The notes under the pieces: model-generated | The model's input: only the letters and a program-made list of their open reading frames with translations | What the model was told of the DNA's origin: nothing | Databases searched by the model: none | Assembly (NCBI GenBank): GCA_030427505.1 | Contig: JAUICH010000038.1 | Location: 1 to 42,998 of the forward strand | Length of the DNA: 42,998 nucleotides | DNA from: Verrucomicrobiia bacterium | GTDB lineage: Bacteria; Verrucomicrobiota; Verrucomicrobiia; Verrucomicrobiales; DEV007 | Direction: 5' to 3' | Part shown: piece after piece, positions 1 to 42,998 of the stretch | Layout: every line of letters begins with the position of its first letter | Numbering within the stretch: the first letter of the stretch is position 1 | Translations under genes and position numbers: made by a program

Positions 1-375
1 AACGGCATTGGGCCTACCCCCAATAGAGTGAGCGGGAACGAAGCCAGGCAGACTGCTTCGGCCGCGAAGCGGCTCGCAACCCCCTGAAGCGAAGCGAAAG
101 GTGTCGGCAGAGCCCGCAAAGGCGGGAAAAAAATGGGCCGCGTCTTCAGGTATTCGCCGCTTCGCGGCGCTGAGTTCTCTTTTCTTTTCTTCATTTCCGG
201 TCCGTTCTCCAATTTGTCCACACTGCCTAGTCCTCAGGCCCACCGCGGCGGAACCTTCCAATGCGGCTGCTTCGTTAGTTGAAACCAGTCCCGTTGATAG
301 AACATTGGGAAAACCACTGCTTTCAACAACAGGCGCGTCCATTTCCCCGGCGGCTCACAGCCCTTCCTGTCACAA
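1..375. other. Non-coding leader region with two small inverted hairpins
   Basis: I see no convincing gene here. Bases 61-73 and 155-169 each form a short GC hairpin around a three-base loop, and the two are reverse complements of each other. The second is followed by a pyrimidine-rich stretch (171-190), so it could terminate a gene lying left of the window. An open frame from 101 has no recognisable composition or start signal and is not called. Confidence 0.5.
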
Positions 376-1170
376 ATGATCGAACTATCCCCTTTTCACA
401 AAGTCGAACTGGCCGAGGAGTACCAGAACTTGGTTGACCAGCCACCGGACCACGATCAGATCATGCGCGTGGTCTCCAAGAAAATGGCCAATGGCCAGCC
501 CCTCATCCAGGGAGAACTGGTCCTGGCCGGTAATGAGACCCGCAATGCCTTTCCGCTGGCCGGCAGATACCCCGTTCATTTCCGGAAGACCTACTATCCC
601 ACCTGCTTTCACCAGCACCCGGATCAGGAACTGGAAAACCACCAGATGGCGGCGGACATCCTGCACATTCCCCCGCCAATCGGGGCCACTCGCACCAGCT
701 TCCGGAGTTGCTTCATTCCCGGCAAGCCGCTGTCCCGCATCTCACCCTTCGGCACGGAACCGCCGGAGTCTAACATTGCCACCGCCCAGGAAGCCGAAAC
801 GGCCCTCCTGATCGGTCTCTGGGACTTGCTGTCCAATCTCTACGATCAGGTCACCCAACTTCACGACGGCGGCCTGGCCCATGGCGATCTCTACCTCCAC
901 AACGCCATCGTCTCCACCTCACCCGTCCGGATTTTTCTGATCGATTACGAACTGGCAGTAAAGAAGCGCGACTGCGACTCGGAGGAGAAATGGCAAAAAG
1001 CCGTGGATGCCGACCTGCGCGAACTGCTCACGGAAGCCATCTACGTCCAGGCCGGCCTGGGCAGCCAGCGCGGCCCACTCGCGGAAGCTTCCCTGGAAGC
1101 CCTGCCGGTGTTCTTCGAAAAAACGCACCGCCGCTTCCAGCGCGCCATCTCCCAGCGGTCGAACCTGTAG
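376..1170 (+). CDS. Kinase-fold protein (lipopolysaccharide/aminoglycoside kinase-like)
   Basis: A 264-residue soluble protein without a signal peptide. It shows the core of a protein-kinase-like phosphotransferase: an HGDLYLHN catalytic loop with Asp171 as likely base and Asn176 as metal ligand, then IDYE with Asp190 in the place of the DFG aspartate. Lys71 in FRKTY and Glu85 or Glu87 are candidates for the N-lobe lysine and helix-C glutamate. The length and the HGD motif resemble the RIO/WaaP/aminoglycoside phosphotransferase side of the fold more than Ser/Thr receptor kinases. The substrate cannot be read from the sequence. Its neighbours are secreted sulfatases, separated by 500 bp of repeats, so no operon link is evident. 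Confidence 0.7.
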   Translation: MIELSPFHKVELAEEYQNLVDQPPDHDQIMRVVSKKMANGQPLIQGELVLAGNETRNAFPLAGRYPVHFRKTYYPTCFHQHPDQELENHQMAADILHIPPPIGATRTSFRSCFIPGKPLSRISPFGTEPPESNIATAQEAETALLIGLWDLLSNLYDQVTQLHDGGLAHGDLYLHNAIVSTSPVRIFLIDYELAVKKRDCDSEEKWQKAVDADLRELLTEAIYVQAGLGSQRGPLAEASLEALPVFFEKTHRRFQRAISQRSNL

Positions 1171-1192
1171 CGGTTGCTCCTCAACTCGGAGA

Positions 1193-1218
1193 ACACAGAG
1201 CTTTTTTGAGATGGCCCG
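1193..1218 (+). repeat. 26-bp intergenic repeat, copy 1
   Basis: It begins ACACAGAGCTTTTTTGAG and matches 1484-1509 with a single mismatch. It abuts the composite repeat that starts at 1218. Confidence 0.8.
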
Positions 1219-1418
1219 CAAAGGTGGTCATCGACCTCCGGGGTCCGGGCCGGACGGGCAGAAAACACGCGAACCGGGCTTCTGCTTGAAACCGGCGATG
1301 ACGGTTCTGTTCCAAGCCGCCCCCCCCCGATTCCTTCCTTTATATTAGGTCCTGACTCTGGCTTTGGCGATACTCTTCAGGCCATTCGCGAACGCGCTCG
1401 GAGATCGCGTTCCACCTT
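1218..1418 (+). repeat. Composite dispersed element, copy A
   Basis: Two conserved blocks mark its ends: a 25-bp block at 1218-1242 and a 34-bp block at 1385-1418. The same two blocks, in the same order and about 131 bp apart instead of 142, occur on the minus strand at 27650-27838. The first block differs at one position and the second at two. The interior is poorly conserved. It has no coding capacity that I can support. Confidence 0.75.
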
Positions 1419-1463
1419 GGTGATGGCGGCCTCTGAAGGTATGAAGGCTAGCGATAAGAATTG

Positions 1464-1491
1464 AACCACAGAGGTCACGGAGGACACAGAG
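1464..1491 (+). repeat. CCACAGAGG-type short repeat
   Basis: It resembles 7979-8004, sharing the run of CACAGAG/GACACAGA motifs. Short intergenic repeats of this kind recur in many environmental bacterial genomes, and their role is unknown. This copy runs straight into the second 26-bp repeat at 1484. Confidence 0.6.
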
Positions 1492-1509
1492 CTTTTTTGA
1501 GAGGGCCCG
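1484..1509 (+). repeat. 26-bp intergenic repeat, copy 2
   Basis: Second copy of the unit at 1193-1218, differing by one base (G for T near the end). Confidence 0.8.
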
Positions 1510-1587
1510 ACGCAAAGCGCCCCCAGCACCCCGGAAAACCCTCCTCCTCTCGACGGTTCGGCCTTGGAAATCCAGACGGATTGTGGC

Positions 1588-1635
1588 TTCGTCTACGCCA
1601 TCGCCCCTTTCTTCGTCTACGCCATCGCCCCTTTC
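1588..1635 (+). repeat. Perfect 24-bp tandem duplication
   Basis: Two identical 24-bp units (1588-1611 and 1612-1635) lie just upstream of the first sulfatase start. Because 24 is a multiple of three, the upstream open frame is not disturbed and reads VYAIAPF twice. It probably arose by replication slippage. Confidence 0.85.
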
Positions 1636-1674
1636 TATCCGCCCCCTCCCGCCAATTTTCCGCACAAAACACCC

Positions 1675-3600
1675 ATGAGACCCCTGTCTTCTTTTCCCCC
1701 TCTCCTCCTCACCACCGCGCTGCTGTCCTTTCTTCCCTGCGCCGCCTTCTCTCAAGCGGAGGACGCCACGCCCCAGGAAGAAGAGGAAGAAGCACCCGCC
1801 GAACCGCCGGGAAACCCCAATATCATCGTCTTCCTGGCGGATGACATGGGCATGGGCGACATCCACGCCTATGACGAGTCCTCCACCATTCCCACACCTA
1901 ACTTCGACCGGCTGGCGGCGGAGGGCCGTCTCTTTCACAATGCCCACAGCCCCGCCGCTGTCTGCACCCCCACCCGCTACGGCCTTCTGACCGGAAAGTA
2001 CCCCGTCCGATCCCGGCTGAAGGACACCGTGCTGCGCTCCGCCTACGACGCCCCTCTACTCGATCCGGGCGAAGAAACGATAGCTGGTTTGCTGCGCCGC
2101 GCCGGGTACTCCACCGCCGCCTTCGGAAAGTGGCACCTGGGCATGAAGTGGAACAACCGGGACGGCAACGGCATCGCCCAGCCCGGGGTCGAAACCAGTG
2201 AATTCACCACCGCGGACGTCAGCTTCAACCGGCCGATCATTGAAGGCCCGCTGGACTGCGGCTTCGACTACTTCTTCGGCATCGGCAGCTCGATCAACCA
2301 CGGTCCCTACACCTTCATCGAAAACCGCTGGGGCACGGAACTGCCCACGGAAATCCGCCCCGAGACGGAGATAAACGGACGGCCCTTCCGCGAAGGCTGG
2401 ATCGCGCCCGGCTGGAAGGACGACGGCCAGGGAGCCGCCATCTCCAGGAAAGCGCTCGACTTCATGAAGCAACACTTGGCGTCGGACCACGGAAACCCCT
2501 TCTTTGTCTACTACGCCGCGGTCGCCAATCACTTTCCCCATGTGCCGCCGGACTCGCTGTACGGAAAGGCGGTGAAAGGAACGGGTGGAAATGACGATGA
2601 AGCGCCAGACCGTAACGACATGGTGGCGCAGAACGACCTCATTCTCGGCGAAATGCTGGCGCTTCTGGAAGACCCCGACGGCGATGGCGACACCAGCGAC
2701 AGCGTGGCGGCCAATACTCTCGTCATCGTCACCAGCGACAACGGCGCGGACGTGGGCCTTTTTGAGCCCATCCGGGAAAAGAAAGGCAGTATCCACGAAG
2801 GCGGGCACCGCGTGCCTTTCATCGTTCGCTGGCCGCGGACGATTCCCGAAGGGACCGAGTCGAGTGCGTTGATCGGACTAAACGACCTTTACGCCACCTT
2901 CGCCAGCCTGACCGGCGTGGGCGAGAAAAATGACACGGAACGGGACAGCGAGAGTCTCGCCGCGCTTTTCTCCGCCGAAGAGGATGCGCCAGGCCGGCAG
3001 ACGCCTCTCCTCATCCAAGACAAGGGAGGGAAAGACGTCACCTACGCCATCACCGACGGCGCCTGGAAACTCATCCTCTCCCAGGAAGTCCCTCTCGAAC
3101 TCTACCACCTGGAGGAGGACCTCAAGGAAGAGACCAACCTGGTGAAGGAAAAACTGGATATAGTGGGGCGCTTGACGCTCAGCTACCGGGAGCAGATCGG
3201 CGAACGCATCGAGAACTTGGCGTATTCGGAGTTCAGTATCCGGTCCAAGACCATAAACGATGACGACCTTTATCTCTTCCTCTCCGTCAGTTCGAAACAA
3301 CGTGACAAACTGATGATCGTGACGGCTCCACTAATGGCTCCCGCGAACACAGCTCTGGAAATCATCATTCCGGAATTCCCCCAGGCGGAGCTGGATGCTT
3401 TTTGCAAAGAGAAAGGCCTGACCCACAGCTTCATCGGAATCGGTGAAGTGAATGCCGGCGAATCGTCCTTCGACGGTTTCTTTCGAGTTCTCTGCTCGGA
3501 CGGAAAATGGGACAAGACGCTGATCATTCCCTTTTCGTGGAATCCTTTGCTCGACCTCTCGCTCGGACCGGAATCGGAATGGAAAATTGAAGACCGCTAA
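1675..3600 (+). CDS. Secreted sulfatase (arylsulfatase type) with C-terminal extension
   Basis: A 641-residue protein with a signal peptide over residues 1-28, which is why the ATG at 1675 is preferred over a TTG at 1564. The sulfatase signature CTPTR (97-101) supplies Cys97, the residue an anaerobic or FGE-type enzyme must convert to formylglycine. Asp56-Asp57 and Asp355-Asn356 are the usual calcium ligands, and Lys152 and His154 in KWHLG are the usual substrate residues. A Glu-rich linker lies at 34-43. The last 120 or so residues go beyond the usual sulfatase end and match no domain I recognise. The next sulfatase starts 21 bp downstream, so they are probably co-transcribed. It likely removes sulfate esters from a polysaccharide or its fragments in the periplasm. 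Confidence 0.93.
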   Translation: MRPLSSFPPLLLTTALLSFLPCAAFSQAEDATPQEEEEEAPAEPPGNPNIIVFLADDMGMGDIHAYDESSTIPTPNFDRLAAEGRLFHNAHSPAAVCTPTRYGLLTGKYPVRSRLKDTVLRSAYDAPLLDPGEETIAGLLRRAGYSTAAFGKWHLGMKWNNRDGNGIAQPGVETSEFTTADVSFNRPIIEGPLDCGFDYFFGIGSSINHGPYTFIENRWGTELPTEIRPETEINGRPFREGWIAPGWKDDGQGAAISRKALDFMKQHLASDHGNPFFVYYAAVANHFPHVPPDSLYGKAVKGTGGNDDEAPDRNDMVAQNDLILGEMLALLEDPDGDGDTSDSVAANTLVIVTSDNGADVGLFEPIREKKGSIHEGGHRVPFIVRWPRTIPEGTESSALIGLNDLYATFASLTGVGEKNDTERDSESLAALFSAEEDAPGRQTPLLIQDKGGKDVTYAITDGAWKLILSQEVPLELYHLEEDLKEETNLVKEKLDIVGRLTLSYREQIGERIENLAYSEFSIRSKTINDDDLYLFLSVSSKQRDKLMIVTAPLMAPANTALEIIIPEFPQAELDAFCKEKGLTHSFIGIGEVNAGESSFDGFFRVLCSDGKWDKTLIIPFSWNPLLDLSLGPESEWKIEDR

Positions 3601-3621
3601 CCAACGCATCTCTCACGAATC

Positions 3622-5244
3622 ATGAAACGGACTTTTCTTGCAGCCTTCTTTTTCATCCTAAGCTTCCAGCTTCACGCGGCGGAAGACGGCGGGTTCAACA
3701 TCCTCTGGATCACCTGCGAGGACATGAGCCCGCGAATCGGTTGCTATGGGGACAACACCGTGCCCACGCCCAATATCGACCGCCTCGCGGCTGAGGGCGT
3801 GCGATATACGAATTGCTACGGCACCTACGGCGTGTGCGCGCCCAACCGCCACACCATCACCATGGGCATGTACCCCACCAGCACGGGAGCCATGGCCATG
3901 CGGAACTGGAAACGCACCTCTGCCCTGAAGTTCATCACGGACCCAGAACTGCTCGCCATTCCCACCTACGAAGCCGTGCCTCCACCGCAGGCCAAGTGTA
4001 TGTCCGAATACCTCCGCGCCGCGGGCTGGTACTGCTCCAACAATTCCAAGACGGACTACCAGATGCAGACCCCCCTCTCCGCCTGGGACGACACCACGAA
4101 AAAGGCCCACTGGCGCAATCGCCCGGACCCGAACCAGCGCTTCTTCGCCATTTTCAATGACGTCACCCCCCACGAAAGCGGCACCTTCAAGCAGCGCTCC
4201 CCCACCTATGTGGACCCCGCCACGCTGGAACCGCCGCCCTACTACCCGGACACAAAAAACGTCCGCCAATCCCTCGCCTGGCACTATGACAACATCTACG
4301 CCATGGACCAGTGGGTGGGCGGACTCCTCAAGCAGTTGGAAGAAGACGGGCTCATGGACAAAACGCTCATCTTCTTCTACAGCGACCACGGTGACGGCCT
4401 GCCCCGCGCCAAGCGCTGGGTCTACGACTCGGGCCTGAAGGTGCCCTTCATCGTCCGCTGGCCGGATGGCCACGGCGCCGGCACGGTGAATGACGAGTTG
4501 GTCAGTTTCGTCGACTTGGCTCCCACCACCCTTTCCCTGGCCGGGCTGAAGGTGCCGGACCACATGGAAGGCCAGGTCTTCCTGGGCCCAAACCGGGACG
4601 AGCCGCGCCGTTACATTTATGCCTGCCGCGACCGCATGGACCCGGCCCCGGAACGCATCCGCGCGGTGCGGGATCAACGCTTTAAATACGTCCGCAACTA
4701 CCGGCCCGACCTGCCCTACATTGGCTACATCCCCTACCGGGATCAGGCCCCCATCATGCAGGACATCAACGCCCTCATCGCCAAGGGCGAGCGTTGGGAA
4801 AATTCCTGGCAGTTCTTCGACCAGACCAAACCGGAGGAAGAACTCTACGACTGCGAGACCGATCCCTGGGAAATCCACAACCTGGCGGACGACCCAAAAT
4901 ACGCGGACAAGCTAGCCGAACTGCGCGCCGCCCACGAGGACTGGAAAGCCACCTACGGCGACCTGGGCGAAATTCCCGAAACGGAGCTGATCAAAAAGCT
5001 CTGGCCGCCGGACGGCAAACAACCCACCACCGCCACCCCGGAGGTATCGGTAAAGGACGGCACCGTCACCCTGACCTGCGCTTCAGAGGGCGCCTCCATC
5101 GTTTATCGCACCAGCCCGAAAGGCGACTGGCGTCTCTACACCGGCCCCTTTTCCCAGAACGAAGCCAAAACGCTGGAAGCCCAGGCCCATCGCTACGGAT
5201 GGAAGGTCAGCAAAACCGCTTCAAACGCCCCGGATTCTCACTAG
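3622..5244 (+). CDS. Secreted sulfatase with chitobiase-like C-terminal domain
   Basis: A 540-residue protein with a signal peptide ending near residue 20. The signature CAPNR (72-76) gives Cys72 as the formylglycine site. The N-terminal metal pair is Glu33-Asp34 instead of Asp-Asp, and the later metal motif is SDHGD (Asp255-His256) instead of the common DNG. Such variants are typical of the heparan N-sulfatase-like branch. The last 70 or so residues resemble the small beta-sandwich found at chitobiase C-termini and probably help bind substrate. The gene sits 21 bp after one sulfatase and 24 bp before a SnoaL-like gene, as expected for one operon. Confidence 0.92.
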   Translation: MKRTFLAAFFFILSFQLHAAEDGGFNILWITCEDMSPRIGCYGDNTVPTPNIDRLAAEGVRYTNCYGTYGVCAPNRHTITMGMYPTSTGAMAMRNWKRTSALKFITDPELLAIPTYEAVPPPQAKCMSEYLRAAGWYCSNNSKTDYQMQTPLSAWDDTTKKAHWRNRPDPNQRFFAIFNDVTPHESGTFKQRSPTYVDPATLEPPPYYPDTKNVRQSLAWHYDNIYAMDQWVGGLLKQLEEDGLMDKTLIFFYSDHGDGLPRAKRWVYDSGLKVPFIVRWPDGHGAGTVNDELVSFVDLAPTTLSLAGLKVPDHMEGQVFLGPNRDEPRRYIYACRDRMDPAPERIRAVRDQRFKYVRNYRPDLPYIGYIPYRDQAPIMQDINALIAKGERWENSWQFFDQTKPEEELYDCETDPWEIHNLADDPKYADKLAELRAAHEDWKATYGDLGEIPETELIKKLWPPDGKQPTTATPEVSVKDGTVTLTCASEGASIVYRTSPKGDWRLYTGPFSQNEAKTLEAQAHRYGWKVSKTASNAPDSH

Positions 5245-5268
5245 TTATTAAGCTAAGCAATTCACCCC

Positions 5269-5646
5269 ATGAACCCTGAGGAGTTCGTCACCGCCTACGA
5301 AGCCGCCCTGGGCACCCAGGACTGGCCCCACGTCGCGCCCCTCATCCACGAGGACGCCTGCGTGACCTTTTCCTCCGGTTCCGTGCATAAAGGAAAGAGC
5401 GCCATCAAGACCGCTTACGAAGGAAACTTCGCCGCCATCAAGGGCGAGGAGTACGCCATGAAAGACCTTCACTGGCTGCGGAAAGGCCCGGACACCGCCG
5501 TCTACCTTTTCAACTTCCGCTGGTCCGGCTGGATCGACGGGAATCTGGCCAGCGGCGGCGGCCGGGGCACCACGGTCCTGATCAAGAACGGAGACGCCTG
5601 GCAACTGCTCGCCGAACACCTGGGACCGAGCCCGTCACTGGAATAA
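5269..5646 (+). CDS. SnoaL/NTF2-like small protein
   Basis: A 125-residue protein with the layout of the NTF2-like alpha+beta cone: an N-terminal helix ending in HEDACVTF, a central helix, then strands ending in GDAWQLLAEH. Family members range from isomerases and dehydratases to binding proteins, so no reaction can be assigned. There is no signal peptide, so it acts in the cytoplasm. It lies 24 bp behind a sulfatase and is probably translated from the same message. Confidence 0.75.
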   Translation: MNPEEFVTAYEAALGTQDWPHVAPLIHEDACVTFSSGSVHKGKSAIKTAYEGNFAAIKGEEYAMKDLHWLRKGPDTAVYLFNFRWSGWIDGNLASGGGRGTTVLIKNGDAWQLLAEHLGPSPSLE

Positions 5647-5713
5647 CAAAGGGGACGCCTTCCCGCCATCACATCTGCTGGAGCAAACCGCCTGCCTCTG
5701 ATACGTTTAGGCC

Positions 5714-5962
5714 ATGCCCAAGTCACTCGAAGAAGTCAAAGCGGACGCCCTGGCGCTTTCGCACGAAGAGATCGACCAACTGATCGACGATCTCTTGCAG
5801 GCCCGCTCTGGGGAATCCATGGACGCGGAACGCGAACAAATCGAGTCCACGCTCCAGGATCGTTTGGAAGGGCCTTTTATTAAGATCGAAGATCCGGAGG
5901 CGCATATTGAGGAAAGAAGACGGCACTATCGGGAGCTCTACCGCAAAGCGACCAATGGATAG
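5714..5962 (+). CDS. Antitoxin of a ParE-type toxin-antitoxin pair
   Basis: An 82-residue, acidic, helical protein of the short addiction-module type (SLEEVKADALALSHEEIDQLIDDLL at its start in spirit). The N-terminal half suggests a small dimerising domain and the C-terminal half the toxin-wrapping tail. Its last codons overlap the toxin start by 8 bp, the normal antitoxin-first arrangement with coupled translation. Such antitoxins usually bind their own promoter, but I see no clear operator in the 67 bp upstream. Confidence 0.78.
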   Translation: MPKSLEEVKADALALSHEEIDQLIDDLLQARSGESMDAEREQIESTLQDRLEGPFIKIEDPEAHIEERRRHYRELYRKATNG

Positions 5963-6281
5963 AGTCTACTCTGAACATCCGGCCATCGATTCAGATATCC
6001 ACGAAATCTGGGAATACATCCATCTGGACAATCCGGCCGCCGCTCTGTCGGTTGTTGAAACCATCTCCGACGCCCTACTAGACATCCGGGAATATCCATT
6101 TCGCTCACCCCAGTACAAACCCATCACCTTTCTAAACGAAACCCTTCGGCGCAGGATCGTGCTCCCCTACCGGAACTATTCGATCTTCTATTCCGTGACA
6201 GAGGAAGAAACACGAGCCCTCTACGTCCACCACGCCGCCCGCGATTTCGAAGCCTGGCACCGGCAAGAAAAACGCCATTAG
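5955..6281 (+). CDS. ParE/RelE-family toxin
   Basis: A 108-residue protein starting at the ATG that overlaps the antitoxin stop. It has typical ParE features: an N-terminal DIHEIWEYI helix, a central EYPFRSPQY turn, [17 protein letters not shown] strands, and a C-terminal VHHAARD motif. ParE members poison gyrase and RelE members cleave ribosome-bound mRNA, and the sequence does not decide between them. The pair sits between two sulfatase genes in the same orientation and looks intact. Confidence 0.82.
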
Positions 6282-6340
6282 CAGTGGTATCCGTGACTCT
6301 CCCTTTCTTCCCCCCTTCCCCAACCTCCCTTTCAGAACCC

Positions 6341-7948
6341 ATGACTCCCAAACCCATTCCCTTTATCCTAGCCCTGGCCGCCATTTCCACCCTGAGCCTC
6401 AGTCTCAGCGCCCGCCACGCCACCGCGGCCGAAACCGGCGGCGAATCCCCCCGCCCCAATATCCTCTTCGCCATCGCGGATGACGCTTCTTATCCGCACA
6501 TGGGCGCCTACGGCACCACTTGGGTCCACACGCCCGGATTCGACCGCGTGGCGCGGGAAGGACTGCTGTTCAACCGCGCCTACACTCCGAACGCCAAGTG
6601 CGCGCCTTCCCGCGCCTGCATCCTGACGGGGCGGAACTCCTGGCAACTGGAGGCGGCGGCCAACCACCAGGCATTCTTTCCTCCGGAATTTGTCTCCTAC
6701 GTGGAAGCCTTGGGTAAAGCCGGTTATCATACCGGTTACACCAAGAAAGGCTGGGCGCCCGGTATCGCGGAAACGGCGGACGGGAAAAAGCGCGAGCTCA
6801 CTGGCAAAGCCTACAATAAGCGCACCCTGAATTCCCCCACCACCGGCATCGCCAACACGGACTACGCCGGGAATTTTGAGGACTTTCTGAAAGACAACAA
6901 AGACCGCCAGCCCTGGTGCTTCTGGTATGGCAGCGTGGAACCGCACCGCGCCTACGAATACGGCTCCGGCATCGCCAAGGGCGGTAAGAAAACCTCCGAC
7001 ATCGACAAAGTGCCCGCTTTCTGGCCGGACACGGAAACCACCCGCACGGACATGCTGGACTATGCGTTCGAGATCGAGCACTTCGACTCTCACCTGCTCC
7101 GCATGATCGAAACGCTGGAGGCAAACGGCCAGTTGGACAATACCCTTATCGTCGTCACGGCGGACAACGGCATGCCCTTCCCCCGCGTGAAAGGGCAGGA
7201 ATACGAAATGTCCAATCACCTGCCCCTCGCCATCATGTGGAAGAAAGGCATCCAGCATCCGGGCCGGAAGATTGACGACTACGTCAGCTTCATCGACTTC
7301 GCGCCCACCTTTCTGGAAGTAGCCCACGTGGCCTGGGAAGACACCGGCATGGCCGCCCTCTCTGGCCGCAGCCTGACGGACATTTTCGAGTCCGAAAAAT
7401 CCGGCCAGGTGAACCCCCAGCGCGACCACGTCCTCATCGGGAAAGAACGCCATGACGTGGGCCGCCCCCACGACTGGGGCTACCCCATCCGGGGCATCGT
7501 GAAAGATGGCATGCTCTTCCTTCAGAACTACGAAATCACCCGCTGGCCCGCCGGCGACCCCGTGACCGGCTACATGAACACCGACGCCAGCCCCACGAAG
7601 TCCCTCATCCTGGACCTGCGCCGCAAAGGCGAAAACGAAACCTACTGGCAGCAGAGCTTTGGCAAGCGTCCCGCCGAAGAGTTCTACAACATCGCCGAAG
7701 ACCGCGCCTGCCTGACCAACCTGGCCAACGACGAAGCCTACCAGAAACAAAAAGAAGCCCTCAAAAAACAGCTCACCGACGAACTCACCCGCCAGGAAGA
7801 CCCCCGCATGTTTGGCCAAGGCAATATCTTCGACGAATACCCCGTCGCCGCCCCCACGGCGGGCTACTACGAACGCTTCATGAACGGAGAAAAAGCCAAA
7901 GCCGGCTGGATCGATCCCACCGACTACGAAACGGAACCGGTGGAGTAA
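6341..7948 (+). CDS. Secreted sulfatase (N-sulfoglucosamine sulfohydrolase-like)
   Basis: A 535-residue protein. The ATG at 6341 is chosen because a clean signal peptide (residues 1-30, ending ATAA) follows directly; an upstream GTG at 6284 would add 19 unrelated residues. The signature CAPSR (87-91) gives Cys87 as the formylglycine site. Asp47-Asp48 and Asp275-Asn276 are the metal residues. The sequence around the active site resembles heparan N-sulfatases, which remove N-linked sulfate from glucosamine, but specificity is an inference. It lies 59 bp after the toxin gene. Confidence 0.9.
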
Positions 7949-8768
7949 AACAACGGTAGCGAACGCCTCTGTTTTTTGACCACAGAGAGCACAGAGGACA
8001 CAGATGTTGTAACCAAATGGCGCGCGGTCAGACGCTGAGCGAGGGCAAAGGCGGACCTTTTACCCACAAGCCACATGACCCGGAAAGTTAGTGCTGATTC
8101 GGTCGAATATGTCCGCCGAATCCCGGATTTTCCGGGGAAGCGAAGCTTCTCTTGAGTGCGCCGAATTTTTTTCGGCGCTCTGGGGAGGGTAGCCGGAGGC
8201 GCGGTGGGGGCAAAGAGCGTCCGCTTTCTCTGATCCGCGGCTCTTCACCCTATTCTCTGGAAGGTTTTACCGCATAAGGGAAACCCTTCAGACCCGGCAA
8301 AATTTCCCCAGAATCAATCGGGCTCGAGGGGATGTTTGTTGGAACCGCGCTCGCCTTATCCGTCCCCCCACGCCTCCGGCTCCCACCCCAAAGCGGTGAT
8401 TCCGATCACCGCAGTCCAAGGACGCTGCGCGTCCCCGTTGGCGTTGAGATTTTGGAAAACCTCATGAGAAGCGAACCGGTATAACCGAGCCTATATGACA
8501 TGTGAGTATGGCTTAGGAAAAAATCTGACACAAAGGAACCGGAGTATCCGAAACGGGTAGCGACACCAACGGCCCAAAATCCACCCCCACCCAAGCTCCG
8601 TGGCCAGTACAAAAAAACCCATCTGCGTTCTCTGGGTCATTTGACTTCGCTGCGTTCCGTCTACCTCCGCTTCGCTTCGATTGTAGTTCTCGGTCCCCGC
8701 GCTCCTCGCTTGAATCGGAGAAGAATTTCCGGCAGATTACTTCCGTCTGGAATCGATCGAGTATCGAA
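7949..8768. other. Long intergenic region, no gene found
   Basis: About 820 bp separate the third sulfatase from the C39-like gene. Apart from one CCACAGAGG-type repeat I see only short open frames without credible composition on either strand. The section 8620-8720 has several CTTCGCT-type motifs that echo bases 55-95. It may hold the promoter of the next gene or decayed sequence. Confidence 0.5.
7979..8004 (+). repeat. CCACAGAGG-type short repeat
   Basis: Second member of the family seen at 1464-1491. With the upstream CCTCTGT at 7966-7972 it can also form an inverted repeat. Confidence 0.6.
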
Positions 8769-10277
8769 ATGAATACCCCTCCGTCATTCCGCCTGGCGCG
8801 GCCCATTATTCTCTCGGGCATCCTAACGCTGATGCTTTTCCGTGGCGCCAACGGTAGCGAGGACGCCGCGAATTACCACACCTTTACCAATACCAGCGGC
8901 CGGTCCGTGGAGGCCCGTTTGGAAAAGGCCGAAGGCGGTGAAGTCACCATTTCCGTCCGAAGCGGGCAAGTCTATGTCATCCCCCTGGATTCGCTGTCGG
9001 CGGAAGATCAGGCTTACGTCCAGGAATGGAAGCAGCACCCGCCAGCCTCCTCTCCCGCCCCGGCCGTTGCGGCTTCGGTTACTTCTGAAGTTTCGTTGGA
9101 TAAAGTGAATGAGCTGCTGGGCCATCCCCTCTTTGCCGATGGCAATCTATGGGAAAACGATCCCGCCGCCGTGGCAAAACGCCTCAAATGGCCGGAAGAG
9201 TCCAAGACCACTTATTCCTCCAGCTACCGGAAATACGCCGGGAAAGACGACCGCCTCGCCGGGGCGCGCCCCTACTCCCTGGCCCTCTACGGAGAAGACG
9301 GAAAAGTCACCAATGTCTCCATCGTGTTCGCCAACAAGGGCGACTACTTCGGCGCCGCCGGCCGGGGAGAAGCCCACTTCATCGAAGGCAAGAAAGTTCC
9401 CGGCGGTATCGAGGGCCTCCGCCAGGTCATGAAAAACGATGCCGGGATCCTCTCCAGCACCTTCACCTCCCTGCTGGGCGAACCGGAGCAGCAGAAATTC
9501 GGAGAAGGCGAGTCCCGCCGCTGGGTGGACCGCTGGGACTGGAACGGACACGCCTTTCTGCTTTCACAGGCGGAAGACGAGTACGTCAGCCTCTCCATCG
9601 AACCCGCGTCCGTCGCGGACAACCGCGGTCAAGTCTCCCGCCAGTCCGATGCCGAGATCCGTGAGCGTGCCCATGGCAACTTGGAAAAACGGGAAAACGG
9701 AGACGTCGTCATCACGAACTTTCCCATGGTGGACCAGGGCCCCAAGGGCTACTGCGTGCCCGCCACCGTGGAGCGCTGTCTCCGCTACCTGGGCGTGCCC
9801 GCGGATATGTATCTCCTGGCCATGACAGGCAATTCAAACCTGGGCGGAGGCACGAATCCCATGGAACTGCTGGCGGCCATTTCCACCGACGTAAAGCGCA
9901 AAGGCCGCGACATCGACATCATGGAAAAAGAACTGAAACTGCGCGACCTGGCCCGCTACCTGGACGACGGCATTCCCGTGATGTGGACGCTGCAGAGCAC
10001 GCAACAGTTCAATCAAATCGCCAACCAGCGCACCAAGGAGCGGAAGACCGTCACGGACTGGGCCGCCTGGAAAGAGAGGATGCGGGAGATCAGCAAAGAA
10101 GGCGCCATGGTCAAAGACTACGGCCGCGGCCACATCGTCATCATTATCGGCTACAACGAAGAGTCAGACGAAATCGCCTTCTCCGACAGCTGGGGCAAAG
10201 GCTACGAAGAACGCTGGATCACCATCGGTGAAGCCGCCGTGGTTTCTGAAAATTTTCTCGCCGTCATCGATCTCTAG
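8769..10277 (+). CDS. Secreted SHD1-like / C39-like cysteine peptidase homologue
   Basis: A 502-residue protein. A signal or anchor helix covers roughly residues 13-29. Residues 36-88 read like an SHD1-type domain, a small beta-rich module common in PVC secreted proteins, ending LSAEDQAYVQEW. A middle domain (about 110-290) is of unknown function. The C-terminal domain (about 310-500) is papain-like of the C39 type: Cys329 in GYCVPAT, His455 in GHIVIIIGY and Asp473 in FSDSWG form a plausible catalytic triad. No transporter is fused or adjacent, so this is not a bacteriocin-leader exporter. A diverged relative lies at 27891-29195. The target is unknown. Confidence 0.8.
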   Translation: MNTPPSFRLARPIILSGILTLMLFRGANGSEDAANYHTFTNTSGRSVEARLEKAEGGEVTISVRSGQVYVIPLDSLSAEDQAYVQEWKQHPPASSPAPAVAASVTSEVSLDKVNELLGHPLFADGNLWENDPAAVAKRLKWPEESKTTYSSSYRKYAGKDDRLAGARPYSLALYGEDGKVTNVSIVFANKGDYFGAAGRGEAHFIEGKKVPGGIEGLRQVMKNDAGILSSTFTSLLGEPEQQKFGEGESRRWVDRWDWNGHAFLLSQAEDEYVSLSIEPASVADNRGQVSRQSDAEIRERAHGNLEKRENGDVVITNFPMVDQGPKGYCVPATVERCLRYLGVPADMYLLAMTGNSNLGGGTNPMELLAAISTDVKRKGRDIDIMEKELKLRDLARYLDDGIPVMWTLQSTQQFNQIANQRTKERKTVTDWAAWKERMREISKEGAMVKDYGRGHIVIIIGYNEESDEIAFSDSWGKGYEERWITIGEAAVVSENFLAVIDL

Positions 10278-10363
10278 CCTCGCGGCGTCCCGTCAGGAAA
10301 ACTGAGGATAAACGCAGACCAAAACCGCGGCCCGTTCGTATCGGCATTCATTCGTCCCCATGC

Positions 10364-10388
10364 ACCGGGCTCGCCCGGTTCTCTCTTT
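10364..10388 (+). terminator. Possible weak terminator
   Basis: A six-pair hairpin (ACCGGG-CTCG-CCCGGT) is followed by TCTCTCTTT. It lies 87 bp after the peptidase homologue and 16 bp before the DoxX gene. Confidence 0.35.
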
Positions 10389-10403
10389 ATCCGCGCCCGG
10401 CTT

Positions 10404-10838
10404 ATGAAACAGATCTTCTTCGGCAGCGCCGACTCCAGCGGGCTGCCTGCCCACTTCGTTTATATGTTGTTCCGGCTCTGGGTGGGTCTGTCCATGGCCA
10501 TCGGACACGGCTGGGCCAAATTCGAGAAGCCGGAACCTTTCATTTCCAACGTGGAAAACCTGGGCATCCCGTCCCCACACGCCCTGGCCTGGGCAGCCAT
10601 TCTTTCAGAACTGGTGGGCGGCGTCTTGATTGGGCTGGGCCTCTTCACCCGCCCCGCCGCGTTTTTTCTGGGCTGCACCATGATTGTCGCCGCCTTTGTC
10701 TCCCACGCCGGAGACCCCATCTTCTTCGACGCCCACCAGGCCAACCGGGAGTTACCTCTCATCTACCTCGCCTGCTGTGTCTTGATTGTCACCTGGGGTC
10801 CCGGTAAGTTCGGGCTGGACCGGAATTTTGATCTGTAG
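10404..10838 (+). CDS. DoxX-family membrane protein
   Basis: A 144-residue inner-membrane protein with four predicted helices (about 17-35, 60-78, 83-101 and 116-132). The motif RLWVGLSMAIGHGWAKF near the start and GLGLFTRPAAF in the middle are typical of DoxX. Members are often linked to terminal oxidases or to redox stress, but this gene has no such partner nearby. The family assignment is secure; its cellular role is not. Confidence 0.88.
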   Translation: MKQIFFGSADSSGLPAHFVYMLFRLWVGLSMAIGHGWAKFEKPEPFISNVENLGIPSPHALAWAAILSELVGGVLIGLGLFTRPAAFFLGCTMIVAAFVSHAGDPIFFDAHQANRELPLIYLACCVLIVTWGPGKFGLDRNFDL

Positions 10839-10917
10839 CGGACGGCCGTTTCCGGCCTCTGGCGTGCCCGCCACGCCCGCCGGGCAAGAGTATTCCCCAC
10901 ATCCAGAAGGCGATACA

Positions 10918-11391
10918 GTGAAAGGAAAAGGATGCGCCATTGCCGCTGCCTTCGTCGCGATTCTTGTCACGATCGCCATTAAGGTCAGCCCGAGTGACGG
11001 CGATGTCGCGACCTGGGGCGTGATCCACCATCCGGAGTTGGGAGACGCCTACCTGCGCGGCGAGTATCTTGGCCGGGGTCTCGACAGGTGGATCGGCTAC
11101 CTGGCTCACAAGGATGCGAACGATCAGTGGCACGTTTACCTGAATCCGGCTGTCCCCTCTCCTTGGCGGAAAGGACACCTCCAGGTGGAAGGGAAGGTCA
11201 TTCAAATTCACGGCGAATCCGAAATCCTCGCCGAGTATGACACTGCCAGCGGAGTCATGACCTTCAAAGAAGACGGCACGACCCTTTCCCGGGAAGAAGG
11301 GCTGAGCAGAGCCGGTAAATTTGCGGAGGATTACTCTTTACCCGGCCAGCGATCTCCCTGGTGGCGGCGGCTCCTGGATCTGGATTTGTGA
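10918..11391 (+). CDS. Membrane-anchored protein of unknown function
   Basis: A 157-residue protein. I choose the GTG at 10918 because it follows AGAAGG at a good distance and opens directly into a positively charged N-terminus with one hydrophobic helix (residues 5-22). The remainder should lie outside the cytoplasm. Its beta-rich central part (GEYLGRG ... GYLAHKDANDQWHVYLNPA) weakly resembles the N-terminal domain of the following DUF1080 protein (GEYQGLV ... VIALGDGKFQAVICPGG), so the two may share a module. It has no recognised domain name. Confidence 0.6.
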   Translation: MKGKGCAIAAAFVAILVTIAIKVSPSDGDVATWGVIHHPELGDAYLRGEYLGRGLDRWIGYLAHKDANDQWHVYLNPAVPSPWRKGHLQVEGKVIQIHGESEILAEYDTASGVMTFKEDGTTLSREEGLSRAGKFAEDYSLPGQRSPWWRRLLDLDL

Positions 11392-11450
11392 CTGCTCTCG
11401 CTCACTGAAGAGTGGAAAAGTTCCCGCGAATTTGCAACGTTGGGGACCCC

Positions 11451-12458
11451 ATGACAAAACGCACCCCCATTGCTGTCACCACCGCCGCCGTCCTTCTGCT
11501 GTCCCTCACCGGGCTAAGCCTCTGTGCCAAGGAGACCTTTCAGGCCTACACCGATCCCGCCGAAGCCGAAAAGGCGGGGCCCGGCTTTGCCTTGCAGGGC
11601 GAATACCAGGGCCTTGTCTCCGGGGAAGACCGCACCGGCGTTCAGGTCATCGCTCTGGGCGACGGAAAGTTCCAGGCCGTCATTTGTCCCGGCGGACTGC
11701 CGGGAGACGGTTGGGACGGAGAAAAGCCTCGCGCCCGTAGCGAGGGCACGCTCAGCGACACCGGCGAGGTGACTTTCCAGCACGAAGGCTGGACCGGCGT
11801 GCTGAAGGGCGGCGTCATTTCCCTGACCGCTCCGGACGGTCAGGCGGCGGGGGAACTGACCCGCGTCAGCCGGGATAGCGAAACGCTGGGGCTCGCGCCA
11901 CCGGAAGGCGCGACAGTGCTCTTCGACGGCACACCCGCCAGCCTGGAAATGTGGGAACCGGGCGCAAAAATGGAGGGCGCCCTTCTCACCCAAGGCGCCG
12001 TCAGCAAGCCAACCTTCCGCGACTGCCAGATACACGTGGAGTTTCGCCTCCCCTTCATGCCCCAGGCGCGCGGCCAGGCCCGGGGGAACAGCGGCCTCTA
12101 CGTTGCCGGCCGGTATGAGATACAGATGCTCGACAGCTTTGGCCTGGAAGGCAAAGACAACGAGTGCGGCGGCATTTACAAAGTGTCCGAGCCGGACGTG
12201 AACATGTGCTACCCGCCTCTGTCCTGGCAGACTTACGATGTGGACTACACTGCCCCGCGCTTTAACGAACAAGGCGAGAAAACCGCCAACGCCCGCGTCA
12301 CCGTCCGCCACAACGGTGTCGTCATCCACCAGGACCGCGAACTCCCCGGCCCCACCGGTGGCGCCAAAGGCAAAGATGAAAGCGTCCCCGGCCCCATCTT
12401 CCTCCAGAACCACCTGAACCCCGTCCGCTACCGGAATGTGTGGGTGGTGGAGAAGTAG
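11451..12458 (+). CDS. Secreted DUF1080 (LamG-fold) protein
   Basis: A 335-residue protein with a signal peptide (1-25); the ATG at 11451 is chosen over an upstream in-frame start for that reason. Residues 26-145 form a beta-rich domain of unknown function. From about 155 onward it is DUF1080: VLFDGT, a RGNSGLYV segment, YEIQMLDSFG and a final PIFLQNHLNPVRYRNVWV, all hallmarks of that family. DUF1080 has a concanavalin-like fold and includes 3-keto-disaccharide hydrolases, which fits the sugar oxidoreductases in this window. Its stop is 7 bp from the end of a converging gene. Confidence 0.88.
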   Translation: MTKRTPIAVTTAAVLLLSLTGLSLCAKETFQAYTDPAEAEKAGPGFALQGEYQGLVSGEDRTGVQVIALGDGKFQAVICPGGLPGDGWDGEKPRARSEGTLSDTGEVTFQHEGWTGVLKGGVISLTAPDGQAAGELTRVSRDSETLGLAPPEGATVLFDGTPASLEMWEPGAKMEGALLTQGAVSKPTFRDCQIHVEFRLPFMPQARGQARGNSGLYVAGRYEIQMLDSFGLEGKDNECGGIYKVSEPDVNMCYPPLSWQTYDVDYTAPRFNEQGEKTANARVTVRHNGVVIHQDRELPGPTGGAKGKDESVPGPIFLQNHLNPVRYRNVWVVEK

Positions 12459-12465
12459 CCACGAA

Positions 12466-13014
12466 TCACGCTTGGGGGAGAGCCTTGACGGTCACTTCCA
12501 GTTCTCCTCGGTTGTTCCCGTAGGTTTCGGAAAGGTTTCCTTCTTCGTCATAGAACCGTCCGTCACCTTCCTTATCTCTTCCGCCAGGCCAATCGTTGGC
12601 AAAGAGGAAAAGTTCCTCACTGGCGTGGGCTGTAAACTCATGCCCGCTGCCAATCACATAGACATTGTCTTCCCGGTCGTCTTTTCCCAATGCCGCGATC
12701 AGTGTCAAAAAACTAGCCCTCCGGCCCTCTCTGTCCTTCAGAACGCGAAGACGTTTGACCCTGCCCAGCTTGCTTCCCCATCCGGCGGGGTTTAGAGGAA
12801 ACCGCGCATCCCGGATGAAGAAATCGAATAAGTGTCCTCCAAAACTCTCCGGTCCGTCGGGAGAACACGGAATCGATTTGTCCATGTATGCTTCTCCTCC
12901 TGAGGCCACCTGGCTGGTAATACGGTAGCGGTGCCCCGCCTTCAATTCGATTCCGGTCGAGACCCAGGGTTCCCGCGGAGAGATCCTGAAAGCTATGTCG
13001 AAAGCTTGTTTCAC
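12466..13014 (-). CDS. PA-IL/LecA-like lectin-fold protein
   Basis: A 182-residue protein with a GTG start and no signal peptide. The C-terminal half resembles the galactose-binding lectin PA-IL of Pseudomonas: a strand ending in an Asn-Asp pair, then TYGNN, then GxLEVTV. In PA-IL the equivalent Asp, Thr and two Asn residues bind the calcium that holds the sugar. Here about 18 extra, mostly polar residues separate Asp-Trp from TYGNN. The N-terminal half (TGIELKAGHRYRIT, then a PDG turn) matches the matching PA-IL strands. Sugar binding is inferred. It follows a HlyD-like gene on the same strand by about 125 bp. Confidence 0.6.
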   Translation of the reverse strand: MKQAFDIAFRISPREPWVSTGIELKAGHRYRITSQVASGGEAYMDKSIPCSPDGPESFGGHLFDFFIRDARFPLNPAGWGSKLGRVKRLRVLKDREGRRASFLTLIAALGKDDREDNVYVIGSGHEFTAHASEELFLFANDWPGGRDKEGDGRFYDEEGNLSETYGNNRGELEVTVKALPQA

Positions 13015-13139
13015 GGCGGAATAACCGAACGGCTTAGGTCAAGCGCTACCGCAATCCCCAGCGAAGATCAATCCCACAGATCACAGCTTTCTAATCAGAC
13101 CCTTACCTTCATGCCCTCGATCCGAACTTCGGACGCGAC

Positions 13140-14171
13140 TTACTCCCCCGCTTCCACGCCCGCCAGCATCCCTTCGTCGAGCTCTGAAGGATCCACCTGA
13201 AGACTCAGCACCACGTCCCCGGTATCCAGCCAGGCTCCGACTTTCCGGGTCACTTCTGGGTCCTGAACTTTGCCAGCCGCCGGGGCGCGGACTTCCAGGC
13301 TCACCAGGGCGGCTTCCTGCTCGCCAATCTGACGGGTCAGGCGGGCGAGGTGCTTGATCTCCTCTTGATAGGCGGCCATGTGATTGGTCTCGTAGTGACG
13401 GTCCCGGCGCGCGCGGCAGGCATTGATCTCGGCCTTCAGCCGTTTCAATTGGTTCCGGGCTTCCGGATTCTCCATCAGAGCGATCAAGTCGCCCTTTTGC
13501 ACGATCTGACCGTCTTTCACATACACCTGGGAAAGGAGGCCGGAATGACCGGCCAACACTTGGCTGATCTGAAAAGAAGGCACTTTGCGGGTGGGTTCCG
13601 GCGGCTCTTCCTGTTTCACCTCCGCGGCGGGAGATTCGTAGCGGACTTCCGCCTCCTCCACCTCAGCCACGGTGGCGAGTTCAGACTGAGACCGGTCTTT
13701 GAATGAAAGCAGTCCCTTTACCTCAGTCAGCGAGACGCCGGAAAATTGAAAAGCCACTCCGCACCCCGCCAAAATCAGAACCGCCGCCGCGAGTTTCAGG
13801 ATGCCCTTGCCCCGTTGTCCGCGGTCGGGCGATGCCGGAACGCCGGTCACGACTTCGCTGGGAGCGCTGCCACACATTTGCAGCAGATGGCGTTCTTCCA
13901 TCCAGACCAGCAGGCGAAAGACATCTTCATCGTTCGGAATCGCCTGCGGCATGGTTTGCCGCATCTCATCCAACACTTCGCCAAAGGGCCGCTTTCCATC
14001 CAGGAGTCCGGCGAAATAGTACTCCCGGCTGCCAAACCTGTAAGAACGTCCGTTTAGAGGATCGCTCACGGTCATTTGTCCGCTGAAATCTCCTCCTAAA
14101 CAGCGTGAAATCTCCAAATCAGGACGCAACCGGTAGCGAACCGGCGCGAGGTGCTGAAAGGAAGCATCCAT
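13140..14171 (-). CDS. HlyD-type membrane fusion protein with N-terminal PqqD-like domain
   Basis: A 343-residue protein. Residues 1-100 look like the PqqD-type peptide-binding module often fused to such adaptors (DPLNG ... FGSREYYFAGLLDG). One membrane helix lies at about 124-146. It is followed by a lipoyl-like half motif (SGLLSQVYVKDGQIVQKGD), a coiled coil (about 240-290) and the second lipoyl half (APAAGKVQDPEV). It should bridge an inner-membrane transporter to the envelope, but no transporter, M50 peptidase or outer-membrane partner is adjacent. The frame stays open for 14 codons after the stop (to 13095), reading EVRIEGMKVRV, so the stop may be a recent truncation. Confidence 0.75.
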   Translation of the reverse strand: MDASFQHLAPVRYRLRPDLEISRCLGGDFSGQMTVSDPLNGRSYRFGSREYYFAGLLDGKRPFGEVLDEMRQTMPQAIPNDEDVFRLLVWMEERHLLQMCGSAPSEVVTGVPASPDRGQRGKGILKLAAAVLILAGCGVAFQFSGVSLTEVKGLLSFKDRSQSELATVAEVEEAEVRYESPAAEVKQEEPPEPTRKVPSFQISQVLAGHSGLLSQVYVKDGQIVQKGDLIALMENPEARNQLKRLKAEINACRARRDRHYETNHMAAYQEEIKHLARLTRQIGEQEAALVSLEVRAPAAGKVQDPEVTRKVGAWLDTGDVVLSLQVDPSELDEGMLAGVEAGE

Positions 14172-14200
14172 GGGGAAAAGGACTTGGGTGAACGAACCAA

Positions 14201-14228
14201 ATCTTACCTCAAGGCTTCATTATTTCAA
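14201..14228 (-). promoter_or_regulatory. Candidate sigma-70 promoter for the HlyD-type gene
   Basis: On the minus strand TTGAAA (14228-14223) and TAAGAT (14206-14201) are separated by 16 bp, inside an AT-rich patch that stands out from the GC-rich surroundings. Transcription would begin about 20 bp ahead of the start codon at 14171. Confidence 0.5.
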
Positions 14229-14391
14229 TAAATTTTATAATTTTAAAGCCCGAAAAATTAGGAAAAACCGGTATTTCAGGATGGTTCAAGGACCATAGAT
14301 CGCCAATCGGGGGCTCCGGCACCTTACTGATGCCTGTTCGCGTCCATTCAGCGAGGCTCTGACAGTGGTGGAAACCCATCTGGGGGGAGGA

Positions 14392-14425
14392 TTCGTGAAC
14401 GCGCTCGGAGATCGCGTTCCACCTT
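14392..14425 (+). repeat. 34-bp block of the dispersed element, copy C (partial)
   Basis: It matches 1385-1418 at 33 of 34 positions. The 25-bp companion block present in copies A and B is missing here. Confidence 0.8.
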
Positions 14426-14497
14426 TCAGCCTCGGAGCCTTGGGCTGAATTCGGAAAACTCGCTTGAGAAACGAATCCGCTCTGGGTTTCCGGCCTT

Positions 14498-15499
14498 TCA
14501 GGAACCCTTATCTTCCGCCAGGGCCGGTTCCATCTTTTCGATCTCTGCCGTGGGCGTGGCGTCCGCTTCCAGGTCTCCCAGCGCGTATTGGATGCCGTCC
14601 AGATAGTGGCGGACCACTTTCGGGTTCCAGAAGGTGTCGGGGTTGTGCCCCAGGTTCGTGTAGAACAGCCGGCCCTCGCCATAGGCGCGCAACCAGGACA
14701 CCGGCACTTGCAGGGCTTCCAGGTTTTCCGGTTTGTTGTCAGCGAATTTGGGATTGTCGAACACCGCGCGCGTCTCTGGCTTGCTCATGTCCAGGCTCAC
14801 CAAGATGCGCAGCTTTTCAGGACCCACGTAGGTCTCCGGCTTGTACCAGTAGATTTCGTCTTTGTGCCAGAAGCCTTTCCCGCCGAAGACCGCGTTCAGG
14901 GTATGCTTCGGATCGTCCAGTTTGAAGGCATAGGTCCCCTTGGACGTCCAGGGATGACCGGTAAACTGGCCTCCCATCAACGCGGCGCCTTCGGCCCATT
15001 CGTAAAAGTTGTCGCTGGCGGCATGGATGCCAACGATGCCCTTACCGCTCTTGATGAAGTCGAGAATCGCGCCCTCCTGGGCGTGATCCGGGAAAGCCAG
15101 GTGAGTCGTGTTGTTGAAAACAATGGCGTCATACTTCGCCAGGTTCTCCGGGGTAAAAACCGAGTAATCGTCCGCGATGTCCGTTTGGAACGCGCCCGTC
15201 TTTTCCCCCATCCGCTGCAGGCAATGGTTTCCCGCCTCGATGGAAGCGTGGACAAAGCCTTCACACCGGTAAAACACCAGGATGCGCCGCTCCTTTTGCG
15301 GCTTAGCCGTGGGCTCGGAGGGAATGGCCTCCAGGATGGCGTGCTTCTGGTCGTCCGTCAGCGGCTTCAGGATCGCCGCTTTCTTTTCCTCCCAGGTCTC
15401 GGGTTTCTTCTTTTCGCCTTGCTGGGCCAGCAGCATCGAAGCGGAAAGCATCCCGGCGGCGGTCAGGATGGCGAACAGACGGAGAGAAGGAGATTTCAT
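14498..15499 (-). CDS. Secreted ThuA-domain protein
   Basis: A 333-residue protein with a signal peptide ending near residue 26. The ThuA domain covers about 70-310. It shows ILVFYRCEGFVHASI, YDAIVFNNTTHL, a GIVGIHAASDNFYEW segment and the closing YGEGRLFYTNLGHNPDTFWNP, all typical. ThuA domains have the glutamine-amidotransferase-like fold but lack its catalytic cysteine. They are named from trehalose utilisation and are thought to act on or bind sugars. It is divergent from the fourth sulfatase, sharing a 174-bp upstream region. Confidence 0.9.
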   Translation of the reverse strand: MKSPSLRLFAILTAAGMLSASMLLAQQGEKKKPETWEEKKAAILKPLTDDQKHAILEAIPSEPTAKPQKERRILVFYRCEGFVHASIEAGNHCLQRMGEKTGAFQTDIADDYSVFTPENLAKYDAIVFNNTTHLAFPDHAQEGAILDFIKSGKGIVGIHAASDNFYEWAEGAALMGGQFTGHPWTSKGTYAFKLDDPKHTLNAVFGGKGFWHKDEIYWYKPETYVGPEKLRILVSLDMSKPETRAVFDNPKFADNKPENLEALQVPVSWLRAYGEGRLFYTNLGHNPDTFWNPKVVRHYLDGIQYALGDLEADATPTAEIEKMEPALAEDKGS

Positions 15500-15565
15500 G
15501 GGGATCGAAAAAATGAGGTTCGGATTTTTTACAGACCTTCACCCATAGCGAATGCCTCCCTCCGG

Positions 15566-15604
15566 CGCAATCCCACACTTTCCGCCAGGGATTACGGGAT
15601 TGCG
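15566..15604. other. Hairpin in the ThuA/sulfatase divergent region
   Basis: A perfect nine-pair inverted repeat (CGCAATCCC and GGGATTGCG) encloses 21 bases midway between the two divergent starts. It could be a regulator site or an mRNA leader structure. A T7 run follows at about 15621. Confidence 0.4.
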
Positions 15605-15673
15605 TTCCTGTCAGGCCGGGTTTTTTTGCATAGGATCGCCCTCCGACAACATTTCATAACCCTCTGACTTCGC

Positions 15674-17614
15674 ATGATCCCTTCTGCCCTTCCGTCCCTC
15701 AGCCCGCTTCGCGCCGCATGGCTCTATTCCCGCGCCGCCCTCCTCCTCTGGATCGCGGTGCTATCTCCTCGCGCCGCTGAAGCCGCTTCCCCTGACAAAC
15801 AACCCAACGTCCTCCTCTTCCTGGTGGATGACATGGGCTGGATGGATACCACCGTTTACGGGTCCGAATATTATGAAACGCCTAACATGGAGCGCCTGGC
15901 GAAACAAAGCCTGCGCTTCACCCAGGCCTACACCGCGAACCCGCTGTGCTCCCCCACTCGCGCCAGCATCATGACGGGGAAGTACCCGGCCCGGCTTCAG
16001 TTCACCACGGCGGCGGGTCACCAGCCGCCGGTCATTCCCTTCGTGCCTTACCCGAAAAAGGTTTCTCCCAACAAACCCACCATTCAGCCCGCCACGCGCC
16101 GTTTTCTCGATCCCTCGGAATACACCCTGGCCGAGGCCCTGAAGGACGCGGGCTATGCCACGGCGCACATTGGCAAATGGCACCTGGGCCTGAACCCCGA
16201 ACACTGGCCGGAAGCCCAGGGCTTCGAGGTATCCTTCCACGGCGCGCCGGACCCGGGTCCGCCCAGCTACCTGTCTCCCTACCCCTTCAAGGCGGGCACC
16301 GTCACCGATGGGCCGGACGGAGAATACATTACCGACCGCGTCACCGACGAAGCCATCAAGTTCATCGAAGCCCACGCGAAGGAGGATGGCCCCTTCTACC
16401 TGAATCTCTGGCACTACGGCGTGCACGGTCCCTGGGGCTACAAGCAGGAATATCTGGACTACTTTCAGAAAAAGACCGACCCCACCGGACGCCAAACCCG
16501 GCCCATCATGGCCGCCATGCTGAAAAGCATCGACGACAGCCTGGGCCGCCTGCTCGACAAGCTGGAGGAACTCGGCATCGCGGACGACACCATCATCCTC
16601 TTCTCCTCCGACAACGGCGGGAACACTCACAGCGAACTGGGACCGGACCGCCAGGTGCCCACCAACAACGCTCCGCTGCGCAAAGGCAAAAGCTGGCTCT
16701 ATGAAGGCGGCATCCGCGTGCCGCTTATGATCCGCTGGCCCGGCATCACGCAGCCAGACACCGCCACGGGCGCCCTGGTCAGCAGTATCGACTTCTACCC
16801 CACCCTGTTGGAAATGACCGGCAACCAGCCGAAGCCGGACCAGGTCATCGACGGCATCAGCCTGGTGCCCGTCTTGAAAGGCGGCGAGCTGGAACGGGAA
16901 GCGGTCTTCAACTTCACTCCCCACGGCGGCCCCACCAAACCACCCGGAGTCACGGTGCACCGTGGCGACTGGAAGCTGATCCGCTGGTTCGAAACCAGCG
17001 TTCATTTCCCAGAGAAATACGAACTCTACAATCTGGCCAACGACCTCAGCGAAACTCATAACCTGGCGACTGAGAAACCGGAACTGGTGAAAGAGCTGGA
17101 CGCGCTGATCGACGGCTTTTTGAAAGACACCGCCGCCCTGGTGCCAAAAGAAAACCCTAACTACAAACCGCTGCCCGACGACGGCATGGAGCGCTGGTCA
17201 CCCAAATTCTGCCAGGCGGAAGTGAAGGACGGCATCTTGGTCATCACGCCGGAGAACGATCGCGCCTTTGTGGGCAAAACCGGCCTCAGCATGCCAAAGC
17301 GCACCTTGAACTTCCGTATCCGCGTCCGCCACCCTGGCGGCGGCAAACTGGGCCTGGCCTGGCGCTTTGATTCTGAGGAAACATTCGATCGCGCCAATCA
17401 ACTGGAGGTAGCCATGGAAAACACGGACGGCTGGCAGACCGTGGCCTTCGACCTGGAGCCAGAGAAACCCCTGTTCCACATCCGCCTGCGGGTGCCGGGT
17501 GAAGGAATCACGGAGATCGACTGGGTCGACGTCGGCTGGGTGGCCCGTCCGGGACAGCCCGGTCACCCGGACGTCTGGAAAAGCTCCGTCTGGACCTTCG
17601 GGACAGACCTTTGA
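15674..17614 (+). CDS. Secreted sulfatase (arylsulfatase A-like) with C-terminal beta domain
   Basis: A 646-residue protein with a long signal peptide ending near residue 38. The signature CSPTR (92-96) gives Cys92 as the formylglycine site. Asp52-Asp53 and Asp313-Asn314 are the metal ligands, and KWHLG is present. Beyond residue 505 an added domain of about 135 residues is rich in beta strands and aromatic residues. It resembles no named family that I can identify but could bind carbohydrate. This is the most canonical arylsulfatase of the four. It is followed 92 bp later by the ATPase gene. Confidence 0.92.
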   Translation: MIPSALPSLSPLRAAWLYSRAALLLWIAVLSPRAAEAASPDKQPNVLLFLVDDMGWMDTTVYGSEYYETPNMERLAKQSLRFTQAYTANPLCSPTRASIMTGKYPARLQFTTAAGHQPPVIPFVPYPKKVSPNKPTIQPATRRFLDPSEYTLAEALKDAGYATAHIGKWHLGLNPEHWPEAQGFEVSFHGAPDPGPPSYLSPYPFKAGTVTDGPDGEYITDRVTDEAIKFIEAHAKEDGPFYLNLWHYGVHGPWGYKQEYLDYFQKKTDPTGRQTRPIMAAMLKSIDDSLGRLLDKLEELGIADDTIILFSSDNGGNTHSELGPDRQVPTNNAPLRKGKSWLYEGGIRVPLMIRWPGITQPDTATGALVSSIDFYPTLLEMTGNQPKPDQVIDGISLVPVLKGGELEREAVFNFTPHGGPTKPPGVTVHRGDWKLIRWFETSVHFPEKYELYNLANDLSETHNLATEKPELVKELDALIDGFLKDTAALVPKENPNYKPLPDDGMERWSPKFCQAEVKDGILVITPENDRAFVGKTGLSMPKRTLNFRIRVRHPGGGKLGLAWRFDSEETFDRANQLEVAMENTDGWQTVAFDLEPEKPLFHIRLRVPGEGITEIDWVDVGWVARPGQPGHPDVWKSSVWTFGTDL

Positions 17615-17706
17615 ACTCCGCGCCGTCTCCCAAATGAGAACCGTTCCCGCCATTTGAGCCCCTGCTCTCTTGGCAAACGAACCGGCTGGCGCGAGGGTGC
17701 ATCCAT

Positions 17707-20400
17707 ATGGAAGAGGCGCCCCAGCAGCCCTGCGCCTGGCACGTAGTCGAGCTTCCGGAACTTCGGGAGACACTGCGGGCCACGGATCAGGGCTTGACGG
17801 AAGCGGAGGCGGAAGCCCGCCTCGCCACCTATGGGCCCAATCGGCTGCCCGAGCCCGAGCCGGTTCCCCTCTGGCGGGTGATCCTGCGGCAGTTTTACAG
17901 TCCGCTCATTTACATTCTGGTCCTCGCCGCCGTTGTGTCTCTGTTCCTTGGAGAATGGAAAGATGCTGGCTTCATCGCCGCGGTGCTGGCGATCAATGCC
18001 CTCATCGGCAGCTACCAGGAATGGAAGGCCGAGCAGAGCGGTCTGGCCCTGCGAAAACTGCTGCGCATCCGCGCCTCCGTGCAGAGGGATAGAGAAGTCC
18101 GGGAGATTCCGGCGGAAGACGTCGTGCCGGGAGACGTCGTGTGGCTGGAGTCCGGTAACCGCGTGCCCGCCGATCTGCGGCTCCTCTCCGTGCATGGCTT
18201 TGAGGTGGACGAGTCGCTGCTCACCGGCGAGTCCCTTCCCGTGCTGAAAGCCCCCCAATGGAGCGGCCCGGAAAACGCACCCGTGGGGGACCGGGCGAAC
18301 ATGGCCTTCGCCGGTTCCATCGTCGCGCATGGCCGGGCCAAAGGACTGGTGGTCGCCACCGGCGCCGCCACGAACGTCGGTCAGTTGGCCCTGGACGTGG
18401 TCGGTACCTCCGGGGGAAAGCCGCCGCTCCTGCAGCGCATGGAAAGCTTTACCAAGGGTATCGCCGTCGCCACCCTCGCCATTTCGGCTGTCATTGGGGT
18501 ATTGGGCAGCCTGTTGGGTGGCTACAGCGCGACCGAGATGTTTGTCTTTGGAGTGGCTCTGGCTGTGTCAGCCATCCCGGAGGGATTGCCCGTGGCCATG
18601 ACGGTGGCGCTCGCCATTGCCACCACCCGCATGGCGCGCCGTGGCGTCATCGTCCGCAGGCTGACCGCCGTGGAAGGCCTGGGAAGCTGCACCCTGATCG
18701 CCACGGACAAGACCGGCACCCTGACCATGAACGAGCTGATGGTACGGGAACTACGGCTGCCGGACGGCACGCCCTTTACCGCCTCCGGTGAAGGGTTCGT
18801 TCCCTCCGGTGAAGTCCAGGCAGCGGACGGATCTCCGATTTCCCCCGGCAGCCACGCCGCGCTCGATGCCCTGGCGCGGGCGGGTGTGCTCTGCAACGAA
18901 GCGGACCTTCACCAGCGGGAAAACGGCTCCTGGGACTGGCGGGGAGACTCCGTGGACGTAGCCCTGCTGGCCCTGGGGCACAAGCTGGGCTGGCAACGCG
19001 AATCAGCCCTGGACGCCCACCCCCAAGTCAACGAGATCCCTTTCGAATCGGAACACCAGTTCGCCGCCACCTACCACACTTTGGATGGCGGCGTGCGGGT
19101 CTTCGTGAAAGGTGCGCCGGAGCGCGTCCTCACCATGTGCGATGGCGGGCAGCATGCCACCCGGCTGGAGGCGGCCCTGGAAATGGCGAAGAACGGCTAT
19201 CGCGTCCTCGCCCTGGCGGAGGGCGACGGCACCGAGGGCGCGGACCAGTCTCACGTGCCATCGGAGCCCCGGGGGCTCACCCTGCTCGGGTTCGCCGGTT
19301 TGCTCGATCCCCTCCGGCCCGGCGTGGGCGAGGCCGTTCGCACCTGCCACCAGGCGGGGGTCAGCGTTTCCATGGTCACGGGCGACCACCGCATCACCGC
19401 CCTCGCCATCGCGCGCGACCTGGGTCTGGCGGAGCACGAAAGCCAGGTGCTCACCGGCCCGGAACTGGCGGAAGAGACTCCGGAAAGCCTGGCCGAGCTA
19501 GTGCGAAAGACCCGGGTCTTCGCCCGCGTCGCGCCCCACCAGAAACTCCAGATCGTCGATGCCGCCCGGCAGGCAGGCCACTTCGTCGCCGTCACGGGCG
19601 ATGGCGTGAACGACGCCCCCGCCCTGCGGGCCGCCAACGTGGGCGTGGCCATGGGAAAAGCCGGGACCGACGTGGCCCGGGAAGCAGCGGAACTCGTCAT
19701 CAGCGACGACAATTTCGCCACCATCGTGGCCGGCCTGGAGGAGGGCCGCGTCGCCTACGACAACATCCGCAAAGTCATCCTCCTGCTGCTCTCCACCGGC
19801 GCGGCGGAACTGGTGCTCATGGGCCTGGCCGTCATGACGGGCCTGCCCCTGCCCATGCTCCCGGTGCAACTGCTCTGGCTGAACCTCGTGACCAACGGCA
19901 TTCAAGACGTGGCCCTGGCTTTCGAACCGGGGGAAGATGGCGTGCTCAAGCGCAAACCCCGATCCCCGCGCGAGGGCATCTTCAACTCCCTCATGGTGGA
20001 ACGCATTCTCGTGGGCGCCGTCGTGGGCGGCGGCACCGGTTTCGCCGCTTTTTACTGGATGATTTCCCAGGGCTGGCCGGAGGACGAAGCGCGGAATGCC
20101 CTGCTGCTGATGATGGTCCTGTTTGAAAACTTCCAGATCGGCAACTGCCGCTCGGAAACAAAGTCCGCCTTCCTCCTTTCCCCTCTCCGCAGTCCCATTC
20201 TGCTCGGTGGCGCCGTGGCGGCGCTAGGCATCCACGTCGCGACCATGTACCTGCCCTTTATGCAACACCTCCTGGGGACCTCGCCCGTCTCCCCCCTGAC
20301 CTGGGCCGCCACCGCTGCCCTGGCTCTGCTGATCGTCCCCGCGGTCGAACTGCACAAGTGGACCTGGAGATGGCGCCGCTCAGAATCCGATACCCAATGA
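17707..20400 (+). CDS. P2-type cation-transporting ATPase
   Basis: An 897-residue inner-membrane pump. The actuator domain has TGES (173-176). The phosphorylated Asp334 lies in DKTGTLT, and GDGVNDAP (631-638) closes the P domain. Helix 4 contains PEGLP with Glu292, equivalent to a calcium ligand of the sarcoplasmic pump. In helices 5 and 6 the matching Glu701 is kept, but the neighbouring Asn is Gly and the key Asp of helix 6 is Asn730 (NLVTNG). The QDVALAFEP segment is common in bacterial pumps of uncertain ion choice. The ion is therefore unlikely to be assigned safely as calcium; sodium, potassium or another cation is possible. Confidence 0.92.
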   Translation: MEEAPQQPCAWHVVELPELRETLRATDQGLTEAEAEARLATYGPNRLPEPEPVPLWRVILRQFYSPLIYILVLAAVVSLFLGEWKDAGFIAAVLAINALIGSYQEWKAEQSGLALRKLLRIRASVQRDREVREIPAEDVVPGDVVWLESGNRVPADLRLLSVHGFEVDESLLTGESLPVLKAPQWSGPENAPVGDRANMAFAGSIVAHGRAKGLVVATGAATNVGQLALDVVGTSGGKPPLLQRMESFTKGIAVATLAISAVIGVLGSLLGGYSATEMFVFGVALAVSAIPEGLPVAMTVALAIATTRMARRGVIVRRLTAVEGLGSCTLIATDKTGTLTMNELMVRELRLPDGTPFTASGEGFVPSGEVQAADGSPISPGSHAALDALARAGVLCNEADLHQRENGSWDWRGDSVDVALLALGHKLGWQRESALDAHPQVNEIPFESEHQFAATYHTLDGGVRVFVKGAPERVLTMCDGGQHATRLEAALEMAKNGYRVLALAEGDGTEGADQSHVPSEPRGLTLLGFAGLLDPLRPGVGEAVRTCHQAGVSVSMVTGDHRITALAIARDLGLAEHESQVLTGPELAEETPESLAELVRKTRVFARVAPHQKLQIVDAARQAGHFVAVTGDGVNDAPALRAANVGVAMGKAGTDVAREAAELVISDDNFATIVAGLEEGRVAYDNIRKVILLLLSTGAAELVLMGLAVMTGLPLPMLPVQLLWLNLVTNGIQDVALAFEPGEDGVLKRKPRSPREGIFNSLMVERILVGAVVGGGTGFAAFYWMISQGWPEDEARNALLLMMVLFENFQIGNCRSETKSAFLLSPLRSPILLGGAVAALGIHVATMYLPFMQHLLGTSPVSPLTWAATAALALLIVPAVELHKWTWRWRRSESDTQ

Positions 20401-20587
20401 GCACCTCTGCTGGGTTGAAAGAACTCGTTTTCGCTTGGGAAATCCGAACTTTTCCCGGGAGCCGCTGTCGAAACAGACCGCGCCGCATGCCGGAAGATTC
20501 TCAGTCCCGGCGCACTCCCGCCAAAACTTCCCCTTGTTAAACCCCCTATTCTCCGAATATTTTTACCTGAACGCCCCGAAAAACCTT

Positions 20588-21955
20588 ATGTCTATGAAAC
20601 TTCCCGCCTTTTTCCTGACTCTGCCGGCTCTGCTGTGCGTGGGCTTGCCCGCCACGTTGAAAGCCGTCGAAGCGAAAGACGCCGTCATCTATAAAGACCT
20701 CATCGCTCCCATCATGGAGGCCAAATGCGTGGCCTGCCACGGTGAGGAAAAACAGAAAGGTAAGCTCCGCCTGGACAGCATGGAGCACCTCCTGAGCGGC
20801 AGCGACGGCGAGTCCGTCATTCCCGGGAACACCAAAGACAGCCTGGTGATGTTCCGGGTCGAACTGCCTCTGGACGACAGCGATCACATGCCGCCGGAAG
20901 ACGAGCCGCAGATGACCAAAGAAGAGATCGCCGTGTTGAACTGGTGGATCGAGAAAGGAGCGAAGGAAGACCTGAAAGTCGCGGCCGCCAGCCCGACGCC
21001 GGAACTGTCCAAGGCTATCGAAAGCGTGCTGGCCGCCGCCAAAGCCGCTGCCGCCGCTAAACCGAAGGAAGAAGAAAAAGCCCCCGCCGTCGAATTGACG
21101 GAAGCGGACAAAAAAGCCATCGCCGAGACGGTTGGCCGCGTGGAAAAAGGCGGCGCTACCCTCCAGGCCATCGCCCAGGACACGCCACAACTCCGCTTCA
21201 GCGCCCTGAACGTGGCCAAAGATTACAAGGATGCCGACCTCAAAGCCCTGGAGCCGGTCAAGAATCACGTCCTGTGGATGGACTTGGCTCGCACCCAGGT
21301 GACGGACGCGGGTTTGGCCGCCGTGGGCGCCATGCCTAACCTGAGCCGCCTGCACCTGGAGCACACTGGCGTGACGGACGCGGGTCTGGATCACTTGAAA
21401 AATCTCCAGAAACTGGAGTATCTGAACCTCTACAACACCAAGATCTCCGACGCTGGCATCCAGAAGCTGGCCGGGTTGAAGAACCTGAAGAAAGTCTTCC
21501 TCTGGCAAACCCAGGTGACGCCGGAGGGCGCCAAGAAATTGGAAGCCGCCATTCCGGGTCTGGCCGCGAACATGGGCTGGGCCGCCAGCGAACCCGCCGC
21601 CGTGGTCGCCAAGGCAGACGCCCCAAAACCCGCCACACCGGCTCCGGCCAAGCCCGCCGAACCCGCGAAGCCCAAGGCGGCTCCCACGCCGCCAGCGAAA
21701 CCGGCGGAACCCGCCAAGGCCGGAAACGACTTGGACAAATCCATCGCCGCTGCCACGCAGGCCGCCACGAATGCGCAGAAAGCCGCCGAGGCCGCCGCGA
21801 AGGCCGCAGAGGACGCCCGCAAAGCGGCGGAGACCTCCAAGAAAGTGGCCGAAGAAGCCAAGGCTCTGGCGAACAAGGCCCGCGAGTCTCTGGACCAGCT
21901 TAAGAAACCTGCCGCCGCCGACACGCCGCCCAAGCCCCCAGCAGAAAAGAAATAA
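20588..21955 (+). CDS. Exported cytochrome c / leucine-rich repeat / coiled-coil protein
   Basis: A 455-residue protein with a signal peptide (1-27); upstream in-frame starts lack a signal sequence. The first domain is planctomycete-type cytochrome c: haem motif CVACH (47-51), the conserved KLRLDS and PG segments, and Met101 in HMPPED as likely sixth ligand. About four leucine-rich repeats follow (about 218-325), of the TDAGL type. A Pro/Ala/Lys linker leads into an alanine-rich helix (about 386-440) likely to form a coiled coil. Family members usually sit beside DUF1549/DUF1553 proteins, which are missing here. A strong terminator follows. Confidence 0.88.
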   Translation: MSMKLPAFFLTLPALLCVGLPATLKAVEAKDAVIYKDLIAPIMEAKCVACHGEEKQKGKLRLDSMEHLLSGSDGESVIPGNTKDSLVMFRVELPLDDSDHMPPEDEPQMTKEEIAVLNWWIEKGAKEDLKVAAASPTPELSKAIESVLAAAKAAAAAKPKEEEKAPAVELTEADKKAIAETVGRVEKGGATLQAIAQDTPQLRFSALNVAKDYKDADLKALEPVKNHVLWMDLARTQVTDAGLAAVGAMPNLSRLHLEHTGVTDAGLDHLKNLQKLEYLNLYNTKISDAGIQKLAGLKNLKKVFLWQTQVTPEGAKKLEAAIPGLAANMGWAASEPAAVVAKADAPKPATPAPAKPAEPAKPKAAPTPPAKPAEPAKAGNDLDKSIAAATQAATNAQKAAEAAAKAAEDARKAAETSKKVAEEAKALANKARESLDQLKKPAAADTPPKPPAEKK

Positions 21956-21995
21956 GTCCGGCCCCGGCGAAGATCACAAGCAATTGCCATTCAAC

Positions 21996-22026
21996 AAGCC
22001 ATCCCCGCCACTGGGGATGGCTTTTT
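21996..22026 (+). terminator. Rho-independent terminator of the cytochrome/LRR gene
   Basis: A perfect eleven-pair stem (AAGCCATCCCC and GGGGATGGCTT) closes a six-base loop and runs into five T residues. It starts 41 bp after the stop codon. Confidence 0.9.
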
Positions 22027-22173
22027 CATTTCCAAATCCAACATTCCTCCTTCAGGATGGTCCAATATTCCGGCTCAACCTCCTGAAAGAATCCCCCAAC
22101 AATCCGGAAGGCCGCCCCGCGCGGCGGCGCCGGTGGGCGGGGGTGCTTAGGAAATCGAATCTCCAAACTCATC

Positions 22174-23553
22174 ATGAAGAACCCCCAGTCTCCCGCTTCC
22201 TCCCCCTCCCCTTCCGGTGTGTCCCGGCGTTCCTTTATCAAGACGGCTTCCGCCGCGGGCGCCGTCTCCGCCATCGGTTTCCCTGCCTTTCTCCGGGGAC
22301 AGAACCTGAACTCCGCCGTCCAATACGCCGCCATCGGGAACGACGGGAAAGGCTGGAGCGACATCAAGGAGATGGCCTACCACATGAAGATCAAGCCGGT
22401 GGCCTTCTGCGACGTGGACAGCACCCGTCAGGCCCAGGCGCACCAGCTCGCTCCGGACGCCGCCCTCTACCAGGACGCCCGCGAAATGTTCGACAAGATG
22501 GGCGACAAGATCGACGCCGTCACCGTTTCCACTCCGGACCACATGCACGCCTACCTGGCCCTCATGGCCATGCGCGCGGGTAAGCACGTCTACTGTCAGA
22601 AGCCCCTCACCCACACCGTGTGGGAAGCGCGCCAGCTCAAGAAGCAGGCCGCCAAGTCCGGCGTCATCACGCGAATGGGTAACCAGATTCATTCCCACGC
22701 CTTTTACCGCACCGCCGTCCGCCTCATCCAAGAAGGCGCCATCGGCAAAGTCAAGGAAGTGCACTCCTGGGTAAAAACCACGGGCCACGGCCGCTCCGCC
22801 CTGCTGGATCGCCCGGACAAGAATGATCCCGTGCCGGACACCCTGAACTGGGACGCCTGGATCGGCGTGGCCGCGATGCGTCCCTACGGCGGGAACCGGG
22901 TTTATCATCCCTACTGCTGGCGCGACTGGCAGGAGTTCGGCTCCGGCGCCATCGGCGACTTTGGCTGCCATATTTTCGATCCGGTCTTCACCGCGCTAAA
23001 GATCAATCACGCGCCCACTTCCGTCCGCTCCGTGCACACCGGCATCAATGACGAGGTGTGGCCCGCCCAACAGACCATCTACTACGAATACGGCGGCACG
23101 GAATACACCGCGGCTGACAAGCTGAAGATCACCTGGTGCGACGGTGGCCTGCTGCCCGGAGTGAATCTGGGCAAAACCACGGACGGCGAACCCCTGCCCC
23201 GTTCCGGCAGCGTCTTCATTGGCGAAAGCGGCAACATGGTGCTGCCCCACGTCGGTCAACCCATCCTCTACCCCCGGGAAAAACAGAACAACGACTACCC
23301 CATGGAGGACGCCCTGAACCATTACCACGGCTGGGTGGACGGTATCGTGGATGGCAAGCAACCCAGCGACGGCTTCGACTACGGTACGCTCCTCACCGAA
23401 GTCTCCCAGCTCGGCAACTTGTCCAACCACTTCCTGAACGAAACCCTGGAGTGGGACGCGGAGAACCTGAAGTTCCCCAACAAGCCGGAAGCGGACAAAT
23501 ACCTGACGAAGGACTACCGCGAAGGCTGGGAGATCGAGGAGGTGTTACTCTAA
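22174..23553 (+). CDS. Tat-exported Gfo/Idh/MocA oxidoreductase
   Basis: A 459-residue protein. The N-terminus carries a twin-arginine signal (SRRSFIKT at 17-24, then an Ala-rich stretch), so it is exported folded with its cofactor. The NAD(P) fold follows, with the catalytic-lysine motif written YCQKP (Lys143) instead of the usual EKP. The C-terminal part has the family's GDFGCHIFD and HYHGWVDGI segments. Relatives oxidise or epimerise sugars and inositols. Export suggests a bound cofactor and action on sugars in the periplasm. Another copy lies at 29418-30803. Confidence 0.92.
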   Translation: MKNPQSPASSPSPSGVSRRSFIKTASAAGAVSAIGFPAFLRGQNLNSAVQYAAIGNDGKGWSDIKEMAYHMKIKPVAFCDVDSTRQAQAHQLAPDAALYQDAREMFDKMGDKIDAVTVSTPDHMHAYLALMAMRAGKHVYCQKPLTHTVWEARQLKKQAAKSGVITRMGNQIHSHAFYRTAVRLIQEGAIGKVKEVHSWVKTTGHGRSALLDRPDKNDPVPDTLNWDAWIGVAAMRPYGGNRVYHPYCWRDWQEFGSGAIGDFGCHIFDPVFTALKINHAPTSVRSVHTGINDEVWPAQQTIYYEYGGTEYTAADKLKITWCDGGLLPGVNLGKTTDGEPLPRSGSVFIGESGNMVLPHVGQPILYPREKQNNDYPMEDALNHYHGWVDGIVDGKQPSDGFDYGTLLTEVSQLGNLSNHFLNETLEWDAENLKFPNKPEADKYLTKDYREGWEIEEVLL

Positions 23554-23648
23554 CCGCTCCGCCTTGCCGATCCGACACTAACAAAGACCTTTTCCTTCGC
23601 GGCCTGGAAGGCCGCCCGCGAATTTACGCGGCTCTTTCCACGCCACCC

Positions 23649-24773
23649 TCATTCTTTCATATCCGCCGGCAGGCGGGACAGTTTGCCCCATACCCGGTAA
23701 TCCTTCCGGAAGGCCTGGAGGTCTTCCCAGGCTTTCTTAAAGAAGGGGTCCTTGGCGCTTTGCTCGGCGGCCACGGTTTCCCACGTTTTCCGGAACACTT
23801 CCAGGATCTCCGGCGGCCAAACTTCATTGGTCACGCCGTGTTCTTCGAGGTTCCGTTTGATGACGGCGGGTTGCGAACCTTCGCCCACGGCAATGCTTTC
23901 CACCACGCCGTCCCGGCAAGTCATTTCAATGAGCGCCTGTTGCGCGGGTGAAAGACCATCCCACACGTCACCATTGATCAACAGTTCCAGGGCGGTGGCC
24001 TGCTGGTGCCAGCCAGGATAGTAGTTGTACTTCACCAGTTTGTAGAACTGGAGGTTTTCGTCGATGGCGGGCATGGAATACTCCGTGGCGTCGATGACAC
24101 GCTTTTCCAGGGAGGGAAAAATCTCACCGCCCGGCAGCACGCTTACGGAGACACCCAGCTTTTCCATCACATCGCCGCCATAGCCATAGAAGCGCATTTT
24201 CAGGCCCTTCAGGTCTTCGATGGAATTGATCTCCCGCGCGAACCAGCCGGAAGTTTCGGGCGGCAGCATGGTCAGGATGAGCACCTTCACATTGAAGCCC
24301 GCCTGGTCGTACATCTCCTGGTATAGCTTCAGACCGTTCCCATAGTAGAACCACGCCAGGTACTCGTTGGTGTCCGGACCGAAGGGCACGGCGGAAAACA
24401 GCGGCGCGGCGGTAATCTTGCCCAGCCAGAACCCCGCCCCTGTGTAGCCGGCCTCCACCTTTCCGGCGGACACGGCGTCCAGCACCTCCAACGCGCCGAC
24501 CAACTCGTCCGGTTCGTAAACGCGCACCTTCAGGTTTCCGCCGCTGGCGGTCTCCAACTGGTCCCGAAAGCGTAGCGCCGCGCTGCCGATGATGGGCGTG
24601 CTGGTGTTGTAGCTGGAGACGAGCTTCAGTTTCACCGGTTTCGTTTCCGGGCTCGCCGTATCTCTGGACCCGGAGGTTGCTGTTCCTCCACCTCCACAGC
24701 TACTGAGAGTCACGATCAAGGCCAGGGCCGCCAGGCTACGAATGATTTGTCCGGGAGCTTTCACGCGGCCCAC
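23649..24773 (-). CDS. TRAP transporter substrate-binding lipoprotein (DctP/TakP-like)
   Basis: A 374-residue protein with a GTG start, a lipoprotein signal and lipobox LSSC, so Cys26 should be acylated. The mature part shows DctP features: GLKMRFYGYGGDVMEKLGVS and PGGEIFPSLEKRVIDATEYS, closest in my memory to TakP, which binds 2-oxo acids. The Arg in KMRFYG is the family's carboxylate-binding arginine. No DctM or DctQ membrane subunit lies in this window, so the permease must be elsewhere or the protein works alone as a sensor or carrier. Confidence 0.88.
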   Translation of the reverse strand: MGRVKAPGQIIRSLAALALIVTLSSCGGGGTATSGSRDTASPETKPVKLKLVSSYNTSTPIIGSAALRFRDQLETASGGNLKVRVYEPDELVGALEVLDAVSAGKVEAGYTGAGFWLGKITAAPLFSAVPFGPDTNEYLAWFYYGNGLKLYQEMYDQAGFNVKVLILTMLPPETSGWFAREINSIEDLKGLKMRFYGYGGDVMEKLGVSVSVLPGGEIFPSLEKRVIDATEYSMPAIDENLQFYKLVKYNYYPGWHQQATALELLINGDVWDGLSPAQQALIEMTCRDGVVESIAVGEGSQPAVIKRNLEEHGVTNEVWPPEILEVFRKTWETVAAEQSAKDPFFKKAWEDLQAFRKDYRVWGKLSRLPADMKE

Positions 24774-24905
24774 TGTAACCGGGCAGACCGTCTTGGAAAG
24801 TCAGAAGGCGGCTGGCCGGTTCACCGGGCGGAAGCTCCCACGCTCGCGTCATGGCGCCAGCAAAGGCGGCTTGTCCAGACTGCCCGGCTGCCATAGGATG
24901 AGCGC

Positions 24906-25820
24906 ATGACCCCTTCCCCCTCCCGCCGGGCTTTTTTCAAGACCACCGCCGCCACCGCGCTGGGCGCCGCCACCCTGGGCACGCCGTCCGTTTCCCGGGC
25001 TCAGGCCCCCAAGTCCGCCGCAAATCCGGACTTCACGATTCGCAACGGCAACATCCGCCAATCCATCATGGGCTGGTGTTTCAAGCCCATGGAGGCGGAA
25101 GTCCTGGCAAAGCACTGCAAGGAGATCGGCCTGGTCGCCATGGAAGGCATTTCACCGGACGCTTATCCGGCGGTGAAAGCGCTGGGTCTGGACATCTCGC
25201 TCGTGGGCAGTCACGGCTTTGCCGAAGGTCCCTGCGATCCCCGCTACTATGACAAGGCGGTAGCGAAGCTGAAAGATTCCATCGAACTGGCCTCCAGCGT
25301 GGGCTGCGGAAAGGTCATCACCTTTACCGGCATGCGTTTCGAAGGGATGGATGAAGAAAGAGCAGCCCAGGACTGTATCCGGGCCTGGAAGGAAGTGCTG
25401 CCGTTGGCGGAGGAGAAAAAGGTCACCCTCTGCTTCGAGCACCTCAACTCCCGCGACAACACGCACCCCATGAAGGGGCACCCCGGCTACTTCGGGGATG
25501 ACGTGGACTTTTGCTTCGACCTGGTGAAGCAAATCGGTTCGCCAAACTTCAAGCTACTGTTCGACATCTACCACGTCTCCATCATGAATGGCGACGTGAT
25601 CCGCCGCATCCGCGCCAATCACGAACTCATCGGCCACTACCACACGGCGGGGAATCCCGGGCGGGCGGAACTGGACGACACCCAGGAGATCAACTACCCC
25701 GCCATCATGCGGGAGATCCTGGCCACCGGCTACAAGAGCCACGTGGCCCAGGAGTTCATCCCCACCTGGGACGACCCCATCCTGGCCCTGCGCCACGCCG
25801 CGGAAGTGTGCGATGTGTGA
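24906..25820 (+). CDS. Tat-exported hydroxypyruvate isomerase-like TIM barrel
   Basis: A 304-residue protein with a twin-arginine signal (SRRAFFKT at 6-13). The rest is a xylose-isomerase-like barrel of the hydroxypyruvate isomerase family. Glu178 in CFEHLN, Asp220 and His223 in LLFDIYHV, HYHTAGNPGR, and Glu283 in AQEFIPT match the metal-binding and catalytic set. Export is unusual for the classic cytoplasmic enzyme but common for PVC relatives of unknown substrate. It may isomerise a sugar or keto acid in the periplasm alongside the Tat oxidoreductases. Confidence 0.88.
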   Translation: MTPSPSRRAFFKTTAATALGAATLGTPSVSRAQAPKSAANPDFTIRNGNIRQSIMGWCFKPMEAEVLAKHCKEIGLVAMEGISPDAYPAVKALGLDISLVGSHGFAEGPCDPRYYDKAVAKLKDSIELASSVGCGKVITFTGMRFEGMDEERAAQDCIRAWKEVLPLAEEKKVTLCFEHLNSRDNTHPMKGHPGYFGDDVDFCFDLVKQIGSPNFKLLFDIYHVSIMNGDVIRRIRANHELIGHYHTAGNPGRAELDDTQEINYPAIMREILATGYKSHVAQEFIPTWDDPILALRHAAEVCDV

Positions 25821-25893
25821 CGCGGAGGGTTCAACTTACTTTCCAAGTTACCTCTCCACCAAGGCGCGAGTTAGGCCCGCGCCCCAGCGCTCT

Positions 25894-25919
25894 AGAGGGC
25901 TCGCGGCCGAGCCCCCTCT
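25894..25919. terminator. Possible bidirectional terminator between converging genes
   Basis: A ten-pair stem with a two-base bulge (AGAGGGCTCG against CGAGCCCCCTCT) lies between the converging stops. It lacks a T-run, so the call is weak. Confidence 0.3.
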
Positions 25920-26321
25920 CTACGCCTCGTCCGCCCAGGTCTGAATGTCAGGCTCCAGGTAGGTTTCTTCCAGGAGTTCCCGCGCCCAGTCGGCCCCTTG
26001 TTTTTCGAGTCGGCGCAGCATCCGCACGGCCACCACGACCACTGCCGGCACTTCGCTCCAGATGGCATTGGAAAGAAAACGCCACTCTTCGGCATCTAAC
26101 CGCTTCTTCGGGCTATCCAGGGCGGTCAGGCAGCGTTCGCAGATAAAGATGCAGTGGTCGACGTCCGGTTCGGAAAGCGCGGGCGGCACTTCATAGGCCG
26201 CCAGGCTCTGGCCGGAGGTCTCGCACAGTTCGCATTTCGACTTCGCGCGCCGCGCCAGGTCCTTCCCCAGAAAAGACAGCACATTCATCCGTGCCTGATG
26301 CGCCTCGAAACCCTTTGCCAT
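25920..26321 (-). CDS. PhnA-like zinc-ribbon protein
   Basis: A 133-residue cytoplasmic protein. Cys30, Cys33, Cys61 and Cys64 (CELC and CERC) form a four-cysteine zinc site. The segments AYEVPP, WRFLSNAIWSEVPAVVVVAVRML and a final EETYL are typical of the PhnA-type proteins found widely in bacteria. Despite the name these are not established phosphonate hydrolases, and the role remains unknown. The gene is on its own, converging with the TIM-barrel gene. Confidence 0.8.
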   Translation of the reverse strand: MAKGFEAHQARMNVLSFLGKDLARRAKSKCELCETSGQSLAAYEVPPALSEPDVDHCIFICERCLTALDSPKKRLDAEEWRFLSNAIWSEVPAVVVVAVRMLRRLEKQGADWARELLEETYLEPDIQTWADEA

Positions 26322-26434
26322 GATGCCGTGAGAATCCGCCCGCGAAGCCCACCGGTCAAGTTTTGTCGCGACTCAAAGTCATTCCCGAAAATTCGCCGTA
26401 ACCAAACTTCGTTCCGCGGGTTCTTATCCCAGTG

Positions 26435-27553
26435 ATGAAAGCTACCCGTCCGAAATGGTCACTTCCGCTCCTCGCGCTTCTGATGGGAGCGGTCCACGCG
26501 GCGCCAGTCGTTCCCGTCCGCGCTGACGGCACGGTGGAAGCCGAAGTAACCCCAAAGACTTCCGCTGAAAAAGAAGAACCGGCCTCAGGCTCAGCCGAGG
26601 CGCCGGTCTCCGCCTACGACCCCATGGCGCTCCGGCCCGGCGAGGTCACCTTTGAAGACCTGACTCTGACCGACGCGGCGCGGAACGGCCGGGAGGTGCC
26701 CATCCGGGTCTGGTTGCCCGCCGGGGCGAAAGGCGCCAGCGAACCCCTGCCCATCGTGCTCTTTTCCCACGGGTTGGGCGGGTCCCGGGAGAACAATGGC
26801 TACTATGCCCGCCACCTCACGGGGCGCGGCTACGTGGCGGTCTTCATTCAACACCCCGGCAGCGATGAAAGCGTATGGCGGGACGTGCCCGTCAGAGAAC
26901 GGATGCAGGCGATGAACCAGGCCGCCAGTTCCCTGAATTTCGGCCTCCGCGTGGGCGACGTAAAGTTTGTCGTCGATTCCCTGGAAGAATGGAACCTGGA
27001 CGCGGAGCATCCGCTGCACGGAAAGCTGAACTTGGATAAGATCGCCATGTCGGGCCACTCCTTTGGCGCGGTGACGTCCCAGGCGGTCATCGGACAGAAC
27101 TTCGGCGTGCTGGGCGCGGGTTTTGAAGAGCCCCGGCTGAAAGCCGCCATCCTGATGAGCCCTTCCATGCCGGAACGCGGCACGCCAGAGGAGACGTTCG
27201 GTACCATTGAAAAGCCGGTGCTTTGCCTGACGGGAACGGATGACAACACGATGATTTCCCAGCGCATCCATGTCACTCCAGAAAACCGGTTGCTCCCTTA
27301 CAAGGGTCTCCCCGCCACGGGCAACCACTACCAACTCGTGCTCTTCGAAGCGAACCACATGGCCTTTTCCGACCGCCAACTGCGGGGCGGCCCCCAGCGG
27401 AACCCCGAACACCACCCCCGCATCCTGGCGGCGAGCACGGCATTCCTGGATGCTTACCTTCTAGAGAACCCGGAAGCTGAGGCCTGGCTGAAAGCCGAAA
27501 AGGGCGGCTTCGGTGCGATGCTCGCGCCGGAGGACCGGTGGGAGTTTAAGTAA
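26435..27553 (+). CDS. Secreted alpha/beta hydrolase (PAF-acetylhydrolase-like)
   Basis: A 372-residue protein with a signal peptide (1-22); a GTG one codon upstream is an alternative start. Ser209 in the elbow GHSFGA, Asp269 in LTGTDDN and His308 in ANHMAFS form a catalytic triad. The oxyanion region FSHGLGGSRENN is typical of the platelet-activating-factor acetylhydrolase / chlorophyllase-like group. It could remove acetyl or other ester groups from polysaccharide, which would complement the sulfatases, but that is inference. Confidence 0.88.
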   Translation: MKATRPKWSLPLLALLMGAVHAAPVVPVRADGTVEAEVTPKTSAEKEEPASGSAEAPVSAYDPMALRPGEVTFEDLTLTDAARNGREVPIRVWLPAGAKGASEPLPIVLFSHGLGGSRENNGYYARHLTGRGYVAVFIQHPGSDESVWRDVPVRERMQAMNQAASSLNFGLRVGDVKFVVDSLEEWNLDAEHPLHGKLNLDKIAMSGHSFGAVTSQAVIGQNFGVLGAGFEEPRLKAAILMSPSMPERGTPEETFGTIEKPVLCLTGTDDNTMISQRIHVTPENRLLPYKGLPATGNHYQLVLFEANHMAFSDRQLRGGPQRNPEHHPRILAASTAFLDAYLLENPEAEAWLKAEKGGFGAMLAPEDRWEFK

Positions 27554-27890
27554 TGGGGGTGGATTGGAGCAGGTTCGCTCGGGTGAAGAACGGAGAGCCA
27601 TCTCGTTCGTTCGTTAGCCTCAGATCATTTCGCTTTCGCGGATCGGCACAAGGTGGTACGTGATCTCCGAGCGCGTTCGCGAAAGCAGAAACGGGTAAGC
27701 CGTTCCCTTGTTAGGACATTGAGGTCCCCTTTCCGCGCTTCGGCATTCTTCGGTCGCGATTTGAGAAGATCACTCGCCGCTGTGATTTGTCCGCCCGGTT
27801 CCAAAGTTCCTCGCCCGGAGGTCGAGGACCACCTTTGCACGTCTCGCCCGACATGGATTTGAAGCACTAATTTTGGAGTTCAGGATTGTC
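27554..27890. other. Intergenic region holding copy B of the dispersed element
   Basis: Lies between two converging genes. Most of it is the inverted composite repeat. I do not support a gene on either strand. Confidence 0.6.
27650..27838 (-). repeat. Composite dispersed element, copy B (inverted)
   Basis: Read on the minus strand it carries the 25-bp block (27838-27814) followed by the 34-bp block (27683-27650), in the same order as at 1218-1418. The blocks differ from copy A by one and two bases respectively. Confidence 0.75.
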
Positions 27891-29195
27891 CTAGAACTCA
27901 AAATAGAACACGGCATACGCCGTTGCTTCCATTTCCTCCGCGCGCATGCGGCGGCCGTGAGCGTGCTCGCCCCAGGGCTCGGAGAAAATGACTTCGCCGA
28001 GGTCCGGGTTCACGCCTTCGATGACGGAGGCATGGGAGGGACTGCCTTTCTTTTCGCGCTCCGGCAGGGTGGCGGCCAGGGCTTTGGTCCATTCGGGCAG
28101 CCGGGCGTTTTCATCGGCGGCCATCCGGGTGGAGAATTCATTGAGCGCCGCCTCGCGCTCCAGCGAGACGCGCCGCCACACGATGAGGGGCAGGCCCTGC
28201 TCCACCGCTTTCCGCGCCCGGTCGAAATCGAAGCGCGAAGAGGTTCGCAGTTTCATGCCCAGTTCCTCCGCCACCGCGCCATACAGTTCCAGGATGCGGC
28301 TGCCCCGGGCGCTGCCGGTGTTGCGAAACTCCGCTCCGGCCTCCAGCCCCTCCGCCGGAATGCGGAGCCCCAGGTAGTGGCCTACCATGGCGAGAGAGTG
28401 AATGCCGCAAAAGGGCGTAATACCCTGATCATAGACCGGCAACTGGCTCAGGCGAATATCGCCCCGGCCATCGCGGCTGACGCAGTCAGACAATGTGGCC
28501 GCGCGCTCGCCGGTTCGCAGGGCAGCCATTTCTTCCGCTATGAAACTTTCCTGTGCCTCGCCCCGCCGGGTGATGTAGAGCGCCACGGAATGCCCGTCCC
28601 GCCGGGCCAGCCGCAGGGTGAAGCCTTCCCACTGGTAGTCCGTGTAAGCGGTCCGCAGCAGGTCGCTACGCCCCACCACGGTCATCTTTCCCGCGCCGCA
28701 GCCCGCCTCCAGGCGCTCCCGGAGATTGCCGGAATACTGGTGAAACAGGTGCTGAAACTCAAAGCGCCGCTCTTCCCCCGCTTCCCGCGCGGCCCGGGTC
28801 TTTTCTCCGCCCGCGTGGTAGCCGAAAAAGGTGCCCGCGTCCAGGTAGGTGATGGCCAGTTCCGTCAGCCGGCCGTTTTCCGTGTAGGCGTAAACGGAGT
28901 CCGGTACGGCGCCAAAGAGGACGGGATTGGCGGACATCCTCCGCGCCTGCTGCCCGGCCAGCGCGGGCTGATCTTCCCAGGGACCGGGCAGCGCATTGGC
29001 GGCCCAGTTTTCCACGGACAAAAAAGCTTCCGTGAGGTTGGCCCCAAACCGGGGTGTGGCGGGAATGACCGGCCCGAAGAAACCGTTTCCAATAAAGGTG
29101 TTTGGAATCGCCCAGGCACCGCCCGCCAACACCAGGGACAGGCCTAGAAAACAGGCGATACCAGACAGCGGCACACGGAAGCTCGGCGTCTTCAT
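27891..29195 (-). CDS. Secreted C39-like cysteine peptidase homologue
   Basis: A 434-residue protein with a signal peptide (1-29). The middle part (about 50-230) and the C-terminal papain-like domain follow the same order as the 8769-10277 protein, and both share a W(E)xDP/DQP segment and the YFG/FFGYHAGG region. Candidate catalytic residues are Cys263 in PFCGIHS and His388 in PSHASVI. The third position is Glu406 (FSEPWG) where the relative has Asp. The SHD1-like N-terminal module is missing. No transporter is adjacent. Peptidase activity is plausible but unproven because of the Asp-to-Glu change. Confidence 0.75.
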   Translation of the reverse strand: MKTPSFRVPLSGIACFLGLSLVLAGGAWAIPNTFIGNGFFGPVIPATPRFGANLTEAFLSVENWAANALPGPWEDQPALAGQQARRMSANPVLFGAVPDSVYAYTENGRLTELAITYLDAGTFFGYHAGGEKTRAAREAGEERRFEFQHLFHQYSGNLRERLEAGCGAGKMTVVGRSDLLRTAYTDYQWEGFTLRLARRDGHSVALYITRRGEAQESFIAEEMAALRTGERAATLSDCVSRDGRGDIRLSQLPVYDQGITPFCGIHSLAMVGHYLGLRIPAEGLEAGAEFRNTGSARGSRILELYGAVAEELGMKLRTSSRFDFDRARKAVEQGLPLIVWRRVSLEREAALNEFSTRMAADENARLPEWTKALAATLPEREKKGSPSHASVIEGVNPDLGEVIFSEPWGEHAHGRRMRAEEMEATAYAVFYFEF

Positions 29196-29417
29196 GGGTG
29201 GTGCGAAGGTTCTACTTCAAAAGAAACCAAGCCTTATCCTAACGAAACCGGGCCGGTCGAAGCAAGACTTCGCTACGCCAGGAACAGCACACCTCCAGCC
29301 GCCCGACTTGCCGCGTCAGAGCCGTCCCCTCTCCTCAATTTTTGAACCTCCAGAAAGCCATTGCGGTCTCAACCCGTCCCTGCTTGAATATTTTCTTACT
29401 CAAAAAATCCCAAATCC

Positions 29418-30803
29418 ATGACCGAAGATACTTCCCCTAATCCTCCCGTCTCGTCCCGCTTCAACCGCCGCACCTTTGTAAAAACCGCCGCGGGAGCCGC
29501 CGCCGCCGCGGGAGCCCTGGGCCTGAACCAACCCGCCCGCGGCCAGGGAGTGCCGGCGGACAAGCCCCTGAAGATCGGCTTCATCGGCTGCGGTGGCCGG
29601 GGCACTGGCGCCGCCGCTCAAGCCCTGAGCGCGGATGACAACATTCAACTCCACGCCATGGCGGACGTCTTCCAGGAACGGATCGATACCTCTCTGGAAT
29701 CTCTCAGCAAAAACAAAGCGATCGCCGACAAAATCCAGGTCGCCCCGGAGCGTCAGTTTGTGGGCATGGACGCCTACAAACGCGTGCTGGACTCAGACGT
29801 GGACGTGGTCATCCTGACCACCACGCCGGGCTTCCGCCCCATTCAGCTCCGCGCCGCGGTGGAAGCCGGGAAACACATCTTCGCCGAAAAACCCATGGCC
29901 GTGGACGCCGCCGGCGTGCGGCACGTCATGGAGACGGTGGAGATGTCCAAGTCCAAGCCCATTTCCGTGGTGGCCGGTTTCTGCTGGCGCTACAGCCCCT
30001 CCCGCGTGGCGGCCTACGAGCAAGTCATGACCAAGGGCCTCATCGGCGAAGTCACCGGCGTATACGCCACCTACTACTCCAGCCATTCCAAACCGCACAT
30101 TCCCGCAACAGAACGGCCGGCCGGTATGAGCGACATAGAGTGGCAGATCCGCAACTGGTACAACTACACCTGGCTCGGCGGCGGCGGCCTGGTGGAACAG
30201 GCCGTGCACAGCGTGGACAAGATCGGCTGGGTCATGGGCGACCAGAACCCCATTGCCTGCCGCGCCACGGGAGGCCTGGCCGTGCCTCAAGCAGGCGGTG
30301 GAAACATCTTCGACCACTACCATGTGGCCTACCAGTACCCCAACAACGTGTGGTGTCACCTCGCCTCCCGGAAGACTCCGGGCTGTTATAACGAAAATGC
30401 CGACTACGTGCGGGGAACGGACGGCACCCTTGTCATCGGGCGCGGAGTCGACCCGTATATCGAGAACAACAAGGGAGAAAAAATCTGGCGCTGGCGCAAA
30501 CCCCGTCCGGAAGAAAATCCCACCTATGAGGACAACATGTACCAGGTGGAGCATAACGACCTGTTTGCCTCCATCCGCTCCGGCGAACACATCAACGACG
30601 GCGACCGCATGGTTCACTCCACGATGATGGCCATCATGGGCCGCATGTCCGCCCACACCGGTCAGGAACTGACGTGGGACGACGCTCTGAACGCGGAAGA
30701 AGACCTGGGACCGGACGCCCCCGCCTGGGACGCCAGCTTCGAACCCAGCCCCGTGGCCCGGCCCGGCGAGACCACGTTCTTCGATTACAACAAGCAGGCC
30801 TGA
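29418..30803 (+). CDS. Tat-exported Gfo/Idh/MocA oxidoreductase
   Basis: A 461-residue protein with a twin-arginine signal (NRRTFVKT at 16-23). It has the NAD(P)-binding start KIGFIGCGGRG and the classical catalytic motif EKP (Glu157-Lys158-Pro159). Segments such as WLGGGGLVEQAVHSVDKIGW are typical of the PVC branch. It differs enough from the copy at 22174-23553 that the two probably act on different sugars. A clear terminator follows 40 bp after the stop. Expression is divergent from the second C39-like gene. Confidence 0.92.
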   Translation: MTEDTSPNPPVSSRFNRRTFVKTAAGAAAAAGALGLNQPARGQGVPADKPLKIGFIGCGGRGTGAAAQALSADDNIQLHAMADVFQERIDTSLESLSKNKAIADKIQVAPERQFVGMDAYKRVLDSDVDVVILTTTPGFRPIQLRAAVEAGKHIFAEKPMAVDAAGVRHVMETVEMSKSKPISVVAGFCWRYSPSRVAAYEQVMTKGLIGEVTGVYATYYSSHSKPHIPATERPAGMSDIEWQIRNWYNYTWLGGGGLVEQAVHSVDKIGWVMGDQNPIACRATGGLAVPQAGGGNIFDHYHVAYQYPNNVWCHLASRKTPGCYNENADYVRGTDGTLVIGRGVDPYIENNKGEKIWRWRKPRPEENPTYEDNMYQVEHNDLFASIRSGEHINDGDRMVHSTMMAIMGRMSAHTGQELTWDDALNAEEDLGPDAPAWDASFEPSPVARPGETTFFDYNKQA

Positions 30804-30842
30804 GGGCGGATTTAGATCCAGCCTGTCCGCAATCTATCAACG

Positions 30843-30880
30843 GCGGCCGTTTGGTATCGAAACCAGACGGCCGCTTTTTT
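30843..30880 (+). terminator. Rho-independent terminator of the second oxidoreductase
   Basis: A thirteen-pair stem with one G-T pair (GCGGCCGTTTGGT against AACC-type 3' arm 30862-30874) encloses ATCGAA and is followed by six T residues. Confidence 0.9.
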
Positions 30881-30911
30881 GTACGGCTCGAAGCCCAACC
30901 CGGAACGCGGG

Positions 30912-31640
30912 TCAGGCGGCCTCCACCTGACGGCCCAGGTAGACCGACGAAATGCCGCCCCAGAGGGGGATCCATTCCGGCGCTTCGTAGCCGCAGTCGC
31001 GCAGGAGGGACAGCATGGCTTCGCCGGAGGGAAAGCGCTCGATGGAGTCTGACAGGTAGGTGTAGGCCTCCTTCTGCCCGGTCAGCCAGCCCGCCACGGC
31101 GGGCAGTACGCGGTGGAGGTACCAGCGGTAAGGCGTGCGGAGGGGTTCGCGGGTGGGAATGGAAAAGTCCAGCACCGCCAGCAGGCCGCCGGGCCGCAGA
31201 ACGCGCCGCATTTCCCACAGCGCGTCCGGCCAGGAAGCCATGTTCCGCAGGCCGTAGGCCACCGTCACGGCGTCGAAGGTTCCGCTATTAAAGGGCAGCC
31301 GCATTCCGTCGGCCACCACCAGCTGCTTCAGGCCTCGCTTGCGGGCGTGGGTCAGCATGGGGGCGCAGAAGTCGGCGCCGATCACCTCCGCGTCCGGAAC
31401 GGTTCTCAAGATTTCCGCCGCCAGGTCGCCACTGCCGGTGGCCAAGTCCAGAATGCGCCGCCGGACCAACTTTCCGTTCCCCCCGGTTTCGAAGGCTTCG
31501 GGCGCCTTTTCCCTGACCAACCGGGCCACCCGTCTCCGCCACAGCACGTCCACTCCCCCGCTCAGCACGTGATTGGTCAGGACATACCGGTCCGCAATGG
31601 CGCCGAACGCCCGTTTTACAAAGACTGGGTCCTGAGACAT
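30912..31640 (-). CDS. ubiE: Demethylmenaquinone/ubiquinone C-methyltransferase UbiE (MenG)
   Basis: A 242-residue class I methyltransferase. Motif I is DLATGSGD (65-72); the UbiE signatures YGLRNM, LRPGGLLAVLDFS and a final YLSDSIERFPSGE are all present. It adds the C-methyl group in the last step of menaquinone synthesis, or in ubiquinone synthesis where that exists. PVC bacteria mainly use menaquinone, so menG function is likely. It is a housekeeping gene among accessory ones and stands alone. Confidence 0.93.
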   Translation of the reverse strand: MSQDPVFVKRAFGAIADRYVLTNHVLSGGVDVLWRRRVARLVREKAPEAFETGGNGKLVRRRILDLATGSGDLAAEILRTVPDAEVIGADFCAPMLTHARKRGLKQLVVADGMRLPFNSGTFDAVTVAYGLRNMASWPDALWEMRRVLRPGGLLAVLDFSIPTREPLRTPYRWYLHRVLPAVAGWLTGQKEAYTYLSDSIERFPSGEAMLSLLRDCGYEAPEWIPLWGGISSVYLGRQVEAA

Positions 31641-31820
31641 GGGAGGTGACGGAGGTAGGGAGGGAACGCGAACGATTACGCCGCTCCGCCGGGAAAGAAA
31701 CCCTAAAGGAAGGGATTTCCGTCAGCGCGTTTGAACCCGGCGCCGCCCAGTCGGGTCGAAGGCAGTCTTCCCTTGTGTTCGAAGCACCGCGGCCTTCCTT
31801 CTTTGCTACCTTTTCTCCTG

Positions 31821-34460
31821 ATGACCAGACTCACGTTCCGATTCGCCCTTTCTACCCTTTTCGCCCTCTGTGGTTTTCTGCTCGACGGAGACGCCGTGGC
31901 AAAGGCGGAAACAGTTCTCCAAGTGGGTCCGGAGGCGGAATTTCACACTCCACAGGAGGCCCGGGACGAAATACGCCGTTTGCGGAGCGCCGGGCAGGTG
32001 CCGCCGGAGGAGACGGTCCGGGTGGTCCTCGCGGACGGGGTCTACGGATTGACCGAGCCTCTTACCTTCGGCCCGGCGGATGGCCGGACGATCTATGAGG
32101 CGGCGCCTGGGGCCCGCCCGGTCATCTCCGGGGGACGGCGCATTCAGGGCTGGACGGTAGCTGCGGACTCCGGTCTCTGGACGGCGCGGGTCCCGGCGGA
32201 CTGGAAATTCGAGCAACTTTACGTAAATGGCCGTACGGCGGTGCGCGCGCGGGAGCCGGACCAGTTCTTTTTCTACCTGCTGCGGTCCAAAGAGGAGAAG
32301 CTGGAGGCCGAAAAGAAATTCCGCCAGACCCTCACCGCGCGCCCGGAGGATCTCGCAAGCCTGAAAGGCCTGAGCGATGAGGCCCTGAAGCAGGCGCAGA
32401 TCCTGACCTTTCACAAATGGGACAACACACGCCGGTTCCTGGATGGCGCGGACACCGAAGCCGGACGGCTTGTCATCTCGGGACGGCAGATGAAGGGGCA
32501 CAACCCGCTCACCAAGGATACGGGGTATGTGCTGGAGAACTTTCGCGCGGCGCTGGATACGCCCGGCGAATGGTTCCTGGCTCCGGGTGGCGAACTCAGC
32601 TACCTGCCTCTGCCGGGAGAGACCCCTGAGTCTTCAGAGATCGTCGCGCCGGTAGCGGAGAAGCTGCTCGTCATCGCGGGCGATCCGGCGAAGGGCGCGT
32701 TCGTGGAGGGGCTGGAGTTTCGCGGCCTGGCCTTCCGCCATACCGGATGGACCACGCCGCCGGGAGGGTTCGACCCTTCCCAGGCCGCCTCCCCCATCGA
32801 GGCCGCCATCCAGATCGACGGAGCGCGACGGACGGTGTTTGAAAATTGCGAGATCGGCTTCACGGGCGGCTACGGGCTCTGGATCCGGAAGGGATGCCAA
32901 GACAGCCGGGTGACGAAGTGCTGGATTCACGAACTCGGCGCCGGCGGGCTGCGCATTGGCGAAACGGCAATCCGGCAGAACGAATCCGAGCGCACCGGCC
33001 AGATCGTGGCGGACAACAATATCGTCCACCGGGGCGGCCGGGTCTTCCCCTGCGCGGTGGGCGTGTGGATCGGGCAGAGCGGTGACAATGCCGTGACGCA
33101 CAATGAGATCGCGGACTTTCTCTACTCCGGCGTGTCCGTGGGCTGGCGCTGGGGCTATGCGGAAAGCCTGGCCTCCGGGAACCGCATCGAGTTTAACCAC
33201 ATCCATCACCTGGGCCAGGGCTGGCTGAGCGACATGGGCGGCATTTACACCCTGGGCCCTTCCCCCGGCACGGTGCTGCGGCACAACGTCATCCACGACG
33301 TCCTGTCCTGGGGCTACGGCGGCTGGGGCCTCTACAATGACGAAGGCAGCACCGGCATCCTCATGGAAAACAACCTGGTTTACCGCACGAAGTCCGGCGG
33401 CTACCACCAGCACTACGGAAAGGAAAACGTCATCCGGAACAACATCCTGGCCTACGGCACGGAGTACCAGGTGCGGCGCTCGAAAAAGGAAGATCACCTC
33501 TCCTTCACCTTCGAGCGAAACCTCGTCTACTGGACGGAGGGCGATCTACTCCACGGCACCTGGAAGGACGAAAACGTGGCCATTCATCACAATCTCTACT
33601 GGCAAGCCGCCGGCCAGCCTTTCGACTTCTCGGGCCTGACCTTTGAAGAATGGCAGGCCTCCGGCAAAGGCGCGGGCTCGATGATTGCCGATCCGCTCTT
33701 TGTGAATCCGGAGCACGGCGACTTTCATCTTCGCGAAGGCTCGCCCGCCGGAAAGATCGGCTTCCAGCCTTTCGACTACACCCAGGCCGGCGTCCGCCAG
33801 AACGATGCCGCTTGGGTGGCCAAAGCCCGCGAACTGCCGCTACCCAATATGGAGATTCCGCCCGGGCCGCCCCTCCTGAGCTTTCGCGAAGATTTCGAGA
33901 CGGGCGAGCTACCCATCGCCTCCGTGGTTAGCAAAGACGCCACCCTGGGCGCCCTGGAAGTGGCCGAGGTTCCCTTCGCCCACAGTGGGAAACGCGTGCT
34001 GCGCTTTACCGATGCCCCAGGACAGGAGCATCGTTTTTCCCCGATGATCGCCCTCGCCCCGAAGCACACCAACGGCGTCACCCGTGTTTCCTTCGTCCTG
34101 CGGCTCGGCCCCGGCGCAGTCTTTCAGCACGAATGGCGGGACAGCGCCCAGCCTTCCTACCACACCGGCCCCAGTCTCTGGTTTGAGAAGGGCAAGCTCC
34201 GCACCCCGCACGGCGAACTGATGGACATCCCAACGGATACCTGGATCGTCCTGGAAATCACCGCGCCCCTGGGAGAAAAGGCTGGCACCTGGAACCTGAC
34301 CGTCACTCTTCCTGACACTCCACCCAGGCACTTCGAAGATCTCAAAACCGTGAGCCCGGAGTGGAACTCCCTGGACTGGCTCGGCTTCATCAGCCAGGCG
34401 GACGTGGCGTCGGAAGCGTGGGTGGACGATCTGGTGCTGGAGCCTGGGTCTCAGGAGTGA
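31821..34460 (+). CDS. Secreted right-handed parallel beta-helix protein
   Basis: An 879-residue protein. The ATG at 31821 gives a clean signal peptide (1-29); an earlier in-frame start adds 30 unlikely residues. Residues from about 35 to 650 show the repeated N-x-I / N-x-V coils of a parallel beta-helix (for example [36 protein letters not shown]). This is the fold of pectate lyases and several glycoside hydrolases such as GH141-like enzymes. The last 200 residues form a separate beta-sandwich. It is the best candidate for a polysaccharide-cleaving enzyme here, but the catalytic residues cannot be named. Confidence 0.85.
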
Positions 34461-34544
34461 CGCACCCGACCCGTTCTCCCGAGCCGGTTTTGCCGGCGCC
34501 CTAACAATACACCGTCTTTCTCTCGCGCGCGCCGTTCTAAAAGG

Positions 34545-35033
34545 CTAATTCACCAGGATCTCTTCCGGGTAGCCCAACTGGATAAGCAAATCAATCACCC
34601 GGGTCCGCTTCCTCTCAAACTTTGCCGTAGCCGAGCTGACTTCGGAGTCATTGAAACGCGCTTTGATGAGTTCGTCCAGAGAGTCCGCTTTCTCGGCGAG
34701 GGCGACGTTGACGTCTATCAAGATCCGCACGTAGTCAGCGTCTTCCCCCTGAAAGAAAGGTTTCGACGCCTCAAGCTTCTCCACCGAACTGCGCAGGCCC
34801 GCGGCGATACCCCCCAGGTTGCCCAGGGCGCTGATCGCTTCTTCCTTGGTGGAATACTCGCCCATTTCGATCCGGTCGATCGCCACGTTCGCATAGAAAG
34901 CCCCGGACGCGCAGATCCCTCCTAGCGCACTCGCCACCTCGCCCGGAACCTCCTGGCCCCTGACCGCTCCCGCGTGGAAGAAAAGAAGGAGTATCAAGCA
35001 GGCTAATGATCTTAGAAAAGTATAGGGCAGCAT
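34545..35033 (-). CDS. Small secreted helical protein, unknown function
   Basis: A 162-residue protein. I place the start at the ATG at 35033 because a strong signal peptide follows (FLRSLACLILLLFFHAG, ending AVRG); the frame is open 54 codons further upstream, but without good composition. The mature part is mostly alpha-helical and charged. I do not recognise a family. It converges with the beta-helix gene, 84 bp away. Confidence 0.6.
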   Translation of the reverse strand: MLPYTFLRSLACLILLLFFHAGAVRGQEVPGEVASALGGICASGAFYANVAIDRIEMGEYSTKEEAISALGNLGGIAAGLRSSVEKLEASKPFFQGEDADYVRILIDVNVALAEKADSLDELIKARFNDSEVSSATAKFERKRTRVIDLLIQLGYPEEILVN

Positions 35034-35327
35034 GATATCAGACGTGGGTCCAAAGGCTATGACCGGGCTTGAAACGGTGTCAAGACGTTTGCAACCCAAC
35101 GGGAATGTCCAGACGCTGGCGCCGGCCCAGTTTCTGTCAGCCATTGGCCCCATTCTCGAAAGCCTTTGCAAAGTAAGACATCTCGCATCCGTCATCCGGC
35201 TTGCGCCTACTCGAATGGATCAGGCACCCTGCGGTCAGCTCTGGCCGTGCTACCTCGCCCAGCTTCGCTGTCATATCTTCAGGGAGATGTGTTAGAGGGA
35301 ACGGTAACCGCGAAACCGGTTGCCCCT
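35034..35327. other. Intergenic region, nothing recognised
   Basis: About 294 bp between a minus-strand gene and the methyltransferase pseudogene. Short open frames on both strands have no support. Confidence 0.4.
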
Positions 35328-36106
35328 ATGCGAATTCAGCCGCCCTCCAATCCGCCCGCTACCGGAGACTGCTTTTTCTATCACTCCATGGACGTGCCCG
35401 GCCCCGGACGGATCGAGGGTATTTGCGACATGAGATCCACCCTCCCCAACTCCGTAGATCGCGTGGACTGGAGCGGAAAGCGCGTCCTGGAGATCGGACC
35501 CGGCAATGGGTTCTAGACCCTTTGAGATGGAACGGCGAGGCGCCTCCGTGGTGGGGTGCGAACTGGGGCCCGAAGACACTTGGGACACCGTGCCCCTGCC
35601 AGGAGCGTATACCGCGGCGGGCGTCCGGGCCTTCCAGGCGCAACTCGAAGAGATCCAGCACGGATTCCGGCTTTGCCACCGGGCCTTCCAGTCCCAGGCA
35701 ATAGATCGTGCGATCCTCCGTTTACAACCTTCCCGCCGAGCTGGGAACCTTCAACTTCGCCACCATCCAGAACGTGCTCCTGCCCCTGCGCGACCCGGTG
35801 GAGGCCTTCCTGAAAGTGGCGAGCCAGGCCACGGAAACCCTGGTCGTTTCAGAAGTCGAACCGTATGGAGAGTCCCGTAAAAAAACCCTGCCGCGCTGGC
35901 TTTCCCGGAAAGAGCCCCTGCTCCAATTCATGCCCCGCGCCACCGGCCTGGCAAATCAACACACCTGGTGGCACCTCTCCCCACCCCTGATCGTGGAACT
36001 CGCCCCGATCGCCGAATCCACCAAATCCAAGACCCGCTTTCACACCCTGCACTTCATCAATGGCCCCAAGGTGAAAGGCTACACCGTGGTGTCGGAACGG
36101 GAGTAA
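35328..36106 (+). pseudogene. Class I methyltransferase pseudogene
   Basis: Three successive frames together encode one SAM-dependent methyltransferase. Frame one runs from 35328 to RVLEIGPGNGF (motif I). A TAG at 35514-35516 probably replaces a TGG codon, and one extra T among 35521-35523 shifts the frame; restoring both gives F-W-T-L-E-M-E. The second frame continues through ASVVGCELG to FQSQ. A second extra base, best placed at T35702, moves reading to the third frame (IVRSSVYNLPAEL ... VVSERE). With one nonsense change and two one-base insertions it cannot make the full enzyme. Sequencing error is possible but would need three independent mistakes. Confidence 0.75.
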
Positions 36107-36204
36107 ATTCTCTTTGGGAAAAGATTGTTGGCCAAGTTCCGGCGTGTTGGATTCTCCAGTGGTCCAAGAATCTACCGCACCCCAGCCCTCCTAAAAAAGA
36201 GAAG

Positions 36205-36250
36205 CGCGCCCGTAGGGACTCGAACCCCAAACCTTCTGATCCGTAGTCAG
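36205..36250 (-). tRNA. 3' fragment of tRNA-Arg(ACG), probable attachment-site scar
   Basis: Read on the minus strand, the 46 nt correspond to tRNA positions 28-73. The anticodon loop CTACGGA gives ACG. A five-base variable region is followed by a T arm with loop TTCGAGT, then the 3' acceptor strand CGGGCGC and discriminator G. CCA is not encoded. The match stops at position 28: the base at 27 cannot pair with A43, and the D arm and 5' acceptor strand are absent, replaced by AT-rich sequence. It is not a working tRNA. It marks one end of an integrated element, the chromosome lying to the left. Confidence 0.85.
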
Positions 36251-36387
36251 GGATTAATTATTGATAATCAATGACTTAGGGAAGAATCTGAGTCGGTTTC
36301 AGGGAATTCTAAAGAGGTTCACTGTATTCGTTTCGCGAAACCGTTACGTAGCCGTTACTCCAACGAAACGACGGAGCTTTACCCCTG
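36251..36387. other. Element end next to the tRNA scar
   Basis: An AT-rich stretch with an imperfect inverted repeat (ATTAATTATTGATAAT) is followed by two close copies of CCGTTAC (36343-36358 area) and TTTCGCGAAA. Such repeats are common near phage attachment sites as integrase arm-binding sites, but no integrase gene is adjacent. The interpretation is tentative. Confidence 0.4.
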
Positions 36388-36891
36388 TTATGGTTCACGG
36401 ACCGATAGGGTTTCAGGAGCCCTCTCAAGATCCACGTCCCTCAGACTCTTGTAAACCCTACTCAATTTTGCTTGTAAACTGGAGGCGCGAAGGTTTATGG
36501 CCGCCGCCACCGTCATTAGCAACAAGGCTAGAAGCGTAAGAATCATTCCACTTACCACGAAGAAAAAGTGTGTCACCAGCGGCATTTTTTCGAAGGACGC
36601 CCCAGCTAGAAGTGCCGCGACGAAAATCGCGGTTAACATTAGGTTCGTTGCGAGATGGCGCGAAGAGGCAATTACGTTTTCGATTTCTTCGAGGTATAGG
36701 ACTTTAGAGTTCCGCGTGATCGCTGGGTTGCACGCTAAATTTTCCGCCATTGGCATTAGGTCACGAAGAGCAGTCACATTGTTCCAGAAAGACCTGAACA
36801 CCCATCGGCCCGCAAAAATCAAGAATGCGGCCAATAAGCTTGAGAATACTCCTAATGAGACGACTTGAATCGTCGGTGAAATAGTTTCCAT
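36388..36891 (-). CDS. Three-helix membrane protein, unknown function
   Basis: A 167-residue protein from the ATG at 36891. A TTG at 36963 would overlap the preceding gene by 11 bp and add 24 residues, so the start is uncertain. Three hydrophobic segments are evident (about 11-29, 83-99 and 106-134), separated by a charged stretch with NPAITRNSKVLYLEEIENVI. I recognise no family. Its codon choice (more GAG and less GAA) is like its right-hand neighbours and unlike the genes left of the tRNA scar. Confidence 0.6.
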   Translation of the reverse strand: METISPTIQVVSLGVFSSLLAAFLIFAGRWVFRSFWNNVTALRDLMPMAENLACNPAITRNSKVLYLEEIENVIASSRHLATNLMLTAIFVAALLAGASFEKMPLVTHFFFVVSGMILTLLALLLMTVAAAINLRASSLQAKLSRVYKSLRDVDLERAPETLSVREP

Positions 36892-36952
36892 AGGGCAATT
36901 TTCACCAGCTACCTCTCGTAGCACTCTTTTCTCTGCGGCCTTGGCAAAACGC

Positions 36953-37645
36953 CTAGCGGTCAACCTCGCCCATTTCGACGACCTTTAGCGCCCTCACGGT
37001 CGAAACCGCACCGTCAACGGTTTCGTATTGCGCCGAGCCGTCTTGCACGACGAGCGCGTCAAAAACGTCGTCGTCAACGACCGAGTCGCCAGGAGCGCCG
37101 CGCAAGAGGTAGATTTTCTCGCCGGTTCGCGGCGGGGTGTATGTTGTGCTACTCCCGCCAGAGAGCAGAGACACGGCACCGGCCAGCCTCCCGCCATAAC
37201 CGCCTCTCGAGTGCTCTTGCACGAGGAGGCCGTCGGGCAGCACTTGAAACACCTTGTAAGTCTTGCGCTCGGCGCTCTGGCGCATTTCCTCGGCCTCTCG
37301 CGCTTCTTGGGCCATGCTGGCGGCTTGTGCCTCCCTTGCTTGTTGCTGGGCCGCTAGCGCCCGTTGTCGCTCCATATTCGCCGCGTTGAGCGCCGCCCGC
37401 GCCGCGCTCGCGGCATCGGGGTCATAGCCGAATTGCTTTTGCACGTCGGCAGGAAGGGCTGCGAAGTCTAGCCGGGCAATTCCGCCCGAGTGCATGACCG
37501 TAATTGCGTCGGCCTCAACCTTGGTAACCTTCACGTCTTTGTATTCCCGGCCCGCGAGCGTCGTAAAGGTAATCCGCTCGGCATCTTGAGCGATTGCGGT
37601 CACAAGCAGGGCAAGGGTTAACAACAAGGCAAGGGTCGGTTTCAT
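36953..37645 (-). CDS. Secreted SHD1-like protein
   Basis: A 230-residue protein with a signal peptide (1-19, ending TAIAQ); the ATG at 37645 is chosen for this reason. Residues 22-75 resemble the SHD1-like module of PVC secreted proteins (TFTTLAGREYKDVKVTKVEADAITV ... LDFAALPADVQKQ in outline). A Gln/Ala-rich helix (about 85-130) follows, probably a coiled coil. The C-terminal part (about 135-230) is a beta-rich domain also seen in other Verrucomicrobiota proteins, as far as I recall. It is adjacent and divergent to the tape-measure gene. Its role is unknown. Confidence 0.65.
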   Translation of the reverse strand: MKPTLALLLTLALLVTAIAQDAERITFTTLAGREYKDVKVTKVEADAITVMHSGGIARLDFAALPADVQKQFGYDPDAASAARAALNAANMERQRALAAQQQAREAQAASMAQEAREAEEMRQSAERKTYKVFQVLPDGLLVQEHSRGGYGGRLAGAVSLLSGGSSTTYTPPRTGEKIYLLRGAPGDSVVDDDVFDALVVQDGSAQYETVDGAVSTVRALKVVEMGEVDR

Positions 37646-37724
37646 GGTGGCTAACTTACCCGTCAGGCTCAGGCCGTCGAACTTTTTCGCGGTAGCACCT
37701 AACCTTTGACAAGCGGCCATTCAT

Positions 37725-39518
37725 ATGGCCGAGATTTCCGCCGAGCTAGCCCTTGAGATTAAGGAATTCCTTTCGGGCATTCAGAAAGCGCAACGCGCCG
37801 CGCAAGGGTTCAAGCAGCAAGCCGCACAAGGCGGCGGGAACATCGGACGCGGAATCGCGGGCGGGATCGGGAGCGCTGGCAAGCTTATCGGGAAGGCGGT
37901 AATCGGCGCGGTTGCGGCGGCTGGCGCGGTCGCGGGGGCCGTGGGTGGCGCGACCATTGTTAGCGGGCTTCGCCGCGCAATGGAAGACGAGCAACTCAAA
38001 GTTGCAATGGAAGTGCTCGTCGGAGATACCGACAAGGCCAAGGCGGTTATCGAGGAAATCCGAACGCTTGGAGCCCGAACGCCGCTCGAGTTTCCCGACC
38101 TTGCCAACGCGGGCCGGGCACTCCTTGCGTTCGGTGAGAGCGCCGACGAAGTGCCCGACACGCTCCGGCGCATCGGTGATGTGTCAACCGGCATCGGTGC
38201 CAAAATTGGGGAGATTGCCGAGATTTACGGTAAGGCCCGCGTGCAAGGCACCCTCTTTGCCCAGGACATTAACCAGCTTACCGGGAGAGGTATTCCGGTT
38301 ATTCAGGAATTTGCCAAACAACTTGGCGTATCCGAGGGCGAAGTCAAGAAGCTCGGCTCGCAAGGCAAGCTCACGTTTACGAACCTCGAGCAAGCCTTCA
38401 AGGATTTGACCGGCTCGGGCGGCATGTTTAACGGCATGATGGAAAAGCAATCCCGCACCTTTGGCGGCTTGCTCTCCACGTTTAAGGACAACTGGGGTAA
38501 CGTGTTGCTTGCGCTCGGCGAGCCTATCCGGGATTCGCTCAAGCCGATGCTCGAGAGCGGCATTGACCTCGTTGTTAAGCTGCAAGACAAAGCCCGGAAG
38601 ATTGGCGAGGGCATCGCCGACGGCGTGCGGCTAATTGTGTCCGCCGCTCAGGTGTTCAAGCAAGTGGCCGAATTCGGCAAGATCGGCGAGCTACTCAGCG
38701 CGGCTCTTCGCGTGGCGTTTCTTGGCGCTATCAACCTTCTGTACCGAGGCGGCGCGGCGGCAATGTCCGCCATGGTCGCCTACATGATCGAGGGCACAAA
38801 GAATACGCTCTCGTTGCTAAGTGTCCTGACCGATGCAAAATTTTGGACCGGCTTAGGCAATGCCTTGCTCGGCATTGCGAAAATGTTCGCGGCGGCAATG
38901 ATGCGGCATATTTCAAACGCTATCACGGCCATTAAGGAGGCAACGGGGAGCGTCGGGCAACGGATTCTCGGGGGCTCTGACGAGAGCTTGCGGGAGACTG
39001 CCGACAAGCTCGACGCGAGCGCAAAGCCCGACCTCAAGCGGGCCGGGGCCGACCTCGAGCCGACCTTTAACAAAATCGGCGAGCGTATGAGAAAGACCGG
39101 CGAGGCCGTCGCGGGCGCGTTCTCCCGCACCTTCAAGAACACGACCGACATTTTCGACACCTCGGGCGATAGCGCCATTTTGAAGGACGTTGTCGCGCAA
39201 ATCAGGGACACCGCCGCCGAGCTAAAGAAAGCCCAACAAGGCACCGAGAAGACGACCGGCGCGGCGGGCGAGGGCGGGGTTACCTCTGACGCCAAGACGG
39301 GCGGCTTGCCAGCTATCAACTCCCGGCTCTCCGGCGCAATCAATACGATTGTTGGCCGAAGCGCGAACGCCGTCATTGCGAACGAGGCCGCGAAGACCTC
39401 GAAGAATACCGAGCGCACCGCAAAAGCCGCCGAGCAGATTGCCGCAAACACTAAGCCCAACCGCGACGCGAAACCGACCGTCCGTTTTGACCAGCAAGGC
39501 GCGGGCCGGTTTATCTAG
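37725..39518 (+). CDS. Phage tape-measure protein
   Basis: A 597-residue protein. The first 70 residues are Gly/Ala-rich and hydrophobic. From about 75 to 240 it matches the conserved N-terminal domain of siphophage tape-measure proteins: TPLEFPDLANAGRALLAFG, DVSTGIGAKIGEIAEIYGKARVQG, LFAQDINQLTGRGIPVIQEFAKQLGV and TFGGLLSTFKDNWGNVL. Two to three hydrophobic segments lie at about 300-390. The C-terminal third is charged and helical. At about 600 residues it would specify a short tail, since family members commonly exceed 800. No tail tube, chaperone or tip gene is recognisable beside it. Confidence 0.88.
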   Translation: MAEISAELALEIKEFLSGIQKAQRAAQGFKQQAAQGGGNIGRGIAGGIGSAGKLIGKAVIGAVAAAGAVAGAVGGATIVSGLRRAMEDEQLKVAMEVLVGDTDKAKAVIEEIRTLGARTPLEFPDLANAGRALLAFGESADEVPDTLRRIGDVSTGIGAKIGEIAEIYGKARVQGTLFAQDINQLTGRGIPVIQEFAKQLGVSEGEVKKLGSQGKLTFTNLEQAFKDLTGSGGMFNGMMEKQSRTFGGLLSTFKDNWGNVLLALGEPIRDSLKPMLESGIDLVVKLQDKARKIGEGIADGVRLIVSAAQVFKQVAEFGKIGELLSAALRVAFLGAINLLYRGGAAAMSAMVAYMIEGTKNTLSLLSVLTDAKFWTGLGNALLGIAKMFAAAMMRHISNAITAIKEATGSVGQRILGGSDESLRETADKLDASAKPDLKRAGADLEPTFNKIGERMRKTGEAVAGAFSRTFKNTTDIFDTSGDSAILKDVVAQIRDTAAELKKAQQGTEKTTGAAGEGGVTSDAKTGGLPAINSRLSGAINTIVGRSANAVIANEAAKTSKNTERTAKAAEQIAANTKPNRDAKPTVRFDQQGAGRFI

Positions 39519-39543
39519 CCCGCTTGACAAGCTCGGCTAGTTA

Positions 39544-40251
39544 ATGGCTAGCCGATCTTCTTTCCGCATGCAAGGGACCGAGGGGTCCCGCGATGATACG
39601 GGGCTAATTACCCTTTCCGTTCCCTACTTCGTATCAACCCTCTCAGATGCCTTAACCATTGGAAAAGAGCCACCCCTCGGGCTCGAGGAAGTAGGCCGCG
39701 ATTGGGAAGATATTGAGGGCTTCGGGGAAGACGGTGGATTCCGCGTGGTCGTTAAATACGAGGGTTTCGAGGACGGCAAAGAAGAGGGCGAGGAGACTTT
39801 CGAATATACCCCCGGCTTCTCCGAGGAGCCTATCGAATCGCACCCACTCTACCTGAATCTACTCGAGATTTACCAGGGGGTTTACGACCCTGAAGCAAAA
39901 TCCACTACCTGGCCTCTAACCTACCAGTCCAAGAGTAACGGCTTAAAAGCGAGCGGCGGCAAGGATGCAAAAAATCCCATGCTGGACGTTAATACATTTA
40001 TTTTGCTGACATGCACGTTCGTCCACACCTATAGCGCTCGCGTTATTCCCGATAACCTCGTCGATAGAATTGGTGAGCTTCGCGATGATCTACCCGGCGG
40101 CTTCCCGACGCCCAGCGGGCGCAATTGGATGCTTATGGCTCCCCGGATAAGGAAGCGCGGCAATGCTTTTACCGTAACCGAGGAATGGTTGCTTTCCCCG
40201 GCAGGAGGCGAGTGGAGCAAAGCGGTTTACGCGTTACTCCAAAAATTTTAA
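39544..40251 (+). CDS. Hypothetical protein downstream of the tape-measure gene
   Basis: A 235-residue protein without a signal peptide, 25 bp after the tape-measure gene and on the same strand, so probably co-transcribed. The first half is acidic (EEGEETFEYTPGFSEEP) and the second half ends in RKRGNAFTVTEEWLLSPAGG, a beta-rich pattern that I associate loosely with phage tail or baseplate neighbours. No family is recognised. Its last 4 bp overlap the end of a small gene on the other strand. Confidence 0.65.
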   Translation: MASRSSFRMQGTEGSRDDTGLITLSVPYFVSTLSDALTIGKEPPLGLEEVGRDWEDIEGFGEDGGFRVVVKYEGFEDGKEEGEETFEYTPGFSEEPIESHPLYLNLLEIYQGVYDPEAKSTTWPLTYQSKSNGLKASGGKDAKNPMLDVNTFILLTCTFVHTYSARVIPDNLVDRIGELRDDLPGGFPTPSGRNWMLMAPRIRKRGNAFTVTEEWLLSPAGGEWSKAVYALLQKF

Positions 40252-40412
40252 TCACTTTTCCCCTTCCCGCCCGCGAGTCGGCTTCTGAGATACCTAAAAA
40301 GCCATCCTCGCCGGGCGGTAAGCTTCGCGGTGCCGTCCGCATATTGCTCGACCTTCCCCTCGCCCGGAAAGTGACGAACCGAAATAACCTTCTTGTTGGG
40401 TTGCTTTTTCAT
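40248..40412 (-). CDS. Small basic protein coupled to the upstream gene
   Basis: A 54-residue, strongly basic protein (starting MKKQPNKKVISVRHF and ending GGKGKSD). Its ATG overlaps the stop of the preceding minus-strand gene in an ATGA arrangement, the usual sign of translational coupling. It converges with the 39544-40251 gene with a 4-bp overlap. The central segment VEQYADGTAKL suggests a short beta hairpin. I recognise no family. Confidence 0.6.
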   Translation of the reverse strand: MKKQPNKKVISVRHFPGEGKVEQYADGTAKLTARRGWLFRYLRSRLAGGKGKSD

Positions 40413-40912
40413 TGCTGCTCTTCTTGATCGTCTGGTTGAGGGTCGCGGAAAGCGTCTTCGACGGCCCGCTTGGTTTGCTCTCGTTTTTCATCTTCTGCTT
40501 TCTTGCCCTGCCTGACATATGCCGCGAGCAGGCCTTCGACCAAGTCTTCAAGTTTTGCACCCTCTGGTAGTATTGCCTCGACTTGAGCCATATTCTCGGG
40601 GTCAAGGTCTAGTTCCACTTCGACGAGCTTATCTAGCGGCGATTCTAGGCCATCCATGGCCTCGGCCAGTTCCGCAATCAACTCCTCTATATCCCGCCCT
40701 TCGCCGAGTGCCGTCTCGGCACACAAAAGGAAGCTCTCGGGCTCGAGCTTGCCATAGCGTTCTGGCACTGGTCCACCCGCCGCGACTACGTGCTTGGTGA
40801 GCAAAAGCTCAGCCAGTCGGACCGCGTCGGTTTCGCAAAGGTTTCCGTCCAGCCACGAGGCAAGCTGGCAGTCCAGTTCGAGGGTAATAGTGTGTCTATT
40901 CATCGCCGCCAT
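40409..40912 (-). CDS. Acidic hypothetical protein
   Basis: A 167-residue acidic protein from the ATG at 40912; a GTG at 40930 and an ATG at 40903 are equally possible starts, and none has a good ribosome-binding site. The middle (VEVELDLDPENMAQVEAILPEGAKLEDLVEGLLAAYV) suggests a helix-turn-helix-like or chaperone-like helical bundle. The C-terminus is a charged Gln/Asp/Glu tail. The size and the coupling to a tiny downstream gene recall tail-assembly chaperone pairs of phages, but that is speculation, since the strand is opposite to the tape-measure gene. Confidence 0.6.
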   Translation of the reverse strand: MAAMNRHTITLELDCQLASWLDGNLCETDAVRLAELLLTKHVVAAGGPVPERYGKLEPESFLLCAETALGEGRDIEELIAELAEAMDGLESPLDKLVEVELDLDPENMAQVEAILPEGAKLEDLVEGLLAAYVRQGKKAEDEKREQTKRAVEDAFRDPQPDDQEEQQ

Positions 40913-41020
40913 AGTCGCGGATCCGGCCACTCCCTCAAGTATTTTTGCTAACTATTTTAACTGTGCGCATTATTATGCGCATAGAAACCACCGAATCACA
41001 CTGCCGGATTATCCCAAAGA

Positions 41021-41057
41021 AAGAGCCCGCCGACGGCACTCACCGTGGCGGGCTCTT
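41021..41057 (-). terminator. Probable terminator, leftward
   Basis: AAGAGCCCGCC pairs with GGCGGGCTCTT, with an inner ACGG/CCGT stem. On the minus strand the stem runs into TTTCTTT. Confidence 0.6.
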
Positions 41058-41139
41058 GATGATGAATAGAAGTTTCGCCGATCAACTCGACGCTCCAAAA
41101 TGACACCAAAGCGGCCAGGTCGCAACGGAAAAAGGGATA

Positions 41140-41186
41140 AGCCCGCACACGGGCGAAACTGGCATTTCGGCTACCGCATGCGGGCT
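41140..41186 (-). terminator. Possible hairpin terminator
   Basis: AGCCCGCA pairs with TGCGGGCT across a 31-base loop. On the minus strand TATCCCTTTTTCC follows a few bases after the stem. Confidence 0.35.
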
Positions 41187-41297
41187 CGTTGTTTTGGAGC
41201 CAAGGAGGGCCGGGAAAACCGGCTCCCGAGGGCTTCACTTTCCGCGATAGCTGTGGGAAAGGTCAATTCCAGAATTTCCTACCACCGAGGCAATTAA

Positions 41298-41338
41298 CCG
41301 CAAGCCCGAGCCCATACGGCATCGGGCTTGCGGCTTTT
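41298..41338 (+). terminator. Probable terminator, rightward
   Basis: A perfect twelve-pair stem (CCGCAAGCCCGA and TCGGGCTTGCGG) with a twelve-base loop is followed by CTTTTG. Confidence 0.6.
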
Positions 41339-41558
41339 GTGGCCTAATTTGCAACGTGGGAAACGATTTTCGAGGTTTTCTCACAAAAACGCACCATACT
41401 GACGGAAGAAGCCCACGGGAGGCCACCCCCTAGAAGAGATTCCTTAGAAGCAGGTTCTCCTATAGCTCTCACGTCACCCCTGACAGCCCGCACGGGTTCG
41501 CCGAGGGTGACCCATACCCGCCAAGCATCCCGATTCGCTAGCGAAGCACGGGAAGCTC

Positions 41559-41978
41559 CTAGCCTGGAAACATTAAGTTCCGGATCACGTCAGCAACAAA
41601 CTTCGAAATTACAGCCGAGGCTGCTACATATACCGTGCCAATGAAATGCATAGCCAAGCGGAGGTGCAAAAGAAATCTAACCCACTTAAAAATCGCCTTT
41701 GTACCATACTCAAACTCGGCCTCTACCAGTTCTTGCCTCACCTCATCTAGCAAGACCCGAAAGACTCGCACCCGCTCTTCTCGCGGAAGTAAATAGGCGA
41801 GCGATTCCCAGAACCGCATAATACTTATCTTAGGTATTCGCACCCTTTGGACCCAATCAAAGAGAACGACAGAAATAATGTGTGCAAATTTAAGTAAGTT
41901 ATCGTCTGGAATTACACCGACAAATTTGAAGAAAAGATCGACAATTTCGCGCTCTTGCTTGGACTTATTTTTACGCAT
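41559..41978 (-). CDS. Small membrane protein paired with a PadR-type regulator
   Basis: A 139-residue protein. The start at 41978 is well supported: GGAGG lies six bases upstream and the ATG overlaps the regulator stop by 8 bp. A long helical N-terminal half (FFKFVGVIPDDNLLKFAHII, then a basic amphipathic region) precedes one clear membrane helix (about 103-127, LAMHFIGTVYVAASAVI). PadR-type regulators are often followed by a small membrane protein in the same operon, which fits. No domain name can be given. Confidence 0.7.
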   Translation of the reverse strand: MRKNKSKQEREIVDLFFKFVGVIPDDNLLKFAHIISVVLFDWVQRVRIPKISIMRFWESLAYLLPREERVRVFRVLLDEVRQELVEAEFEYGTKAIFKWVRFLLHLRLAMHFIGTVYVAASAVISKFVADVIRNLMFPG

Positions 41979-42303
41979 GACCGCCCTCCGGTTGTGGCAG
42001 CCCAAAACCGGGGCTGGCCATTTTTTCGTAAAACTGTAAAGCAGCAGCACGCGCCTTGCGTCCGGTTGCCGTGATTTTGTAGCGTCGTTCCCGCACGGGC
42101 TGGCCGTATAGCTCAAATTCGTTATGCCAGCCCTCCACCCATTTGGCATCTTCAAGCCGCGCCATAAGCTGGTAAAAGCCCGGACCCGAGCGGCGAATAC
42201 CTTCCATTTTCAGAGCGGCGCGAAGCTCCCGCCCGGACATTTCGCCGGAGCCAAGGCAGCTTAGGACTGCCAGTTGAAGGTGAGACGGGTCAGGCAAACT
42301 CAT
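41971..42303 (-). CDS. PadR-family transcriptional regulator
   Basis: A 110-residue winged-helix protein. It has the PadR pattern LQLAVLSCLGSGEMSGRELRAAL (helices 1-3), GPGFYQLMARLEDAKWVEGW (recognition helix and wing), then RRYKITATGRKA. The long dimerisation helix of classical PadR is shortened. The gene is preceded by a good promoter overlapped by a palindrome (42321-42335), suggesting self-repression. It forms an operon with the membrane-protein gene behind it. The effector is unknown. Confidence 0.82.
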   Translation of the reverse strand: MSLPDPSHLQLAVLSCLGSGEMSGRELRAALKMEGIRRSGPGFYQLMARLEDAKWVEGWHNEFELYGQPVRERRYKITATGRKARAAALQFYEKMASPGFGLPQPEGGHA

Positions 42304-42320
42304 ATGGCATTAGCGGGGTG

Positions 42321-42335
42321 ATAACGTGACATTAT
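42321..42335. promoter_or_regulatory. Candidate PadR operator
   Basis: A 15-bp palindrome (ATAACGT-G-ACATTAT) with 6 of 7 pairs matching covers the -10 box of the regulator promoter, so a bound dimer would block transcription. Confidence 0.55.
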
Positions 42336-42357
42336 TACTTCATTTGCTTGCCGTCAA
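42329..42357 (-). promoter_or_regulatory. Candidate sigma-70 promoter of the PadR operon
   Basis: On the minus strand TTGACG (42357-42352) and TAATGT (42334-42329) are spaced by 17 bp. Initiation near 42322 would leave a leader of about 20 nt before the start at 42303. Confidence 0.65.
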
Positions 42358-42391
42358 TCGGATTCTAAATTCTTTTTAATTCTTTTTAGGT

Positions 42392-42873
42392 CTAGGCAGC
42401 AGGTCTCAATTTCAACGGCGGCATACCAAGCGCTTCCTGTAAGGAGTCGGGGAAGTCGCAAGAGTCCTCCCCGATAACCTCAACCGCCCGCAGGAAATCC
42501 AGCTCGGCCCCCTTGGCTTTGATCTCCTCAATAAGTGCCTGAAGACGTGTTGACCCTTCAAGTTGAGCGGCCCAATGAACAGTCAGCAGCAAGAGATTCA
42601 TGGACACTTCGCAGTTATAAAGAACTGCGAGCTTCGCGTAGCAGACGATGGCCTTGGCATGTAGTCGGTCATCGTCCTCGGCGAATTCAGCGATATCCAT
42701 AACACGATTTGCCACCGCATCAAAATGTCTCAGCTTTAAGTATGGATAGTCTCGAAAGCTAAACCAATCGCAGTAGATCGAGGCAAAACGTTTCCACGCG
42801 AACGGACTGCGTTTCACCAACGTAGAAAATGCATCGTAAGCAGTCAAAGCCAGGAGGCAGTCCTCAATCTTCT
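42392..42873 (-). pseudogene. Hypothetical gene, 5' end cut by an insertion sequence
   Basis: A helical, acidic protein (visible part ends GMPPLKLRPAA). The only usual start near its beginning is a TTG at 42847 without a ribosome-binding site, giving 151 residues. Upstream of that the frame stays open with sensible composition (QKIEDCLLALTAYDAF) right up to the insertion-sequence end at 42874. I infer that the true N-terminus lies on the far side of the inserted element. The protein family is not recognised. If the TTG is used, it would still be expressed as a shortened protein. Confidence 0.5.
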
Positions 42874-42998
42874 GGTTCTTCCGGAGTTTTAATGGGTAGC
42901 GAAGTCAGGAGCGAGGTCGAGTTTGCCGCAGTGGAAAAGGATGCGGACACGGTAGCTCTCGAAATGATGGAAGCCCCGGGCGGCTGACTTGATGGATT
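42874..42998 (-). mobile_element. Left end of an ISL3-like insertion sequence (continues beyond window)
   Basis: The element end reads GGTTCTTCCGGAG at 42874-42886, a sequence typical of ISL3-family terminal repeats, which begin with GG and often carry TCTTCCGG. The transposase stop lies 3 bp inside it. The eight bases just outside (AATCTTCT, 42866-42873) are the candidate target duplication, ISL3 elements normally making 8-bp repeats. Confidence 0.65.
42889..42998 (-). CDS. Transposase C-terminus, ISL3-like (partial)
   Basis: The window ends inside this gene. The visible 36 residues read IKSAARGFHHFESYR and then ILFHCGKLDLAPDFATH before the stop. The ARGF-x-x-FE-x-YR pattern and the CGKLDL tail are characteristic of the last helix of ISL3-type transposases. 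The family name is from memory and less certain than the transposase call. Confidence 0.65.
   Translation of the reverse strand, partial: SIKSAARGFHHFESYRVRILFHCGKLDLAPDFATH

Follow-up and report, generated by a model that had tools for sequence, protein, structure and literature searches.

Why does the 3′ part of a tRNA-Arg(ACG) gene stand by itself near a phage tape-measure gene in this verrucomicrobial genome? The window analysed here is the whole of contig C3 (42,998 bp), one of 56 contigs in the draft assembly of a 6.41-Mb genome. The initial annotation had read the tRNA fragment as the edge of an integrated element. We found that this reading is supported by a partner tRNA gene and an integrase on a second contig (C14), and by the arrangement of the host flanks in a related genome (G035). 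We consider it very probable that the fragment is an attR, left when an element integrated into the 3′ part of tRNA-Arg(ACG) through tyrosine-integrase recombination.

The tRNA fragment and its intact partner

The displaced fragment occupies positions 36202–36250 of the window (− strand) and consists of tRNA positions 28–73 and three further nucleotides. Letter-by-letter extension showed that window 36250–36202 (−) is identical to C14:16190–16238 (49 nt at 100%), which is the 46-nt block of the initial annotation, with its start at tRNA position 28, plus 3 nt. When a 36-nt piece was searched against the own genome with up to three mismatches, it was found in two places only, window 36215–36250 (−) and C14:16190–16225 (+), with no mismatch at either. 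A 49-nt exact match within a 6.4-Mb genome is not a chance event. At tRNA position 27, where the match had been said to end, with C27 no longer pairing with A43, the fragment has a C and the intact gene has a T, which can pair with A43. ARAGORN detected no complete tRNA in the window, in agreement with the claim that the remainder of the tRNA is absent; this also excludes an intact tRNA-Arg at the fragment position, which would have pointed to an assembly error. No Rfam family reached its gathering score in the window. A repeat search within window positions 34000–42998 gave no partner for the fragment, and the genome search placed it on C14.

The partner is an intact tRNA-Arg with the anticodon acg at C14:16162–16236 (+), as predicted by ARAGORN. 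A 424-aa tyrosine integrase ORF (C14:16310–17584, +) begins 73 nt behind the end of this tRNA, and matches both PHROG phrog_1 (E 2.8e-24) and Pfam Phage_integrase PF00589 (29.3 bits, cut-off 27.1). The intact tRNA-Arg(ACG) with the same block and the neighbouring tyrosine integrase, both of which had been expected elsewhere in the genome, are located at the other end of the element. We infer the following course of events. The element's own attachment site would have carried the tRNA sequence from position 28 to the 3′ end, so that the 3′ half of the attL tRNA would be of element origin. Recombination would have restored a complete gene at attL, on C14, and displaced the 3′ part belonging to the host to attR, at the opposite end in the window; gene loss and an inversion would have left a defective phage.

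A lone tRNA fragment without a partner would look identical if it were a tRNA pseudogene from an unrelated duplication, with the phage genes at its right being coincidental. Here, however, an integrase lies directly behind the intact copy, and both the side and the orientation of the fragment are those expected. In addition, a target duplication of an insertion sequence (IS) links the two contigs, and both host flanks are found together in G035 (see below). The pseudogene explanation is very improbable on these grounds.

Joining the two contigs through an insertion sequence

Contig C14 ends in an ISL3-family IS (Pfam DDE_Tnp_ISL3, 277 bits), which spans C14:23395–24723 (1,329 bp). The last 125 nt of C14 are identical (100%) to the last 125 nt of C3 reverse-complemented, so that window positions 42874–42998 (−) are the last 125 nt of this IS, whose whole copy is on C14. 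ISL3-family insertion sequences make an 8-bp target duplication. The present IS has a transposase with zinc ribbon, HTH and DDE domains, ends that are inverted copies starting GGTTCTTCCGG, and an 8-bp target duplication: AGAAGATT is read both in the 8 nt preceding the IS on C14 (C14:23387–23394) and in the 8 nt that follow the IS in the window (42873–42866, −). The left end of a second IS copy is found on C52 and is preceded by CATAATAC, and no right end of this second copy was found in the assembly. As the same 8-bp duplication occurs on C14 and C3 and a different flank occurs on C52, C14 pairs with C3. The probability of the 8-nt match by chance is about 1.5e-5, or 3e-5 given two possible left flanks. 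With two left flanks, on C14 and C52, and a single right flank found, it is the duplication, together with the att pair and synteny, that carries the join. On these three lines, C14 and the reversed window, which are separate contigs in the assembly, are taken to be neighbours. The claim that a tape-measure gene and an IS lie to the right of the fragment holds for the tape-measure gene; of the IS, the window contains just the last 125 nt.

Given the join C14–IS–reversed C3, the element measures 15,206 bp with attL and attR included: 7,156 bp lie on C14 between the att block and the IS, 1,329 bp are the IS and 6,623 bp belong to the window, the att blocks accounting for the rest. The element without the IS is near 14 kb. 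Both ends are thereby fixed for an element that was split over two contigs by assembly, and the case shows that contigs can be rejoined by combining a tRNA fragment with an IS overlap and an 8-bp duplication.

Could the repeat be an artefact of a chimeric contig? The assembly is a draft of 56 contigs, and both contigs break at an IS copy. However, each junction fits a known recombination product (the tRNA boundary in one case, the IS ends with their target duplication in the other), and displaced tRNA-Arg(ACG) ends also occur in two other genomes, G003 and G018. An assembly artefact is barely conceivable in view of these observations. Separately, a repeat about 95% identical between contigs is present at window 1–233, C52:4767–4996 and C14:12–126, that is, at two contig starts and inside C52.

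Host flanks and a related element-free locus

The host gene preceding the intact tRNA on C14 encodes an amidohydrolase. In G012, G020 and G006, homologues of this gene (57–62% identity) also stand before tRNA-Arg(ACG), with the same orientation. On the attR side, the host flank contains a beta-helix protein gene (31731–34460, +; Pfam Beta_helix), which served as a synteny anchor. Homologues of the amidohydrolase (65%) and the beta-helix protein (60.5%) lie on opposite sides of one tRNA-Arg(ACG) in G035. The beta-helix match ends 3.7 kb from this tRNA, and by eye the ORFs between them resemble ordinary cellular genes. A tblastn search with the own integrase gave no match in the tRNA region of G035. 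Among the ten relatives whose regions were compared, both flank homologues are present in one and only the amidohydrolase in three, while in six the tRNA has neither beside it. The tRNA-Arg(ACG) of G035 (L053, 10162–11096) is inverted relative to the amidohydrolase, as compared with G012, G020, G006 and the own genome. Because the tRNA points the other way, the G035 locus is best regarded as a counterpart of the empty site that does not reproduce it exactly. The relative without the insertion, with which a comparison had been proposed, thus has both flanks around one tRNA-Arg(ACG), though it belongs to another genus and its tRNA is reversed; no second genome of the host's genus was present among the 57 searched. 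For a 132-aa ORF adjoining attR, the other 56 genomes yielded no homologue.

The tRNA pattern search in these 57 genomes (own included) gave matches in 42, with two places in six genomes: the own genome, G003, G018, G040, G053 and G054. In G003, the intact tRNA-Arg(ACG) is at C39:26741–26815 (L186, L183), and an exact 48-nt copy of its 3′ part is found about 100 kb away at C39:126550–126597, 1 kb from a weak integrase match (C39:125102–125569; 24.7 bits, under the cut-off). The region C39:26741–126597 is probably a large island at the same target. In G018, the intact gene is at C81:133531–133605, and a diverged, displaced 3′ part is at C153:418–453 (L184, L185); C153 also has an integrase match 68 kb from the displaced end. 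The displaced ends in G003 and G018 begin at position 29 by eye. No relative was seen to carry such a fragment without an insertion, which would have told against the integration reading: the G003 end lies near the weak integrase match, and the G018 contig has an integrase match. With displaced ends at position 28 or 29 in three genomes, tRNA-Arg(ACG) is a repeated integration target in the host's Verrucomicrobiales family. G054 has two tRNA-Arg(ACG) 3′ copies (C57:21374–21409 and C57:35896–35931), 14.5 kb apart on the same strand, which are either two genes or the mark of another integrated element.

Comparison with known tRNA-borne islands

The mechanism of integration into tRNA genes has been known for decades. 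It is textbook knowledge with nothing new in it, and the present element is a clear but ordinary case. According to the Islander paper (PMC4383910), tRNA or tmRNA genes harbour the sites of about 30–50% of integrative islands. Islander relies on the signature of an intact tRNA, a displaced cognate 3′ fragment and an integrase; its list includes 3,760 islands that have a 3′ tDNA fragment, and its references go back to work of 1989. Like the islands described there, our element has an intact tRNA, a cognate fragment reaching the 3′ end and a tyrosine integrase between them, and its 3′ fragment is downstream in the same orientation and within 2–200 kb (15,206 bp, given the join). The repeat covers the anticodon loop, as needed for the anticodon-centred site class described there, to which the element would then belong. 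Unlike the Islander islands (PMC4383910), its ends are on different contigs joined through an IS, and a search within one replicon sequence would presumably miss such a split element.

Gene content of the element

In the joined order, the host amidohydrolase gene on C14 is followed by the intact tRNA-Arg, the integrase gene, HTH-like genes, an AAA_25 gene, a capsid gene and the ISL3-family IS. The reversed window continues with ORFs without a family, the inverted 235-aa and tape-measure genes, further ORFs without a family, the displaced tRNA end and the host genes. On C14, the small ORFs after the integrase show weak HTH or excisionase matches. A 472-aa ORF has an AAA_25 domain over its last two thirds (58.2 bits) and matches PHROG primase/helicase families (E 4.5e-12 and weaker), and a 206-aa ORF gave no family in Pfam or PHROG. 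The major head (capsid) protein encoded on C14 has 297 aa (PHROG, E 3e-24).

Window 36251–42873 (6623 bp) is the right part of the element, bounded by attR and by the IS that provides the link to C14. Its G+C content by kilobase window is 0.50, 0.55 and 0.52 (starts 36001, 40001 and 41001) and 0.58–0.62 in the other three full ones. From attR onwards, a 191-aa ORF (36388–36963, −), for which no family was found, is followed by a 255-aa ORF (36953–37720, −) with sub-threshold matches only, to Pfam Chlamy_scaf (17.6 bits, cut-off 25) and a PHROG virion structural protein (E 0.014). The tail tape-measure protein (597 aa; 37725–39518, +) is clearly identified by Pfam TMP_3 (91.1 bits, cut-off 41) and PHROG tape measure (E 1.2e-59), and its gene is antiparallel to the C14 capsid gene in the joined order. 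The adjacent 235-aa protein (39544–40251, +) has no Pfam or PHROG family, and its homologues are encoded just 3′ of the tape-measure gene in six loci (L060, L062, L127, L131, L132 and L203). The remaining genes are a 173-aa ORF (40409–40930, −) without a reliable family, a gene for a PadR-like regulator of 110 aa (41971–42303, −; PF03551, 26.7 bits, just under the cut-off of 27), and a 151-aa ORF adjoining the IS (42392–42847, −) without a family. The window copy of the 8-bp target duplication, AGAAGATT as read on the − strand, lies at 42866–42873. A PADLOC scan of eight element ORFs gave one match only, to DpdE (E 0.0023, 13.8 bits), which was too weak to be believed, and this identity was rejected.

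Integrase relatives and their target sites

Relatives of the integrase in the broad family (E ≤ 1e-10) are found in 117 of 189 genomes, own included. We examined 24 loci with ARAGORN, and an intact tRNA stands just 5′ of the integrase in ten of them: the own Arg-ACG, Leu-TAG, Thr-CGT (2), Thr-TGT (3), Arg-TCT (2) and Val-CAC. No intact tRNA was detected there in the remaining 14 integrase loci; several have partial tRNA-like sequence at this place, in one case beside masked bases. At L140 (G029:C307), a tRNA-Thr end starting in the anticodon stem lies directly before the integrase, as would be expected of an excised or tandem element. Displaced tRNA ends of the related elements were searched for in 11 fetched contig pieces with an ARAGORN tRNA (26-nt core, up to two substitutions), and none was found.

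A motif near TCAACGAGTTA stands 2–10 nt behind the tRNA end. With up to two mismatches, it is present at 11 of 13 distinct tRNAs that have an integrase match within about 500 nt behind them and at 6 of 61 that have none; flanks shorter than 40 nt or containing N were dropped, and these counts are descriptive, as the motif was derived from some of the same sequences. The six exceptions, with the motif and without an adjoining integrase match, are all tRNA-Arg(ACG) genes of the host's family (L025, L030, L031, L037, L039 and L045), and their motif stands 4–9 nt behind the tRNA. In a Pfam integrase search of these six genomes and the own genome, the contigs carrying the intact tRNA gave no match apart from the own one and a sub-cut-off one about 98 kb away in G003. 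The motifs at the six exceptions are possibly scars of lost elements, or the ends of elements split over contigs. The sole match to the TCAACGAGTTA string in a full-text literature search was a paper on small circular genomes in reagents.

In another genome, a related integrase at a tRNA-Thr (L171, G089:C54:10492–30491) is followed by an AAA_5-domain protein, which we take to be McrB-like, a type I N6 DNA methylase and an HTH-peptidase protein. This content is perhaps a defence island.

Decayed prophage or phage satellite

We compared the structural genes of the element with those of 189 genomes of the order. A capsid match was found in 14 genomes and a tape-measure match in 26, the own genome being included in both counts. 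The order of capsid then tape measure on the same strand is found on nine genome contigs (in G151, G098, G053, G067, G140, G075, G064, G088 and G072) and on seven viral contigs (L074, L203, L204, L208, L210, L211 and L212), some of which may be close kin, so that these counts of gene order are not independent. The aligned parts of the two genes are about 4.0 to 7.4 kb apart in ten loci (L127, L129, L133, L134, L203, L204, L208, L210, L211 and L212), and terminase, portal and protease genes stand before the capsid gene in L127, L129, L203 and L204.

The prophage of Verrucomicrobium sp. BvORR106 (NZ_BATR01000122.1, L162; taken to be G151:C88, L127) encodes a capsid protein 48%, a tape-measure protein 46% and a 235-aa protein homologue 39% identical to those of our element. 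Unlike our element, in which they are not matched or are inverted, it has terminase, portal and protease genes, a capsid–tape-measure stretch and co-oriented genes. Thus, of the parts of a complete tailed prophage, the capsid and tape-measure genes are present here, while a search with the G151 proteins gave no tblastn match (E ≤ 1e-3) in the element for the terminase large subunit, portal or head protease, and the genes are not co-oriented. The G151 prophage ORFs matching the element are the capsid, tape-measure and 235-aa homologues with their reverse-frame shadows, and the only other match covers 34 residues of a 152-aa protein (E 1.5e-4). Verrucomicrobia phage P8625 (NC_029047), compared for its capsid only, has a capsid protein 34% identical over 96% of the query, and does not appear among the best 15 of 214 tape-measure records. 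When IMG/VR was scanned with single sequences of the capsid or the AAA gene, no relative could be confirmed; a three-sequence capsid alignment gave 11 loci in the IMG/VR scan, and the capsid scan of genome contigs confirmed one relative among at least 596 pattern matches listed. Because the tape-measure pair is antiparallel to the capsid gene and no terminase, portal or protease match was obtained, we read the element as a putative decayed and rearranged prophage that would have undergone gene loss and an inversion.

Alternatively, the element might be a phage satellite or an integrative island, built around the integrase–HTH–AAA module as its core, in which capsid and tape-measure genes of its own are retained on purpose. 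Its size of near 14 kb without the IS agrees with this, and the best support comes from G086:C52 and G077:C700, where an integrase and an AAA_25 relative lie within about 2 kb of each other; G090:C32 has a weak integrase match (23%) with an ATPase. No capsid relative is present in these three pieces, which are short (12.1, 5.2 and 6.4 kb). However, the capsid, tape-measure and 235-aa genes follow a tailed-phage order in relatives and are here split and inverted, and a capsid with an inverted tape-measure unit was not seen elsewhere in the places examined. The cfPICI-like capsid-encoding satellites have their own head-assembly set, including portal and packaging genes, which is conserved as a unit. 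Our element has the capsid gene and no portal or terminase match, and its unit is absent from the other places examined. We regard a satellite as unlikely.

A broader proposal would place the element in a family of small integrative elements with an integrase–HTH–AAA_25 core, which acquire single phage structural genes (capsid, tape measure) to exploit or disturb helper phages. Their integrase group would have a portable site near TCAACGAGTTA, 2–10 nt behind the tRNA end, would use tRNA genes of different amino acids, and would leave this site as a scar at tRNA-Arg(ACG) after loss of the element. This proposal is quite unlikely, a little more so than the satellite. In G151:C88, a relative of the AAA_25 gene is located 5′ of the capsid gene at a distance of 18.5 kb and shares its strand, which is the arrangement to be expected of two phage genes; this fits a phage origin of the AAA_25 gene, and both the satellite and the integrase–HTH–AAA_25 family therefore become less likely. 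The decayed prophage remains our preferred reading of the element.

Two further loci in the host genome were noted. On C20, a second relative of the tape measure (32%) at 32727–33761 and, about 17 kb from it, a weak relative of the terminase (23%, E 2.1e-6) at 51149–51967 probably belong to another prophage. On C51, eighteen tRNA matches lie on one strand within about 5.5 kb (115390–120904, L014), many of them low-scoring and several for the same amino acid. This cluster resembles a tRNA array and may belong to a phage, a plasmid or an island.
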